Assembly (NCBI RefSeq): GCF_963666525.1
Contig: NZ_OY762905.1
Coordinates: 124,001-188,000 of the forward strand
DNA length: 64,000 nt
Source of the DNA: an uncultured Cohaesibacter sp.
GTDB taxonomy: Bacteria > Pseudomonadota > Alphaproteobacteria > Rhizobiales > Cohaesibacteraceae
Direction: 5' to 3'
Part shown: piece by piece, positions 1 to 64,000 of the stretch
Position numbering within the stretch: position 1 is the first letter of the stretch
How the letters are laid out: each line of letters opens with the position of its first letter
Made by a program: the position numbers and the translations under genes
The notes under the pieces: model-generated
Databases searched by the model: none
Told to the model about the DNA's origin: nothing
The model's input: only the letters and a program-made list of their open reading frames with translations

Positions 1-228
1 GGGTCCAATAGGACTGGCCAAAACAGTTGACTAACGCTCTTTCGATCTTAACTATCAAAAGAAAGAGTAAGCTTTATGAAAGCTTCACCATAGAAACAAC
101 GCCCATCACAGGACTTTTCAGACCAGAACACAACCTGCAAGGCGCTTCAGGCTCGAAATTGGCCCCGAAACAGGGCAAAACAGGGCCTCAGTATTAGCGC
201 GGATGGAAAATGAGACAGGAATAGACAG

Positions 229-558
229 ATGTCAAACCCGATCACGGTGACCGATAGCGCCATCAAGCGAATCGCCAAGATCCTCTCAAAGGAGCCTGAC
301 GGCTCCATGTTGCGCATTTCCGTGAGCGGTGGCGGCTGCTCCGGCTTCCAGTATAACTACGATATCGTCACGAGCAGCGACAACGATGACCTCGTCATCA
401 ACAAGGACGGCGCCATCGTTCTTTTCGACTCCCTCTCATTGCAATATATGGATGGGGCTGAGGTTGATTTCGTCAGCGATCTGATGGGACAGTCGTTCCA
501 GATCAAGAACCCGATGGCCAGCGCCTCCTGTGGCTGTGGCACCAGCTTCTCGATCTGA
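229..558 (+). CDS. erpA: Iron-sulfur cluster insertion protein, ErpA/IscA (HesB) family
   Basis: A-type carrier that holds an Fe-S cluster and passes it to apo-enzymes in the cytoplasm. The 109 residues cover the whole HesB domain. The three ligand cysteines are visible: C37 in GGGCSGFQY and C101 and C103 in the C-terminal SCGCGTSF motif. Length is normal for the family. An AGGA ribosome-binding site lies before the ATG. xthA follows 71 bp downstream on the same strand. The neighbouring lipA is a typical client of such carriers, though no direct link is shown here. ErpA rather than IscA is inferred, because no isc genes flank it. Confidence 0.93.
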   Translation: MSNPITVTDSAIKRIAKILSKEPDGSMLRISVSGGGCSGFQYNYDIVTSSDNDDLVINKDGAIVLFDSLSLQYMDGAEVDFVSDLMGQSFQIKNPMASASCGCGTSFSI

Positions 559-629
559 TCGCACAATCTTCCATCCAAACGCCGGCACGCCTCATCAGCG
601 TCCATTCTGCCCAATATCCGAGAGGCCCC

Positions 630-1421
630 ATGCGCATAGCAACCTGGAACATCAACGGAATCAAAGCCCGTCACCCCAATCTGTTGCGCTGGCTGGAGGA
701 AGAGAAGCCCGACATAGCCTGTCTGCAGGAAATCAAGTCGGTGGACGAGGCCTTCCCGCGTGCTGAGATAGAAGCGCTCGGCTACAATGTCGAAACCCAT
801 GGCCAGAAGAGCTTCAACGGTGTAGCGCTGCTCTCGCGGCTGCCGTTCGAGGAAGTCAATCGGGGCCTGCCCGGTGACGATAGCGATGAACAGGCCCGCT
901 TCATCGAGGGGCTGTTTGCAACCGACAAGGGACCGCTCAGGGTCGTCAGCCTCTATCTGCCCAACGGCAACCCGGTCGACAGCGACAAATATCCATACAA
1001 GCTCAACTGGATGCGGCGCCTCATCAACTGGTCGAAGGAACGTCTGGCACTGGAAGAGGCCTTTGTCCTTTCGGGCGACTATAACGTCATTCCGAGTGCC
1101 GATGACGTGCATGATCATGATGCATGGTGGGGCGATGCGCTCTACAGAACCGAAACGCTGGAGCTGTTCAGGGAATTGAAGGCCGTTGGCCTCACCGAAG
1201 CCTTCCGCGCCTGCAACGCCACACCACATCTCTATTCCTTCTGGGATTATCAGGCGGGCGCCTGGCAGAGAAACAACGGCATTCGCATCGACCACCACCT
1301 GCTCTCACCGGAAGCGGCCGATTGGCTCAAATCATGCGCCATTCAGAAGGACACGCGCGATTGGGAAAAGCCATCCGATCACGTGCCAGTCATGCTGACG
1401 CTCAATTGCCATCAATTGTAG
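630..1421 (+). CDS. xthA: Exodeoxyribonuclease III
   Basis: AP endonuclease and 3'-5' exonuclease of base excision repair. The 263-aa protein is a complete endonuclease/exonuclease/phosphatase domain. Visible active-site elements are N7 in WNINGI, E34 in LQEIK, the SGDYNV segment with its catalytic Asp-Asn pair, and the C-terminal SDHVPV motif with the catalytic Asp-His. Start supported by GAGAGG upstream. It converges with the exoR-like gene 115 bp away. An erpA-xthA-exoR neighbourhood is familiar from rhizobial genomes. Confidence 0.95.
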   Translation: MRIATWNINGIKARHPNLLRWLEEEKPDIACLQEIKSVDEAFPRAEIEALGYNVETHGQKSFNGVALLSRLPFEEVNRGLPGDDSDEQARFIEGLFATDKGPLRVVSLYLPNGNPVDSDKYPYKLNWMRRLINWSKERLALEEAFVLSGDYNVIPSADDVHDHDAWWGDALYRTETLELFRELKAVGLTEAFRACNATPHLYSFWDYQAGAWQRNNGIRIDHHLLSPEAADWLKSCAIQKDTRDWEKPSDHVPVMLTLNCHQL

Positions 1422-1535
1422 GAAAATAAAGCCCAGACGATTGAACGGGAACCCATTCCGGGGTCTCGATTCTGATCCTGGCACGTCTTGCCGAAGTTGT
1501 TTGACCTGTTCGCTTTTCACGATCAGGCGAGGATG

Positions 1536-2375
1536 TCAGTCGCCGTCGCTTTCATTGTCGCCATCGCCGCCGCTGTTGACCCATTCATTGGCCAACTCGA
1601 CCGCCTTCTGCCGGGTACTTTCGTCAGCAAGGGCAAAGGCCGCTTCCTGCCGGTCAAGAACCTGCGGGTTGTTGGCATCGAGAATACGGGCGATGGTCAG
1701 CCATTTCAGGCCGTTGACCGGCTGCTGGGGCAGTACGTCACCTTCAAGCAGCAAGTCTCCCAGCTTCATCTGGGCGGCAACATGTCCCTTGCGGGCTGCC
1801 TTGTTGAGCCATCTTGCAGCCATCTTGGGCTCGATCTTGCCATCCGACTTGTCTAGGTAGGACATGGCCAGATGATACTGCGCGTCCGGATCGCGGAAAT
1901 AGGATGCCGCATACTGCAGGAAATCGCGCGCCTTCTTCGGGTTGGGCGCGAGCTTGCCCTTGATGCCGGTACGCACGAAAACGCTGAGCTTGACGATGGC
2001 ATTGGAAACGTAGCGAGCCTCGATCGAGCCAGGCTGCGCGTCGCCATACTGGCGCACGATGCCGTTGAACAGGTCAAACGCCTGCCCTGCATCCTTGGCC
2101 ACTCCGTCGCCTTCTTCATACATGCTGCCGAGTTTCCACTGCGACGCCATATGGCCATTGTGGGCGGCATAGGTCAGAGCCTGCACGGCGGTCGATTTGT
2201 TGCCAAACTTGTAGGCCTGCGCGCCGAAGCGAAACGCCTCGTCAGGCGTAGCCTGCCCTTCCTCGATGGTCCGAGGATCAAAGGCATAGGAAGACACACT
2301 TCCCGCTGCGCTTAGCAGACCGACAAGGGCCGCAGTCTGCAAAAGGCTAACCGCAAAACTTGTTTGACGCTTCAT
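1536..2375 (-). CDS. exoR: ExoR-like periplasmic Sel1-repeat regulator
   Basis: Sel1-type tetratricopeptide protein of about 279 aa. The chosen start (MKRQTSFAVSL) gives a clean signal peptide ending near SSYAF; a longer in-frame start at 2420 adds 15 residues and spoils it. Sel1-like units include ALTYAAHNGHMASQWKLGSMY, AASYFRDPDAQYHLAMSYL and AARWLNKAARKGHVAAQMKLG. The pattern and the xthA/erpA neighbourhood match ExoR, the periplasmic inhibitor of the ExoS-ChvI two-component system, which controls exopolysaccharide and motility in rhizobia. That role is inferred from family and context; exoS and chvI are not in this window. Confidence 0.8.
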   Translation of the reverse strand: MKRQTSFAVSLLQTAALVGLLSAAGSVSSYAFDPRTIEEGQATPDEAFRFGAQAYKFGNKSTAVQALTYAAHNGHMASQWKLGSMYEEGDGVAKDAGQAFDLFNGIVRQYGDAQPGSIEARYVSNAIVKLSVFVRTGIKGKLAPNPKKARDFLQYAASYFRDPDAQYHLAMSYLDKSDGKIEPKMAARWLNKAARKGHVAAQMKLGDLLLEGDVLPQQPVNGLKWLTIARILDANNPQVLDRQEAAFALADESTRQKAVELANEWVNSGGDGDNESDGD

Positions 2376-2854
2376 GACACACCACACGTCCGCCCGATCC
2401 TTCCATTGCTTAATGGGCACCAGGCAGAGCCCGTCTCCTGACTTTCCGGCAAATTCAGAGTTTGCCCGAGCTTGCTATTCTTGAACGTTTCCCGCTTGCG
2501 GGTCACTGGTTCGAAAACTGCTGCAGCCTATCAAGACGCAAAAAATGTCACTTCTATGACATGCCACATTAACTTTTCGAGACCCGATCATCCGGGAGCC
2601 TCACGTTGCTCCAATAATGTGGCCGAACACAGGCATTATGGGTTAAGCAAGATGGTTAACAAATCATTTTTCAACAAAACGTTGCTTTTCTGCAACGTCT
2701 TGCAGGGTCTTTTGCCTATGACGACTGCCTAACAGGTATTCTTAACCATATGCAGAGAATCTGGTTCCCTTTCCCATCTGCGGTTAATCTGTTTGAGTTA
2801 ATTTGAAACGAATGCAACCCATGCGCGGGAATGGGTGGGTCAACGAGGGAAGAG
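2376..2854. other. Intergenic region between exoR-like gene and ppk2
   Basis: 479 bp without a credible gene; it must hold the promoters of the two divergent genes. The ppk2-proximal half is AT-rich. A small perfect inverted repeat, ACGTTGC (2679-2685) and GCAACGT (2692-2698) with a 6-nt loop, lies 157 bp before the ppk2 start. I could not assign confident -35/-10 boxes. Confidence 0.5.
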
Positions 2855-3946
2855 ATGTCTAAATCAAATCGCAAGACTGTCGCGGCAGCTTCTCCCGAAC
2901 AGGCACTTGAAGCGCACGAAAATCTGGAAAGGCTGGAAAGAACCATGGTTCAGAGCACATCAGACGGCACCCCTGCCCCTTCCGACGGAACGCCTAAGGA
3001 ACTGCTTGCGGAACAGTCCAGAGAATCCCACGGCGAGCAACCCATCCTGCCCCCCGAAGAGCGACAGGAAGAGGCAGCTCTCTCGCTTCACGAGCGGCGC
3101 CACGATCCCAGCGAAATTCAGCGCGTCTTCGAACAGGGCGTCTATCCTTACAAAACAAGGATGAAGCGCCTCGCTTATGAGAAACAGAAAAGCCTGTTGC
3201 AGGTCGAGCTTCTCAAGGCCCAGAAATGGGTCGAGGAATCAGGCGAAAAGATCGTGGTGCTGTTTGAAGGCCGCGACGCCGCTGGCAAGGGCGGCACCAT
3301 CAAGCGCTTCATGGAGCATCTCAATCCGCGCACGGCGAGCGTTGTTGCCCTCAACAAGCCATCCGACCGCGAGCGCACCCAGTGGTACTATCAGCGCTAT
3401 GTGGAGCATCTGCCCGGTGCCGGAGAAATGGTGCTGTTCGACCGCTCATGGTACAACCGCGCTGGCGTCGAGCGCGTCATGGGCTTCTGCACACCAAGCG
3501 AATATCTGGAGTTCATGCGCCAGACACCGGAATTCGAGCGCATGATCTGCCGATCCGGCATCCGGCTGTTCAAATACTGGTTCTCTGTCACCCAGGAGGA
3601 GCAGCGCCGCCGTTTCTCGGCTCGCGAAACCGATCCCCTGAAACAATGGAAGCTCTCCCCGATTGACAAGGCGTCATTGGACAAATGGGATGCCTACACC
3701 GAGGCCAAGGAGGCGATGTTCTTCTATACCGACACCGCCGATGCGCCCTGGACCATCGTCAAATCCAACGACAAGAAACGGGCCCGTCTCAACTGCATGC
3801 AGCATTTTCTGGCTTCCCTGCCCTACCCCAACAAGGACCGCCACATTGTTCACGGCCCCGACCCGCTGATCGTGGGAAGTTACGGCAAGGTGATCGGCAA
3901 GGACGACCATATTCTCGGCAGAAGCCTCACACCGCTTGGCGAGTAG
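2855..3946 (+). CDS. ppk2: Polyphosphate kinase 2 (PPK2 family)
   Basis: Transfers phosphate between inorganic polyphosphate and nucleotides. From the ATG at 2855, preceded by GAGGGAAG, the product is 363 aa; the ATG 24 nt upstream lacks such a site. The first ~95 residues are a low-complexity charged segment rich in E, S and P. The catalytic domain follows, with Walker A FEGRDAAGKGGTIKR (about 138-152), a lid segment PSDRERTQWYYQRY and Walker B LFDRSWYNRAGVERVMGF. The single-domain architecture fits the ADP/GDP-acting class, but the preferred acceptor cannot be read from the sequence. It ends at a bidirectional terminator. Confidence 0.9.
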   Translation: MSKSNRKTVAAASPEQALEAHENLERLERTMVQSTSDGTPAPSDGTPKELLAEQSRESHGEQPILPPEERQEEAALSLHERRHDPSEIQRVFEQGVYPYKTRMKRLAYEKQKSLLQVELLKAQKWVEESGEKIVVLFEGRDAAGKGGTIKRFMEHLNPRTASVVALNKPSDRERTQWYYQRYVEHLPGAGEMVLFDRSWYNRAGVERVMGFCTPSEYLEFMRQTPEFERMICRSGIRLFKYWFSVTQEEQRRRFSARETDPLKQWKLSPIDKASLDKWDAYTEAKEAMFFYTDTADAPWTIVKSNDKKRARLNCMQHFLASLPYPNKDRHIVHGPDPLIVGSYGKVIGKDDHILGRSLTPLGE

Positions 3947-3989
3947 CGACACCATCAAGCAGAGGCCAGTACTCGGACCGACCAACAAA

Positions 3990-4012
3990 AAAGGCCGCAT
4001 CATGCGGCCTTT
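3990..4012. terminator. Bidirectional Rho-independent terminator
   Basis: Perfect stem AAAGGCCGCA / TGCGGCCTTT with a 3-nt loop between the convergent ppk2 and COQ10/RatA-like genes. The A-run on the left and T-run on the right let it serve both strands. Confidence 0.85.
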
Positions 4013-4040
4013 GTTATTCCTGATGCACCCGCAGCTTCTT

Positions 4041-4493
4041 CTAGCCATAGATGGCGTCAGCGCGCTGCTCAAAGGCCGTAGAGAACTTCTTGAACGCCTT
4101 GTCGAACATCGCGCCCATCAACCCCGAAAGCATCCGGTTGCGGAATTCATAGTCGATATAGAAAACCACGTTGCAGCTGTCCGGCTCCCCATCGATCAGT
4201 TCGAAGGTCCAGCGATTTTCCATATGCTTGAACGGCCCATCAAGATACTCGGCAACAATCTGGTTCTGATCAGGCAGCAAGGTCACCTTCGACGTGAAGC
4301 TCTCGCTGATCATCTTGTAGGCGACCACCATGTCAGCCACCAGAATGCTCTGTCCGGCGCTGTCCTTGCGGCCACGAACATGCAGAGCCTTGCACAGCGG
4401 AACAAACTCTGGATAACGCTCGACATCCGCAACCAGCCTAAACATCTGATCTGCGGAATGTCTCACTTTATGGCGGGTCTCGAACTTGGGCAT
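4041..4493 (-). CDS. START-like COQ10/RatA family protein
   Basis: 150-aa SRPBCC/START-like lipid-binding fold protein. It shows the family opening (MPKFETRHKVRHSADQMFRLVADVERYPEFVP) in pieces such as VADVERYPEFVPLC, then LDGPFKHMENRWTF and the C-terminal FDKAFKKFSTAFEQRA helix. Relatives bind ubiquinone (COQ10) or are annotated as RatA toxin; the mitochondrial/alphaproteobacterial context favours the quinone-binding role. The ATG at 4493 lies 20 bp after the lipA stop, so the two are probably co-transcribed. A TTG start at 4523 would overlap lipA and is less likely. No antitoxin gene is next to it. Confidence 0.82.
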   Translation of the reverse strand: MPKFETRHKVRHSADQMFRLVADVERYPEFVPLCKALHVRGRKDSAGQSILVADMVVAYKMISESFTSKVTLLPDQNQIVAEYLDGPFKHMENRWTFELIDGEPDSCNVVFYIDYEFRNRMLSGLMGAMFDKAFKKFSTAFEQRADAIYG

Positions 4494-4512
4494 GAAGCGG
4501 GCCGGTCCTTGA

Positions 4513-5496
4513 TCAATGGCCAAGCTTGGCGCGACGGGCAGCCTTCAGTTTCTCGAAATCTTCCCCGGCGTGATGGGACGAACGGGTCAGCGGATTGGCT
4601 GACACCATCAGAAAGCCCTTGGTGTAGGCAATCGTCTCATAACCCTTGAATTCCTGCGGCGTGACGAACTTGATCACCGGATGATGCTTCTTGCTCGGCT
4701 GCAGATACTGCCCGATGGTCAGAAAATCGACATCGGCAACCCGCAGGTCATCCATCAGCTGAAGCACTTCGTTGCGCTCTTCCCCAAGGCCCACCATGAT
4801 GCCGGACTTGGTGAACATGGACGGATCCAGTTCCTTGACGCGCTGCAACAGGCGGATGGAATGGAAATAGCGAGCACCCGGCCGAACCTTGAGATAGTTC
4901 GATGGCACGGTTTCCAGATTGTGGTTGAAGACGTCCGGCCTGGCCTCGACGACGATCTCCAGCGCGCCTTCCTTGCGCAGGAAGTCAGGCGTCAGAACCT
5001 CGATCGTGGTCTCAGGCGATGCAGCACGGATAGCACGGATCACGGCGGCAAAATGCCGCGCACCGCCATCTTCCAGATCATCGCGATCAACCGAGGTGAT
5101 CACCACATGCTTCAGCCCCATCTGGGCGACGGCACGTCCGGTGTTTTCCGGCTCTTCCGAGTCAAGCGCGCCGGGCATGCCCGTTGCGACATTGCAGAAA
5201 GCACAGGCACGGGTGCAGATTTCACCCATGATCATGAAGCTGGCATGCTTGTGCGACCAGCATTCACCCATATTCGGACAACCGGCTTCCTCGCAGACCG
5301 TTACAAGCTTGTTGCCGCGCACGATGTCGAGGGTCTCCTTGTAGGCCTTGGAACCCGGAGCCTTTACACGGATCCAGTCCGGTTTTCTCTGAATGGGATT
5401 GTCAGGCCGATGGGCCTTTTCAGGATGGCGAGGTCTGGCAAGAGCCTTGTCAGCGGCATCAGCCTTTGCGGAAACGGTGTCAATGATGGTGACCAT
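4513..5496 (-). CDS. lipA: Lipoyl synthase
   Basis: Radical SAM enzyme that inserts two sulfurs into protein-bound octanoyl groups to make lipoate. The 327-aa protein carries the auxiliary cluster ligands C68, C73 and C79 ([12 protein letters not shown]), the radical SAM ligands C94, C98 and C101 (CTRACAFC), and the C-terminal RSSHHAGE motif with the serine ligand. Its products are needed by the lipoyl domains of PdhB and PdhC encoded 2-6 kb away on the same strand. Start supported by GAGG upstream. Confidence 0.97.
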
Positions 5497-5567
5497 TCAG
5501 GAGCCTCGTCATTCCTGTTATTTCGGTTGATCAGCAATATCCAACCAGCAACAGGTGGTCAAGCCGG

Positions 5568-5810
5568 TCAGGATCGAACTTTCTGATAGACAAACAGCAC
5601 GAGGATCGCGCCGAGAGTCGCAACGATCGTGGTATCCATAAATCCGTTATGAACAAAGCGGATACCGAATCTGTCAGCGATAAATCCGCCGACAAATGCA
5701 CCAATCAGCCCCACGATCAGATTTGTAAACAGACCGTGGTCCGAATTGGTCACTTTTTCAGCTATGAAGCCAGCGATGATGCCGACGATAACCCAACCGA
5801 TAATTCCCAT
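5568..5810 (-). CDS. GlsB/YeaQ/YmgE family membrane protein
   Basis: Small 80-aa inner-membrane protein with three predicted membrane segments. It shows the glycine-rich GIIAGFIAEKV and VGLIGAFVGGFIADRFGI patterns of the family formerly called transglycosylase-associated. Start at 5810 chosen because GAGGGAAG precedes it; a start 27 nt upstream lacks support. Members are often induced by stress but have no proven enzymatic role. It sits between lpdA and lipA on the same strand, but the 170-bp gap to lpdA leaves operon membership open. Confidence 0.85.
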   Translation of the reverse strand: MGIIGWVIVGIIAGFIAEKVTNSDHGLFTNLIVGLIGAFVGGFIADRFGIRFVHNGFMDTTIVATLGAILVLFVYQKVRS

Positions 5811-5980
5811 TTCACTTCCCTCTTCTGCAACTTGCACCCGGATCTAAAATTCCGTCCTCTTTCATAGATAGAATGCGAAGACGGCCATTCAAGTTCCCGA
5901 TGCAGAGGCAGACCGTCTGGTCTGCCTCTGCTACGCTCACCACGAAGCCTGAAAAGGGTGTATCGGTATACGTCAGAAAA

Positions 5981-7375
5981 TCACGTCTGGATCACACGAC
6001 CATAGGCGTCTCGGACCGATTCCGGCATCATTTCCGACAGGGTCGGATGCGGGAAGATGGTTTCCATCAGCTCTTCTTCGGTCGTCTCCAGACCCATGGC
6101 AACAATGAAGCCCTGAATGAGCTCGGTCACTTCGGCGCCAATCATGTGTGCACCGAGCAACTGGCCGGTCTTCTTGTCAAAGATGGTCTTGATCATGCCT
6201 TCCGGCTCGCCAAGTGCAATGGCCTTGCCGTTGGCGATGAACGGGAAGCGGCCAACGCGGACGTCCAGCCCCTTTGCCTTGCAGGCCTGTTCGGTAAGAC
6301 CAACAGAGGAAACCTGCGGATGGCAATAGGTGCAGCCCGGGATCTTGCTCTTGTCCATCGGATGCGGATGCAGACCGGCGATCTTTTCAACGCAGATCGT
6401 GCCTTCATGCTCAGCCTTGTGCGCCAGCATCGGAGGACCGGCCACATCGCCAATCGCATAGATGCCTTCCACATTGGTACGGCCAAACTCGTCGATGACA
6501 ATGCAGCCACGATCGGTTTTGATACCAAGCTTTTCAAGGCCGAGATTCTCGATATTGCCCTGAACACCAACGGCAGAGATAATGCGATCAGCCTTGAAGA
6601 CTTCGGTCTTGCCGCCCTTCTTCTCGATGGTCGCCTCGACGTTGTTGCCGCCCTTCTTGACGCTGGTCACCTTGGCTTCGGTCAGGATCTTGATACCCTG
6701 CTTTTCAAGGGACTTGCGTGCCATGGAGGAGATTTCATCATCTTCCACCGGCAGAATCTTCGGCATCATTTCAACGACGGTTACGTCAGCACCCATGGTG
6801 TTGAAGAAGCTCGCGAACTCGATACCTATCGCACCGGAGCCAACGACCAGCAGGCTCTTTGGCATGATGTCCGGCTTGAGGGCGTTGAAATAGGTCCAGA
6901 TCAGCTGGCCATCCGGCTCAAGGCCGGGCAGAACGCGCGGACGGGCACCGGTTGCCAGAATGATGTGCTTGGCCTTGTAGGTGCCAGCATCATCGCCGCT
7001 GACGGTAAGGGCGCCCTTGCCTTCCAGCACGGCGGTCCCCTTGATCACGGTGACCTTGTTCTTCTTCATCAGGAATCCAACGCCGCTGTTCAGTTGCTTG
7101 GAAACGCCACGGGAGCGCTCGACAACCTTCTGCAGGTCGAAGCTGACGTTATCAGCCGACAGACCGTAGTCCTTGGCATTCTTCATGAAGTGATAGATTT
7201 CGGCGGAGCGAAGCAGCGCCTTTGTCGGAATGCAGCCCCAGTTGAGGCAGATGCCGCCCAGTTCGCTTTTCTCGACGATTGCCGTCTTGAGGCCGAGCTG
7301 GGAAGAGCGAATGGCAGTCACATAACCACCAGGTCCAGAGCCGACTACGATTACGTCAAATTCAGTCTGTGCCAT
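5981..7375 (-). CDS. lpdA: Dihydrolipoyl dehydrogenase (E3)
   Basis: Flavoprotein that reoxidises dihydrolipoamide with NAD+ for 2-oxoacid dehydrogenases. The 464-aa protein has the FAD-binding VVGSGPGGYVTAI motif, the redox disulfide GGICLNWGCIPTK, the NAD-binding VVGSGAIGIEFASFF, the second FAD motif IYAIGDVAGPPMLAHKAEHEG, and the C-terminal catalytic FPHPTLSE. Start at 7375 has GAGAGGT upstream. It lies 147 bp downstream of pdhC in the pdh cluster, with a GC-rich hairpin between them, and is most likely the E3 of pyruvate dehydrogenase. Confidence 0.97.
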   Translation of the reverse strand: MAQTEFDVIVVGSGPGGYVTAIRSSQLGLKTAIVEKSELGGICLNWGCIPTKALLRSAEIYHFMKNAKDYGLSADNVSFDLQKVVERSRGVSKQLNSGVGFLMKKNKVTVIKGTAVLEGKGALTVSGDDAGTYKAKHIILATGARPRVLPGLEPDGQLIWTYFNALKPDIMPKSLLVVGSGAIGIEFASFFNTMGADVTVVEMMPKILPVEDDEISSMARKSLEKQGIKILTEAKVTSVKKGGNNVEATIEKKGGKTEVFKADRIISAVGVQGNIENLGLEKLGIKTDRGCIVIDEFGRTNVEGIYAIGDVAGPPMLAHKAEHEGTICVEKIAGLHPHPMDKSKIPGCTYCHPQVSSVGLTEQACKAKGLDVRVGRFPFIANGKAIALGEPEGMIKTIFDKKTGQLLGAHMIGAEVTELIQGFIVAMGLETTEEELMETIFPHPTLSEMMPESVRDAYGRVIQT

Positions 7376-7475
7376 TTTGAAAATACCTCTCAATCGCCTC
7401 TTGATGTCCCGACAAGCAGCACCATCCCGGTCAGATGACAGGAACTGCGCGGTGGCAAGTGCGCCTCGGGACGGC

Positions 7476-7501
7476 CCGATCGCGCAACAAGGCGCGACCG
7501 G
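7476..7501 (-). other. GC-rich hairpin between pdhC and lpdA
   Basis: Arms CCGATCGCGC and GCGCGACCGG form a 10-bp stem with one mismatch and a 6-nt loop. There is no T-run on the minus strand, so it does not look like a terminator; it may be an mRNA processing or stability element that changes lpdA expression relative to pdhABC. Confidence 0.45.
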
Positions 7502-7522
7502 ACATACAAGAGGAAGTCGGAA

Positions 7523-8872
7523 TTAGACCAGCATGCTCATCGGGTTTTCGATGTAACCCTTGAATGCCTTGAGCAGTTCTGCGCCCAGAGCACCATCAAC
7601 AGTGCGGTGGTCGGTCGACAGGGTGACGGTCATCATGGTTGCAACCTTGATTTCGTCGCCCTCGATGATCGGACGTTTCTCACCGGCGCCAACGGCCAGA
7701 ATGGTCGAATGCGGCGGATTGACAACGGCAGAGAAGCTCTTGACGCCCATCATGCCCATGTTGGACACGGCGGTTGTACCACCCTGATATTCCTCAGGTT
7801 TGAGCTTGCGTTCCTTGGCGCGTTTGCCCATGTCCTTCATCTCGTTGGAGATGGTGGACAGAGCCTTTTCCTCGGCGCGGCGGATGATCGGGGTGATCAG
7901 GCCACCTTCGATGGAAACGGCAACACCCACGTCAACATGCTTGTGCTTGACCATGTTGTCAGCCGTCCAGGAGACATTGGCATCAGGCACATCGCGCAGG
8001 GCAAGTGCCAGAGCCTTGATCACCATGTCGTTGACCGACAGCTTGAACATAGGCTTGTCGTCCTTGCGCGGAGCCGAAGCATTCAGCTGGCCACGCAGAG
8101 CGAGCAGATCGTCCAGTTTGCAGTCGACCGACACATAGAAGTGCGGAATCGTCTGCTTGGCTTCGGTCAGGCGCTTTGCAATGGTCTTGCGCATACCGTC
8201 GTGCGGAACGAGCTCGTAGGAGCCTTCTTCGAACAGCTTGAGGACCTGAGCATCGGAAGGACCAGCAGCCGGAGCCGGAGCTGCAGCTGGCGCAGCAGCA
8301 GCTTTCGGAGCCTCGGCAGCAGCCGGAGCACCGGCCTTGGCAGTACCAGCTTCGATAGCAGCGTCGATATCGCGCTTGACGATACGTCCACGCGGACCGG
8401 TGCCGGTTACCTTGGCCAGATCCAGATCATTCATCTTGGCGAGGCGACGAGCCAGCGGCGAAGAGAAAATGCGGTTGCCATCGGCAGCCGTTGGAGCCGG
8501 ACCAGCAGCAACGCTGGCTTCAGGAGCCGCAGCAGCAGGAGCTGCCGCTTCCTTGGCCGGAGCAGCTTCTGGGGCAGGAGCCGCAGCCGGGCTGGCAGCA
8601 CTCATCCCGTCCAGAGCAGAGGCATCTTCGCCTTCTTCCAGCAACAGGGCAATCGGCGCATTCACGGCGACGTCGGCAGTACCGGCTTCGACAAGGATCT
8701 TGCCGATGATGCCTTCGTCAACAGCTTCCACTTCCATGGTAGCCTTGTCGGTTTCGATCTCGGCGATCACATCCCCGGAGGAGATTTCATCGCCTTCCTT
8801 GACCAGCCATTTGGCAAGGGTCCCGCTCTCCATGGTCGGAGAAAGGGCCGGCATCGTAATCGTTACGGGCAT
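7523..8872 (-). CDS. pdhC: Pyruvate dehydrogenase E2, dihydrolipoamide acetyltransferase
   Basis: Core acyltransferase of the pyruvate dehydrogenase complex, 449 aa. Order of domains: one N-terminal lipoyl domain (lipoylated K43 in [11 protein letters not shown]), an Ala/Pro-rich linker (about 95-130), a peripheral subunit-binding domain (RIFSSPLARRLAKMNDLDL), a second Ala/Pro linker, and the catalytic domain ending with the DHRTVDGA active-site motif. AAGGAGAG precedes the ATG. Only 12 bp separate it from pdhB. Confidence 0.97.
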   Translation of the reverse strand: MPVTITMPALSPTMESGTLAKWLVKEGDEISSGDVIAEIETDKATMEVEAVDEGIIGKILVEAGTADVAVNAPIALLLEEGEDASALDGMSAASPAAAPAPEAAPAKEAAAPAAAAPEASVAAGPAPTAADGNRIFSSPLARRLAKMNDLDLAKVTGTGPRGRIVKRDIDAAIEAGTAKAGAPAAAEAPKAAAAPAAAPAPAAGPSDAQVLKLFEEGSYELVPHDGMRKTIAKRLTEAKQTIPHFYVSVDCKLDDLLALRGQLNASAPRKDDKPMFKLSVNDMVIKALALALRDVPDANVSWTADNMVKHKHVDVGVAVSIEGGLITPIIRRAEEKALSTISNEMKDMGKRAKERKLKPEEYQGGTTAVSNMGMMGVKSFSAVVNPPHSTILAVGAGEKRPIIEGDEIKVATMMTVTLSTDHRTVDGALGAELLKAFKGYIENPMSMLV

Positions 8873-8884
8873 ATTCTCTCTCCT

Positions 8885-10273
8885 TTAAGCGGTATAGGTG
8901 ACAGCCTTGACGGCAGCAATCACCTCGGCAACGTTTGGCAGAGCCAGCTTTTCGAGGTTTGAAGCGTAAGGCATCGGAACGTCCTTGCCGCAAACGCGGG
9001 CAACCGGCGCATCCAGATAGTCAAAAGCCTGATCCATCACGCGGAAGGCAACTTCCGAAGCAGTGGAGGCCTGTGGCCAGCCTTCTTCGACCACCACGCA
9101 ACGACCGGTCTTGATAACCGAGCGAATGATGGTTTCTGTGTCGAGCGGACGGATGGTGCGAAGGTCGATGACTTCGGCTTCGATGCCTTCCTTGGCCAGC
9201 TCTTCAGCCGCGTTGAGAGAATGCTGCATGCCCATGCCGAAGGAAACGATGGTGACATCGCTACCCTTGCGGGCAATGCGGGCCTTGCCGAGCGGAACCG
9301 TGAAGTCTTCTACATCCGGAACATCAAAGCTGTGACCATAGAGAATTTCGTTCTCAAGGAAGACAACCGGGTTATTGGTGCGGATTGCAGACTTGATCAG
9401 GCCCTTGTAGTCGGATGCCGTGTAAGGATGCACAACGATCAGACCAGGAATCTGGCTGTACCAGGCAGTGTAATCCTGCGAGTGCTGGGCAGCCACGCGG
9501 GCAGCAGCACCGTTCGGACCACGGAACACGATCGGGTTGTGGATCTGACCACCGGACATGTAGAGGGTCTTGGCGGAAGAGTTGATGATGTGGTCAATCG
9601 CCTGCATGGCGAAGTTGAAGGTCATGAACTCGACGATCGGGCGCAGACCAGCCATGGCAGCACCTGCAGCCAGACCGGTGAAGCCGTGTTCGGTGATCGG
9701 GGTATCGATCACGCGACGTTCGCCGAACTCTTCCAGCATACCTTGGGAGATCTTGTAAGCACCCTGATACTGGGCCACTTCTTCACCCATCAGGAAGACG
9801 TCATCATCGCGACGCATTTCCTCGGCCATGCCATCACGCAGGGCTTCGCGAACGGTTTGGGTCTTCATCGGCGTGCCAGCAGGAATTTCCGGCTCGTCAT
9901 CAACGTCAGGAACTGTAACCGGAGCGGCAGATTTCGGCGCGGCCGGAACGGAAGCCGGAGCGGCAGGTACCTCGGCAGCCGGAGCCGGAGCGGCATCGGC
10001 AGAAACACTGTCGAGAGCGGAAGCATCTTCGCCTTCCTCAAGGATCAGGGCGATCAGTTCGTTGACCTTGACGCCCTGTGCGCCTTCGGCAACAACAATC
10101 TTGCCGAGCGTGCCTTCGTCGACCGATTCAACTTCCATGGTGGCCTTGTCAGTCTCGATCTCAGCGATCACATCACCGATCTCGATCTTGTCACCTTCTT
10201 TTTTGACCCACTTGGCCAGATTGCCTTCTTCCATGGTCGGGGAGAGGGCCGGCATAAGAACTTTAATTGGCAT
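8885..10273 (-). CDS. pdhB: Pyruvate dehydrogenase E1 beta subunit with N-terminal lipoyl domain
   Basis: E1 beta chain that, with PdhA, decarboxylates pyruvate and acetylates lipoate. The 462-aa length reflects a fused N-terminal lipoyl domain (K43 in [11 protein letters not shown]) and an Ala/Pro linker before the transketolase-like domain, which begins around residue 135 ([15 protein letters not shown]). This fusion is characteristic of alphaproteobacteria such as rhizobia. So E1 beta as well as E2 should be substrates for LipA. pdhA lies 17 bp upstream. Confidence 0.97.
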
Positions 10274-10290
10274 AATTCTATCCCTTCACC

Positions 10291-11334
10291 TTAGAGCGGC
10301 ATGTAAATATCGGTCCAGAGTTCGGATTCATCCGGCTCGGGATTGGTCTGGGCGAAGTCTGCAGAATCGGAGACGATTGCGCGAATGTCCTTGTCGATGG
10401 CCTTCAGCTCATCTTCACTGGCAAGACCGCCATCGATCAGACGCTGACGCACCTGCTCGATCGGATCATGCTCATTGCGCATCTTCTGCACTTCTTCCTT
10501 GGAACGATATTTCGCCGGGTCGGACATGGAATGTCCGCGGTAGCGGTAGGTGATCATTTCGAGGATGTAAGGCCCCTTGCCTTCGCGAGCCCATTCAATG
10601 GCGCGTTCGGCAGCAGCCATCACAGCGCGCACGTCCATGCCATCAACCTGCTCGCCAGGGATGCCGAAAGAAATACCACGCTGGGAAAGATCTGTGTTGG
10701 ATGAAGACCGCTCAACCGAGGTTCCCATGCCATACTTGTTGTTTTCGATCACGTAGATCGCAGGCAGATTCCAGAGCTTGGCCATGTTGAAGCTCTCGTA
10801 GACCTGACCCTGGTTGGATGCACCGTCGCCCATGTAGATGAAAGAGACGTTGTCGTTGCCGCGATATTTGTTTGCGAAGGCAAGACCGGTACCGATGGAT
10901 ACCTGGGCGCCAACGATACCGTGGCCGCCGAAGAAGTTCTTCTCGCGGCTGAACATGTGCATCGAGCCGCCTTTACCCTTGGAATAACCGTCTCTGCGGC
11001 CCGTCAATTCGGCCATGACGCCCTTGGGGTCCATATCGCAGGCCAGCATGTGACCGTGGTCACGGTAGGACGTGACAACCTGGTCACCTTCCTTTGCGGC
11101 CATCTGCATGCCGACGACCACAGCTTCCTGACCAATATAAAGGTGACAGAAGCCGCCGATCATGCCCATGCCATAAAGCTGGCCGGCCTTTTCCTCAAAA
11201 CGGCGGATCAGCAGCATTTCACGATATGCGTGAAGTTCCTGATCCTTATCAAATTCAACAATTGTGCGATTTACCTGGGTACGGGATGTACCCTTCGCCG
11301 CCTTTTTGGCGGTACCAGACGCGGATGCTGCCAT
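10291..11334 (-). CDS. pdhA: Pyruvate dehydrogenase E1 alpha subunit
   Basis: Thiamine-diphosphate-dependent E1 alpha chain, 347 aa. A lysine/alanine/threonine-rich N-terminal tail precedes the E1 domain. Visible motifs are GFCHLYIGQEAVVVG, the phosphorylation-loop region RDHGHMLA, and the thiamine-binding GDGASNQGQVYESFN ... ENN. It is the first gene of pdhA-pdhB-pdhC-lpdA. Its AGGGAG ribosome-binding site is one arm of a perfect 9-bp inverted repeat, described separately, which suggests translational control of the operon. Confidence 0.97.
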   Translation of the reverse strand: MAASASGTAKKAAKGTSRTQVNRTIVEFDKDQELHAYREMLLIRRFEEKAGQLYGMGMIGGFCHLYIGQEAVVVGMQMAAKEGDQVVTSYRDHGHMLACDMDPKGVMAELTGRRDGYSKGKGGSMHMFSREKNFFGGHGIVGAQVSIGTGLAFANKYRGNDNVSFIYMGDGASNQGQVYESFNMAKLWNLPAIYVIENNKYGMGTSVERSSSNTDLSQRGISFGIPGEQVDGMDVRAVMAAAERAIEWAREGKGPYILEMITYRYRGHSMSDPAKYRSKEEVQKMRNEHDPIEQVRQRLIDGGLASEDELKAIDKDIRAIVSDSADFAQTNPEPDESELWTDIYMPL

Positions 11335-11341
11335 TGTGCTG

Positions 11342-11383
11342 CTCCCTAAAGCGTTTCCATGTAGTGTAAGATAATTTAGGGAG
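11342..11383 (-). promoter_or_regulatory. Inverted repeat enclosing the pdhA ribosome-binding site
   Basis: On the minus strand CTCCCTAAA (11383-11375) is followed after 24 nt by its perfect complement TTTAGGGAG (11350-11342). The second arm contains the AGGGAG ribosome-binding site, 7-8 nt before the pdhA ATG. Folding would hide the site. This is a cis-acting translational switch candidate (thermosensor, protein- or sRNA-gated). Confidence 0.55.
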
Positions 11384-11509
11384 TTCTAATCTGCAATTAC
11401 AGATGCAACGAGTAATCCACCGGCAAAATTCACACAAAACACTGAAAACAAAAAGAAAAACAGACTTAACTAGAATTCAGTTAAAAAAAATCCGTCACCC
11501 TAATTCAGG

Positions 11510-11821
11510 TTAATTATTGAAAATGACGATTTCGTTTGGATCGGCAACGTCGAGATAGGCGCGAGCACGCTCATCCATCATGTCCGGATCGAGAGTTCCC
11601 TGACGAAACAGGGCGATACGGTGCTCGGCAGCTTCGCGCTGAAAGCGCAGATCCAGAAGATCCGCCTCCAGCACATCGGCCTGAACCTTCATTTCGGCAA
11701 GCGCATACACACCAAAACTGCCATGCAGCGTATGATACACGAAATAGGCTATGACTAACAGGAAAAAGAAGGGCAGCACCAACTGACGCAATACAGAATT
11801 TTTTCGTTGGCGAGTTGCCAT
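11510..11821 (-). CDS. ftsB: FtsB/DivIC family septum formation initiator
   Basis: 103-aa bitopic inner-membrane protein of the divisome (FtsB-FtsL-FtsQ complex). The start at 11821 (MATRQRKN) gives a short basic N-terminus, a membrane segment (LVLPFFFLLVIAYFVYHTL), then a periplasmic coiled-coil region (ALAEMKVQADVLEADLLDLRFQ) and the conserved downstream helix. A longer frame to 11926 would add 35 residues before the family domain. The position between eno and pdhA is the usual one in alphaproteobacteria, although here eno is 5.8 kb away. Confidence 0.88.
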   Translation of the reverse strand: MATRQRKNSVLRQLVLPFFFLLVIAYFVYHTLHGSFGVYALAEMKVQADVLEADLLDLRFQREAAEHRIALFRQGTLDPDMMDERARAYLDVADPNEIVIFNN

Positions 11822-12228
11822 ACCGTACACCCTACTCACTCGGTTATCAGGCAGTACGCAAAACCCTCTCTGCCTGACACGATACCTATTTAGACCGCTT
11901 AGCGTTAACAAACGCTTTCCATGCACACCATAAACAGAAAAATTGCAGATTTTTTTGGTATATAAAAAGCCAATTAATTCAGATAGTTAACCTTTGATTT
12001 ACAAAAACGGTAGAAGCGCTATCCTGTTGTTTCAGAAAAACACACATATGAAGCTCTGAACAATTTTCTTTTCGGAACGAAGTCATTTGACCTTGATCAA
12101 GGGATTTGCTCAGATCGGACGTAACAACTGCCTTGGCAGCTTGACGAGTGAGCATGATCAGTTCTCGCCACCCCATTCAGGCGCCATCCCTTCCCGGTCA
12201 TGAGCCGTTCAACTTTTGGGACCTAAAG
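11822..12228. other. Intergenic region between ftsB and ubiD
   Basis: About 400 bp, AT-rich, divergent promoters expected. It holds a short perfect repeat AGCGTT/AACGCT (11901-11916), and the FNR/FixK-type box annotated separately. TAACAA at 12122-12127 could be a -10 box placed about 41 bp after the box centre. Confidence 0.5.
12087..12100 (+). promoter_or_regulatory. FNR/FixK-type box upstream of ubiD
   Basis: TTGACCTTGATCAA fits the TTGA-N6-TCAA anaerobox core and differs from TTGAT-N4-ATCAA by one base. The centre is about 41 bp before a transcription start predicted from TAACAA at 12122-12127, the normal distance for class II FNR activation. This is a sequence match only. Confidence 0.55.
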
Positions 12229-13731
12229 ATGCACATCCACAGCCGTCGCCTGCCGATCTTCAACGACCTGCGCGATTTCATCAAGTATTGCGAGGATCAA
12301 GGCGAGTTGATCCGCATCTCCGAGCCGGTCAGCATGAAGCTTCAGGCGACCGAACTGCAGCGCCGCGTCATGATGAAGAAAGGCCCGGCCCTGCTTCTCG
12401 AGAAACCCCTGAAGTCTGACGGAACCGCCAGCACGATGCCCGCGCTCATCAACCTTTTCGGCACGGTCAAGCGAGTCGCCTGGTCTCTGGGCTGTTCCGA
12501 AGATGAGCTGATCCCCTTCGGAGAATTCCTCGCCTATCTGCGTCAGCCCCAGCCACCGGAACGCTCAGAGATCCTCTCCGCCATCGGCCCCCTTTTCAAG
12601 GCCGCAACCAGCCTCAGAGGCAAGATCCAGAGCCGCGCCGACTGCCAGGAGGTCGTCCATACGGGAGACGCCATCGACCTTGACGCTTTGCCGATCCAGA
12701 CCTGTTGGCCGGAAGAGCCTGCCCCGCTCATCACATGGCCCATTGTCCTCACGCGGCCTGCCGAAAGCGAGGAAATCAAGGGGTATAACTGGGGCGTCTA
12801 CCGCATCCAGCAGGCCAGCAAGACCACACTGATCATGCGCTGGCTGGAGAATCGCGGCGGAGCGGCCCATTTCCGCCAGTGGAAAGCCAAGGGCGAAGAC
12901 ATGCCCATTGCCATCGCCATCGGCAGCGACCCGGCCACGATCATGGGCGCAGTCACCCCCATTCCCGAGACCCTCAGCGAAGCCCAGTTCTCGGGTCTAT
13001 TCCGTGGCAAGCCGACTCAGTTGGTGCGCGCAAAGACCCAGCCGCTGCTCGTACCTGCCAACGCCGAGATCGTCATCGAAGGCACCGTATCAGCAACAGA
13101 GACCTTGCCTGAGGGCCCCTACGGCGACCACACCGGCTATTACAACGCCGTCGAGTCCTTCCCCAAGGTGACAGTCACAGCCATCACCCACCGCAAGGAC
13201 CCTATCTACCTGTCCACCTACACCGGCCGCGCGCCAGATGAACCATCCGTCATTTCCGAAGCACTGAACGATGTCTTCATGCCGCTGGTGCGACAGGCAT
13301 TTCCGGAAGTCGTCGATTGCTGGTTGCCGCCGGAAACGGCATCCTACCGCGTTGCCGTCATTTCCATCAGGAAACGCTATGCCGGTCAGGCCCGCCGTGT
13401 CATGATGGGCATGTGGTCGATGTTACCCCAGTTCAACATGACCAAGCTCATCATCATCGTCGATGCCCACATCAACGCACGCAGCTGGGAGGATGTCATG
13501 TGGGCAGTGGCCACCAAGACCGACCCGAGTCGCGACCTCTTGCAAGTCGGCAACACGCCGATCGACTATCTCGATTTCGCTTCGCCCCTCGAAGGCCTCG
13601 GCGGCAAGCTGGGCATTGACGCGACCGACAAGATAGGCTCGGAAACCCAACGCGAGTGGGGGCGCGAGTTGAAGATGGACGAACAGACGGTCACAGAGGT
13701 GGACGACCTCGTCGCCAGGCTCGATTTGTAA
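12229..13731 (+). CDS. ubiD: UbiD family decarboxylase (prenylated-FMN dependent)
   Basis: Decarboxylase of the UbiD family, normally removing the carboxyl group of 3-polyprenyl-4-hydroxybenzoate in ubiquinone synthesis. From the ATG at 12229 it is 500 aa; an upstream start at 12148 adds 27 unconserved residues. Strong blocks shared with E. coli UbiD as I recall it: CWPEEPAPLITWP, NWGVYRIQ, LIMRWLENRGGAAHFRQW, ETLPEGPYGDHTGYYN, STYTGRAPDEPSV, YAGQARRVMMGMWS and NTPIDYLDFASPL. The ubiX-like gene 24 bp downstream supplies the cofactor. Close similarity favours the ubiquinone role over an aromatic-degradation role. Confidence 0.93.
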   Translation: MHIHSRRLPIFNDLRDFIKYCEDQGELIRISEPVSMKLQATELQRRVMMKKGPALLLEKPLKSDGTASTMPALINLFGTVKRVAWSLGCSEDELIPFGEFLAYLRQPQPPERSEILSAIGPLFKAATSLRGKIQSRADCQEVVHTGDAIDLDALPIQTCWPEEPAPLITWPIVLTRPAESEEIKGYNWGVYRIQQASKTTLIMRWLENRGGAAHFRQWKAKGEDMPIAIAIGSDPATIMGAVTPIPETLSEAQFSGLFRGKPTQLVRAKTQPLLVPANAEIVIEGTVSATETLPEGPYGDHTGYYNAVESFPKVTVTAITHRKDPIYLSTYTGRAPDEPSVISEALNDVFMPLVRQAFPEVVDCWLPPETASYRVAVISIRKRYAGQARRVMMGMWSMLPQFNMTKLIIIVDAHINARSWEDVMWAVATKTDPSRDLLQVGNTPIDYLDFASPLEGLGGKLGIDATDKIGSETQREWGRELKMDEQTVTEVDDLVARLDL

Positions 13732-13755
13732 GCCAGAACAAGGAAACCAAGGCAC

Positions 13756-14343
13756 ATGCAGCCCAACAAGAAAATCGGCCTTGTGGTAACCGGCGCCTCC
13801 GGCTCGCTTCTCGGCCTTTACGCCATGAAGCAGCTCAACGTCCTCAAGGACCAAGGCGCAGCAATCGAGACCCATCTGATCATCACCGCAGGCGGCGACA
13901 CCACCGCCCGGCTGGAGCTGACGGAAGATCAACGTCAGGAGCTGGAAGCCGGGGCAGACCATTGCCACAATGACCACGATCTGTCGGCTTCCATCGCCTC
14001 AGGCTCCAATCCGTTGGACGGTCTGCTGTTTGCCCCCTGCTCCATCCGCAGTCTCGCTGCCATCGCCTATTGCCAGGCGGACCGCCTATCGATCCGCGCT
14101 GCTGACGTGATGCTCAAGGAACGCCGCAAGCTGGTGCTCGCAGTGCGCGAAACTCCGCTGCATCTGGGCCACATACAGGCCATGGAACAGGTTACCCGCA
14201 TGGGCGGCATCATCGCGCCACCGGTACCAGCTTTCTATCTCAAACCGGCAAGTCTGGAAGAAATGATCGAACAGAGTGCCACCCGCCTTCTCTCGCAATT
14301 CGACCTCGACGTCTCCCCCATCCTGCAGCGCTGGCGGGCCTGA
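13756..14343 (+). CDS. ubiX: UbiX flavin prenyltransferase
   Basis: Prenylates FMN to make the prFMN cofactor of UbiD. The 195-aa protein has the flavoprotein start VVTGASGSLLGLYAM, the SIASGSNPLDG region, and the conserved APCSIRSLAAIAYC and VRETPLHLGHIQAM segments with MGGIIAPPVPAFY near the end. It follows ubiD by 24 bp and is almost certainly in the same operon, so the pair is self-sufficient for cofactor and decarboxylase. Confidence 0.93.
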   Translation: MQPNKKIGLVVTGASGSLLGLYAMKQLNVLKDQGAAIETHLIITAGGDTTARLELTEDQRQELEAGADHCHNDHDLSASIASGSNPLDGLLFAPCSIRSLAAIAYCQADRLSIRAADVMLKERRKLVLAVRETPLHLGHIQAMEQVTRMGGIIAPPVPAFYLKPASLEEMIEQSATRLLSQFDLDVSPILQRWRA

Positions 14344-14516
14344 GCCGCGAGACTTTCCCCTCCCCGGTTCCGGCTGCCCTTTCGCCAGGACTCCGCGACC
14401 AGCCGAAATGCGGAATTTTCTGAAGAACCGCACAAAGAGCCTGACAGAGCCTGACCCGTTGGCTAAGCTCCCAACACGAAACATCGGGGACAGACAAAGG
14501 ACACAGGGGTCACAGA

Positions 14517-14843
14517 ATGCTGCTATTGCGACTGTTCGGGGTAACACTGGTTGGCTTCTGGCGCCTGATCATCGGAATCATTCTTGGCACCATCCTCTAC
14601 ATCTACTGCTTCCTCTATCAGGAACAGATATACACCGGAGTCCACGCTTTTTCCCGCATTGCCATCGACTGGATCGACCACCAGAGTTACGTCATGGCCT
14701 ATGCCAAATGGTTCGAACTGTTGAAGATCGATGACAAGCTGTCCTTCGCTCTCTATGTCCTGTTTGGCCGTCTGGCATGGATGCTGGTGGAGACCATAGC
14801 GCGCCAGACCGTCGCGCGGATTTCAGGCACAGCCAGATCCTGA
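14517..14843 (+). CDS. Small membrane protein of unknown function
   Basis: 108 aa, not recognised. Two hydrophobic stretches are evident: an N-terminal one (LFGVTLVGFWRLIIGIILGTILYIYCFLY, about 6-34) and a weaker one near 78-92 (LSFALYVLFGRLAWMLV). The middle is amphipathic with aromatic residues (AIDWIDHQSYVMAYAKW). A purine-rich stretch (GGACACAGGGG) precedes the ATG. It lies 173 bp after ubiX on the same strand; a role tied to ubiDX is possible but not shown. Confidence 0.55.
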   Translation: MLLLRLFGVTLVGFWRLIIGIILGTILYIYCFLYQEQIYTGVHAFSRIAIDWIDHQSYVMAYAKWFELLKIDDKLSFALYVLFGRLAWMLVETIARQTVARISGTARS

Positions 14844-15429
14844 AGTCCTCCTGAAATTCCCCGCCAAGCCAGTCCGTTTACGGCTGGCCATGATCTTGCG
14901 AGATCCATAAATTCCTTCCCGCGTACCTCACTGCAGCGACGGACAAAGCAGACCGTTACCATTTGCAGCCGCTCTGCCCCCTCGGCGAGACCATCGCCCA
15001 TTGCGTTCGCTCGCCCGGGCAGCCACGCTACCGCCCTGACGGTCCCTCCCCCACGCATCTCGTTTTGCATTTTCTGCAATCATGACAATTGCGTTGACAT
15101 ATGCATTTAACATTACATTTGCAATGAAATGCTTTGTTTCATTGCAAATGATATATAAAACTGTTGCGCCATTCCTGCTGCCGAACACAAGGCATCAAGG
15201 CAGCGCGTCTTCAAACCACAAAAGACTGTCGCGACAAATTGCAACGACCGTTGCACCTTGCCATCTTACCTCTTTCGCGCTAAACACAGCCTCGGTCGAC
15301 AGTTCACCAAGGCGTCACTGCTTCTCTGAAGAGCTAAACCTGTCACACTGCATGGACCCACACTTATCCCGTGCCATGTCGCAAGAGTGACCACGACTTA
15401 CTGAATTCGGCACATGTCGAGGATAAGTC
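14844..15429. other. Intergenic region with a long dyad
   Basis: 586 bp without a convincing gene. The left half is ordinary GC-rich DNA; around 15061-15170 it becomes AT-rich and holds a consensus -35 hexamer TTGACA (15094-15099) and a 14-bp perfect inverted repeat annotated separately. The remaining 260 bp before the next gene contain no structure I can name. Confidence 0.5.
15116..15150. promoter_or_regulatory. 14-bp perfect inverted repeat (operator-like)
   Basis: CATTTGCAATGAAA (15116-15129) and TTTCATTGCAAATG (15137-15150) are perfect complements separated by 7 nt. A TTGACA hexamer lies 16 bp upstream and TATAAA (15153-15158) just after. The size and placement suit a dimeric repressor site across a promoter; no regulator gene is adjacent. 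Confidence 0.5.
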
Positions 15430-15987
15430 ATGAGCAAATCAACACTACCGTTTCAGGTTGAAGATATCTCGCAACTTGCCAAGTCTTTGAAAAAGTCCGC
15501 AAGTCTGGGGAACATGCCGCCAAGTCATGTGGAATGGCTGAATATTCTGGCGCGCGCTGCCGGCTTCCGCAACTATCAGCATTTCAAGGCCAATCACGAC
15601 GCAGAAAAGCGCCTGACCACCACACAGACCAGCGAGCCCATCGATCACGTCCTGATTGAGCACACCCTGCGCCATATTGACGAAGAGGCCACGCTGGTGC
15701 GATGGCCCAGCCGCCCTGCCCAGAGAGACCTGTGCCTGTGGTGGCTGTGGTCGCTGTTTCCTGCCAATTCAGCCCTCGCCGAGGCAGAGGTCAACGCCCT
15801 GCTCAAGGCACGCAACAGCTTTGAGGATCACGCCTTGCTGCGCAGAGCGCTGGTGGATGGCGATTTTGTCACGCGCACAGCTGACGGAACAGCCTATCGG
15901 CGCAAAGAGATGCCACCAACGGCCACTGCCCGGGCGCTTCTGTCGCTGATGAAGCAAAAGCGTACCCAAACCACTCCTCAGAACTGA
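15430..15987 (+). CDS. DUF2087 domain protein with N-terminal helical domain
   Basis: 185 aa. The C-terminal part (about 85-160: RWPSRPAQRDLCLWWLWSLF ... RRALVDGDFVTR) matches the DUF2087 winged-helix-like pattern, where it often follows a DNA-binding domain. The N-terminal ~55 residues (ISQLAKSLKKSASL ... HVEWLNILARAAGFRNYQHFKA) resemble the short helical domain found in some glyoxalase-superfamily proteins. GAGGATAAG precedes the ATG. Regulatory function is a guess. The long dyad lies 280 bp upstream. Confidence 0.65.
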   Translation: MSKSTLPFQVEDISQLAKSLKKSASLGNMPPSHVEWLNILARAAGFRNYQHFKANHDAEKRLTTTQTSEPIDHVLIEHTLRHIDEEATLVRWPSRPAQRDLCLWWLWSLFPANSALAEAEVNALLKARNSFEDHALLRRALVDGDFVTRTADGTAYRRKEMPPTATARALLSLMKQKRTQTTPQN

Positions 15988-16095
15988 CCTGTTACCGCTC
16001 CATTCAGCAGCGATCTGCTCCACCATGTCCGGCCTTTACCGGATCGGGATACATGGTATGTGCGCCCGCTTGCCTATCGCTTGAAAGCAAATCTC

Positions 16096-16992
16096 ATGTC
16101 CATCAGTGAACCATCCATCTTCAACCATCGCCAGATTATGCAGACAGAACGCGGCCCCATCGAATATGCCATTGAGAGGGGGCCCGAGAGGCCGCTCCTT
16201 CTTGCCATTCATGGCGGCATGGGCGGTCTTGACCAAAGCGCCCTCCTCGCCAGAGCAGCCATTCCACCCGACCACCCGTTCACGACCATCGCCGTCTCCC
16301 GACCAGGCTATCTTGCCACTCCCTTGCGCGGCAGAACAACGCCATCTGAGCAGGCGGATCTCCTTGCCTGCCTGCTTGATCAGCTGGACGTAAAGAAAGC
16401 GACCGTAGTGGCAATTTCAGCTGGAGGCCCATCGGCCATCGAATTTGCCGCTCGACATCCGAAGCGGTGTCAGGCCCTCATCCTCATTTCCTGTTGCACG
16501 AAAACATTGCCAGCAAACCGCTCAATCCTTGCTCGCCTTGCTCTCTTCAGGCTCGTGGCCCGATCACCCCTCTTCGTGAACTGGATGAGAAAAAAGGCGA
16601 TGGATGAACCGGAGCGGATGGCGCGCCGATCAATTCCGGACCCCGAACTGTTACGGGCAACCATCAGCAACAGGGAGGCGTGGCACCTGATGCAGACCCT
16701 GCAATCGAGTCTGTTTCAGGAGATGGCTGAACGGCTCCCCGGAACCATCAATGATACAAGGCTGTTTGCCCGGGACAGATCCATTCCCTTTCCCGCCATT
16801 CAATGCCCCACGCTGGTCATACACGGCAACAGGGATACCATTGTTCCCTTCGACCATGCAGAAACGGCAGCTCACAGCATCGCCAGAGCAAGGCTGATCG
16901 CGCTTGAAAATGCCGGGCACGTTGCCCTCTTCAGCCATCTTGAGGACATTCGCCAGTCTGTCAGCCAATTCATGATTGAGCTTACATCTTGA
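16096..16992 (+). CDS. Alpha/beta hydrolase
   Basis: Serine hydrolase of the alpha/beta fold, about 298 aa from the ATG at 16096; a GTG at 16060 or ATG at 16138 are alternatives, and none has a clear ribosome-binding site. Oxyanion region HGGMGGLDQ, nucleophile elbow AISAGG (an alanine replaces the first Gly of GxSxG), acid in GNRDTIVPFDHA, and catalytic His in NAGHVALF. A cap region (about 135-215) is rich in Arg and Met. Substrate unknown. It is 108 bp after the DUF2087 gene, same strand. Confidence 0.8.
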   Translation: MSISEPSIFNHRQIMQTERGPIEYAIERGPERPLLLAIHGGMGGLDQSALLARAAIPPDHPFTTIAVSRPGYLATPLRGRTTPSEQADLLACLLDQLDVKKATVVAISAGGPSAIEFAARHPKRCQALILISCCTKTLPANRSILARLALFRLVARSPLFVNWMRKKAMDEPERMARRSIPDPELLRATISNREAWHLMQTLQSSLFQEMAERLPGTINDTRLFARDRSIPFPAIQCPTLVIHGNRDTIVPFDHAETAAHSIARARLIALENAGHVALFSHLEDIRQSVSQFMIELTS

Positions 16993-17054
16993 ATAACGAG
17001 GCCGCATGGCAAGCCGGGGAAAAGAACCCTCCCCGGCACCTCTTGCCAGAGCCG

Positions 17055-17405
17055 TTATTCGGCGGGCGCATCCTGCCGGCCGACAGGCAGAAAGACCGAA
17101 GCATTAATCAACTGCCGAACAACCGAAAACCAGTAGAAGAAATAGGCGAGACCCAGAGTGACAATTGTAAGCAATAGCCAAATCACCGCATGACCAATAA
17201 CCTGTCCAATGTTGAAATCGACATGAACACGAGCAAGTTTGACACCCTGCCGATCAACCAGATAGGTCTGGTTCAACGGCGCCTTGGTCAGATAGTAGGG
17301 CGCGAGAAAAGCCGCAAACCCCAATGTAATGATGCTCAGAAAAATCCAGAGTACGATATGCCCCAGAGCCTCAACCAATTGAAACTCGCATTTGAAACCA
17401 CTCAT
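17055..17405 (-). CDS. Membrane protein with internal two-fold repeat
   Basis: About 116 aa from the ATG at 17405 (AGGGGTGGGA upstream). Two related segments are visible: GHIVLWIFLSIITLGFAAFL and GHAVIWLLLTIVTLGLAYFF, each a membrane helix starting with Gly-His. They are separated by a short soluble piece (DRQGVKLARVHVDF). The layout resembles small DUF-type membrane proteins (possibly DUF6693); I do not know a function. It lies between the hydrolase and the eno terminator. Confidence 0.65.
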   Translation of the reverse strand: MSGFKCEFQLVEALGHIVLWIFLSIITLGFAAFLAPYYLTKAPLNQTYLVDRQGVKLARVHVDFNIGQVIGHAVIWLLLTIVTLGLAYFFYWFSVVRQLINASVFLPVGRQDAPAE

Positions 17406-17571
17406 GGTCAGTCCCACCCCTAAATAATAAAGTTCAATCAAACAAAAACAATTAATGCGAACAGACCATACGGCTCTTTCGCCGATGCAAATTAAACCCT
17501 TCCGAGCACAAAAACACAACCTAGGGTAAATACCAATTCACATCAACCAACTTATTGCAAAACAAACAAAA

Positions 17572-17598
17572 ACCGGCGCACCGCTAAGGTGCGCCGGT
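17572..17598 (-). terminator. Rho-independent terminator of eno
   Basis: Perfect 11-bp stem ACCGGCGCACC / GGTGCGCCGGT with loop GCTAA, just after the eno stop on the minus strand; the adjoining AAACAAACAAAA reads as a T-rich tail on that strand. Confidence 0.85.
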
Positions 17599-17645
17599 CT
17601 CATAAATTCTTGAGATGAACCGTCAGGATCCACCCTCTGGCGATC

Positions 17646-19401
<1,756 letters not shown>

Positions 19402-20385
19402 GTGACTGACTTGATTATTACCAACGGCGATCAGGCCGCGGACCTTCTCAAACAGGCGGGGATCGGCGATGTGGTTCTGCCCTGGCGCGATGTATTGCAC
19501 GAAGGCCCGGTGCCTGACGCGGACGACATGCTGTTCGCCAAGATCCGCGCAGGAACGCTGGCCGACGGCCACGTCATGACCAGCGCGCAGGTTCAGAAGG
19601 ACATGACGGCGCGTCTGGAACTGATGCGCAATCATCAACAGTTCGACCGCATCGCGCTCTGGTTCGAGCATGACCTTTATGATCAACTGCAGATCCTGCA
19701 GGTGCTCGACATGCTCAGCCGCTTCAATCGAATCAACAATGTAACGATTGTCCAATCCCCGGCCTATCTGGGGATGCAACCGGTCGACAAGCTGGCGCGG
19801 ATCGCCGAGTTGTCGCTGCCGGTGCTGGATCGCATGTTTGCCTTCGCCTCACGCACCTGGCAGGCCTATGTCTCCGGCAGCCCCGAAGCCATCAATGATA
19901 TCCGCAAAGATCCCATTCCGGGCTTTCCCTTCATGGGGCAGGCCCTGTTGCGCCTGTTGCAGGAGCTGCCCGGCCCGGACGGCCTCTCCCGCACCGAGCG
20001 CCAGATCCTTTACCGTCTCAATCGCGGAGTGAACCGCCCCGGCATGCTGTTTGCCCAGGTGCTCAACATGGAAGAAGCGGCATTTCTCGGAGACTGGAGC
20101 TTCTTCCGTATCCTCTCCAGCCTGCAATTCTGTCCACGCCCGGCCCTGACAGGCCTTCCACAGGATTTCAAGCCGCGCATTTTTGAGGATGGCGATCAGC
20201 GCAAGGAATTCATCACCTCACAGCTACACATAACCGACTTCGGCAAGCGGCTTCTGGGTAGCAAGGCGGATTTCATCGCCGAGAACGGCCTGCATCGCTG
20301 GTGGGGCGGAACGGAACTGACCACCGCCGACCACTGGCGCTGGGATGATGAAAACAGCACTCTGACCCACCGCCGGGCATCCTGA
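19402..20385 (+). CDS. DUF1835 domain-containing protein
   Basis: 327 aa from a GTG at 19402 with GAAGGGG six bases before it; the ATG at 19291 adds 37 residues that do not look conserved. The N-terminus (VTDLIITNGDQAADLLKQAG, then VVLPWRDVLHEGPVP) is the DUF1835 signature, with the FDRIALWFEHDLYDQLQ segment further on. The C-terminal half includes LSRTERQILYRLNRG and a winged-helix-like end. Function unknown. A bidirectional terminator follows. Confidence 0.8.
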   Translation: MTDLIITNGDQAADLLKQAGIGDVVLPWRDVLHEGPVPDADDMLFAKIRAGTLADGHVMTSAQVQKDMTARLELMRNHQQFDRIALWFEHDLYDQLQILQVLDMLSRFNRINNVTIVQSPAYLGMQPVDKLARIAELSLPVLDRMFAFASRTWQAYVSGSPEAINDIRKDPIPGFPFMGQALLRLLQELPGPDGLSRTERQILYRLNRGVNRPGMLFAQVLNMEEAAFLGDWSFFRILSSLQFCPRPALTGLPQDFKPRIFEDGDQRKEFITSQLHITDFGKRLLGSKADFIAENGLHRWWGGTELTTADHWRWDDENSTLTHRRAS

Positions 20386-20408
20386 TCCATCGATCAGGAC
20401 AGACAATG

Positions 20409-20442
20409 AAAAAGGCGCCTGAGCAAAAGCCCGGCGCCTTTT
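20409..20442. terminator. Bidirectional terminator
   Basis: AAAAAGGCGCC and GGCGCCTTTT arms with a 13-nt loop between the convergent DUF1835 and small membrane protein genes. A-run and T-run flank the stem on both sides. Confidence 0.75.
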
Positions 20443-20466
20443 CCTCACCACCGTTCTGGACGGCTG

Positions 20467-20646
20467 TCACCCTCTGGTGACGAATACAAGACTGACAAGA
20501 GAAGAAAATGTCAGGAACAGGGCAACCGAAATGATCGCCGCATAGCCCCATGTGGCAATCGCAAATCCCCAGACAACCAGCAGCAGGATGATGCCCAACA
20601 ACAGGATGTTGCTCAATTTCGTATCTGAAGACTTTACGTCAGCCAT
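20467..20646 (-). CDS. Small two-helix membrane protein
   Basis: 59 aa from an ATG with a near-perfect GGAGGGAAG ribosome-binding site; a longer frame to 20775 lacks one. A short charged N-terminus (MADVKSSDTKL) is followed by hydrophobic segments (LLLGIILLLVVWGFAIATWGY and IISVALFLTFSSLVSLVFV). Unrecognised; the strong ribosome-binding site argues it is real. A TTGA-N6-TCAA box 123 bp upstream suggests oxygen-responsive control. Confidence 0.6.
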   Translation of the reverse strand: MADVKSSDTKLSNILLLGIILLLVVWGFAIATWGYAAIISVALFLTFSSLVSLVFVTRG

Positions 20647-20768
20647 GACTTCCCTCCGTTCCATTCCTCGGCGCTCCGTCATCTGTCGAACGGCTGCCTT
20701 TTGTTCACGAGGGGGTATATAAGAATTTTTACTTACAAGTCCAGAGCCGAAACCACACTTGCGGCAAT

Positions 20769-20782
20769 TTGACACAGATCAA
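20769..20782 (-). promoter_or_regulatory. FNR/FixK-type box upstream of small membrane protein
   Basis: TTGACACAGATCAA (plus strand) fits TTGA-N6-TCAA. On the minus strand TATATA (20716-20721) lies about 57 bp beyond the centre and may be the -10 box. The box also lies upstream of nothing on the plus strand, so the small membrane gene is the likely target. Confidence 0.45.
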
Positions 20783-20935
20783 ATACATACCGTTTCGTCA
20801 GACCGTCAAGCGCTCCCGCCAAACAGCAGCGAGCTTCTTCCGGACGCAAAGAGCCGAAGCATCCGCCCCGGCCCTTTCAGAACTCAGATATCTTGGACCA
20901 AGCCACGCAGGACTTCAGCCCGTTGCCAAACCAAT

Positions 20936-21772
20936 TCAGGCCTTGGCAATGGCGTCGAACTTCTGGAGCTGCGCCAGAAGCGCCTCCAGTTCCTTGATCG
21001 GCACCATGTTCGGGCCGTCACTGGGTGCCTTGTCCGGGTCTTCGTGGGTCTCGATGAAGACACCGGCAACGCCCACGGCCACGGCAGCTCTGGCCAGAAC
21101 CGGCACGAATTCGCGTTGACCGCCCGAGGTTTCGCCCTGTCCACCCGGCTGCTGCACCGAATGGGTTGCATCAAAAATGACCGGGGCACCGGTCTGGGCC
21201 ATGATTGGCAGGCCGCGCATGTCCGACACCAGCGTGTTATAGCCAAAGGAAGCACCACGCTCGGTCAGCATCACATTGGGATTGCCACTCTCCACGATCT
21301 TGGCTGCGACATTCTTCATGTCCCATGGCGCCAAAAACTGCCCTTTCTTGACATTGATGACAGCGCCAGTTCTGGCTGCGGCAATCAACAGATCGGTCTG
21401 ACGACACAGGAAGGCCGGAATCTGCAGGATATCGGCAACTTCCGCCACGCCCGCACACTGCTCCGGCTCGTGAATGTCGGTCACGATCGGCAGACCATAT
21501 TTCTCCTTGATCTCTGCAAAGATCGGCAGCGCCTTGTCAAGACCGATACCGCGCGCCGATTTGAGGCTGGTGCGGTTTGCCTTGTCGAAGGATGACTTGT
21601 AGACAATGCCGATGTTGAGATTGTCGGAAATCTCCTTGAGTGCGGCTGCCATTTCCAGAGCATGATCCCGGCTTTCCATCTGGCAGGGGCCAGCCATGAT
21701 GGACAATGGCAGATGATTGCCAAATTGAACGGAGCCTGCTGATACGACACGATTTGGTATGGTCATCGTCAT
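20936..21772 (-). CDS. kdsA: 3-deoxy-8-phosphooctulonate synthase (KDO8P synthase)
   Basis: Condenses arabinose-5-phosphate with phosphoenolpyruvate to make KDO8P for the lipopolysaccharide core. The 278-aa protein has the class motifs AGPCQMESRDHA, YKSSFDKANRTS, TDIHEPEQC, PAFLCRQTDLL, NVKKGQFLAPWDM, TERGASFGYN, DATHSVQQPGG and FIETHEDPDKAPSDGPN. Its product feeds the same outer-membrane pathway as the lpx genes at 52-57 kb. The start may be this ATG or the next one six bases on. Confidence 0.96.
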   Translation of the reverse strand: MTMTIPNRVVSAGSVQFGNHLPLSIMAGPCQMESRDHALEMAAALKEISDNLNIGIVYKSSFDKANRTSLKSARGIGLDKALPIFAEIKEKYGLPIVTDIHEPEQCAGVAEVADILQIPAFLCRQTDLLIAAARTGAVINVKKGQFLAPWDMKNVAAKIVESGNPNVMLTERGASFGYNTLVSDMRGLPIMAQTGAPVIFDATHSVQQPGGQGETSGGQREFVPVLARAAVAVGVAGVFIETHEDPDKAPSDGPNMVPIKELEALLAQLQKFDAIAKA

Positions 21773-21795
21773 TTCTCACTCATTATGAAGAACAG

Positions 21796-22671
21796 TTATT
21801 CGGACGCCTGACAAAAGATCAGGCCAACACCGGCTACGGCTTCTGCCTGCAGGATCACCTCGCCGTTGTGAACGGTATAGGCGATTCCAGCGTCATCAAG
21901 AATGCTACGGGTGCGATCAAGATCCGCCGCGATACGCAAGGCAAGGATACCACCCTCCTCCGGCATATCATGGGGAACGTCGAGGTTGAAGAAAGCCTTC
22001 ATGGCGGAAGGAGTCAACACTTCAAGCTTGCCGCCCTCCACGTCCATCACAACCCCGGCACTGGTGGAGCGCATGGTACGCTGTCCGCTGAAGCCGCCAA
22101 GGAATTCATGATGATCGGAGGGATTGTGCGCGACAAAAAGCACCGAGTTCAGATGGCGCGCACCATTACGATGCGCCTGATAGTTGGCTTTCCAGAACAG
22201 TTCGGGGCTGTGCTTGTGCTGACAGACAAAAAAGCCGGTTTCCACCATTAGAGGGTTTTGCACAAACCCCAGCGCAAAGCCGACTTCAACAAGTCTGCCG
22301 TCCGGCATCTCTGCCTTGCGACCGAAATCGAACGGCGGAAAGGTGCGCAACCCCAGCGCCTGGAACGCCTCAAGATCCGTGGTCCGGTCTCTGGACCTGA
22401 GCACCAGCATCGACGCCCCCTGACGCTTTTCCAGAAACCCCGTGTTGAAACGGGGAAAGGAAAAGTCACCAGCCTCCACCGGCGGCATCAGACGCTCGTC
22501 TTCAACGGCCAACAACTCCAGAAAACTGTCGTCCAGTTGAACCAGCGCATTCTTTGTTCCGAAGGGATGGTGCGCCGTTGGCGTGACCGTAAAGCCCAGA
22601 CTCTCATAAAGCGCCCGCGCCGCATCCAGATCCGCAACTGCCAATACGATATGATCCACGCCGCGCAGCAT
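21796..22671 (-). CDS. VOC/glyoxalase-like domain protein
   Basis: 291-aa protein. The N-terminal unit opens with LRGVDHIVLAVADLDAARALYESLGF, the vicinal-oxygen-chelate beta-alpha-beta pattern, followed by PFGTKNALVQLDDSFLELL; the middle (ETGFFVCQHKHSPELFWK, HPSDHHEFLGGF-like) matches Glyoxalase_3 type proteins. Likely metal dependent; substrate unknown. It lies between pyrG and kdsA, 23 bp from the latter, which suggests co-transcription. Confidence 0.82.
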   Translation of the reverse strand: MLRGVDHIVLAVADLDAARALYESLGFTVTPTAHHPFGTKNALVQLDDSFLELLAVEDERLMPPVEAGDFSFPRFNTGFLEKRQGASMLVLRSRDRTTDLEAFQALGLRTFPPFDFGRKAEMPDGRLVEVGFALGFVQNPLMVETGFFVCQHKHSPELFWKANYQAHRNGARHLNSVLFVAHNPSDHHEFLGGFSGQRTMRSTSAGVVMDVEGGKLEVLTPSAMKAFFNLDVPHDMPEEGGILALRIAADLDRTRSILDDAGIAYTVHNGEVILQAEAVAGVGLIFCQASE

Positions 22672-22716
22672 GGCCAGTCCTCCCCGGAAGCATGTCTGTG
22701 TTCTTGAAATTGAAAA

Positions 22717-22750
22717 AACAAGGCGCGAACCGAACCGCTCGCGCCTTGTT
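22717..22750 (-). terminator. Terminator downstream of pyrG
   Basis: Perfect 12-bp stem AACAAGGCGCGA / TCGCGCCTTGTT with a 10-nt loop right after the pyrG stop. The adjacent TGAAAAAACA reads as a T-rich tail on the minus strand. The glyoxalase gene starts only 46 bp further on. Confidence 0.75.
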
Positions 22751-22757
22751 GTTTGTG

Positions 22758-24389
22758 TCAGACCAGACGGCTCTGCTCAACCGCCGCCGCAATAAAGGAC
22801 TTGAAGAGCGGATGGGGAGCAAAGGGTCTTGACTTGAGCTCAGGATGGTACTGAACCGCAATGAACCACGGATGATCGTCGATCTCGACCGTTTCAGGCA
22901 ACACGCCATCCGGAGACAGACCGGCAAAGGTCAGCCCGCAGGCTTCCAGCTGTTCCTTGTAGTCGATGTTGACTTCATACCTGTGACGATGGCGTTCATG
23001 AATAACGCGATCTCCGTAGATCTCGGCAATCTTCGAGCCCGGAGTGAGGTGAGCCTCATAGGAGCCAAGGCGCATCGTGCCACCAAGATCGCCGTCCTGA
23101 GACCGCACTTCCTTGGCGTTGCCCTTGCTCCATTCGGTCATCAGACCAACCACATGATGGCCCTCGGTGGTGAATTCCGAAGAGGTCGCGTCCTTGATAC
23201 CAGCCAGATTGCGGGCTGCCTCAATCACAGCCATCTGCATGCCGAAACAGATGCCGAAATACGGGATCTTGTTCTCGCGAGCATATTTGGCGGCAGCGAT
23301 CTTGCCTTCAGAGCCGCGTTCACCAAAGCCGCCGGGCACCAGAATGCCGTGCACGCCTTCGAGACGCACCGTCGGATCACTGCCTTCCTCGAAGATGTCG
23401 GATTCGATCCAGTCGATTTTGACCTTGACCTTGTTGGCAATGCCGCCATGGGTCAGGGCTTCCATCAGGGACTTGTAGGCATCGAGAAGCGAGGTGTATT
23501 TGCCAACCACTGCAATGGTGACTTCGCCTTCCGGATTGTTGATCCGGTCGAGAATGTTTTTCCAGACTTCGAAGTTCGGCTTCGGAGCGCCATCGATACC
23601 GAAGGCAGCCAGAACTTCGCGGTCAAGCCCCTGCTCATGATAGGACAGCGGCACTTCATAGATGTTCTTGACATCAAGCGCCTGAATGACAGCTTCCGGC
23701 CGCACGTTACAGAACAGCGACAGCTTGCGACGCTCCGATTCCGGAACCGGACGGTCACAGCGCACCATCAGAATGTTTGGCTGAATACCAATCGACCGCA
23801 GTTCCTTGACCGAGTGCTGCGTCGGCTTGGTCTTGAGCTCGCCTGCACTCGGGATATAAGGCAGAAGAGTCAGGTGGATGTAGATCGCCTGCCCGCGTGG
23901 CAGTTCGTTGCCCAGCTGGCGAATGGCCTCGAAGAAAGGCGTTGCCTCGATGTCACCCACCGTACCGCCGATTTCGCACAGAACGAAATCATAGTCTTCG
24001 TTGCCATCCAGAATGAAGGCCTTGATCTCATCGGTCACATGAGGAATGACCTGTACGGTCCCGCCGAGATAGTCGCCGCGACGTTCCTTGGTGATGATGT
24101 TCTGATAGATCTGTCCGGTCGTGATGTTGTCCTTCTTGTTGGAAGGACGACCGGTGAACCGTTCGTAATGCCCCAGATCCAGGTCCGTTTCCGCACCATC
24201 ATCGGTAACGAAGCACTCCCCATGCTGATAGGGAGACATCGTGCCAGGATCGACATTGAGATAGGGATCGAGTTTGCGCAGCCGAACTGAATAGCCGCGC
24301 GCCTGTAGAGCCGCCCCAAGAGCCGCAGACGCAAGCCCTTTGCCGAGCGAGGACACCACACCGCCAGTAATGAAAATATATCGCGCCAT
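22758..24389 (-). CDS. pyrG: CTP synthase
   Basis: Makes CTP from UTP with glutamine and ATP. 543 aa, full length. The synthetase domain starts [20 protein letters not shown] and contains [21 protein letters not shown] and [14 protein letters not shown]; the glutaminase domain follows from about 290 with the nucleophile in [11 protein letters not shown] and the C-terminal [12 protein letters not shown] histidine-glutamate pair. secG lies upstream on the same strand. Confidence 0.98.
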
Positions 24390-24609
24390 GGAACTTTAAG
24401 TTACTTCCCTTTGTATCGATTCGCCAAGCAAATCGTCTCGGTTCCAACAACTAAAGCAGCGCTCGCCCGAGAGGATCAGGCAAGCATCACTTCCTGTCTT
24501 TTTTGGGACACCCCTGTCCATTAAATGGAACGAAACACAAGGATATCCCTGAGGTTCGGGCCTTCGCCCACTATTTCATGATCAGCGCGTTTACGCCACA
24601 CATAAAAGA

Positions 24610-24642
24610 AACCGGCCCTCGCATAATCGGCAAGGGCCGGTT
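24610..24642 (-). terminator. Terminator downstream of secG
   Basis: Perfect 10-bp stem AACCGGCCCT / AGGGCCGGTT with a 13-nt loop, 45 bp after the secG stop; CATAAAAGAA beside it reads as a T-rich tail on the minus strand. Confidence 0.75.
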
Positions 24643-24687
24643 GAAATCGCAGAACAATTGCCGGAGGGAGGCCGGGCCTCCTCGGAA

Positions 24688-25083
24688 TTACTGTGAGGTC
24701 GGCACCTGAGGACCACTTGGCGCGTTGCCAGTGGTGCTTTCCTTGATCTTGTTGAGTTCGTCAAGAACGCCACCGCTCGGTGCGCCTTCCGTACCGGAAG
24801 CCGGAGCTGTCTGGTTCTGTTCGACAACAGGAACCTGATCAAGGACGTCAGACGGCTTGGTCTTCATGCCAGCCAGAATGGTCAGCCCCAGAGAGGTGAT
24901 GAAGAAACCAGTTGCCAGAATAGCCGTGGTCCGGGTCAGAAGGTTGGCTGCGCTGCGGCCGGACATGAAGCCGCCGCCGCCACCACCGATTCCCAGTGCG
25001 CCGCCTTCCGAGCGCTGCAACAGCACTACGATTACAAGCGCGCCAACTAGCAGCAGGTGAATGACAATTAATACTGATTCCAT
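24688..25083 (-). CDS. secG: Preprotein translocase subunit SecG
   Basis: Small component of the SecYEG channel, 131 aa from the ATG at 25083. First membrane helix VLIVIHLLLVGALVIVVLLQ, the conserved glycine-rich loop (RSEGGALGIGGGGGGFM) and second helix (TTAILATGFFITSLGLTIL) are clear. The C-terminus is a long polar Pro/Ser/Gly/Asn tail, which is common in alphaproteobacterial SecG. The curli subunits in this window would use the Sec route. The longer frame to 25149 adds 22 non-family residues. Confidence 0.93.
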   Translation of the reverse strand: MESVLIVIHLLLVGALVIVVLLQRSEGGALGIGGGGGGFMSGRSAANLLTRTTAILATGFFITSLGLTILAGMKTKPSDVLDQVPVVEQNQTAPASGTEGAPSGGVLDELNKIKESTTGNAPSGPQVPTSQ

Positions 25084-25318
25084 CGTCTGGGCCGTCTCTA
25101 AAGCAGTCAATCGGGCCCAAAGGTCAGAGGCCCGATACACAAGGTTCATATAATCTGCGTCGTCTTCTACAACAAGACTTCCCGCAATTCCAGTACCAAC
25201 GGCACTTTTTTCCTTGGCTCATGTCACCATTTGGGAACAAGAGTCTCAAAGAACAAGCCCCGAAGCGCTTTGCCAAGCAAACTTCGAGGCCGGAATGTCC
25301 GCCAGTTACGGCAAAAGC

Positions 25319-26065
25319 CTATTTGTAGGCAGCAATGATGCCGAGGAAATCGGCAGCCTTGAGGCTGGCACCACCAACAAGGGCACCATCAACGTTGGCC
25401 ACGCCCATCAGTTCCTTGGCGTTGCTCGGTTTTACGGAGCCACCATAGAGCAAACGCATGTTGGCACCTTCCGCACCGAATGCCTTGACCAGCTCGTCGC
25501 GCATGAATTTGTGCACTTCGGCAACGTCGTCAGCGGTTGGCGTCAGGCCGGTACCGATAGCCCAGACCGGTTCGTAGGCGATCACTGTGTTGGCAGCGGT
25601 TGCCCCCTCAGGAATGGAACCTTCCAGCTGGAAACCGACAACATTGAGGGTTTCGCCGGATTTGCGTTCGGCTTCGGTTTCACCAACGCAGATGATGGCA
25701 ACCAGATTCTGGTCCCACGCAGCCTTGGCCTTGGCGTTGACGACTTCGTTGGATTCGCCATGGTCGGCGCGGCGCTCGGAGTGACCGACGATAACGGCGG
25801 AAGCGCCAGCGTCTGCCAGCATCTGGGCGGAGATATCGCCAGTGTGTGCACCGGAAACATTGAAGTGGCAATCCTGAGCACCGATGGCAACTGCGCTGCC
25901 AGCAGCCTTTTCAGCGAAAGCGGCGACAAGAGTGGTCGGCGGGCAGATCATCGTCTCCACCTGCGCAGCCAGATCAAAGCCTTCGATCAGTGCGTCCAGC
26001 TCAACAGCGGAGGCTTTCAGCCCGTTCATCTTCCAGTTACCGGCTACAAGCGGTTTGATGCTCAT
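25319..26065 (-). CDS. tpiA: Triosephosphate isomerase
   Basis: Interconverts glyceraldehyde-3-phosphate and dihydroxyacetone phosphate. 248 aa, complete. Active-site residues are visible: N10 and K12 (AGNWKMNG), H95 (VIVGHSERR) and E165 ([11 protein letters not shown]), and the phosphate loop [19 protein letters not shown] precedes the ATG. It is divergent from ppiD. Confidence 0.98.
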
Positions 26066-26467
26066 ATGTCTGCTCCTTCCAATATTTCAGATATCGGCAA
26101 TAGAATGTGTTCCGTAGAATATGTCAATGATCGACACCAAGATCGCGCCTGACGATATTCAACTTTAGCATTACCCGTCATACCTTGCCCGTTTGAAAAA
26201 TGCACGACACCGCAGCAAAGGTTGATCAGTTACCCCCTATTTTCCGGCCTTTTGCCGGGACATTCCCGCCAGTTGGCAATCTTTTTGCGTACAAATCAGT
26301 CCCCATCCCCATTTCTGCCTCCTTTTCTGGACTGATTGGGTTGCGGCAATGGATCGAGCTTTCTATGATCCGGCAAACATTTTGGAAAGGCGGATACAGA
26401 CGCAAAAGACGTTTCAAAGGCGCGCTTGATCAGGTCTGGTCCGTGGGAAAGAAGGACACACCATCCC
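26066..26467. other. Intergenic region between tpiA and ppiD
   Basis: About 400 bp separating divergent genes. A start codon at 26426 would extend ppiD by 14 residues into this region. I see no dyad, terminator or named binding site. Confidence 0.4.
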
Positions 26468-28348
26468 ATGATGGAATTTATGCGTTCGATGGCTTCGGGA
26501 TTCATTGCAAAGATCCTGATGCTTCTTCTGGTTTTGAGTTTTGCGATCTGGGGCATCGCCGACGTGTTCGGGCGATTTGGTCAAAGCGCCATTGCCACCG
26601 TTGGTGACACCGAGATCGACGCCCGTGATTTTCAGAGCGAACTGCTGCTTGAAGTGAACAGCCTGTCGAGCCGGCTGGGTCAGCGCCTCACGGCCGCACA
26701 GACCCAGGCCTTTGGCGTGCCCAATCAGGTTCTCGGACGCATGATCAACGAAGCAACGCTCAACGATCTGGCAAGCACCTTCAACATGGGGCTGTCATCG
26801 ACAGAACTCGCCAAGCGGATTGCCGAGGAACCGGCCTTCCAGACCGCAGGCAAGTTCAACCGCAACCAGATGGCTCTGGTGCTGCGCAACGCCGGCACCA
26901 CCGAAGACCGCTACGTTACGAACCGTGAAGAACTCGAGATCCGCCGCCAGCTGGCACAGGGTCTGACCGGCAATTCGGCCATTTCCAACACGGCTCTGAA
27001 AGTCTTCAGCGATTTCAGCTTCGAGAAGCGCGACGTCCGGTACATTGCCCTCAAGGAAGCAGATGTCGACACCATCGAGGATCCGACCGACGAAGCATTG
27101 AAGGCCTATTATGAAGACAACAAGGTAGCCTTCCGCGCACCGGAATACCGCTCCTTTGTCGTTCTGAAGTTGGAACCGGGCGATATCATGGATCCGTCCG
27201 CAGTTACCGACCAAGACGCCAAAACCTACTATGAAAACGTCTCCAACCGTTTTGTGCAGCCTGAAAAACGCCAGATGCAGCAGATCCTGTTCGGGTCAAA
27301 GGAAGATGCTCAGGCAGCTCTGAACAAGATCAAGGCAGGCGCCAGTTTCGAAGACATCATGGCTGAACGCAATCTGAGCGAATCCGACGTCGACTTCGGG
27401 CTGATGGCCAAGTCCGACATCGCCGATCCGGCTGCTGCCGAAGCCATCTTCTCACTGGATGAAGGCGCGGTTTCGGACGTCGTCGAAGGCCAGTTCGGCT
27501 TCCTTCTGCTGCGCAACGCCAAGACCGTACCAACCCAGACCTCTCCGTTCGAGGACGTCAAGGATCAGCTCAAGGCCGAAATCGCTGGCGATCGGGCCAA
27601 CGGCGAAGTGATGAGCATGTATGACAATGTCGAGGACATGCGCGCCGGTGGTTCCACCCTTGAAGAGATCTCCCAGAAGCTCAACCTGCCACTGCGCACG
27701 GTGACGCCGATTTCCAAGGCTGGCGATCTGGAAGATGGCAGCAAGGTAACGGATCTGCCGGAACAGGAGAAACTGCTGACCTCGGTCTTTGACACGGATG
27801 TCGACTATGAAGCCGACCCGGTCGACATCAGCAACACCGGCTTTGCCTGGTTCCGCGTGACCAACATCGTCGCCAGCCGAGACCGCGCCCTTGATGAAGT
27901 CAAGGATGATGTCGTCAAGGCCTGGAAGGAAAACGAGCGGACTGATCGCAATGCCGTGCTCGCTGGAGACATCCTAAAGGAACTCAAGGCCGGCAAGTCC
28001 CTCGATGCCGTGGCTGAAGAACACGGTGCAACCATCGCCACGGCAACCGACGTCACCCGTCAGGTGCACAAGGATCTGCCCGCCTCAGCTGTCGAACAGG
28101 CCTTTGCCGGTCCGCTCAACCACAAGGCAACCGCTGTTGATGGGGAAACCCAGTATGTTCTGGAAGTGGTCAAGGTCACCGATCCCGACTTCAACCCGGA
28201 TGCGCTGGAGCTTGAATCGATCAAGGCCCGTCTCAATGACAACGCCAGCACCGATCTGCTCTCCCAGCTGAGTGCAGCCATCCTGAGCAACCTCGGCTAC
28301 ACCGTGAACGAAGCCATGCTCAATCAGGTCGTCAGCGCTGCCCGCTAG
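26468..28348 (+). CDS. ppiD: PpiD-like periplasmic peptidyl-prolyl isomerase
   Basis: Membrane-anchored periplasmic chaperone of about 626 aa that assists outer-membrane protein folding. After a short N-terminus comes one membrane anchor (AKILMLLLVLSFAIWGIADVFG). The SurA_N-like region follows, then a parvulin domain (about 265-365) with RQMQQILFGSKEDAQAALNKI, DFGLMAKSDI and GQFGFLLLRN. The start at 26468 is two adjacent ATGs; AAGGA lies upstream. Next to trpD, as I recall for related genomes. Confidence 0.9.
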   Translation: MMEFMRSMASGFIAKILMLLLVLSFAIWGIADVFGRFGQSAIATVGDTEIDARDFQSELLLEVNSLSSRLGQRLTAAQTQAFGVPNQVLGRMINEATLNDLASTFNMGLSSTELAKRIAEEPAFQTAGKFNRNQMALVLRNAGTTEDRYVTNREELEIRRQLAQGLTGNSAISNTALKVFSDFSFEKRDVRYIALKEADVDTIEDPTDEALKAYYEDNKVAFRAPEYRSFVVLKLEPGDIMDPSAVTDQDAKTYYENVSNRFVQPEKRQMQQILFGSKEDAQAALNKIKAGASFEDIMAERNLSESDVDFGLMAKSDIADPAAAEAIFSLDEGAVSDVVEGQFGFLLLRNAKTVPTQTSPFEDVKDQLKAEIAGDRANGEVMSMYDNVEDMRAGGSTLEEISQKLNLPLRTVTPISKAGDLEDGSKVTDLPEQEKLLTSVFDTDVDYEADPVDISNTGFAWFRVTNIVASRDRALDEVKDDVVKAWKENERTDRNAVLAGDILKELKAGKSLDAVAEEHGATIATATDVTRQVHKDLPASAVEQAFAGPLNHKATAVDGETQYVLEVVKVTDPDFNPDALELESIKARLNDNASTDLLSQLSAAILSNLGYTVNEAMLNQVVSAAR

Positions 28349-28369
28349 AGGTAGCGGACGCAATATTTG

Positions 28370-28517
28370 TCCGGGGCGTCTTTACAAAGAGGCCGAAAAA
28401 TCGCCCGTTGCGATGCCCCGGATACGTCTTCTGCAATCATCAGTGACGAGCAATCCAATTCAGTCGACCCAGCCAATCTCCGACCGGGCCGTAAGATACA
28501 GTCGGGAGCAATCCAAT
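28370..28517 (+). promoter_or_regulatory. Structured leader upstream of trpD
   Basis: An 8-bp perfect inverted repeat, TCCGGGGC (28370-28377) and GCCCCGGA (28415-28422), is followed by CTCCGAC (28478-28484) that can pair, with one bulged G, to GTCGGGAG (28501-28508), which contains the trpD ribosome-binding site. GAGCAATCCAAT occurs twice, at 28448-28459 and 28506-28517, the second copy running into the ATG. No Trp codons are present, so it is not a classic trp attenuator. Confidence 0.45.
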
Positions 28518-29538
28518 GGAAGAAATGAAACCCCTTCTTGCGAAGGTGGCTGATGGCAAGTGCCTCAGCCAGCAGGAGGCAGCCAACGCCTTTGACATCA
28601 TCCTGAGCGGCGAAGCCTCTCCGGCACAAATGGCCGCCCTTTTGATGGGCCTGCGCCTGCGAGGAGAAACGGTCGACGAAATCACCGGGGCCGTATCGAA
28701 AATGCGTGAAAAGATGCTGCGCGTTGACGCCCCCGAGGACGTTGTCGACATTGTGGGCACCGGTGGCACCGGCACCAAGAAATACAACATCTCCTCCTGC
28801 TCGGCCGTTGTCATGGCGGCGGGCGGCGTCAAGGTTGCCAAGCACGGCAACCGGGCTGTCTCGTCCCTTTCCGGCTCTGGCGATGTGCTGTCGACCCTCG
28901 GCGTCAACCTCCAGCAGGATAGCGCCGGTGTGACCCGCTGCATTGAAGAGGCCGGCATCGGTTTCATGTTCGCCCCCAATCATCACACCGCCATGCGCTT
29001 TGTCGGCCCGACCCGCGTCGAGCTGGGCATCCGCACCATCTTCAACCTGATCGGCCCGCTTTCCAACCCGGCAGGCGCAACCCGCCAGGTGCTTGGTGTC
29101 TATGATCCCAAGTGGCTGGTACCGTTTGCCGAAACGCTGCGCAATCTCGATGGCAAGTTCATTTGGGCGGTGTATGGCGCGGGTGGCCTTGACGAGATCT
29201 CGACACTGGGCGAGACTCAGGTGGCACAGCTCAAGGATGGCGAGATCACCGAATTCACCCTTGTCCCTGAAGACTATGGCATCAAGCGCGTAACCATCGA
29301 AGACGTGCGCGGTGGCGACTGCCAGCACAATGCCAAGGCTCTCACCGCAGTTCTGGAAGGCGAAAAGGGCGCATACAGGGACATTGTCCTGATGAACGCC
29401 GCTGCTGGCCTTCTGTTGGGCGATAAGGTGTCCGACTACAAGGAAGGCATCGCCCTCGCCGCCGAGCTTATCGACAGTGGCAAGGCGCTTGCGACCCTCA
29501 AGAAACTGGTCGAGGTCTCCAATCGCGCCGCCGATTGA
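28516..29538 (+). CDS. trpD: Anthranilate phosphoribosyltransferase
   Basis: Second step of tryptophan synthesis, 340 aa. Visible: GLRLRGETVDEITG, the PRPP-binding IVGTGGTGTKKYNISS (where most homologues I know carry Asp after GTGG), AKHGNRAVSSLSGSGDVL, PNHHTAMRFVGPTRVELGIRTIFNLIGPLSNPA and VYGAGGLDEIS. The trpC gene follows by 17 bp; trpE and trpG are not in the window. Confidence 0.95.
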   Translation: MEEMKPLLAKVADGKCLSQQEAANAFDIILSGEASPAQMAALLMGLRLRGETVDEITGAVSKMREKMLRVDAPEDVVDIVGTGGTGTKKYNISSCSAVVMAAGGVKVAKHGNRAVSSLSGSGDVLSTLGVNLQQDSAGVTRCIEEAGIGFMFAPNHHTAMRFVGPTRVELGIRTIFNLIGPLSNPAGATRQVLGVYDPKWLVPFAETLRNLDGKFIWAVYGAGGLDEISTLGETQVAQLKDGEITEFTLVPEDYGIKRVTIEDVRGGDCQHNAKALTAVLEGEKGAYRDIVLMNAAAGLLLGDKVSDYKEGIALAAELIDSGKALATLKKLVEVSNRAAD

Positions 29539-29555
29539 AGCAGTAGGAACCCCTG

Positions 29556-30353
29556 ATGGCAGACATTCTCAAAAAGATCGAAGCCTACAAGCGCGAGGAA
29601 ATCGCCGCCGCAAAGCTTCACACGACCGTTGCAGATCTCAAGGCGCGCATAGCCGATCAGGCTCCGATGCGCGGCTTCTATAATGCGTTGAAGGCCAAAG
29701 TGGACAATGGCCACTATGGCCTCATCGCAGAGGTCAAGAAGGCAAGCCCTTCCAAGGGGCTCATCCGCGCCGATTTCGATCCGCCCAAGCTGGCCAAGGC
29801 CTATGAGGACGGCGGCGCTGCCTGCCTGTCGGTACTGACCGACAGCCCATCGTTCCAGGGACATCCGGATTTTCTCATCGCCGCTCGTAATGCAGTGTCA
29901 CTGCCCGTTTTGCGCAAGGACTTCCTGTTCGAGCCCTATCAGGTCTATGAGGCCCGGGCGTGGGGGGCAGACTGCATTCTCATCATCATGGCCGCAATAA
30001 CCGACGACGAAGCCAAGGCGCTCGAAGAGACCGCCCTGGAACTCGGCCTTGATGTGCTCATCGAAGTGCACAACAAGGAAGAGCTGGAACGGGCGCTCAC
30101 CCATCTTACTTCGCCTCTCGTCGGCATCAACAACCGCAACCTGAAGACCTTTGAGACAACTCTGCAGACCTCGATTGATCTGGCCCCTCTGGTGCCCGAC
30201 GACAAGCTGCTGGTTGGCGAAAGCGGCCTGTTCACGCCACTGGATCTGGCCCTTCTGGCAGCGGAAGCCAACATCCACGCATTCCTGATCGGCGAGAGCC
30301 TCATGCGTCAGGACGACGTGACCGCTGCAACCCGGGACCTTCTGGCGCGCTAG
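29556..30353 (+). CDS. trpC: Indole-3-glycerol phosphate synthase
   Basis: Ring closure step of tryptophan synthesis, 265 aa, stand-alone (not fused to TrpF). The TIM-barrel landmarks are present: [77 protein letters not shown] and [11 protein letters not shown]. It lies in trpD-trpC-moaC-moeA. Confidence 0.96.
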
Positions 30354-30398
30354 GCGCCAGAGTCCTGCTGTCCGTTTCTGCATTTCCGGGAGAAAGAC

Positions 30399-30905
30399 AT
30401 GAGCGACACCAAACTGACCCATCTGGATGAAACCGGTGCCGCCAACATGGTGGACGTCTCGGACAAGGCCCCGACCGTACGCATCGCCATCGCGACCGCC
30501 AAGGTGATCATGAAGCCTGAAACGCTGGCTCTGATCCTTGGCGGCAATGCCAAGAAGGGCGATGTTCTGGCGACGGCCCGCATCGCCGGGATCATGGCCG
30601 CCAAGCGGACTCACGAGCTGATTCCCCTCTGCCATCCGCTGGCTCTTTCCAAGGTATCGATCGACATCGATGCCGACCACGCCCTGCCCGGCCTCGTGAT
30701 CACCGCGACAGCCAAGCTGACGGGCCAGACCGGTGTCGAGATGGAAGCGCTCACGGCGGCCTCGGTTGCGAGCCTCACGGTCTATGACATGGCCAAGGCC
30801 GTCGACAAGGGCATGACCATCGGCGACATCCGCCTCCTGGAAAAGATGGGCGGCAAATCGGGCCATTGGCAGGCCGACAAGTCTGATACACAGGAACCCA
30901 ATTGA
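30399..30905 (+). CDS. moaC: Cyclic pyranopterin monophosphate synthase
   Basis: Molybdenum cofactor synthesis, converting the MoaA product to cPMP. 168 aa. Family blocks: [65 protein letters not shown] and [13 protein letters not shown]. Its TGA overlaps the moeA ATG by one base, so the two are translationally coupled. Confidence 0.96.
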
Positions 30906-32107
30906 TGTCTCTTCTGAAAGTGGAAGACGCACTGGCGCAGCTGCTCGCCGACGTCTCAACGACCGAAACAGAAAATGTTTCCCTGCACAATGCCACCGGC
31001 CGCGTCCTTGCCGTAGACCTCAAGGCACAACGGACACAGCCCCCCTTCGACGCCTCCGCCATGGACGGCTACGCAATCCGCGCCGACAATATCCGCGAAC
31101 TGCCAACCAAATTGCAGATCGTGGGAGAAGCGCCCGCCGGCCATGTCTTCCCGGATGCCTTGCACAACTGGGAAGCCGTCAGGATCTTCACCGGCGCCCC
31201 GATACCCGAAGGCGCCGATGCGGTTGTCATGCAGGAAAAGACCGAACGCGACGGCGCCTTCGTCTCCATTCTGCAGGACGTTCCGAAGGGCAACAACATT
31301 CGCCCCGCCGGTCAGGACTTCAGGGAAGGCGAGGTTCTTCTCAAGCGCGGCACCGAACTGACCTACCGTCATCTCGCGCTCGCAGCCTCCATGAACCATG
31401 CCGTCGTGCCGGTCTACAGGCGGCCGGTGATCGCGATCCTCTCCACTGGCGACGAGCTCGTTATGCCTGGAGAGAAGCCTTCTGACGGCCAGATCATCGC
31501 ATCCAACAATTTCGCCATCGCCTCCTTCGCCCAAACCATCGGTGCCGATGTTCTGGATCTTGGCATCGCTCGCGACGACATGACTGAAATTTCGACGACC
31601 ATCGAAAAGGCTGTCGCCGCAAGGGTTGACTGTCTGGTGACAATTGGCGGCGTTTCGGTGGGCGATCATGATCTGGTGCAGGATGCCCTGAAGGCGGCGG
31701 GCATGGCCCTCACCTTCTGGCGCATCGCCATGCGCCCGGGCAAGCCTTTGCTTGCAGGCAGTCTTGGCACCACCCGCGTTCTGGGACTGCCGGGCAACCC
31801 TGTCTCCTCGATGAGCTGCGCCATCCTGTTTCTCCAGCCAATGATCCGCAAGATGCTTGGCAAGGAAGGTCCCTACCGGATTGATCCGGCCATTTGCGCC
31901 AATCCGCTGCCAGCGAACGACTATAGGCAGAGCTATATGCGCGCACGCCTCGGCAAGGATGCCGAAGGCCGCACGGTTGCTTCGCTGTTTTCCGATCAGG
32001 ACAGCTCCAAACTGGCAAGCTTCGCCGAGGCCGATTGTCTGATCGTCCGCCCACCGGACGCACCGGCAAGCGAGGCGGGCGCACCCTGCCAGATTATCAT
32101 CCTCTAA
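30905..32107 (+). CDS. moeA: Molybdopterin molybdenumtransferase
   Basis: Inserts molybdate into adenylylated molybdopterin. 400 aa. Characteristic MDGYAIRADNI, IFTGAPIPEGADAVVMQE, the SxGDEL segment in ILSTGDELVMPG, VTIGGVSVGDHD and LPGNPVSS. Start is the ATG in TGATG, overlapping the moaC stop; a TTG three bases earlier is not needed. A terminator follows. Confidence 0.96.
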   Translation: MSLLKVEDALAQLLADVSTTETENVSLHNATGRVLAVDLKAQRTQPPFDASAMDGYAIRADNIRELPTKLQIVGEAPAGHVFPDALHNWEAVRIFTGAPIPEGADAVVMQEKTERDGAFVSILQDVPKGNNIRPAGQDFREGEVLLKRGTELTYRHLALAASMNHAVVPVYRRPVIAILSTGDELVMPGEKPSDGQIIASNNFAIASFAQTIGADVLDLGIARDDMTEISTTIEKAVAARVDCLVTIGGVSVGDHDLVQDALKAAGMALTFWRIAMRPGKPLLAGSLGTTRVLGLPGNPVSSMSCAILFLQPMIRKMLGKEGPYRIDPAICANPLPANDYRQSYMRARLGKDAEGRTVASLFSDQDSSKLASFAEADCLIVRPPDAPASEAGAPCQIIIL

Positions 32108-32112
32108 TCAAA

Positions 32113-32146
32113 AAAAAGCCGGTCTCCCAAGGGAAACCGGCCTTTT
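32113..32146. terminator. Bidirectional terminator between moeA and fpr
   Basis: Stem around AAAGCCGGTCTCCC / GGGAAACCGGCCTTTT with a 2-3 nt tip, an A-run before and a T-run after, between convergent genes. Confidence 0.8.
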
Positions 32147-32171
32147 CTTCAATCTCGACACCCACTGGCCA

Positions 32172-33008
32172 TCAGTCAACGAAGGCGCGTTCAACCACAT
32201 AGCTCGCCGGACGGGCATTGGAGCCTTCCACCAGACCGAACTTTTCAAGCAGATCCTTGGTATCGTTCAACATCGCCATGGAGCCACAGATCATTGCACG
32301 GTCGACTTCCGGATCAATCGGCGGAACACCGAGATCCGTGAAAAGCTTGCCCGATTCCATCAGATCGGTGATACGCCCCATGCGAGGAAAATCCTCACGG
32401 GTGACCGATGTGTAATGAATGAGACGGCCCTTGGCGAATTCGCCCACCAACGGATCATTGTTGCACAGCTCTACCAGCTCTTCGCCATATTTCAGTTCGT
32501 TGATCTCACGGCAGGTATGGGTCAGGATGACCTGATCGAATTTCTCATAGGTCTCGGGATCGCGGATCAGCGAGGCAAAGGGAGCAAGCCCGGTGCCGGT
32601 CGAGAACATATAGACCCGCTTGCCCGGAATCAGCGCATCATTGACCAACGTCCCCGTCGGTTTCTTGCGCATCAGCACCGTGTCACCCACCTTTATCTTC
32701 TGCAAATGCTCCGTCAGCGGTCCATCCGGCACCTTGATCGAATAGAACTCGACTTCCTCATCCCAGGACGGGCTGGCGACCGAATAGGCGCGGAACACGG
32801 GGCGCTCCGCATTCGGCAGACCAATCATGACAAATTCGCCGGAACGAAACCGGAAACTGGCCGGACGCGTGATTCTGAACTTGAACAGACGATCCGTATA
32901 ATGATGCACATGCGTGACTGTTTCTGCGAACACGTTTGCCGGAATCGGGAAAGCCGATTTGCTGGCGGCACTGGCGCTGGCGTGAGAGACCTCATCGGAC
33001 TGCGTCAT
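32172..33008 (-). CDS. fpr: Ferredoxin--NADP+ reductase
   Basis: Flavoprotein that exchanges electrons between NADPH and ferredoxin/flavodoxin, 278 aa. FAD motif FRAYSVASP, the FAD phosphate segment PLTEHLQKIKVGD, the NADP-binding FSTGTGLAPFASLIRDPE and the bacterial-type C-terminus ending ASYVVERAFVD. GAAGGAG precedes the ATG. It lies between moeA and the curli locus and is divergent from csgF. Confidence 0.94.
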   Translation of the reverse strand: MTQSDEVSHASASAASKSAFPIPANVFAETVTHVHHYTDRLFKFRITRPASFRFRSGEFVMIGLPNAERPVFRAYSVASPSWDEEVEFYSIKVPDGPLTEHLQKIKVGDTVLMRKKPTGTLVNDALIPGKRVYMFSTGTGLAPFASLIRDPETYEKFDQVILTHTCREINELKYGEELVELCNNDPLVGEFAKGRLIHYTSVTREDFPRMGRITDLMESGKLFTDLGVPPIDPEVDRAMICGSMAMLNDTKDLLEKFGLVEGSNARPASYVVERAFVD

Positions 33009-33468
33009 TGCTTACTCCTTCAAGTTAATTCGAACCACACCCTCCGGGGAGCGGAAAAGACCATGTCAGGAACATGGCCATTGCATCAAGACGCCTTACG
33101 CGCACCATGTAAAAGGTTGAACAGCGATCATGTGACTGTTCGGGCTGTTCGGAAATGTGCCAGACCAGCGAGAACAGCTGGCGGCTTAGCGGCTATACTA
33201 ACTACTATTTTTCAGCCTCGTCACCATGAGATAGGCAAAAATTCCGCAACCTTTCATATTTTTAACAAACCGCAGGGACCGGGCCATCACGAACAATGTC
33301 ATAACAGACCAGATCCCCGGTTTCAGTCGCTTGTTAAAAGCAGTCGAGACGAATTTCAAGACAATTCCGGGAGTCAGTAGCAACAACAGAGCAGAGACTG
33401 GAACGCAGAGGTGGCTGCACGAACGTCGCAATGGCATCGGAAAGCGTTAATTTCCACCGGAAGCCTGC

Positions 33469-33486
33469 AAAATTGAATTCAATTTT
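33469..33486. promoter_or_regulatory. 18-bp perfect palindrome
   Basis: AAAATTGAATTCAATTTT reads the same on both strands and lies about 560 bp before csgF, followed at once by a 6-bp hairpin (TGTTGC/GCAACA). It may be a binding site for a dimeric or nucleoid-type regulator. Confidence 0.4.
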
Positions 33487-33895
33487 AAATTGTTGCATTA
33501 CAGCAACACACCAAAATCAACTTTAGTCTTCCGGCCCCTTACTCCCGGTCTCATTCCACCGCGGGTCGCATGAATATTTCGAGATATTTCAATCAGTAAA
33601 CCGAAGTCCAAACCAGCGTCAGCACGGAATGCAACCGTGTCACCTTCCCTCAATCGCCCCGATTTGTCGATCTTGTGCCGTCTCTCTCCATCTTCAAAAT
33701 GTGTAAGCGGCCGCCAGCCTTCAGGCCATGTGCGTCAAGCCCCAGAGCGGAGAGCGCAGGTTCTCCAGCAATAAAATGAGATCATTCCTCCAATAATTTC
33801 AATTAATTACCAAAAGCGAAGAAAGATTGGCCTCGCCACTCCGGTTGCACATCCGAGCAGGATCACAACCAGAAAATATATTTAGGGTTGTATTG

Positions 33896-33924
33896 TTGAC
33901 TAATGCAATCCAATCAACTAAAAA
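33896..33924 (+). promoter_or_regulatory. Candidate promoter of csgFG
   Basis: TTGACT, 17-bp spacer, TAAAAA. The -10 match is partial. The predicted transcript would start about 110 nt before the csgF TTG; the GTGAT/ATCAC dyad lies just downstream of the -10, where a repressor could act. Confidence 0.4.
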
Positions 33925-34042
33925 CCATATGATTGTGATTTCTATATATATCACTTCTGGTTGTTCTCAGAATGCCGGGCACCTCGACAGGCTTGTGAAA
34001 GACCATGAGAGTTCGCCAGGCTCAGGCTCAGGAGACATTGAA

Positions 34043-34489
34043 TTGAGAAAAGCGATTACTGCAGTCGGCATGCTCCTTGCTGCGAGCACAGCCCACGCAT
34101 CAGAACTGGTCTACACGCCGGTCAATCCGACGTTTGGCGGCAGCCCTTACAACTCCTCGCATCTGCTCTCCATTGCAAGCGCCCAAAGGTCGGCAACAGC
34201 GAGCGATGCAAACACCTCCAGCTCCAGCGGAGGAACCGACAGCGGAACAACCGACAATACCGCAGCCGATCTGTTCGTCAGTCAGCTGCAAAGTCGTCTG
34301 CTCTCCGCTCTCGCCAGCCAGGTGACGGAAGCCATTTTCGGTGACGACCCGCAGGAAAGCGGCACCATCACCTTTGGAGACACGGAAATCACCTTCAACC
34401 AGACGACAGATTCCATATCTCTCGTGATCACAGATTTCACCGATGGAACAGTGACCAATATCGAAGTTCCGCAATTGGTTACAAACTAG
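34043..34489 (+). CDS. csgF: Curli assembly protein CsgF
   Basis: 148-aa secreted protein that couples the CsgG pore to curli nucleation at the cell surface. A TTG start at 34043 with GGAGA eight bases before it gives a clean signal peptide (MRKAITAVGMLLAASTAHAS); the frame stays open to 33827 without support. After cleavage comes YTPVNPTFGGSPYNSSHLLS, matching the E. coli CsgF segment NPNFGGNPNNG that plugs into CsgG. A Ser/Thr/Asn linker (45-70), a helix (LFVSQLQSRLLSALASQVT) and the C-terminal beta region (LVITDFTDGTVTNIEVPQL) follow. csgG starts 15 bp later. Confidence 0.9.
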   Translation: MRKAITAVGMLLAASTAHASELVYTPVNPTFGGSPYNSSHLLSIASAQRSATASDANTSSSSGGTDSGTTDNTAADLFVSQLQSRLLSALASQVTEAIFGDDPQESGTITFGDTEITFNQTTDSISLVITDFTDGTVTNIEVPQLVTN

Positions 34490-34504
34490 CCTCTGGTTTT
34501 GAAA

Positions 34505-35569
34505 ATGAATGATACTCTCCGAATCCGGTCAGGATCGAACCGTGGCCTAGGCAAACGCTTAGCGGTTCCTGTTCTCCTCGCCATGGTCACCCTTGCGGGC
34601 TGTGCCACCAACAAATCCCTGATGACAGAAGCCCCGCGCGTAGCCGAAGTCAGCGAGAACAATCTGAGGCTAAGAAATATCCCGGCTCCCAAGCAGCGCA
34701 TTCCCGTTGCCGTCTATGATTTCAAGGACGAAACCGGACAATATCGCGAAGCGGCAAATTATCAGCAGCTGTCGCGCGTCGTAACACAGGGTGGCGTTGC
34801 CATCCTGATCAAGGCTTTGCAGGACGCTGGCAATCGTCGCTGGTTTACCGTCATGGAACGCAACAAGCTGGCCGACTTGCTCAAGGAACGACAGATCATC
34901 ACCGAAATGCGCCGGCTTTATCGCGGCGAGGAAAAGATCAACGCCAGTGTCCTGCCGCCGCTCAAACATGCCGCGATCATCATCGAGGGCGGCATCATCG
35001 GCTACAACCACAATGTCCAGACAGGTGGCCTTGGTGCGTCCTATCTGGGCATTACCGGAGACAGCGACTATTCCAAGGACGAGATCACGGTTTCCCTCAG
35101 GGCCATTTCCACCAAGACAGGCGAAGTCCTGACAACCGTGACAGCCCGCAAGACCGTCGTTTCGGTTGGCTTGCAGGCTTCGGTATTCCGCTATGTCAAG
35201 CTGGATGAGTTGCTGCAGGCAGAAGGTGGCTTTACCAGCAACGAGCCAAGTCAGATTGCCCTTGAGGCTGCGGTCGAAAAGGCTGTTGAAGCCCTGATCG
35301 CTGAAGGCGTAGAGCTTGATATCTGGCAATTCAAGGATCCTGGATATGGCAACTCTTATGTCAAGACCCTGAAGTCGGAACAATATCGGGATGCAAAGGA
35401 TGCGACCTCTCCCACCATGCTGCCACCGGAAACCCAAAATGCAACGGCGATTTCGACGACAGTACCGAGAATCGTTATCAGTCAGAAACCAAAGCCAACG
35501 CAACCCGTCAGACAAACAACAAGACGGCTTCCGCCACCATATTCGAATAATGAAGGCCCACTTGGCTGA
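34505..35569 (+). CDS. csgG: Curli secretion channel lipoprotein CsgG
   Basis: Outer-membrane pore through which curli subunits leave the periplasm. 354 aa from the ATG at 34505; a TTG six bases earlier is possible. Lipoprotein signal ends TLAGC with acylated C33. Conserved blocks: PVAVYDFKDETGQYR, QGGVAILIKALQDAGNRRWFTVMERNKLADLLKERQI, IIIEGGIIGYNHNVQTGGLGASYLG and VSLRAISTKTGEVLT. Beyond the family end it has an extra ~70-residue Pro/Thr/Gln-rich tail (about 285-354). A strong terminator follows, separating it from the curlin genes. Confidence 0.95.
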   Translation: MNDTLRIRSGSNRGLGKRLAVPVLLAMVTLAGCATNKSLMTEAPRVAEVSENNLRLRNIPAPKQRIPVAVYDFKDETGQYREAANYQQLSRVVTQGGVAILIKALQDAGNRRWFTVMERNKLADLLKERQIITEMRRLYRGEEKINASVLPPLKHAAIIIEGGIIGYNHNVQTGGLGASYLGITGDSDYSKDEITVSLRAISTKTGEVLTTVTARKTVVSVGLQASVFRYVKLDELLQAEGGFTSNEPSQIALEAAVEKAVEALIAEGVELDIWQFKDPGYGNSYVKTLKSEQYRDAKDATSPTMLPPETQNATAISTTVPRIVISQKPKPTQPVRQTTRRLPPPYSNNEGPLG

Positions 35570-35600
35570 ACGAATTAGCAATTTAATTTTTACATATTTA

Positions 35601-35635
35601 AAAAGACTGAGGAAGTATTTATTCCTCGGTCTTTT
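35601..35635 (+). terminator. Terminator of the csgFG unit
   Basis: Stem AAAAGACTGAGGAA / TTCCTCGGTCTTTT (one G-T pair) with a 7-nt loop and a T-run, 32 bp after the csgG stop. It indicates that the curlin genes have their own promoter. Confidence 0.85.
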
Positions 35636-35876
35636 TTATTTTATGTTCCGCTATTAACCATCAAATTTTACCAACAAATTCAAAAGAAAATACATTTTTA
35701 ATAAATTGATTTCTTTCATGTTGACTTTCAAAGTTAAGGAGAGGTAAATGAGTTGTATTGTCACTTTTTGATATCTTGAGTTGCATTTTCTACAAATGCG
35801 GGAGACGCAAAAGAGGGGGAAGCCCCCGGGTGGTGGCATCAATTTTTAACAAAGCTATTCATATGGGAGACAACAA
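35636..35876 (+). promoter_or_regulatory. Leader region of the first curlin gene
   Basis: AT-rich first half with TTGACT (35721-35726), then AAGGAGAGG followed by an ATG (35748) that opens a 7-codon frame (MSCIVTF, stop at 35771). Hairpins GCATTT/AAATGC (35783-35799), TGCG/CGCA (35797-35809) and GGGGG/CCCCC (35815-35827) follow and partly exclude each other. GGGAGA serves the curlin ATG at 35877. Promoter position is not certain. Confidence 0.4.
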
Positions 35877-37265
35877 ATGACCAAAACTCGTTTGGCACTC
35901 ATGGCAGCTGTTGCCTCTGCTGCTATCTCTTCAGGCTATGCCTACGCAGCAAGCAACAACGCAACCGTGGATCAGAGCGGAAACCAGAACTCTGCCTCGA
36001 TCATCCAGGACGAAGCTGACAACAACAGAGCCTTCGTCACACAGATCAATGATACCGACAGCAATTCAAACACGCTGACAATCGAGCAGAAATCTTCCTG
36101 GAGCTCTGCCTTCGGGGTCGTTCAGGACGCCTCGACCGGCACCGGCAGCAACACCGCAGACATCCTGCAGCAGGGCCGCACCGCCAACAACATCCGCGGT
36201 CTTACCCAGACGGTGACCGACGCCGGTTCCAATACCGCCACCATCAACGAAACCGGCTACAACAACTCGATCCGTTCGGTCAGCCAGACCAACACAGGTG
36301 CATCGGACAACACCATTTCCATCGATCTCTCCGGCAGCCGCAATGGTTACACCAACTCCCGGGCGACCGGCAGCGTGGTATGGTCGGCCCTTTCCGGTTA
36401 TGCAGCCGCTTCGACGGCCTCCAATGGCGTTGTCTCGCAGGATGGCACGGGCAATGACATCACCCTTGCCATCACGGGTGACGACAACCTGTTCGGCGTG
36501 TCCCAGAAGGGCACCAACAGTCTTTCCGCCCTGTCCATCACCGGTGACACCAACCAGCTTGGCGTCTATCAGGAATCGACCGCTGCCGGCCCCAACAGCC
36601 TGACCATCGCCGCCATCAATGGTGACGACAACAACATCGGTGCCTACCAGTACGGTGCCAACACCGGCACCATCAATCTGGACACCACCAGCAACCGCAA
36701 CATGGTCCTGCTGCATCAGTCTGGCGACAACACCGGCACCGTTTCCATCAGCAATGGCAGCGACAACAGCATCTCTCTGGTTCAGGACGGCACCAATAGC
36801 GCCAACATTGCCGTCGCCCGCAGCTTCAACGAGATCTATGCCACTCAGATCGGAACCAATCTGCTTGATGCGGATATCGAAGGCAATTTCAACAGCTTCA
36901 CCATCAACCAGACGACGCCAAATGGCACGCTGATCGGCGCACAGAACGAATTGACCCTCTCGGTCTATGGCAATTCCAACGGTCTGCGCAGCTGGCGCGG
37001 GAATGTGGCCCATGATGTTGGCCTGACGGCAGGCACCCTCACCCAGACCGGCCTCGACAACACGGCTAATGTATCTGTCGGTTCGTCCAGCAGCTTCAGC
37101 GCCAACAACGTTCTGGCCCTTGCCCAGATCGGCGACAGCAACAGCATCGCCATCGATATCTCGGCAGGCAACTCCAATCAGGTCGCCATCTCCCAGACAG
37201 GTGACAGCAACAGCTCGGCCGTCACACAGGTCGGCTCCGACAACGTCGTTGGCATTAGCCAGTAA
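35877..37265 (+). CDS. Curlin-repeat amyloid subunit 1
   Basis: 462-aa secreted protein. Signal peptide MTKTRLALMAAVASAAISSGYAYAA. The mature chain is built of short strand-turn units rich in N, G, S, T, D and Q. By eye there are six strict Q-x-G-x-x-N motifs (QSGNQN, QDGTGN, QTGLDN, QIGDSN, QTGDSN, QVGSDN) and many [IV]-x-G-D-x-N turns (ITGDDN, ITGDTN, INGDDN). Residues about 368-462 form the C-terminal module shared with the next four proteins, ending VVGISQ. About three times the size of CsgA. GGGAGA precedes the ATG. Expected to be exported through CsgG and to polymerise; which subunit is major is unknown. Confidence 0.85.
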   Translation: MTKTRLALMAAVASAAISSGYAYAASNNATVDQSGNQNSASIIQDEADNNRAFVTQINDTDSNSNTLTIEQKSSWSSAFGVVQDASTGTGSNTADILQQGRTANNIRGLTQTVTDAGSNTATINETGYNNSIRSVSQTNTGASDNTISIDLSGSRNGYTNSRATGSVVWSALSGYAAASTASNGVVSQDGTGNDITLAITGDDNLFGVSQKGTNSLSALSITGDTNQLGVYQESTAAGPNSLTIAAINGDDNNIGAYQYGANTGTINLDTTSNRNMVLLHQSGDNTGTVSISNGSDNSISLVQDGTNSANIAVARSFNEIYATQIGTNLLDADIEGNFNSFTINQTTPNGTLIGAQNELTLSVYGNSNGLRSWRGNVAHDVGLTAGTLTQTGLDNTANVSVGSSSSFSANNVLALAQIGDSNSIAIDISAGNSNQVAISQTGDSNSSAVTQVGSDNVVGISQ

Positions 37266-37294
37266 ACGGCCATGGGTTTGACGCCCAGCATCGA

Positions 37295-37319
37295 GGTGGG
37301 CGGCACTTCGCCGCTCACT
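37295..37319 (+). other. Intercistronic hairpin after curlin 1
   Basis: GGTGGGCGGC / GCCGCTCACT with loop ACTTC, 30 bp after the stop, with two G-T pairs. No T-run, so full termination is doubtful. Resembles the element after curlin 2. Confidence 0.45.
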
Positions 37320-37373
37320 TTCACGATCTCAAATTCAACCGAGGGAAAGATGACGCAGACCCCTAACCTCTGG

Positions 37374-37403
37374 TTGACACTCATGGTGAATTTAAAGTAA
37401 TGA
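37374..37403 (+). promoter_or_regulatory. Weak internal promoter candidate before curlin 2
   Basis: Consensus TTGACA at 37374-37379 followed after 18 bp by TAATGA, a poor -10. The 243-bp gap between curlins 1 and 2 is long for an operon and AT-rich at its 3' half. It also holds TCGATCC/GGATCGA with a 23-nt loop (37440-37476). Confidence 0.25.
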
Positions 37404-37508
37404 TTGTAAATTAATTTGATTATACCATTGGTTGCATTATCGATCCCATCCCTTAGGAAACCGGAAGCCGGATCGAGACACCTGCGAACATCATTTCGGA
37501 GACGACAC

Positions 37509-39047
37509 ATGACTAGAATTCGTTTGGCACTTATGGCTGCTGTTGCATCTGGTGTTATCGGTGTTGGCTACGCCTACGCCGCGGGAGGCAATGAGGCGGC
37601 CATTCGTCAGGAAGGCCAGAGCAACGCAGCCAGAATCGACCAGAGTGGAGGTCAGGATAACCAGTTCAACAGCACCGGAGCCAGCGACACCAGCGCAGCC
37701 CTTCAGATGGGGAATGACAACACCGTAGATATCCTGCAGCAGGGAACGGGCAACCAGATCGGCCTCATTGCAAACCGCTTCAATCAGCTCGATGAGATCA
37801 TCCATCGCCTTGATGGCAGCGCAACGCTCAATCGCGCGGCATGGGGCGTACCGGCCGAAGACTTCGACAGCGATGCCACCACAGGCGTCGCCCAGATTGG
37901 TGACAACAACGAATTCATTGCAGTTCAGAAGGACGGGGGCAATGTCATTGGCGGCGTTGTTCAGATTGCCGTCCGCCCGTCTGGCGCCCTGAAGAATACC
38001 CTTGAGATTACCCAGCAGGGCGGCTCGGGAAACGAGGTGTCGCAAGTGATGCAGGCAACCTCCTACGACAAGCAGAATTATGCCTCCATTACGCAGACCG
38101 GCTCCAACAACAAGATTGCAGCCATCAACCAGATCGGCGTCAATGTTGCAGGTGCAACCACTGCGGTGAACAGCATCATTGCCAATATCAGCGGCACGGA
38201 TAACGGCACCAGCGCCCTCACCGGCTATGCCCTCTCTTCAGGTGCCACAACCAGCGAACTGAACCAGTTCGGGGCTGACAACTCGATTTCCCTCAACATC
38301 ACCGGGGCCAGCAACAACAACGCTTTTGGCGTCAGCCAGACCAACTATGGTGGCGGTCGCAACACTCTGCAGGCGCTGACGATCACGGGCGACGACAACC
38401 AGCTCGGCGTTTCACAGGATGCTGACGGAGTTGCTGGCAATCACAACCAACTGACCATCAGCTCGATCATTGGCAATGGCAACAACATCGGCGTCTCCCA
38501 GTTGGGTAGCAACCTTGGCACCATCGACCTGAAAACCGACTCCGACAACAACCAGATTGGCCTGTCCCAAACCGGAACCAACCTGGCATCTGTTACCATT
38601 TTCTCCGGTGACGGCAACAATTTCGATCTGACGCAGGAAGACTTCAACCAGCTGACGATCAATGTGACCGGCAGCTTCAACCTGCTGAAAACATCGCAGT
38701 CAGGCTCGGCTGCGGGTAGCGACAATATTCTCAACGCCACCATTTACGGCAGCAGCAACAACAGCACCGGCTTTGACCTTGCCGGTGTCGCCGGGGCCAC
38801 CGGTCTTGTCGCCGGAGAACTGATCCAGACCGGTTATGGCAACCTGGCCACCATCGATGTCGGCTCTTCGACGATGGACAGCAACAACAACTCCTTCGCT
38901 CTCACCCAGAACGGAAACAACAACGAGGCCGTCATCAGCATTTCCGAAGGCAACGACAACCAGGTTGCCCTGCTGCAGAGCGGCAACGGCAACTATTCCA
39001 GTATCACGCAGGTCGGGTCATCCAACATTGTTGGCGTAACCCAGTAG
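37509..39047 (+). CDS. Curlin-repeat amyloid subunit 2
   Basis: 512-aa secreted protein from the ATG at 37509 (GGAGA upstream); the frame is open further upstream but the signal peptide MTRIRLALMAAVASGVIGVGYAYAA fixes the start. By eye ten strict Q-x-G-x-x-N motifs, for example QMGNDN, QQGTGN, QTGSNN, QFGADN, QTGYGN and QVGSSN. A less regular stretch (about 80-115) contains NRFNQLDEIIHRLDG and AAWGVPAEDFDSD, with charged and aromatic residues unlike the rest, which may form an insertion loop. Residues 417-512 are the shared C-terminal module, ending IVGVTQ. Confidence 0.85.
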   Translation: MTRIRLALMAAVASGVIGVGYAYAAGGNEAAIRQEGQSNAARIDQSGGQDNQFNSTGASDTSAALQMGNDNTVDILQQGTGNQIGLIANRFNQLDEIIHRLDGSATLNRAAWGVPAEDFDSDATTGVAQIGDNNEFIAVQKDGGNVIGGVVQIAVRPSGALKNTLEITQQGGSGNEVSQVMQATSYDKQNYASITQTGSNNKIAAINQIGVNVAGATTAVNSIIANISGTDNGTSALTGYALSSGATTSELNQFGADNSISLNITGASNNNAFGVSQTNYGGGRNTLQALTITGDDNQLGVSQDADGVAGNHNQLTISSIIGNGNNIGVSQLGSNLGTIDLKTDSDNNQIGLSQTGTNLASVTIFSGDGNNFDLTQEDFNQLTINVTGSFNLLKTSQSGSAAGSDNILNATIYGSSNNSTGFDLAGVAGATGLVAGELIQTGYGNLATIDVGSSTMDSNNNSFALTQNGNNNEAVISISEGNDNQVALLQSGNGNYSSITQVGSSNIVGVTQ

Positions 39048-39060
39048 TCCATATGCCCCA

Positions 39061-39086
39061 TGGTGGGACGGCACGCCGCCTCACCA
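39061..39086 (+). other. Intercistronic hairpin after curlin 2
   Basis: TGGTGGGACGGC / GCCGCCTCACCA, near-perfect with a tight tip, 13 bp after the stop and similar in sequence to the hairpin after curlin 1. No T-run. Possibly an mRNA stabiliser or partial terminator. Confidence 0.45.
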
Positions 39087-39275
39087 TCCCTTTGCGTTGA
39101 ACATCAAGGCCCCGACAGGAAGAGCTTGGCCGGCCATTCCGGCTCAGGATCGAACTTAAGCAATAGATGTTTTGGCAATCCATTTCAGAGCACTCAAACG
39201 CTGCACACGTCACGAGCGTAGACCGGGCAAGGCCCAGACGCATGCAAGTCATGAGTAGAATATTGGAGACATTAA

Positions 39276-41126
39276 ATGACTAGAATTCGTTTGGCACTAT
39301 TGGCAACCGCAGCAACCGGCTCGATCGCCATGGCAGGCCTGGCCTACGCTGCGAACAATGAGGCATTCATTGCACAGTCGGGCAACAACAACGCCGCGTC
39401 GGTGGATCAGACCAACACTGGCGGGACAGCCGACCGCAACCAGCTTGGCAGCGCCAGCGACGCTGTGCTCCAGAACGGCTCCTCCAACAGCCTTGACGTG
39501 ACCCAGAGCGGTAGCGACAACGCCATTGGCCTTCTCGGCGACGGCGTCGACCAGTCCGGCGCAAACAACGGCTTTGATGCGTTGCAGGCCACCGACGACA
39601 ACATCATCGGCTCGGTCCAGCAGATCGAGAACTCCGCCGCGGGTGCCGATGGTACCAACTATCTGCGCATCAAGCAACAGGTGGGCAACGCCAACACTGT
39701 TGGCTCCGTTCGGCAGGAAACTTCCGCCGATGGCGAAAACAGGGCCATCCTTCGGCAGGACGGGTCTGGTAACCGGATCAAATCCGTATCCCAGACCAAC
39801 AACGGCAATGGAACCAACAATCTGGTCGTCAAAATCGAGGGCAATGGCAATGGCACGTCCGACGCTTTGACCAACTACGCAGACTATAGCGGCGTCAATG
39901 GCAGCGAAATCATCCAGTCTGGCAGCGACAACGAGATCAAGCTCTATATCACCGGCGACGACAACCAGTTCGGCGCAACCCAGACCAATCTGTCTGGCGG
40001 CACCAACAGCATCAACGCCCTGAAGGTGGAAGGGAATCGCAACGAATTGGGCGTTTCCCAGATTGCCCATTCAGCCACCGATGACAACACGCTGACCATC
40101 CGGAAGATCATCGGCGATGACAACAACGTCGGCGTCAGCCAGTTGGGCTATGGCAGCAACATCGGCACCATCTCTCTGGGTAGCAGCAGCGATGCCAACT
40201 GGGCGAAGCTGATCCAGCAAAATGGCGCAACTGCCAAGATAACGGTCAATACTGGCGACTACAACCGCCTCTCCATCGAGCAGTATGCGGCCAGCACCGC
40301 CGACAATGATGCCGAGATCGAGGTGACATCGAGTGACATGCTGCGCGCCAACAACCACCTCTACATCCGGCAATATGGCGACGGTGAACATGCGCGCACA
40401 TCTGCCATTGGTGATTTCAACTATTCCAGCATTCAGCAGACCGCCAGCGGCAATAGCGCAACAGTCTCTATCACCGGCAATAGCAACAAGAACTTCACCT
40501 ACCAGAACCATTATGCCAAAGACAACCTGGCAACAATCACTGTGACAGGCGATCGCAATGAGATCCGTAGCAACCAGCAAGACGGTGGCTCTGACAGCTC
40601 TGTCACCGTCACGATAGCTGGCAACGGCAACACTGTGAAGAACACGCAGCAAGTCAGCAGCAATGACGTCCTCACCGTGGACATCACTGGCCAGAACAAC
40701 ACCATCAGCTCTACTCAGAACACGACATCTGGCAGTTCAGCCGAATTCGCAATCCTTGGCGACAGCAACAACTTTGACGCAACCCAGATGCTTGGTGCTG
40801 CAAACGGCCTGACAACCACAATCTATGGCAACGACAACGGCATGGGCATCTGGTCTGTCGGTGGTGCGGCTGCGTCACTGCTGCTTGATAGCGGCTATCT
40901 GAGCCAGTCCGGTTCCGGCAACACTCTGGCGCTGGCCATTGGTGACAGCGGGTTAAACAGCTCCAGCAACCTTGTGGCCACCATGCAGAATGGCGATGGC
41001 AACATGATCGACATTTCAATCAGCGCAGGCGACAGCAACGAAGTGGCGATCAGTCAGCAGGGCAACGCCAACAGCTCTCAGGTTGCTCAAGTAGGCTCGA
41101 TGAACATCGTCGGCATCAGCCAGTAA
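39276..41126 (+). CDS. Curlin-repeat amyloid subunit 3
   Basis: 616-aa secreted protein, the largest of the set. Signal peptide MTRIRLALLATAATGSIAMA, probably cleaved near LAYAA. By eye eleven strict Q-x-G-x-x-N motifs (QSGNNN, QNGSSN, QSGSDN twice, QVGNAN, QDGSGN, QQGNAN and others). It is richest in the second turn class, with ITGDDN, IIGDDN, ITGNSN, VTGDRN, IAGNGN, ITGQNN and ILGDSN. The middle (about 350-480) has aromatic and charged residues (YIRQYGDGEHARTS, NKNFTYQNHYAKDN) that may interrupt the amyloid ladder. Residues 521-616 are the shared C-terminal module. GGAGA precedes the ATG. Confidence 0.85.
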   Translation: MTRIRLALLATAATGSIAMAGLAYAANNEAFIAQSGNNNAASVDQTNTGGTADRNQLGSASDAVLQNGSSNSLDVTQSGSDNAIGLLGDGVDQSGANNGFDALQATDDNIIGSVQQIENSAAGADGTNYLRIKQQVGNANTVGSVRQETSADGENRAILRQDGSGNRIKSVSQTNNGNGTNNLVVKIEGNGNGTSDALTNYADYSGVNGSEIIQSGSDNEIKLYITGDDNQFGATQTNLSGGTNSINALKVEGNRNELGVSQIAHSATDDNTLTIRKIIGDDNNVGVSQLGYGSNIGTISLGSSSDANWAKLIQQNGATAKITVNTGDYNRLSIEQYAASTADNDAEIEVTSSDMLRANNHLYIRQYGDGEHARTSAIGDFNYSSIQQTASGNSATVSITGNSNKNFTYQNHYAKDNLATITVTGDRNEIRSNQQDGGSDSSVTVTIAGNGNTVKNTQQVSSNDVLTVDITGQNNTISSTQNTTSGSSAEFAILGDSNNFDATQMLGAANGLTTTIYGNDNGMGIWSVGGAAASLLLDSGYLSQSGSGNTLALAIGDSGLNSSSNLVATMQNGDGNMIDISISAGDSNEVAISQQGNANSSQVAQVGSMNIVGISQ

Positions 41127-41150
41127 CCGCCCCAGACACCGGCACCAACA

Positions 41151-41176
41151 GGATGGACGCCCGCCAGCGCCCATCC
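41151..41176 (+). other. Intercistronic hairpin after curlin 3
   Basis: GGATGGACGC / GCGCCCATCC with a 6-nt loop (one G-T or mismatch), 24 bp after the stop and followed by TTCATTTC. The nearest to a terminator of the three, but the T-run is poor. The next gene starts 44 bp later. Confidence 0.45.
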
Positions 41177-41219
41177 TTCATTTCACAGGCATTGATGCCC
41201 GATCTGGAGGGGCAGACCC

Positions 41220-42773
41220 ATGAAAATGACCCGTCACCTTGTGCAGAATGCAGCGCTGAGCCTCGCCATGGCCACATGCGCGACGGCGGCTTTGGCTGAT
41301 GAAAACGAGGTCTATCTTGGCCAGACTGGCGTTACCAACGTCATTGACATCAATCAGCTGGGCGATGCCAACAAGATCGGTGCCGATGACAGGCAGATTT
41401 TCATCTCCCAGCAGGGCATCAGCAACGAGATGACGATTTCCCAGACGGGATACAGCAACCAGGCAGGGGCACGGGCGTCGTCCGGAAGCCTTGGACTGCA
41501 GGGTCTCTACCAGACCGGTGCATTGAATAGTCTCGAGATCACGCAGGAAAACGACAACGCCAGCGGCATCAACCAGATTGGCGCCATCTCTCAGGTGTCG
41601 CCCGATACCTATGCCTCGACGCGCAGCAACAGTCTCACCATCATTCAGAGCCACAACGCCCTTGATGGCACCGTTGGCTCTGGCGACGGCCAAGGCAATC
41701 ACTTCATCGGCGAGATCCAGCAGATTCAGACCGCAACCGCCCTTTCCCCCAACATTGCCACGATCCGGCAATATGACGGTGGGAACAATGGTGATGGCGG
41801 CAACAGCATCAACCGGCTGGTTCAGGAGGGCAGCGCAAACCGCGTCGATATCACCCAACAATATCGCGGCAACGCCATAGAGACCTTCCAGCAATACGGG
41901 CTTTCCAACGAAGCCTCCATCCTGCAGCGGGCGGGCATGGACAATCTGATCTCCAGCTTCAACCAGATTGGCAGCAGCAACAGGACGGCGGTCACCATGA
42001 CCGGCTCTCGCAACCTTTTGCTTTCCCTCATTCAGAACAATGATCTCGTCAGCGTGGCGGGCAACCTTGCTACCGTTCAGCTTGGCGGGGATGATAACGG
42101 CGGCGACGGGTTCGGTGGAATTGGGCAGTTCACCCACGCCATCACCAAACAGCTGGCCGTCGCGCAGGCGGAGATCAAGCAGCTCGGTGACGACAACACG
42201 CTCAACTTCGTGACCTCGGGTGTCTCTTCGATGACAGCGTTCGGTTTCGTGCAGGATGGCGACGGCAACTGGTTGAGCGGCACCACCGACGGAACGGAGA
42301 ACGAGGTGGCAGCGTTGCAGATCGGCGACGGCAACCGGCTGAACTTTTCCCAGAGCGGAGACCGCAACGCCCTGTCCGTCTCCTATCGCGGCAAGGACAA
42401 TGAACTGAACGCCGTACAGACCGGCGATGACAACACCATGTCAGTCGCCTTTGACGGCAGCGTCAGCCCCCTCACCCGCAGCGATCAGAATAATGACACG
42501 GCTCTGGGCGGGTTCACGGATGTTGTGCTTGGCGCGGCAGGCACCCTGACACCCGGTCAGGCCATTCAGACAGGCAACCTCAATGTCGCCTTCGTGCAAA
42601 TCAGCGAAGGCAGTTTCAACAAATTCGCCTTTTCGCAGTCTGGTGATCAGAACGTCATCGACGGTGCCATCCATGGTTCATCCAACCAGTCTGCCGTCGT
42701 CCAGACTGGTGGCGACAACTATGCTTACTACCGCCAGTCGGGCAATTACAACCAGCTCATCATCCTGCAGTAG
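41220..42773 (+). CDS. Curlin-repeat amyloid subunit 4 (most CsgA-like repeats)
   Basis: 517-aa secreted protein. Signal peptide MKMTRHLVQNAALSLAMATC ending near ATAALA, mature start DENEVYLGQTG. By eye seventeen strict Q-x-G-x-x-N motifs, the most of any gene here: QTGVTN, QLGDAN, QQGISN, QTGYSN, QTGALN, QEGSAN, QYGLSN, QIGSSN, QLGDDN, QDGDGN, QIGDGN, QSGDRN, QTGDDN, QTGNLN, QSGDQN, QTGGDN, QSGNYN. This regularity makes it the best candidate for the main CsgA-type fibre subunit. Residues about 424-517 are the shared C-terminal module, ending LIILQ with several Tyr. GGAGGGG lies upstream. Confidence 0.87.
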   Translation: MKMTRHLVQNAALSLAMATCATAALADENEVYLGQTGVTNVIDINQLGDANKIGADDRQIFISQQGISNEMTISQTGYSNQAGARASSGSLGLQGLYQTGALNSLEITQENDNASGINQIGAISQVSPDTYASTRSNSLTIIQSHNALDGTVGSGDGQGNHFIGEIQQIQTATALSPNIATIRQYDGGNNGDGGNSINRLVQEGSANRVDITQQYRGNAIETFQQYGLSNEASILQRAGMDNLISSFNQIGSSNRTAVTMTGSRNLLLSLIQNNDLVSVAGNLATVQLGGDDNGGDGFGGIGQFTHAITKQLAVAQAEIKQLGDDNTLNFVTSGVSSMTAFGFVQDGDGNWLSGTTDGTENEVAALQIGDGNRLNFSQSGDRNALSVSYRGKDNELNAVQTGDDNTMSVAFDGSVSPLTRSDQNNDTALGGFTDVVLGAAGTLTPGQAIQTGNLNVAFVQISEGSFNKFAFSQSGDQNVIDGAIHGSSNQSAVVQTGGDNYAYYRQSGNYNQLIILQ

Positions 42774-42891
42774 AAGCTGGTTGTACTATATATTTTTTCT
42801 ACCACAAGATTTAAGATAAGATTCACTCTGTCATCAAGAAATGACTCAATCGCAACGCTCAAGAGGTTCACATAAAAGCTCATTAAAGATT

Positions 42892-42933
42892 TCCCTGTTC
42901 TACTGGCTTCAGTTGAAAGCAAAGGAACAGGGA
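42892..42933 (+). promoter_or_regulatory. Inverted repeat enclosing the curlin 5 ribosome-binding site
   Basis: TCCCTGTTC (42892-42900) and GAACAGGGA (42925-42933) are perfect 9-bp complements with a 24-nt loop; the right arm lies directly before the ATG at 42935 and overlaps the AGGAACAGGG ribosome-binding site. Same geometry (9-bp stem, 24-nt loop) as at pdhA. Confidence 0.5.
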
Positions 42934-42934
42934 T

Positions 42935-43444
42935 ATGCAAAAACAACTGACGGCTTTGGCAACAATTCTCCTCTTGAGCGTGGCCACGCAGGCATATGCG
43001 GAGACGAATGTAATCGAGTTACTTGATGACGCAAATCTGGATGGAAATGTCATTGAGATGAACATCACCGGCGACAACAACAGCCTGAGCCTCACTCAGG
43101 ACTTTGCTTTGGGCGCCTGGGGCGAAAATCTGATGGATATCACCATCGACGGAAACAACAACGGCGGCGCCAATGGTTCCATCTTTTCAGGTGTGGCGCT
43201 CAAAAGTGGGTTGCAGCCGGGAGAATTGATCCAGGAAGGGTTCGACAACAGCATGATTGTGAATGTCAGCGGCAACAGCAATCTGTTCTCCTTCCTGCAA
43301 AATGGAGCGCACAACTCGCTTCAAGCCTCAATCGAGGGCACAGGTAACCAGGCCGCTGTGCAGCAATATGGACAGAATAACCACGTGAGCTTCAGCCAGA
43401 TGGGCAGCAACAACAGCATCAACATCTCGCAAAGATCATTCTAG
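42935..43444 (+). CDS. Short curlin-repeat protein 5
   Basis: 169-aa secreted protein. Signal peptide MQKQLTALATILLLSVATQA. It has a short N-terminal part with ITGDNN and IDGNNN turns, then residues 77-169 are essentially the C-terminal module of the large curlins: GELIQEGFDN, VSGNSN, QNGAHN, IEGTGN, QYGQNN, QMGSNN and the end INISQRSF. By eye four strict Q-x-G-x-x-N motifs. Size and simplicity are close to CsgA/CsgB; it may be a nucleator, a cap or a minor subunit. The 161-bp gap from curlin 4 is AT-rich and ends in the ribosome-site hairpin. Confidence 0.82.
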   Translation: MQKQLTALATILLLSVATQAYAETNVIELLDDANLDGNVIEMNITGDNNSLSLTQDFALGAWGENLMDITIDGNNNGGANGSIFSGVALKSGLQPGELIQEGFDNSMIVNVSGNSNLFSFLQNGAHNSLQASIEGTGNQAAVQQYGQNNHVSFSQMGSNNSINISQRSF

Positions 43445-43452
43445 GGTCATTC

Positions 43453-43480
43453 TGTGCCAATGAATGAGGAGACTGGCACA
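43453..43480 (+). promoter_or_regulatory. Hairpin at the curlin 6 start
   Basis: TGTGCCA (43453-43459) and TGGCACA (43474-43480) are perfect complements; the 14-nt loop carries the GAGGAGA ribosome-binding site and the right arm ends in the A of the ATG. It could display or mask the site. Confidence 0.4.
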
Positions 43481-44208
43481 TGAACAAAGCCTTCTATTTG
43501 GGCGCTCTTGCACTATCCCTTGCGGGGCTCCCGCTTTCAACCGCTCTGGCCGGTGACGAAAACACCCTGATCCTGCTTCAGGAGGGTACCGGAAACACCA
43601 TTTCCATCGATCAGCAGACGGCGATTGGCAGCCAGATCGGTGGTGTCAATTTCGTCGAGAAATCGGCGTTTGAGAACTCCGAGTTCGAGGTGCTCGATCT
43701 TTCGAACCCGCTGAACTTCAATGAAGCATCCAACCATCCGATCCTGCAGTTGGGCGACAACAACAGCGCCAACATCACGATCGAGGGGCAGGATGACGTG
43801 GTCTACCTGCAGCAGAACAGTCAGGGACAGGCACCGGGCAACAATGCCGATATCTATGTCAACTCTGGCGCAGGAGCTCCTTCCTTTGCGGCAGTCGTGC
43901 AGACAGGCGCTGGCAACAATGCCGAGGTCAGCATTGACGGCAGCCTTTCCAACGGAACAATCCTGCAAAACGGATCGGACAACAACGGCTCCATCACCGT
44001 GGACGGCAACAATGTCACCGCGGCCTTGACGCAGGTCGGCTCCAACAATGACAGCCAGTTGGTGGCTCAGGGCAATGCCACGTCCGCCACTGGCGTCGAC
44101 GGTGCGAACGTGACCTATACGCTCTATGCCAATGGCGTCACGACAACTCAGCCGGTCACCGTGTCGACAAACGGCGCGTCCGTCAGCATTACGCAAATCC
44201 AGTTCTGA
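43480..44208 (+). CDS. Atypical curlin-like protein 6 (nucleator candidate)
   Basis: 242-aa secreted protein. Signal peptide MNKAFYLGALALSLAGLPLS, mature start GDENTLILLQEGTGN, similar to the start of curlin 4. By eye five strict Q-x-G-x-x-N motifs (QEGTGN, QLGDNN, QTGAGN, QNGSDN, QVGSNN), spaced more widely than in the others. Residues 55-80 (GVNFVEKSAFENSEFEVLDL) are non-repeat and acidic. It lacks the shared C-terminal module and ends with a Thr/Val-rich strand region (TYTLYANGVTTT ... SITQIQF). A CsgB-like nucleator or surface anchor is a guess. GAGGAGA precedes the ATG. Confidence 0.75.
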   Translation: MNKAFYLGALALSLAGLPLSTALAGDENTLILLQEGTGNTISIDQQTAIGSQIGGVNFVEKSAFENSEFEVLDLSNPLNFNEASNHPILQLGDNNSANITIEGQDDVVYLQQNSQGQAPGNNADIYVNSGAGAPSFAAVVQTGAGNNAEVSIDGSLSNGTILQNGSDNNGSITVDGNNVTAALTQVGSNNDSQLVAQGNATSATGVDGANVTYTLYANGVTTTQPVTVSTNGASVSITQIQF

Positions 44209-44224
44209 TCCTTCCAACGCCCGA

Positions 44225-44242
44225 CCCTGCCTTCTGGCAGGG
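44225..44242 (+). other. Intercistronic hairpin after curlin 6
   Basis: Perfect CCCTGCC / GGCAGGG stem with TTCT loop, 16 bp after the stop. Followed by ATTTGGGG, so not a classic terminator. Confidence 0.5.
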
Positions 44243-44323
44243 ATTTGGGGGAGCATGGCCTTGCGATATCCCGTTGCACAAAAGACAAATCCAACCGGCC
44301 ATGGCTGGAGACTTGGCCCGGCC

Positions 44324-44722
44324 ATGCGTCTGTCACTGTTGCTAGGCCTTGCCATCACCCCGAGCATGGGAACGCCAACCATGGCCTCCGACCAGCAAGC
44401 AGAACCAAGACTTGTCTTTGAGACCAATGGCGATCAGCTCACCATTTCAGGCGTTCTGCAGCCAGCAGCCCCGGGCGACTATGTTGCCAAACTCGAAGTC
44501 ATCAAATCAGGGCCGAACGGCAAGGCAACCACCAGACAGAGCAACAGGATTACGGTCAACGGTGACAAGGCCTATCCATCGAGCAAGGTCTCCTTGCGCT
44601 TGTCGACGGGCGACCATGTCACCGCCCGGCTCGATCTCTTTTCCAATGACAAGCTCCTTCAGAGCACCAATCGAGAATTTGAATTCGGCGCCCCGGCGCC
44701 GGAGGACAAAACCCATTTGTGA
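44324..44722 (+). CDS. csgH: CsgH-like curli chaperone/inhibitor
   Basis: 132 aa from the ATG at 44324, which gives a signal peptide (MRLSLLLGLAITPSMGTPTMA); an upstream ATG at 44255 adds 23 residues and sits too close to its GGGGGAG. The mature domain (about 25-125) is an all-beta pattern: RLVFETNGDQLTISG, YVAKLEVIKSGPNGKATTRQSN, KVSLRLSTGDHVTARLDLF. This fits CsgH/CsgC-type immunoglobulin-like proteins, which hold curli subunits unfolded in the periplasm and are known from alphaproteobacteria. Position after the curlin genes agrees. Confidence 0.75.
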   Translation: MRLSLLLGLAITPSMGTPTMASDQQAEPRLVFETNGDQLTISGVLQPAAPGDYVAKLEVIKSGPNGKATTRQSNRITVNGDKAYPSSKVSLRLSTGDHVTARLDLFSNDKLLQSTNREFEFGAPAPEDKTHL

Positions 44723-44744
44723 TCCATTTTTATCGGTGAAATCA

Positions 44745-45470
44745 ATGATCAGGCCAACCGCAGTTTTCGCATCCGCTCTCCTCTGGCTGAGCTGCCTTTC
44801 GCAGGCACCAGCTCTGGCTCAAACCCCAAGCGCAGTGGCAAAAGCCTTCGCTGGCCGCTGGATCACCTATGATCGGAACTTTTCCGACCAGAAGAGCTGT
44901 ATCTTCGCGTTTTCCAGTGAATTGAAAGACGACATCTTCCCTATTGCCAAGACCGGGTGCACCGGCGCTCTTGCCGCCATTGTTGGCTGGCGTATCCAGA
45001 ACAACCAGTTGGTCTTTGTTGCTGAGGACAAGAGTGCCGTCGCTCTGGTCGGGGGCAATCAGGAACGAATGAGCGGTTCCATCCTGCAAAGCAAGTTGCC
45101 GATCATCTTCGAGCGTCTGGAAGTGGCCGAAAAGATCGAGCAAGCCCGCAAGTCCATCGAATGCTCTTACGTTGGCTACAGCCAGACCTGCGCTTCACCG
45201 CAGGACTTTACTCCGCCACCAGCAACCATAGGCTCGCCCTCCCCCATCCAGATCCTTGTGAACCTCAATGCGCGTGCCGAGCCTCGCAACAGCGCCTCCG
45301 TCAAGGGCGTGTTGAAGCCCAATGCCTGCGTCAGCGCCGAAGTATGTACCGTCGCGTCCGATGGCCTGTGGTGCAAGGTGAAAACGAAAAACGGCAACGC
45401 ATGGGTCAAGAAGCAGACCGTCCGTCAGCAGAGGTGGCCCATCATCACCTTCAAGAACGGCTGCGTCTGA
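44745..45470 (+). CDS. Secreted protein with Inh/AprI-like domain and SH3b domain
   Basis: 241 aa from the ATG at 44745, 22 bp after csgH. Signal peptide MIRPTAVFASALLWLSCLSQ ending near APALA. Residues ~30-125 (AGRWITYDRNF, the Cys in KSCIFAFSSE, the Cys in KTGCTGAL, VGWRIQNNQLVFVAED) match the small beta-barrel of the AprI/Inh protease-inhibitor family, including the cysteine pair. A Pro-rich linker follows, then an SH3b domain (VNLNARAEPRNSASVKGVL ... DGLWCKVKTKNGNAWVKK). It is the last gene before a strong terminator, so probably co-expressed with the curlins; its role there is unknown. Confidence 0.7.
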   Translation: MIRPTAVFASALLWLSCLSQAPALAQTPSAVAKAFAGRWITYDRNFSDQKSCIFAFSSELKDDIFPIAKTGCTGALAAIVGWRIQNNQLVFVAEDKSAVALVGGNQERMSGSILQSKLPIIFERLEVAEKIEQARKSIECSYVGYSQTCASPQDFTPPPATIGSPSPIQILVNLNARAEPRNSASVKGVLKPNACVSAEVCTVASDGLWCKVKTKNGNAWVKKQTVRQQRWPIITFKNGCV

Positions 45471-45501
45471 CATTTTCTCCTGCGCGATAGCGAGTTTTGA
45501 G

Positions 45502-45535
45502 GCCACCAGTGGCACCAAGCTGCTGGTGGCTTTTT
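45502..45535 (+). terminator. Terminator closing the curlin operon
   Basis: Perfect 8-bp stem GCCACCAG / CTGGTGGC with a 13-nt loop followed by five T, 31 bp after the SH3b-protein stop. Confidence 0.85.
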
Positions 45536-46051
45536 CATGTCTGCAATTGGAGATCATGAAGACCAGAATCAAGGAGCGCAAGACGATTCAAGACGGCTTA
45601 GAACCGAGCCAGCACAGCCCATTGCCATCAGAACCAGAGACGGATGGCATAGAACATCCGGATCCGGACATGATTCACCAGAGACTATCTGATGACAGGC
45701 GATTGACGTTTCATCCGCCTAGAGGTCAGCAAAGCCTGATCACTTCCTTTACAGGACCGCTATGCCTCCGCCTCAGGAAAAGGACACAAAGTCAGTGAGT
45801 TAGAAATAGCACCGCTCAAAAATAGCGGATCAGCCAGACGATCAAGCTCTCCAGGCTGACAGGATCCTGCTCCGCACCAACCAGGTATCGCCCACGTGCC
45901 GAACTGAGCCCAAAAAGGCATTGTCCGGCAACGGCATATGGGGCACATTCCCGCTTGCAGAACACAGCAAGAACATGTATAGTTTGTTCGTGATTTGTGC
46001 CACAGATGTTTCGCCCACGCGAACTAAGACACGCGGGAATTGGAGAGGGAA
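45536..46051. other. Intergenic region between the curli locus and lexA
   Basis: 516 bp. An 80-codon plus-strand frame from 45556 is hydrophilic, resembles nothing I know and is not called. The distal part holds the lexA promoter and a possible SOS box. Confidence 0.45.
45986..46000 (+). promoter_or_regulatory. Possible SOS box of lexA
   Basis: GTTCGTGATTTGTGC resembles the alphaproteobacterial LexA site GTTC-N7-GTTC, with one mismatch in the second half. It lies 52 bp before the lexA ATG, as expected for self-repression. GAAC also occurs at 45971-45974. Confidence 0.45.
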
Positions 46052-46765
46052 ATGCTCACACGCAAACAGCATGAACTGCTGATGTTTATTCATGAACGCA
46101 TCAAGGAATCCGGCGTTCCCCCTTCCTTCGACGAAATGAAAGACGCACTAGACCTGCGCTCCAAGTCCGGCATTCACCGTCTGATCACGGCTCTGGAAGA
46201 ACGTGGCTTTATTCGCCGGTTGCCAAACCGTGCCCGTGCGCTGGAAGTGCTGAAGCTGCCAGAATCCCTGAAACCCACCCTTGGCGGACCATCCCGAGGC
46301 TTTTCTCCAAGCGTCGTTGAAGGCGGGCTTGGCAAGACCCGCCGGGAAGAACCTGCTGCTCCCGAGATGCCAGAGGAAGGAGCCGGCATTTCGGTTCCGG
46401 TGATGGGTCGCATCGCCGCCGGCGTTCCCATTTCTGCCATCCAGCACCAATCGCACATGATTTCCGTCCCGGCAGAAATGCTGCGCGGCGGTGAACACTT
46501 CGCCCTTGAGGTGAGAGGCGACTCGATGATCGAGGCCGGGATTCTCGACGGGGATACGGTCGTCATCAAAAAATCCGATGATGCGGTTTCCGGGGATATC
46601 GTAGTCGCCCTCGTGGATGATGAGGAAGCGACCCTAAAGCGCATTCGGAAAAAAGGGGCGTCCATCGCACTGGAAGCAGCCAACCCGGCCTATGAAACAC
46701 GGATTTTCGGGCCAGACCGTGTCCGCGTTCAGGGCAAACTCGTAGGGCTTATGCGCCAGTATTAG
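46052..46765 (+). CDS. lexA: LexA repressor
   Basis: SOS repressor with self-cleaving C-terminal domain, 237 aa. ATG at 46052 with GGAGAGGG before it. N-terminal winged helix-turn-helix ([20 protein letters not shown], then [18 protein letters not shown]). Cleavage site A123-G124 in GRIAAGVP, catalytic S158 (RGDSMIEAG) and K196 (ATLKRI). The linker (75-110) is longer than in E. coli, as usual for this class. Confidence 0.97.
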
Positions 46766-46775
46766 GTGCAACCCG

Positions 46776-46804
46776 GCCGGTCGAGCCCCGCTCGCTTGAC
46801 CGGC
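46776..46804. terminator. Hairpin between lexA and comEC
   Basis: GCCGGTC / GACCGGC with a 15-nt loop just after lexA, between convergent genes. No T-run, so termination is uncertain. Confidence 0.4.
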
Positions 46805-46984
46805 TCACCTGAAACAGCTCATCATCGGTCGCACAGAACTGGCCTACCAATGAACTGGCGGTTTGAATAATTGTCTGAACAGACCGGGTGGCAATGGTTA
46901 ATGACCTTTTGAGGTTATCGGCGCCGCTCGCACCGGTCGATGCATCTACCGTGCCCCTCCGATCACACCCGCCTGTTTCAGAGC

Positions 46985-49432
46985 TCAGGATTGCGGCATC
47001 CATGGCCGCTTTCCCTTCGGAAGAGCCGTCATTTCCTTAAGCGTCCAGAGCTGATCATCGCCGTTGTGAAACACATCGGCATTCTGCCCACACTTCAGCC
47101 CCAAATGATCGCCGCCGGCCGCCCCTCTGCAAGACTTCGTGTCTCCGCTGTCGACTGCCTTGAATGAGAGGAAGCGAGCCCCCGCTTCAGCCAGCGCGGC
47201 GTCTCCAAGCATCAGTGCCGGACCAATGCAGCTCTGCGGGATCGGCAATCGCGATACGATGATATCGCGCCGCTGGCATTCCTCGTCAAAAGCATCCGGC
47301 TTCTTGACGATTGCCAGCGACAAAGACGTTCTGTCGCCCCTTACCGTATAGAGAGACGGAACAAGGCAGGCTTCCTTGTCACAGGCAGAGACTCCGGCGA
47401 CAGATGCGCTGCCGCCCAGAGCCCGGGTGTCGCCGTCGGCCCGCAAAAGCGCGTTGAAATCCAGCGTCATCTTTCGCCCGCCTGTCAGTTGCCACGCTCC
47501 ACTTTCATCCCGCGTGGCGATGCGCGTCCCACTTTCAGATATCCAGACATCCGGCATCGGACTATACCACCATAACGCCAGGGCAAGCAGCATGGGTATG
47601 GCAGCCAGCGCGGAAAGCAGGCGACGGTGGATAGTATAGACAGCCAGCACCAACACCACGAGCGGCAGAAAGTTCCCGCCCGCCTTGACGACCAGATAGT
47701 CTGCGGATGACCAGCTCGAGGTCATCTCGGCAATCGCGATCACCCAGTCAAGCCCCCACTCAACCAGCTTGAGCGGCCAGCTCTGCAGCCCGAATGGTGT
47801 CAGTAGAACGGTCACAAGTCCCATAGGCATCACCAACAGACTGACCAGCGGCATGGCCAACAGATTGGTCACCAGACCATATGGCGCCATCTGTTGAAAA
47901 TGGGCAACGGAGAAAGGCAACACCGCAATGCTGGCAATTAGCGAAGTGAGCCCGATCCCGGAGATCCATCGCCCGACAGTCATGATGCCCCCCATCATCA
48001 GACCATGCGCTGCACCGGAACCATGATCCGCATCCGCACGGCGATATCGAAAGCGGGTCAGTCGATCATAAGAGGCTATAAGTGCAGCCGTCGCAGCAAA
48101 CGACATCTGCATGCCCGCTTCGACAACACCATAAGGCTGCATGAAGATCAGCAGGATCAACACCAGCGCCAGATTTTGCATGGTCATCGCCGAGCGTTTA
48201 GCCAATATCGCCACAAGAAATATCGCCGTCATGCAGAACGCCCGGATGGTGGCAACCGACGACCCGGACAGTACCAGATAGGCCACGGCGCTGAGGAGTG
48301 CCGCCCCTGCAGCCCACTGCTTGATAGGATAGCGCAGCGCCAGGAATGGCCACAAGGCGAGAAATCCCCTGACACCCCAGAAGACAGTCATCGTAACCAG
48401 CGCCATATGCAACCCGGAGATCGCAAGAATATGCGCAAGCCCGCTGCGCCGGAGGGCCGTTTCGACATCCTCCAGAAGAAAATCCCGTTTGCCAACGGCC
48501 AGCGCTGCCGCAAGCCCACCCGCCTTTCCATCAATCCTATGGTCTATGTAGCTGGCAACCCGCTGTCGTGTTCGCTCGATCCCGTCTTTCAGCGTCTGGC
48601 CGAAAGTTGCCAGAACACCGTCCCGCTTATCTGGCAACCGCGTGATGGAGCGGCCAAGATAGCCCTGCCCGCCAATCGCCCTTGCCCATAGATACCGCCC
48701 ATAGTCAAACCCTCCCGGATAGGCCGGCCGTTGCAAAGGCGTCAACAGTGCCACCATCTTCAGTCGTTCTCCGACCCGGTAAGTCTCGCCCATGGCCCGA
48801 CGAACAAGCAACAGCTTGTGCGGTGTCTCATCAGGCTCGAGCTTGTTGATGGCTTCCACGGCAATGGTCCAGCGCTCCTGCTGCCGCTCTGCGGTACCTC
48901 GCTGCTCGACCCGTTCCAGACGTCCAGTAATCTCGCCAGAAAGATCGTTCTCAAGCACCGGCGTGGTGGCGAATTGTCCGTGACCGCATGCGGCGCAAAG
49001 CCCGACAACGACGGAGGTTGCCAGCAGCAGGGGAAATGTCACCACACCCTTTCGCGCTCGCATGAAGGCCCAGACACAAAGCCCCGTCGCCGCCGCAAGC
49101 AACACCGCAAAACTTGGCTCATCCGGCAAGCCGTAATAGATGGCCGCTCCAAACCCCATGAACACGCCCACCCAGAGAAAGCGGGCATTCTGATCAATAC
49201 AGTCCTCTTGCCAGTTGCGAGCCAAGAGCTGCCAGAAGGCTTCCAGACGGAATGCCAGACGACGCATCAGCGCAGGTCTGCCGGTCAGGCCCTGCCAGTC
49301 ATAACTCCCCTCGCAGGACACATCCCCGCCCCCCTCGCCAGGACTATCATCTGGACCAACATCTGGGCTTGGAACAAGGGGCCAAACCGTTTGGCCGGCA
49401 TCCTCTGGCTGATGGAAGGGGCTTTGCGTCAT
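46985..49432 (-). CDS. comEC: ComEC/Rec2 family competence membrane protein
   Basis: Polytopic inner-membrane protein of the DNA-uptake channel family, 815 aa. N-terminal hydrophobic pair (WVGVFMGFGAAIYYGL and following), a DUF4131/OB-like soluble part (about 150-290), then the competence domain with the signature RRSGLAHILAISGLHMALV and several membrane helices. The C-terminal ~130 residues form a soluble domain without the HxHxDH metal motif of longer ComEC proteins. AAGGACG precedes the ATG. Whether the organism is competent cannot be said. Confidence 0.92.
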   Translation of the reverse strand: MTQSPFHQPEDAGQTVWPLVPSPDVGPDDSPGEGGGDVSCEGSYDWQGLTGRPALMRRLAFRLEAFWQLLARNWQEDCIDQNARFLWVGVFMGFGAAIYYGLPDEPSFAVLLAAATGLCVWAFMRARKGVVTFPLLLATSVVVGLCAACGHGQFATTPVLENDLSGEITGRLERVEQRGTAERQQERWTIAVEAINKLEPDETPHKLLLVRRAMGETYRVGERLKMVALLTPLQRPAYPGGFDYGRYLWARAIGGQGYLGRSITRLPDKRDGVLATFGQTLKDGIERTRQRVASYIDHRIDGKAGGLAAALAVGKRDFLLEDVETALRRSGLAHILAISGLHMALVTMTVFWGVRGFLALWPFLALRYPIKQWAAGAALLSAVAYLVLSGSSVATIRAFCMTAIFLVAILAKRSAMTMQNLALVLILLIFMQPYGVVEAGMQMSFAATAALIASYDRLTRFRYRRADADHGSGAAHGLMMGGIMTVGRWISGIGLTSLIASIAVLPFSVAHFQQMAPYGLVTNLLAMPLVSLLVMPMGLVTVLLTPFGLQSWPLKLVEWGLDWVIAIAEMTSSWSSADYLVVKAGGNFLPLVVLVLAVYTIHRRLLSALAAIPMLLALALWWYSPMPDVWISESGTRIATRDESGAWQLTGGRKMTLDFNALLRADGDTRALGGSASVAGVSACDKEACLVPSLYTVRGDRTSLSLAIVKKPDAFDEECQRRDIIVSRLPIPQSCIGPALMLGDAALAEAGARFLSFKAVDSGDTKSCRGAAGGDHLGLKCGQNADVFHNGDDQLWTLKEMTALPKGKRPWMPQS

Positions 49433-49635
49433 ATTTCGTCCTTATGCACCCTTTTTTCGACACTCTGACAGCCCTGAGGTCTTTCGCCACAGGCGCAAGC
49501 TGTGCTAGATCCTTCACAACTTCGATCGCCGGTTCATGAAGCAGTGCATAGTGCGTGGCTCTCCAGAGTTTGCCTGCACAACCTGCCTCAACTTCTGGTG
49601 TACTATATCCCGAACAACAGGTTACTGATAGCATT

Positions 49636-51057
49636 ATGTGTTCCCAGGTTGTAACGCGCTTCGCACCGTCCCCTACAGGTTTTCTTCACATCGGCGGAGC
49701 CCGCACCGCTCTCTTCAACTGGCTCTATGCCAAAGCCAACGGCGGCAAGATGCTGCTCCGTATCGAAGATACTGACCGCGAACGTTCCACCGAAGCCGCC
49801 ATTGACGCGATCATCGCTGGCATGGAGTGGATGGGACTGAGCTATGACGGCGATCCCATCTCTCAGTATTCCCGGGTTGAACGGCATCAGGAAGTCGTCG
49901 AGCAGCTGCTGGAAAAAGGCATGGCCTATCGTTGCTACTGCTCTCCCGAAGAGCTTACCGAGATGCGCGAGAAGGCCCGCGCCGAGAAACGCCCACCGCG
50001 CTATGATGGCACCTGGCGTGATCGCGACCCGTCCGAAGCACCGGCAGGCGTTGCTCCGGCCATTCGCCTCAAGGCCCCCCAGGAAGGCATCACGGTAATC
50101 GAAGATCAGGTTCAGGGTACCGTCAAGTTCCCGAACAAGGACCTTGATGACATGATCATCATGCGTTCGGACGGCAACCCGACCTATAACCTTGCCGTGG
50201 TTGTCGACGACCATGACATGGGCGTCACCCACATCATGCGCGGCGACGACCACCTGACCAACGCAGCCCGCCAGACTCTCGTCTATCAGGCCATGGGTTG
50301 GGATGTCCCCGTCATGGCTCATATACCGCTGATCCATGGACCAGATGGCGCGAAACTGTCCAAGCGTCACGGTGCCCTTGGCGTCGAAGCCTATCGCGAC
50401 ATGGGATATCTTCCCGTTGCCATGCGCAACTATCTTGTCCGGCTGGGCTGGGCCCATGGCGACGATGAAGTCATGACGACGGAACAGATGGTCGAATGGT
50501 TTGGCTTTGAAGGCATGAACAAGGCCGCATCGCGCTTCGACTTCAAAAAGCTCGAAAACCTCAATGGCATTCACATGCGTCATGCAGATGACGCCGACCT
50601 CTACGCCCAGCTCACCGCCCTGCTGCCACATCTGGAAGACGGACAGGCCATGCTGGACAAGATCGATGATGCCAAAGAGGCCCAGATCATGCTGGCCATG
50701 CCGAGCGTCAAGGAACGCGCCAAGACGCTGCTCGAACTCAAGGACGGCCTTGCATTCCTGTTCGACACCCGGCCACTGGAAATGGAAGAGAAGGCAGCCA
50801 AGCAGCTGACCGACGAATCCCGCGCCATGCTGAAGGAGCTTCTGCCGCGCCTTGAAGCCCTCGCCGAGTGGACCCTAGAAAGCACGGACGCCGAGGTAAG
50901 AGCCTTTGCTGAAGAGAAGGATCTCAAACTTGGCAAAGTCGCCCAGCCGTTGCGCGCCGCCATGACTGGCCGTGCCACCTCGCCGGGAATCTTCGACGTT
51001 CTGATTATTTTGGGCAAAGATGAATCAATCGCCCGCCTTAAGGATCAGGCCCAATAG
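49636..51057 (+). CDS. gltX: Glutamate--tRNA ligase
   Basis: Class I aminoacyl-tRNA synthetase charging tRNA-Glu, 473 aa from the ATG at 49636; the frame opens 81 bp earlier but the family starts at [20 protein letters not shown] (HIGH motif as HIGG). The KMSKS equivalent is AKLSKRHG. Further blocks: [42 protein letters not shown]. Alphaproteobacteria often carry two GltX enzymes, one partly acting on tRNA-Gln; which this is cannot be told here. Confidence 0.95.
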
Positions 51058-51090
51058 GGTTTTTACACAGCCTTTTGAAAATAATAATGC

Positions 51091-51117
51091 AAAAGCCGAC
51101 CTCTTGGTCGGCTTTTT
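51091..51117 (+). terminator. Terminator of gltX
   Basis: Perfect AAAAGCCGAC / GTCGGCTTTT stem, 6-nt loop, five T, 33 bp after the gltX stop. Confidence 0.9.
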
Positions 51118-51474
51118 ACGTATCTTGAATACGAATGACAAGATTTCAGGACAAATACGCAACAAATAAAAAGATGAATCCGTACTTGCCAAATTCCAGC
51201 AGAATAAGCATAGTCTTATCGCGATAATTGTTTCAACAATTACGAATATCATGCGACTGAAGCGCTCATACTTTTGTAGGATAAGACACTGAAAATCCTA
51301 TATATTTTACAGTCCGGCACCTATATTCAGTCCTAAGACTGCTTGCTACCAAGCGAAAAATCAGATACCGAAAGCGCAATTCCTACGTTGTCGTGGAAGG
51401 TTTCGCGTACCCACGCACGAAGCTCAACCGCCATAAACAACAGCAAATAGTTTTCAAAATTTGGGAGTATCCGA
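51118..51474. other. gltA upstream region
   Basis: 357 bp, AT-rich, non-coding. It contains TAATTGTT-TC-AACAATTA (51225-51242), a perfect 8-bp dyad around a 2-nt centre, about 230 bp before gltA. Promoter boxes not assigned; GGGAG serves gltA. Confidence 0.5.
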
Positions 51475-52764
51475 ATGAGTGATAAAAAAGCAACTTTGAC
51501 TGTTGGTGACCAGTCCTGGGAGTTCCCCATCAAAAGCGGATCTATCGGGCCAGACGTTATCGACATCGGGTCCCTCTACAAAGAAACCGGAATGTTCACC
51601 TACGATCCAGGCTTCACCTCGACGGCATCATGTGAGTCAGAAATCACTTACATCGATGGCGAAAAGGGCGTTCTGTTGTATCGCGGCTACCCGATCGAAC
51701 AGTTGGCCGAACATGGTGACTTCCTTGAAACCTGTTACTTGCTGCTTTATGGGCACCTGCCGACTCCTGAAGAGAAGAAAGACTTCGACACCCGCGTGAC
51801 GCGCCACACCATGGTGCACGAGCAGATGAGCAAGTTCTACACTGGCTATCGTCGTGACTCCCACCCGATGGCTGTGATGGTCGGTATCGTTGGCGCGCTG
51901 TCTGCCTTCTATCATGACTCCACGGACATTGCCGATCCGCATCAGCGCATGGTCGCATCCCTTCGCATGATCGCGAAGATGCCCACCATGGCGGCCATGG
52001 CCTACAAATACTCGATCGGCCAGCCGTTTGTGTATCCGCGCAATGACCTCAGCTATGCAGCGAACTTCCTGCATATGTGCTTCTCCGTTCCGGCTGAGCC
52101 ATATGAGGTGAACCCAGTGCTGGCACGCGCCATGGACCGTATCTTCATTCTGCATGCCGATCACGAGCAGAACGCCTCGACTTCGACGGTTCGTCTTGCA
52201 GGTTCTTCGGGCGCCAACCCGTTCGGCTGTATTGCTGCCGGTATCGCCTGCCTTTGGGGCCCGGCACACGGTGGTGCCAACGAGGCCGCTCTCAACATGC
52301 TCCATCAGATTGGAACCGTTGACCGCGTGGCCGAGTTCGTTGCCAAGGCAAAAGACAAGAATGATCCGTTCCGCCTGATGGGCTTCGGCCATCGCGTCTA
52401 CAAGAACTATGACCCGCGTGCGCGCATCATGCAGCAGACCTGCCATGAAGTGCTCAATGAACTGGGCCATGGCGATGATCCGACCCTGCAGGTTGCAATG
52501 GAACTGGAAAAGATCGCCCTTAGCGATGAGTATTTCATCGAGAAGAAGCTCTATCCGAACATCGACTTCTATTCCGGCATCACCCTGCGTGCTCTGGGCT
52601 TCCCGGCAGAGATGTTCACCGTGCTGTTCGCTGTGGCTCGTTCCGTGGGCTGGATTGCCCAGTGGAAAGAGATGGTGGAAGATCCATCCCAGCGCATCGG
52701 TCGCCCACGTCAGCTCTTTGCTGGCGCCCCAATGCGCGACTATGTCGAGATGGAAGACCGCTAA
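51475..52764 (+). CDS. gltA: Citrate synthase
   Basis: Condenses acetyl-CoA and oxaloacetate at the entry of the TCA cycle. 429 aa, the long hexameric type-II form with the N-terminal beta domain. Family motifs: [65 protein letters not shown] and [10 protein letters not shown]. It uses the acetyl-CoA made by the pdh complex encoded in this window. Confidence 0.98.
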
Positions 52765-52796
52765 GCGCAGCTCGTCTCCCTGCACCACAAATGCAG

Positions 52797-52823
52797 AAAG
52801 GCTCCCTTATGGGAGCCTTTTTC
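52797..52823. terminator. Bidirectional terminator between gltA and lpxB
   Basis: Perfect AAAGGCTCCC / GGGAGCCTTT stem with TTAT loop and extra T, between convergent genes. Confidence 0.85.
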
Positions 52824-52879
52824 ATTTGGGCATGATGTCAGGAGATATCCCTGAGCCCATCTTTCCGAAGTGACAAACT

Positions 52880-54031
52880 TCATTGAGGCAGGAAATCCCG
52901 CACGATACGGGCAACCCGCTCGCTAGGGGTTTCATCAGGCAGGGTCATCTTCTCATCCAGCTCGTCAAGAGCAGAGACCTGTGCTGCCCGGGCCGGGCCA
53001 GCCTCAAGCAACGGCAGCAGATTGTCTGCCAGTGTCCGGGCATTGGCTTCATCGTCGAGAAACTCAGGGATTGCATTCCGCCCCAACACAAGATTGGTCA
53101 GCACAATCGAATGGGCCGTCAGCAGCCATTTGAACTGACGAACAACCCAGTCAACCTTGTAGGCAACCACCATAGGAATACCCGAAAGACCAAGTTCGAG
53201 CGTGACTGTCCCCGAAGCCGCCAACGCGGCATGAGCCTTGCGGAAAGCGGCAAACTTGGCATCTTCCCCAACCACTATCTCAGGCTGAACGGGCCAACTC
53301 TTCAGTCCCTCGTCAATCAGCCCCCTGAGATGGCTGACCGCTGGCAGAATGACACGCAGATTTGGATGGCGCTCCCTTGCCAGTCGTACGACTTCGCCAA
53401 ACTCGATCAGCAATCGCGACACCTCACTCCGGCGCGACCCCGGCAGAACCAGGAGAACAGGCGCGTCCAGCGGCTCCCGTTCACCGGCTTGAGGGCGCAG
53501 CACGTCGAGGCGCTCGATAAGAGGGTGACCGACATAGGTGCAGGGAGGGCCCATGAGGCGCCGATGCGCCTCAACCTCGAAGGGCAGCAGCGCCAGCACA
53601 TGATCGACATAGCGTGTCATCTTGCGGGCCCGACCGGGGCGCCAGGCCCACACGCTGGGAGAGACATAATCGACGATCGGCAAGTCCGGACGTCGCTTGC
53701 GAACGCGCTTGGCCACGGCATGGGTAAACTCGGGACTGTCAATGATCAGAAGGAGATCCGGCTTCTTGGCAATCACATCCTCAACCACTTCCATCCCGCG
53801 CCTATGCAGGGAAGGATATTGTCGAATGATATTGATGATCCCCATTACAGCGATCTCAGAGAGCGGAAAGAGCGTCGATAGCCCCTCTTCCTGCATCCGC
53901 TCTCCGGCCAGCCCGGCAAAGCGAACCCGACCGCCCAGCAATGCCCTGATGGCCTTGACAGCGCGCGCTCCGAGTTGATCGCCGGAATCCTCGCCAATAA
54001 CGATATAGATCAGCGGACCCTTGTCGTCCAT
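52880..54031 (-). CDS. lpxB: Lipid-A-disaccharide synthase
   Basis: Glycosyltransferase that joins UDP-2,3-diacylglucosamine and lipid X, at the inner face of the inner membrane. 383 aa. GEDSGDQLGARAVKAI start, FPLSEIAVMGI, LIIDSPEFTHAVAKR, VDYVSPSVWAWRPGRA, VGHPLIERLD, LLVLPGSRRSEV and ALAASGTVTLELGLSGIPMVVAY. Last gene of the lpx cluster, 90 bp after lpxI. Confidence 0.96.
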   Translation of the reverse strand: MDDKGPLIYIVIGEDSGDQLGARAVKAIRALLGGRVRFAGLAGERMQEEGLSTLFPLSEIAVMGIINIIRQYPSLHRRGMEVVEDVIAKKPDLLLIIDSPEFTHAVAKRVRKRRPDLPIVDYVSPSVWAWRPGRARKMTRYVDHVLALLPFEVEAHRRLMGPPCTYVGHPLIERLDVLRPQAGEREPLDAPVLLVLPGSRRSEVSRLLIEFGEVVRLARERHPNLRVILPAVSHLRGLIDEGLKSWPVQPEIVVGEDAKFAAFRKAHAALAASGTVTLELGLSGIPMVVAYKVDWVVRQFKWLLTAHSIVLTNLVLGRNAIPEFLDDEANARTLADNLLPLLEAGPARAAQVSALDELDEKMTLPDETPSERVARIVRDFLPQ

Positions 54032-54121
54032 TCGCCTTCTCCTCAGCCCCGGAACCGCGAAGGAGACCTTTCCCGACCGCGGACGTCATATGCCTTTTGC
54101 CAACCAATAGTCACAGCCAGA

Positions 54122-54991
54122 TTACAGCGCGACATCATCAAGCTTCCTGGCTTGCAGAAACAGGCCAGCCTCTTTTGCCATGGCAAGGCTCTGCTGGCGA
54201 TTGGCGCAAAGAACCTCGCCCTCTGCGCAAATGATACCGGCGAGGCCTGCTCTTCTGGCATTCTCGATGGTGCGGGGGCCAATCGTTGGCATGTCGAAGC
54301 GAAGGTCCTGCCTAGGTCTGGCGCGCTTGAGCAGCAGCCCCTGTTTGCCATAGGACCAGCGCGCACGCTTTTCCTCGCGGATCCGGAAGACCCGTTCTAG
54401 CATCTGGTCGGTTCCCTCCGGTCCTTCCAGAGCCACAATGCGTCCGGCGGCGACAACCACCCCCTGCCCAGCGTCAAGCGCCCCAATGATGCCTGCAGCC
54501 CGCGCAGCGAGCGCAATATCACCCTCATTGGCTTCGGCCAGCGATGCACCGACCGACAAATCCGGCCCGACGACCAGCCGGGAAGCAACTTCTGGCACCG
54601 ACACCAGCCGGACCCCACGCTTTTCCATGAACCGCGCGACGCCTTGAAGCACGCCCTCGTCCCCCCCGGCCGCCATGATCTTCAGGATGGCAGGCAACGC
54701 CTTCACTGCACCGAAATCAAGCCTGATGCTGCGAAAATCCGGACGTGCGCGAATGGACCCGATGCAGAGAAGCTCGGCAATAGCCATTTGCTCGATTGTC
54801 TTGAAAAGAAGGCCGATCTCGCCCCACTTGAGCCAGAGATGCGGATGCTCCTCGATACGGCTATCCGCCTCACCAACAATGCCGAACAGGAAGTAGTCGC
54901 GCCCCGATTCCTTCAGGGCGTCGACAACCTCGAAAGGAAGATCCTGTCCGCCGGCGATGATGCCCACCGGCCCATCACCGGAAACAGCCAT
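54122..54991 (-). CDS. lpxI: UDP-2,3-diacylglucosamine diphosphatase LpxI
   Basis: Hydrolyses UDP-2,3-diacylglucosamine to lipid X; LpxI replaces LpxH in alphaproteobacteria. 289 aa. GIIAGGQDLPFEVVDALK at the start, SIRLDFGAVKALP, the linker GASLAEANEGDIALAARAAG, and the C-terminal domain with LRFDMPTIGPRTIENARRAG, which holds the catalytic Asp. Three bases separate it from lpxA. Confidence 0.93.
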   Translation of the reverse strand: MAVSGDGPVGIIAGGQDLPFEVVDALKESGRDYFLFGIVGEADSRIEEHPHLWLKWGEIGLLFKTIEQMAIAELLCIGSIRARPDFRSIRLDFGAVKALPAILKIMAAGGDEGVLQGVARFMEKRGVRLVSVPEVASRLVVGPDLSVGASLAEANEGDIALAARAAGIIGALDAGQGVVVAAGRIVALEGPEGTDQMLERVFRIREEKRARWSYGKQGLLLKRARPRQDLRFDMPTIGPRTIENARRAGLAGIICAEGEVLCANRQQSLAMAKEAGLFLQARKLDDVAL

Positions 54992-54994
54992 GGG

Positions 54995-55792
54995 TCAGTC
55001 CTTGTTGCTGCGTGGTGTGCAGAGAGACTTCTTGGTGTCCTTGCGGATGAAGTTGACGATTTTCATTACATTCTCGTCGTCCGCATAGGCCTCAGCCACC
55101 TGATCAACCCGCTCAACCAGCGTGCCTTCTTCTGCAAACAGCATCTGATAGGCATGGCGCAAATTGTGAATGGTCTCGCGGCTAAACCCGCGGCGCTTGA
55201 GGCCGACGAGGTTGAGGCCACCAAGGTGGGCACGGTTGCCAATGACGGAACCGAACGGGATCACGTCGTTTTCGACACCGGACATGCCGCCAACAAAGGC
55301 GTGTTCGCCAACGCGGGCAAACTGGATCACGGCGGAAAGGCCGGCAACAATGGCATGATCGCCAATCTCGCAATGACCGGCAATGGTGGCGTGGTTCACC
55401 AGAATGACATGATCACCGATCATGCAGTCATGGGCAATGTGCGCACCGACCATGAGATGGCAATGGTTGCCGACTTTGGTCAGCCCGCCGCCGCCCTTGG
55501 TCCCCGGATTGATGGTCACATATTCACGAATATTGACGTTGTCGCCAATCACGCAGCCGACATCCTCGCCCTCGAACTTCAGATCCTGGGGAATGGTGCC
55601 GACGGAGGCAAACGGGAAAATCTCGACATTCTTTCCGATTGTCGTGTTGCCCTCGATTACAACGTGGGAATGGACCTTGCCACCTTCGCCGATGGAAACA
55701 TGCGCACCGATGACGCTGTAAGGACCAACCTCGACGTCATCGGCAAGCTGGGCCCCATCAGCGACAATTGCTGTTGGATGAATATTGGCCAT
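54995..55792 (-). CDS. lpxA: UDP-N-acetylglucosamine O-acyltransferase
   Basis: First acylation of lipid A synthesis, 265 aa. Left-handed beta-helix hexapeptide repeats run from IHPTAIVADGAQLADDVEVG through HDCMIGDHVILVNHATIAGHCEIGDHAIVAG (catalytic His region), followed by the C-terminal helical part (FSRETIHNLRHAYQMLF). Its ATG overlaps the fabZ TAA by one base. Confidence 0.97.
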   Translation of the reverse strand: MANIHPTAIVADGAQLADDVEVGPYSVIGAHVSIGEGGKVHSHVVIEGNTTIGKNVEIFPFASVGTIPQDLKFEGEDVGCVIGDNVNIREYVTINPGTKGGGGLTKVGNHCHLMVGAHIAHDCMIGDHVILVNHATIAGHCEIGDHAIVAGLSAVIQFARVGEHAFVGGMSGVENDVIPFGSVIGNRAHLGGLNLVGLKRRGFSRETIHNLRHAYQMLFAEEGTLVERVDQVAEAYADDENVMKIVNFIRKDTKKSLCTPRSNKD

Positions 55793-56259
55793 TACTTCTG
55801 CTCGTTCCCGATCAGCATTGCACTTACTTCCGCCTCAGCAACTTTCACGCCGTCAACTTTCGCCTCACAGGCGAATTTCCAGATATTGGCGCGGTTCTTG
55901 ACCTTCTGAACGTGAATGTGAACCACATCACCTGGCACGACCGGCTTGCGGAACTTGGCCTTTTCGATGGTCATGAAATAGACAAGGCTTGGCGTACCCA
56001 TGTCTTCGCGGCTGTTGACGCAAAGAGCGCCGGCAGTCTGTGCCATGGCTTCAATAAGCAGAACCCCGGGCATCACGGGCTGAACCGGGAAGTGCCCCTG
56101 GAAATGCGGCTCGTTGATCGTGACATTCTTGATGCCGATGCAGCTGTCGTCGCCGTCCATCTCGATGATCCGGTCGATCATCAAAAACGGATAGCGATGC
56201 GGCAACAGCTCGAGAACGCGCATGATGTCCGCACTATCAAGGGTTTGTTTCTCGCTCAT
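55792..56259 (-). CDS. fabZ: 3-hydroxyacyl-ACP dehydratase
   Basis: Hot-dog fold dehydratase of fatty acid elongation, 155 aa. [43 protein letters not shown] with catalytic His and Glu, and [12 protein letters not shown]. Its place between lpxD and lpxA balances acyl use between membrane phospholipid and lipid A. Confidence 0.97.
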
Positions 56260-56382
56260 GATGTATTTCCCTTCAACACCTGTCGAGGTCTTTTGCCCAG
56301 AATGAAAGACCCCTCGATAAGCTCTGCAGCCGGAGTTCCGCCAAGCGGGAAATCTCCGACGAGCTCGTTTTGATTGTTAGCT

Positions 56383-57423
56383 TTAGCTGTTTTTCTCCGC
56401 AAGCCGGCTCAAGGCCGTCATTTCGCGGAACCACTGTTTCACTGGCTTTGCTGGAACGCCACCATAACGGCCACCGGCAGGGACGTCATCCTTGACGACG
56501 CTGACAGCGGCAATTTGCGCGCCCATTCCAATGGTAATATGACCAGCGACACCAGTTTGTCCACCAATCGCGACAAAATCTTCCAGTTTCGACGAACCAG
56601 ACAGACCGACCTGAGAAACCAGAACGCAATGACGACCGATTTCGACATTGTGGCCAATCTGAACCTGGTTATCAATTTTCGTGCCTTCACCAATGATGGT
56701 GTCACGGTTGGCACCGCGATCGATCGTGCTGTTGGCACCGATTTCTACCCGATCCTGAATGATCACCCGCCCGATCTGAGGCACTTTCTGGTGGCCGGTC
56801 GCGCTCATCGAGAAGCCGAAACCATCCTGTCCACTGCAAACACCGGGATGAATGATCACGCTGTCACCGACGAGCGTATGCTGCAGCACGCTGTTGGCAC
56901 CGATATGGCACTTGCGGCCAACACGAACCCCCTGCCCGATGACAGCACCTGCCCCAATGGTCGTACCCGCGCCAATTTCAGCATTGGCGCCTATGCTGGC
57001 ACCCGGCTCGATGCACACACCAGCCTCGATCCGTGCCGACGGATGAATGTGGGCCGCCTGCGAAATACCACCGTTGGTTTCGAAATAGGCCATCGGAACA
57101 GCGGCTTCCGGGTAGAAGGCGGCGGAAACCTCGGAGAATGCCCGATAGGGATTCTTGGATTCCAGCACAACAACCCCTTCAGGCACCCGCTCCACATAGC
57201 GCTTGGCACAGATCACGACGCTCGCCTGCGTCTGCTCCAGCTGCCCGACATATTTGGGATTGTCAAGAAACGTGATGTGTCCCTCGGCCGCGGTATCGAT
57301 CGGGGCGACGTCGGTGACTTGCAAATCACCCTGAGCACCTGCCGGTAGTTCAGTACCGATCAGCTCGGCAATAGCCGCCAGCGTGAGAGATTCGACTTTG
57401 GAGAAAAAAGCAGCGTCGGTCAT
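56383..57423 (-). CDS. lpxD: UDP-3-O-acylglucosamine N-acyltransferase
   Basis: Third step of lipid A synthesis, 346 aa. ATG at 57423 chosen (MTDAAFFSKVESLTLAAIAE); the frame runs 30 bp further into a terminator stem. N-terminal uridine-binding domain, hexapeptide beta-helix (ASIGANAEIGAGTTIGAGAVI), catalytic His in TIDRGANRDTIIGEGTKIDNQVQIGHN, and a C-terminal helix. The terminator just before it suggests attenuation after bamA. Confidence 0.96.
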   Translation of the reverse strand: MTDAAFFSKVESLTLAAIAELIGTELPAGAQGDLQVTDVAPIDTAAEGHITFLDNPKYVGQLEQTQASVVICAKRYVERVPEGVVVLESKNPYRAFSEVSAAFYPEAAVPMAYFETNGGISQAAHIHPSARIEAGVCIEPGASIGANAEIGAGTTIGAGAVIGQGVRVGRKCHIGANSVLQHTLVGDSVIIHPGVCSGQDGFGFSMSATGHQKVPQIGRVIIQDRVEIGANSTIDRGANRDTIIGEGTKIDNQVQIGHNVEIGRHCVLVSQVGLSGSSKLEDFVAIGGQTGVAGHITIGMGAQIAAVSVVKDDVPAGGRYGGVPAKPVKQWFREMTALSRLAEKNS

Positions 57424-57436
57424 GATAGCCTTCAAA

Positions 57437-57470
57437 AAAAAGCCGCCGCCCATAAGAGCAGCGGCTTTTT
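57437..57470 (-). terminator. Terminator between bamA and lpxD
   Basis: AAAAAGCCGC / GCGGCTTTTT stem with a 14-nt loop; on the minus strand it follows the bamA stop by 20 bp and its T-run ends about 10 bp before the lpxD ATG. Partial read-through or an unseen promoter would be needed for lpxD. Confidence 0.75.
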
Positions 57471-57490
57471 ACCTATGTGTTTGTTAGGTC

Positions 57491-59797
57491 TTAGAACGAG
57501 GTCGCAGCGCCGAAGCGAATGATCTGCGTCTCATCGTAGCTTTCCTTGGTCAAAGCGTGACCATAGTCGAGGCGCAGTCTGCCAAACGGGCTGGCCCAGA
57601 TGATACCCGCACCGATGGAAGACCGGATGCTATGGGAATCATAGTAGGAACCAACTGCGTCAGATCCGAACAACGTGCCTGCATCAGCAAAAATCGCGCC
57701 GCTCAGGCCTACGCTTTCAAGATACGGCAACGGGAACTGCAATTCGGCAGTGGCGTTGAAGTAGGTCTTGCCGCCCAGAGCCTCACCAGAAGTGATGTCA
57801 CGTGGGCCGAAACCGTAGGAAGCGAAGCCGCGGATGGTTTCGCCGCCCTGACTGAAGGCGTCGAGCAGACGAACATCATCGCCGCCGATACCCTGAATGT
57901 GACCAGCACCAACACGCAGCATGCCAACCAGGCTCCAGGCCGGATACAGCTCGTGATAGTAGTAGGCGTCAACCGTGGACTTGATGAAGCGGACATCACC
58001 ACCAAGGCCGGCGAATTCCTGGCTGAACTTGCCGTAGATACCGCTGGTCGGGTTGCTCATGCTGTCAAGCGAGTTGTATACAAGCGCATACCCCGCAGCA
58101 GACTTGATCGTTGCCCCTTCACTTTCAGCCTGCGCAATTCCTGGCGCACTACCTGTGTAGTTGGAAATCTCTTTCTGTTCAATCGTGTAGTACGGATTGA
58201 AGGAGATCTCTTCCGTGATCGGCAGACCAAACCGGATGGTGCCACCATCACGCTTGTAGTCGTAATCGCGGTAGTCGTTGTCCTGATAAACCGAGTGGAA
58301 CAGATCGAACCCGGCAGCGAGACGACGGCCCATGAAGTAAGGCTCGGTGAAGGACAGCGTATAGGACTGCTTGGAAGCACCACCAGAGGCGGAAACCTTC
58401 AGATACTGTCCGCGGCCCATGAAGTTCTTTTCAGAAACGGAAACATCGGCGATGAAGCCATCAGCTGTGGAGTAGCCACCACCAATGGTAACAGAGCCCG
58501 TACCCTTTTCCTTCACATCGACGTTCAGCACAACGCGGTCAGGAGAAGACCCCTGAGACGTGGTGATATCGATCTTGTCGAAGAACCCGAGAGCGTCCAG
58601 ACGACGTTTCGCACGATCCAGCAGCACGCGGTTGAAAGCATCGCCCTCAGCCATATCGAACTCGCGACGAATGACATAGTCACGGGTGCGGGTGTTGCCA
58701 CGGATGTTGATGCGCTCAACATAAGCGCGGTTGCCTTCATCGACCTGATAGACCAGATTGATGACCTTGTTTTCATAGTCACGGTCAGCGCGTGGCGTGA
58801 CGCGTGCAAAGGCATAACCGGATTTGGAAATCTCGATGGTCATGTCTTCAAGCGACTTGGAAACAGCATCGACGCTGTAAACATCGCCAGAACCGGTATG
58901 AACCTGGCTACGAAGCGTTTCGCCATCCACTTCAGGAACAGCACTATCCACTTCAACATCACCAATGCGATACTGCTCTCCCTCGTCCACCGTAATGGTC
59001 ACGAAGAACTTGTTACGTTCGCGATCAAGATCGGCAACAGAAGAAACAACGCGGAAGTCGGCATAACCATGATTGAGATAGAACTGACGCAGGCGCTCTT
59101 CATCAGCAGCCAGACGGTCAGCATCATACACGTCATTGGTGAACAGCCAGCTCAACCAGCCGGTTTCCTTGGTCTTCAGAACGTTCTGCAGACGGCTGTC
59201 ACCGAAAGCCTTGTTGCCCAGAATCGCAATTTTGGCAACCGCAGTCTTGGCACCTTCGTTGATCTCGAACACAAGGTCGGCACGATTGCGGCCAAGGTCG
59301 ATAACTTTTGGTTCTACGCGAGCACCAAACCGACCTGCACGACGGTAGGCTTCAAGGACGCGCTGCACATCTGTCTGGATCCGGTTTTCGCTGAGGATGC
59401 CGCGGCTCTTGGAGGTGACCACCGTATTGAGGTCAGCATCCTTGATGCGCTTGTTGCCTTCGAACGAAATTCGGTTGATGACGGCGTTTTCCTGCACATT
59501 GACGATCAGGGAAGAACCGCTCAACCGGATGTCTACATCCTTGAACAGGCCCGTCTGGTAGAGAGCCTTGAGGGATTCATCAATGTCGTAAGCACTGGAA
59601 CGCTGCCCCGGCTTCACAACAACATAGGAACGGACCGTGTCATCTGACACCCGAGCGTTACCGCGCACAACGACCTGACTGACCGTTTGCGCAAAGGCCG
59701 GACTGATTGCAAAAATATCTACAGGACCGAGCTGCGCGCCCGCACACATAACAGTGGCCAGTGCCGCTTTCCATGCGATGGTCTTAACTTTTTTCAT
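57491..59797 (-). CDS. bamA: Outer membrane protein assembly factor BamA
   Basis: Omp85 protein that inserts beta-barrels into the outer membrane, 768 aa. ATG at 59797 gives signal peptide ...ATVMCAGAQL...SPAFAQ. Five POTRA repeats (about 38-440; for example VVVRGNARVSDDTVRSY and INRISFEGNKRIKDADL), then the 16-stranded barrel with GRRLAAGFDLFHSVY and FGPRDITSGEALGGKTYFNAT, ending in Phe (RFGAATSF), the outer-membrane beta signal. A GTG 12 bp upstream is an alternative start. Confidence 0.97.
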   Translation of the reverse strand: MKKVKTIAWKAALATVMCAGAQLGPVDIFAISPAFAQTVSQVVVRGNARVSDDTVRSYVVVKPGQRSSAYDIDESLKALYQTGLFKDVDIRLSGSSLIVNVQENAVINRISFEGNKRIKDADLNTVVTSKSRGILSENRIQTDVQRVLEAYRRAGRFGARVEPKVIDLGRNRADLVFEINEGAKTAVAKIAILGNKAFGDSRLQNVLKTKETGWLSWLFTNDVYDADRLAADEERLRQFYLNHGYADFRVVSSVADLDRERNKFFVTITVDEGEQYRIGDVEVDSAVPEVDGETLRSQVHTGSGDVYSVDAVSKSLEDMTIEISKSGYAFARVTPRADRDYENKVINLVYQVDEGNRAYVERINIRGNTRTRDYVIRREFDMAEGDAFNRVLLDRAKRRLDALGFFDKIDITTSQGSSPDRVVLNVDVKEKGTGSVTIGGGYSTADGFIADVSVSEKNFMGRGQYLKVSASGGASKQSYTLSFTEPYFMGRRLAAGFDLFHSVYQDNDYRDYDYKRDGGTIRFGLPITEEISFNPYYTIEQKEISNYTGSAPGIAQAESEGATIKSAAGYALVYNSLDSMSNPTSGIYGKFSQEFAGLGGDVRFIKSTVDAYYYHELYPAWSLVGMLRVGAGHIQGIGGDDVRLLDAFSQGGETIRGFASYGFGPRDITSGEALGGKTYFNATAELQFPLPYLESVGLSGAIFADAGTLFGSDAVGSYYDSHSIRSSIGAGIIWASPFGRLRLDYGHALTKESYDETQIIRFGAATSF

Positions 59798-60018
59798 CAG
59801 CCCCAACACTCTTTTTCTAAATCATCAAATCGAATGGGATACATATACAACCCACGAATTGGAATCTATATGCCTAAAAAGGTTTTACCTTGAATCGTAA
59901 AAGGATCAACCCCCGAAGGCACCTAACTACAACAAAGACGACGTTCAGTTGCCCATAAGCCACAAATTTCTGCGGAAATCACTATAATAATTTCTGCGGA
60001 GAAAAACCACTTGCATTC

Positions 60019-61167
60019 CTAGTCCGACATAAAAATGTGTGTGATATCATTGAATGTAGCAAAGATCATGAGCGAGAAAACCAGCGCCAGACCAATCCGG
60101 AAGCCCACTTCCTGACTTTTGGCCGACAGTGGCTTTCCACGAATTCCCTCGATTGCATAGAACACCAGATGACCTCCATCCAGCATCGGAATCGGAAACA
60201 GATTAAGCAGCCCGATACTCACCGAGAGAATGGCGGCGAGATTGACAAGCGCGACAATACCCAGCGTTGCCACCTGCCCTGAAACCTGCGCGACGCGGAT
60301 GGGTCCACCCAGCTGATCGGCATCTTCCTTGCCGACGAAGATCCGCCCGACATAGCCAAGAGTCCGCTCAACGATGGCATAGGTCTCGGTCACTCCGCCC
60401 CACGCAGCTTCCATCGGGCCATATTGCATGCGCACGACATCTTCGGCACGGGCCTCGTGCCGGATTCCGAGAACGCCGATTTTCTGCTTGTTGCCAAACT
60501 GGTCGGTAACTTCGGTGCGACGCGGCGTCGTCATCAGCGTGAGTTCCTGACCATTGCGGTCAACAACGACAGCCAGCGCATCACCGGAACTCAGCGCAAC
60601 GATGCCTTGAACGTCAGCAAAGGACTTGATGGCCTGCCCATCGACAGACAGCATGATATCCCCGACTTCAAAGCCGGCTTCGGCAGCAGCACTGTCCGGC
60701 ACCACCGCATCCACCCGCGCAGGCGTGATCGGTTTGCCATAGAGGAAAAGCAGCATGCCGAAGATGATGATCGACAGCAGGAAGTTGGCAAACGGCCCAG
60801 CAGCCACGATGGCAGCACGTGCCCAGAGAGACTTTGAATGCAGAGACCCTTCCCGATCATCTTCACCAAGACTGTTCATGGCTTCCTGATCGGGCACACT
60901 GGCGGCGTTTTCATCACCAAGAAACTTCACATAGCCACCAAGAGGAATCGCGGAAATCTTCCAGCGCGTTCCATGCCTGTCATGGAAGCCAAACAGTTCC
61001 TTGCCGAAACCGATCGAGAACTCGCAAATGGTCACACCGCACCATCTTGCCACCATAAAATGCCCAAGTTCATGAAAGAACACGACAATCATGAGAACAA
61101 ACAGCGCAGGAATGACGTAGCCAAGCAAACCGGAACCGGCAGAAAAAATGCTCTGTAGGAATTCCAT
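60019..61167 (-). CDS. rseP: Site-2 zinc metalloprotease RseP
   Basis: Intramembrane protease for regulated proteolysis, 382 aa. H32-ELG-H36 (FHELGHFMVARWCG) zinc motif in the first membrane helix, PLGGYVKFLGDE, a PDZ domain (about 150-225, SAAAEAGFEVGDIMLSVDGQ), and the LDGGH motif with the third zinc ligand near the end. GGAGA precedes the ATG. It lies upstream of bamA, as usual. Confidence 0.96.
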   Translation of the reverse strand: MEFLQSIFSAGSGLLGYVIPALFVLMIVVFFHELGHFMVARWCGVTICEFSIGFGKELFGFHDRHGTRWKISAIPLGGYVKFLGDENAASVPDQEAMNSLGEDDREGSLHSKSLWARAAIVAAGPFANFLLSIIIFGMLLFLYGKPITPARVDAVVPDSAAAEAGFEVGDIMLSVDGQAIKSFADVQGIVALSSGDALAVVVDRNGQELTLMTTPRRTEVTDQFGNKQKIGVLGIRHEARAEDVVRMQYGPMEAAWGGVTETYAIVERTLGYVGRIFVGKEDADQLGGPIRVAQVSGQVATLGIVALVNLAAILSVSIGLLNLFPIPMLDGGHLVFYAIEGIRGKPLSAKSQEVGFRIGLALVFSLMIFATFNDITHIFMSD

Positions 61168-61341
61168 TCAAATCTCCAAATTTCCTTGGCGTGAGAATAC
61201 CGCCGATCCTCTAAAGAAGGCTTAAATAGGGTCAAAATATGGAGAGATCAACCGCGACTGACGATGCAATGGCTCTCAACAGCCAAAAGGCGGACGCACA
61301 ATCAGGCGCGTCCACGCAAAATTGAGGCAACAACCGTCGCT

Positions 61342-62238
61342 TCAACGTTCCAGCATCGCCAGGAAGTCACCAGCGGCCTTCAGCGCATTGTAGCTGGTAT
61401 CATGAAATTTGCTGTAATGAATGAAGCCATGTGGCGCACCCTCGAAGGCGGCGTAGTAATGGCGAACACCCGCTTCCATCAGCTTGCCTGCGAGCCAGCG
61501 ACTGTCGTCGGCGAGACAGTCACATTCTGCCTCGCAGATCAGGACCGGCGGCAAGCCCGTCATGTCCTCATCGCCGAGATCGGCATATTTCGGATCGACC
61601 CCGTCCGGCAGATAGAAATCCCACAGGGCATGCATCCAGTCGGTGGAAAGACCGTTGCTGCCATCGCCATAGGCCTTGTGTGACCGGGTGTCATAAAGCC
61701 GTCTGTAGCAGCCATAATAAAGCAGCAGGGCAGAAACGACAGCCGGACTCTTCTCGTCCCTGAGGCGCAACGCTGCAGCCAATGCCAGATTGGCCCCGGC
61801 GCTATCTCCACCAAGCACAAGCTCGCACTGTTCTTCTGCCGCAATCTTCTCGATCTTTTCGCACACCATGTTTATGGCAGCCGGATGCGGGTCTTCAGGC
61901 GCAAACGGATAGCTCAACCCGAAAACCTCACGCTCGGCCAGTACAGCCATGTCGGCGATGGCGCTGGCGTGGGTGATAAGGTTGCAGTTCCGCCAACCAC
62001 CGCCATGAATATAAATGATAAGCTTGCGTGGTCCTGCCTTGATTGTCTTAGGCGTAAAACGACGACCGAAATCCGTATCCACGATGGTGATCTGGTCGTC
62101 ATGCCGCCCAACCAGACCGCGCCGCGCATCAGTGTATTTCTCGCGCACCTCGTCAACCGTTTCCGTACTGCCCGGAGCCGGAAAATAGGAATAGCGTGCT
62201 GCATAGTCGAGAAGAAGCTTGTCCACCTTGCCTTGCAT
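61342..62238 (-). CDS. HSL-type alpha/beta hydrolase (esterase)
   Basis: 298-aa hormone-sensitive-lipase type esterase. Oxyanion motif YIHGGGWRNC, nucleophile LGGDSAGANLALA, acid in ICEAECDCLADDS, and His in GAPHGFIHYSKF. GGAGGT precedes the ATG. It stands between dxr and rseP, which are usually neighbours; I see no reason for a role in isoprenoid or envelope synthesis, so it looks like an insertion in a conserved cluster. Substrate unknown. Confidence 0.88.
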   Translation of the reverse strand: MQGKVDKLLLDYAARYSYFPAPGSTETVDEVREKYTDARRGLVGRHDDQITIVDTDFGRRFTPKTIKAGPRKLIIYIHGGGWRNCNLITHASAIADMAVLAEREVFGLSYPFAPEDPHPAAINMVCEKIEKIAAEEQCELVLGGDSAGANLALAAALRLRDEKSPAVVSALLLYYGCYRRLYDTRSHKAYGDGSNGLSTDWMHALWDFYLPDGVDPKYADLGDEDMTGLPPVLICEAECDCLADDSRWLAGKLMEAGVRHYYAAFEGAPHGFIHYSKFHDTSYNALKAAGDFLAMLER

Positions 62239-62356
62239 AGCAATACCTCCGTTTGCAGCATCCCGACAGATAGCGAGACACCTTACAATTGTTCATCAAT
62301 ACCGGACCGCGCGCCACGCCAGTGTCACGACGAAAGCAACCAGAGGGCAGAACCCC

Positions 62357-63574
62357 TCAGAACTCGGTCGCCAGAAGCTGGCTGGCCACGTTACGGGCCG
62401 CCTTGTCGAGCGCCAGAACATCCGCCACGTCATTGGCTGCATCCACCTCGCCTCGGCGCAGAAATTCGGCCATGACCTTTTCAACCAGAACGGCAATACC
62501 GCCAAATGACATCCCGCCAGCAAGGAAGGCCGCGACGGCAATCTCATTGGCCGCATTGAGAATATTGGGCAGACTGCCCCCCATTTCCAGAGCATTCCTT
62601 GCCAGTTGCATGCAGGGAAAGCGCTCATAGTCGGGGGCTTCGAAGGTGAATTTGCCGATATCGACAAGAGAGATCCGGTCCGTATCAGCCGGAGCCCTGT
62701 GCGGCCAGGCAAGGCAATGGGCAACCGGAATGCGCATATCCGGAGCGCCAAGCTGGGCCAGCAGCGAGCCATCGCTGTAGGCCACCATGCCGTGAATGAT
62801 CTGCTGTGGATGCACAACCACGGACAGCCGTTCCGAGGGCAACCCATACAGATGGTGCGCCTCGATCAACTCCAGCCCCTTGTTCATCATCGACGCGCTG
62901 TCGATGGTGATCTTGCTGCCCATGGAAAAGTTCGGATGGTTAAGCGCTTCATCGATGGAAGCATTGGCTATCGCTTCCTTGTCCCAGGTGCGAAATGGCC
63001 CACCAGATGCAGTCAGAACAACCTCGAGAACTTCACTGGCATTGTCCCGCTCATAGACCTGAAAAACGGCACTATGCTCGGAATCGACCGGCAGGATCGG
63101 CTTGCCAAGCCGCTTCGCTTCGGCCATCACCAGATCACCGGCGCAGACAAGCGCCTCCTTGTTGGCCAGAGCCACCTGATTGCCCGCCTTCAGCGCCGCC
63201 AGAGTGGGGCAGATTCCGGCAGCCCCGACGATGGCGCCGATCACGATGTCCGCAGGACGGGACGCCGCCTCTTCGACCGCACCCTGACCGGCCCCAACTT
63301 CGATGTCGTGGCCCGAAAGCGCCTCTTTCAGAGCACCATAGCAGCTCTCGTCAGCAACCACCGCGAGGCGGGCCCTGGAGGCTATCGCCGCTTTTGCAAG
63401 TTTGTGAACGTTGCGATTGGCCGTCAGCGCATCAACACGGTAGCGCTCAGGCGAGCCATTGATGATGTCGAGTGCGGAGTCTCCAACCGATCCACTCGCT
63501 CCCAAAACGGAAATTGATTTCTGCGCTCCCGAATAGGTGGGCGCGGGAGTGTCACTGGAGGAAGACTTTGACAT
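62357..63574 (-). CDS. dxr: 1-deoxy-D-xylulose 5-phosphate reductoisomerase
   Basis: Second step of the MEP isoprenoid pathway, 405 aa. NADPH motif SVLGASGSVGDSALDII, GAIVGAAGICPTLAALKAG, LANKEALVCAGD, LPVDSEHSAVFQ, LTASGGPFRTW, NFSMGSKITIDSASMMNKGLELIEAHHL and VHPQQIIHGMV. The N-terminus carries a Ser-rich stretch (SKSSSSD). cdsA lies just upstream. Confidence 0.97.
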   Translation of the reverse strand: MSKSSSSDTPAPTYSGAQKSISVLGASGSVGDSALDIINGSPERYRVDALTANRNVHKLAKAAIASRARLAVVADESCYGALKEALSGHDIEVGAGQGAVEEAASRPADIVIGAIVGAAGICPTLAALKAGNQVALANKEALVCAGDLVMAEAKRLGKPILPVDSEHSAVFQVYERDNASEVLEVVLTASGGPFRTWDKEAIANASIDEALNHPNFSMGSKITIDSASMMNKGLELIEAHHLYGLPSERLSVVVHPQQIIHGMVAYSDGSLLAQLGAPDMRIPVAHCLAWPHRAPADTDRISLVDIGKFTFEAPDYERFPCMQLARNALEMGGSLPNILNAANEIAVAAFLAGGMSFGGIAVLVEKVMAEFLRRGEVDAANDVADVLALDKAARNVASQLLATEF

Positions 63575-63643
63575 AAGCTACTCATTAGAATTCGAATGAT
63601 CGACCGGAAAGCGACAGCGGTCTTGCAACGGCAGGATCCCGGC

Positions 63644-64000
63644 TCACTGGATCAGAAAACCGGTCGCCACGGAATGGATATCCGCAAAGGCAAATCCGAT
63701 GACAGCAGCAGCCACAACAGCGAACAGCAGACCGTCGACGCGATCCATCACACCGCCATGACCTGGGATGAGCGTACCGGAATCCTTGACGCCAAACATA
63801 CGCTTCATTTGTGACTCCGCAAGGTCTCCCACCTGAGAGAGCACAGAAAGTCCACCGAGCATTGTAACCATTGTCACACTCGGCTGAAGCCCGAGGATGA
63901 TGGCCACGACAACGGAAAAGCCGGTACCCAGAACAAGTCCGCCAAGCGAGCCGGACCAGGTTTTCTTGGGTGAAACCCGGCGCCACAGCTTGGGTCCACC
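63644..64000 (-). CDS. cdsA: Phosphatidate cytidylyltransferase (C-terminal part)
   Basis: The last 118 residues of CdsA, which makes CDP-diacylglycerol; the rest lies beyond the window end at 64000. The family signature KDSGTLIPGHGGVMDRVDGL is present, preceded by SPKKTWSGSLGGLV and a membrane segment. Shorter or overlapping frames in this stretch are not separate genes. Confidence 0.92.
   Translation of the reverse strand, partial: GGPKLWRRVSPKKTWSGSLGGLVLGTGFSVVVAIILGLQPSVTMVTMLGGLSVLSQVGDLAESQMKRMFGVKDSGTLIPGHGGVMDRVDGLLFAVVAAAVIGFAFADIHSVATGFLIQ

Follow-up and report, generated by a model that had tools for sequence, protein, structure and literature searches.

A conserved multi-curlin locus of Cohaesibacter combines long curlins, two short curlins with one clean end and an inhibitor-like protein

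What is known of how functional amyloid fibres begin, how their length is limited and how their surface varies comes mostly from the one pair of small subunits of E. coli. Longer and more numerous curlins have been published: according to the available text of PMC10192328, a subunit has up to 62 repeats and a genome up to 30 copies, with a conserved repeat length, and hence lateral size, so that more repeats give longer subunits. The same text proposes head-to-tail stacking for the long CsgA fibre whose structure was solved, and describes Pontibacter korlensis CsgA R15.5 (8c50) as a long many-repeat beta-solenoid modelled head to tail. In the Alphaproteobacteria, csgC, csgD and csgE are reported absent from the class and Rhodopseudomonas to carry up to six csgA/B genes, in loci of a csgH type that have csgG, often csgF, several dissimilar curlins and csgH (PMC3521004, as far as its available text goes).

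The locus described here (Table 1) lies in a window of 64,000 nucleotides, the whole stretch of DNA that was analysed, from a marine-type host that groups with Cohaesibacter. It is of a known type, since long and multiple curlins are already on record; what is unusual is that long exchangeable subunits, two short one-ended subunits and an inhibitor-like protein are kept together. It resembles the Rhodopseudomonas-type loci but has six curlins in one array, the single-copy cur4, cur5 and cur6 among them, and an Inh/SH3b gene, and the end rule and interior exchange described below do not appear in the available text of PMC3521004. CsgG, CsgF and curlin repeats are common to this locus and to E. 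coli CsgBAC-DEFG, and here too the subunits may plausibly be divided into major and minor ones; in contrast to E. coli, CsgH stands in place of CsgC, the long subunits exceed the E. coli size (about 152 aa) some three- to fourfold, and two one-ended minor subunits are proposed instead of one CsgB. The initial annotation had called the locus giant. This does not hold as an exception, given the curlins of PMC10192328 (as above, from its available text) and the ORFs of 724, 791 and 1306 aa that a motif search marks as curlin-like in loci of the same order.

Table 1. Features of the curlin locus, in positions of the window
Feature	Position	Strand	Description
csgF	34043..34489	+	148 aa, TTG start at 34043, signal peptide by eye; Pfam CsgF match
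csgG	34499..35569	+	356 aa, start 34499 or 34505; putative outer-membrane curlin pore
Intrinsic-terminator-like hairpin	35600..35636	+	gap between csgFG and curlin block
cur1	35877..37265	+	class A long curlin, 462 aa; PF07012 55.1 bits
cur2	37509..39047	+	class A long curlin, 512 aa; PF07012 59.9 bits
cur3	39276..41126	+	class A long curlin, 616 aa; PF07012 33.5 bits
cur4	41220..42773	+	single-copy long curlin, 517 aa; PF07012 36.7 bits
Candidate hairpin over cur5 ribosome-binding site	42892..42933	+	weak evidence
cur5	42935..43444	+	short curlin, 169 aa; PF07012 25 bits
cur6	43480..44208	+	short curlin, 242 aa; PF07012 25 bits
csgH	44324..44722	+	132 aa, likely start 44324; CsgC-like putative amyloid inhibitor; NCBIfam NF041112 match
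Inh/SH3b gene	44745..45470	+	241 aa, likely start 44745; secreted; predicted protease-inhibitor fold and SH3b
Probable terminator ending curlin block	45502..45535	+	stem listed 45513-45528; longer stem by eye

We propose that the locus encodes a co-polymer in which exchangeable long rods are joined head to tail and two asymmetric short subunits start or close the fibre; export would proceed without CsgE, and CsgH and the inhibitor-like protein would shield the subunits in the periplasm. To this reading we give a probability of about 0.48.

The gene content is clear. The initial annotation of csgF and csgG followed by six curlin-repeat genes was borne out by profile searches, all matches exceeding the Pfam cut-offs: CsgF scored 110.5 bits against 25.8, over profile positions 2-132 of 132, CsgG 195.8 against 20.8, and the six curlins 25 to 59.9 against the PF07012 cut-off of 20.7, with none under threshold. 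The QxGxxN repeats that had been noticed are equally real, with 6, 11, 11, 17, 4 and 6 copies in cur1 to cur6, compared to a mean of 0.19-0.66 and a maximum of 4 (2 for cur5 and 3 for cur6) in 1000 shuffles of each protein; the signal peptides of the secreted subunits are calls by eye. All eight PF07012 matches of the whole genome (E up to 0.001) and its single CsgG match fall within the locus. Conversely, a profile search that detected the E. coli control found no CsgE in the genome, and the locus thus departs from the E. coli type. NCBIfam scores did not divide the curlins cleanly between CsgA and CsgB, all being far under the equivalog cut-offs: cur5 and cur6 reached 31.4 and 34.3 bits as CsgB against a cut-off of 165, and cur2 scored better as CsgB. 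We do not place cur5 or cur6 in the CsgB family.

A search of related genomes recovered the same gene set, in a kept order, in 14 main csg loci of Cohaesibacter (that of the window and 13 others, all 13 with a csgF orthologue), cur5 being placed elsewhere in two genomes. Class A varies from one to four copies per locus, and long subunits range from 444 to 639 aa across the genus; cur4, cur5 and cur6 are present once in each of the 14 genomes, and cur4 stays within 512-527 aa. This variable array of long subunits beside three single-copy subunits is one of four additions of the 14-locus comparison, the others being the end rule, the interior exchange and the constant presence of the Inh/SH3b protein, all described below. 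Could the array simply reflect ordinary curli with redundant paralogues, one long subunit building the fibre and the others being near-neutral duplicates heading for loss? The variable class A copy number would fit, as would the broken copies, namely cur2 split into two ORFs in G014 (L031), left out of all class A sets, and a disrupted gene in G010 (L026_9599), left out of the counts of terminal models, Inh/SH3b, end gaps and 25-aa windows. Nevertheless, the single copies of cur4, cur5 and cur6 in 14/14 genomes, with little change in length, argue against it. Moreover, in 11 genome pairs picked by us as close, windows of 25 aa with less than 50% identity amount to 0/209 in cur4 and 48/412 in class A, and we consider redundancy an unlikely explanation.

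The co-polymer reading draws first on the subunit ends. In every row measured, canonical repeats (called by the motif Q-x-[GS]-x-x-[NS] after rough signal-peptide cuts, so that degenerate repeats may still fold) reach both ends of the long subunits, while cur5 is devoid of them in its N-terminal part alone and cur6 at its C end alone, where a non-canonical tail is kept beyond the last repeat. No other class has N gaps that overlap those of cur5 or C gaps that overlap those of cur6, and cur5 ends in QRSF in all 14 genomes. Furthermore, models of the C-terminal 80 residues of class A, cur4 and cur5 match each other's C end (10-14/14, 27/27) but that of cur6 in 4/14, 0/14 and 0/14, respectively; one C-terminal module is therefore common to class A, cur4 and cur5, that is, to five of the six subunits. 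The N-terminal models are weak: that of class A matches the N end of 3/14 cur4 and 6/14 cur6, and that of cur4 matches 12/14 cur6 and 3/27 class A. The first half of the cur6 C-terminal model matches the C end of 12/27 class A and 13/14 cur5, so that cur6 may consist of the module with an added tail rather than have lost its end. Outside the genus, where 17 csg loci were compared, some ending early at contig ends, the end rule is visible in part only, in 6 loci at thresholds (N gap of at least 45, C gap of at most 12, under 300 aa) chosen after the end-gap data had been seen.

Long beta-solenoid rods, suggested initially, are supported by prediction for cur3, the one subunit modelled. The AF2 model (pLDDT 80.8, pTM 0.82) has about 22 predicted rungs and its best structural match is the CsgA fibre subunit 8c50 (27% identity over 352 aligned residues, rmsd 8.7), a fold that agrees with amyloid fibre formation. 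The solenoid of P. korlensis, which we take to belong to a different phylum from Cohaesibacter, is highly regular as described, whereas that of cur3 is less so. The rods had been opposed to stacked small units, and wide fibres had been raised as a possibility. Neither suggestion is supported: rods clean at both ends would be expected to stack head to tail, and repeat length sets the cross-section, as given in the available text of PMC10192328. Mixed fibres, the third suggestion, are plausible in view of the C-terminal module.

Cur3 also provides one case of exchange: mosaic tests indicate that its interior was swapped relative to a sister species while its ends stayed in place. The clades were picked after identities and BLAST hits had been seen, which makes the p values optimistic, and the tree of the interior drew a program warning about long branches that meet. 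Further swaps are only suggestive. Such an exchange recalls surface-variable proteins and could also point to a separate fibre type for each long subunit, chosen by condition, as adhesins or surface variants; the gaps of 243 nt before cur2 and 228 nt before cur3 could house promoters, and two genomes have an extra class A gene outside the main locus. On the other hand, the common C-terminal module argues for compatible ends, and a terminator-like site is found in just 1/52 of the other gaps, those between curlins, compared to 10/14 loci for the gap between csgFG and the curlin block. We regard separate fibres as quite improbable. The latter site qualifies the initial description of an operon, in which the gene order holds but the transcription unit may be split at this point. 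A sigma-70 promoter scan of the region was uninformative, with 4 sites, fewer than in shuffles (7.1).

Under the co-polymer reading, unfolded subunits would reach the periplasm, be held soluble there by CsgH and pass out through the pore of CsgG and CsgF, with no CsgE involved. Once exported, cur1 to cur4 would fold into rods whose ends are clean and match, and these would line up head to tail in one fibre in which subunits may be mixed; these long subunits would form an exchangeable body, able to duplicate, get lost and swap interior blocks as long as their ends stay compatible. Clean at the C end only and at the N end only, respectively, cur5 and cur6 would be minor subunits starting or closing the fibre. 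Cur6 would be the likelier CsgB-like nucleator or anchor, since the C-terminal repeat of E. coli CsgB is degenerate as well (PMC10192328, available text); the role of partner or cap would more likely fall to cur5. According to the same text the first repeat of CsgB is partly degenerate too, so that CsgB is no clean precedent for one-endedness. The data themselves give the gene content, its conservation, the end rule, one interior exchange and the predicted folds of two proteins, from which stacking, nucleation, capping and protection are inferred.

The last two genes complete the block. CsgH-like was right by NCBIfam (NF041112, 44.1 bits against a cut-off of 35, scored on a longer ORF) but not by Pfam (16.2 against 27), and a weak PDB match is to CsgH 2n59 (E 0.014); csgH starts 115 nt past cur6 and so adjoins the subunit genes, as in the alphaproteobacterial csgH type. 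For the Inh/SH3b gene, the window copy stays under the Pfam cut-offs, at 17.4 bits against 25 for PF02974 and likewise for SH3, but orthologues pass them (for PF02974 one of five scanned, L024, at 26.3 against 25; for SH3_4 that of L019, at 27.4 against 24.1), and the predicted structure, an inhibitor barrel fold, agrees with PF02974. In contrast to the Inh, APRin and U-Omp19 inhibitors, the protein has a C-terminal SH3b, and its gene accompanies a curli locus. It would most likely be periplasmic, keeping a protease away from disordered subunits or from the export site. A serralysin target was considered and set aside, no serralysin-family (M10_C peptidase) match being found in the genome. This, and the lack of a tblastn match in the 17 csg loci outside the genus (some ending early at contig ends), would suit a passenger unrelated to curli and serving general periplasmic defence, a possible if somewhat doubtful alternative. 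Against the passenger reading, the gene directly follows csgH in 14/14 main loci, was not found in the locus-less Cohaesibacter genomes G002 and G006, and remains 49-95% identical to the window copy, whereas csgH drops below 30%.

At its most ambitious, the co-polymer reading would make this a modular amyloid, with standard-ended rods of recombining interior, two one-ended subunits as starter and closer, and a dedicated peptidoglycan-bound protease inhibitor guarding the subunits. We hold this version unlikely. If true, surface display could change while polymerisation persists, and pairs of one-ended subunits may prove to be more widespread within the order. More generally, a locus with standard-ended rods and two one-ended subunits makes initiation, capping and mixed assembly separately testable, and engineered amyloid materials could naturally be modelled on interiors that are exchanged between ends that stay fixed. 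The inhibitor-fold protein at the locus hints that amyloid subunits, while unfolded, may have to be guarded against proteolysis besides early aggregation.

Two minor features deserve mention. The hairpin before cur5 is kept at sequence level with 92.7% of cells paired, but we rejected it as an RNA element, its pairing being matched by 277/500 and its covariation by 123/500 column shuffles; whole-region folding there is not unusual (z -0.75), and Rfam at gathering thresholds has no match in the locus. CsgG bears a C-terminal tail past its E. coli match, the PDB CsgG matches stopping at residue 280-281 of 356; it is not unique, other loci of the same order carrying long but unlike tails, and its end is kept across the genus.

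All six curlins of the window (cur1 to cur6) exceed the Pfam curlin cut-off, and each contains more QxGxxN motifs than its shuffled versions (1000 shuffles per protein). The gene series read by the initial annotation, from csgF and csgG through six curlins to csgH and a secreted gene with an Inh (protease-inhibitor fold) and an SH3b domain, holds. The genome that carries it is a single contig of 5.18 Mb, in which a genome search found no curlin or CsgG match elsewhere and profile searching, with E. coli as a responding control, found no CsgE; CsgE absence is reported for the class (PMC3521004). The closest named relatives of the window csgG are those of C. haloalkalitolerans JC131 (94%) and C. 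marisflavi (82%), and on this similarity we assign the host to the genus Cohaesibacter.

The "giant" amyloid of the same annotation is of an already known kind. For curli at large, subunit size and number are by themselves ordinary, because a published survey counts as many as 30 copies in one genome and from 4 to 62 repeats (PMC10192328), and because motif matching alone identifies curlin-like ORFs of 724, 791 and 1306 aa among the 17 loci from other genera of the order. The 1306-aa ORF (locus L081 of genome G169, 51 motif matches) exceeds any in the window. The new elements are a split between fixed and variable subunits, short subunits that are one-ended, an interior exchanged in one case and an inhibitor-fold protein linked to the locus. 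A text search found no paper joining Cohaesibacter and curli in the collection searched.

Curlin matches occur in 14 of 18 genomes of the genus, with CsgF in those same 14; CsgF was found in 31 of 397 sampled genomes of the order, 17 of the 31 lying outside the genus. Searching related genomes for the gene set revealed one shared order in the 14 main loci: csgF, csgG, one to four long curlins of the cur1-cur3 type (class A), cur4, cur5, cur6, csgH and Inh/SH3b. In two genomes cur5 is displaced (elsewhere in G009, on another contig in G010), two others have an additional class A gene outside the main locus (G005, G016), and csgH was matched weakly in five loci (L019, L021, L024, L026, L032). 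The 28 class A copies, of which one is disrupted, measure 444 to 639 aa, and cur4 stays within 512-527 aa. In 10 of the 14 rows cur5 has 169 aa, the longer rows looking like upstream start codons picked by the ORF finder. Over 78 genome pairs, the best identity has a median of 0.53 for class A (a value favoured by taking the best of several copies per pair), 0.62 for cur4, 0.69 for cur5, 0.58 for cur6 and 0.72 for CsgG. The cur2 gene of G014 is broken into two ORFs, and in G010 a class A gene and csgG are each spread over more than one frame, reflecting either decay or sequencing errors. The moeA-lexA interval of G002 and G018 gave no tblastn match to csg proteins and holds 10.6 and 7.4 kb, respectively; the content of this site is therefore varied, whether through gain or through loss.

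One exchange concerns cur3. In 25-aa windows, identity between the window and G003 copies is 84-96% up to residue 275 and 68% up to about 325, falls to 32-48% at about 326-450, and returns to 72-100% beyond. The G003 interior is closer to G017 (62%) and G013 (61%) than to its flank relatives, G012 (47%) and the window (46%). Trees of both flanks group the window, G012 and G003 (support 92/99 and 100/99), and for both the alternative grouping is rejected (p-AU 0.011 and 0.0004). For the interior it is that clade which is rejected (p-AU 0.003), and the alternative is not (0.34). The tested clades were picked after inspecting the data, and the interior tree drew a program warning about long branches. 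Identities and trees thus agree on one exchanged interior. Among 11 genome pairs hand-chosen as close, windows below 50% identity number 48/412 in class A, a figure driven largely by pairs distant throughout, against 0/209 in cur4, 1/57 in cur5, 2/90 in cur6 and 1/142 in CsgG. In G012, two cur1-type genes share 96-100% identity beyond about residue 251 and 36-76% ahead of it.

The short subunits differ from the long ones at one end each. Measured in residues with rough signal-peptide cuts, the stretch ahead of the first repeat in the mature protein (N gap) is 8-21 in class A (n=27), 8-16 in cur4, 77-83 in cur5 and 9-22 in cur6 (n=14 each); the stretch after the last repeat (C gap) is 6, 6, 9 and 38-52, respectively. 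Neither the cur5 N gap nor the cur6 C gap overlaps any other class. The last residue is Gln in all class A and cur4, and the proteins end in QRSF in 14/14 cur5 and in QF in 12/14 cur6. A model of the C-terminal 80 residues of class A matched best at the C terminus in 14/14 cur5, 11/14 cur4 and 4/14 cur6; the cur4 and cur5 models were placed there in 27/27 class A and 0/14 cur6, and the cur5 model in 10/14 cur4. The first half of the cur6 model matches the C end of 12/27 class A and 13/14 cur5, which suggests that cur6 may carry the repeats of the module and, after them, an additional conserved tail. N-terminal models, which are weak, gave no N-terminal match in any cur5. Outside the genus, with thresholds chosen after viewing the data, 6 of 17 loci (two being near-identical relatives) have short curlin-like ORFs with a clean C end only and several other short ORFs have a large C gap, so that the rule is suggestive only beyond Cohaesibacter.

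In E. coli the C-terminal repeat of the nucleator CsgB is degenerate and tied to CsgF binding, and conservation is also reduced in part of the first repeat (PMC10192328). By this analogy cur6 would be the best nucleator or anchor candidate; for cur5 a role can only be guessed.

A terminator-like site lies between csgG and the first curlin in 10 of the 14 loci (one of these ten gaps also spans a split gene) and in 1 of the 52 other gaps scanned by script, which reach as far as cur6. The csgFG pair and the curlin genes are therefore probably transcribed separately. A hairpin over the cur5 ribosome-binding site could lower cur5 output; its sequence is kept by the 12 copies within the locus, while the 2 relocated ones lack it.

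Coordinates of features in the window and in compared loci
Feature	Sequence	Position
csgF to Inh/SH3b	window	34043-45470
CsgG C-terminal tail	window	35340-35569
Terminator-like hairpin after csgG	window	35600-35636
Hairpin over cur5 ribosome-binding site	window	42892-42933
COG3860 RNA motif (Rfam, 60.2 bits), outside the curli locus	window	15293-15345
Broken cur2 (G014)	L031	10605-12226
Multi-frame class A gene and csgG (G010)	L026	9599-12361
1306-aa curlin-like ORF	L081	4465-8385

Of the 17 CsgF matches beyond Cohaesibacter, nine stop at profile position 47-54 of 132 (G396, G172, G076, G356, G027, G203, G189, G169, G025), and these short proteins may retain only the segment that inserts into the CsgG pore. 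Locus L065 (G111, from another family of the order) carries csgF and csgG together with a class A-like curlin and a cur4 of 46% identity, through either transfer or contamination (the contamination estimate being 7%). The CsgG tail extends past the E. coli match and ends in an LPP-type motif conserved throughout the genus and in L065.
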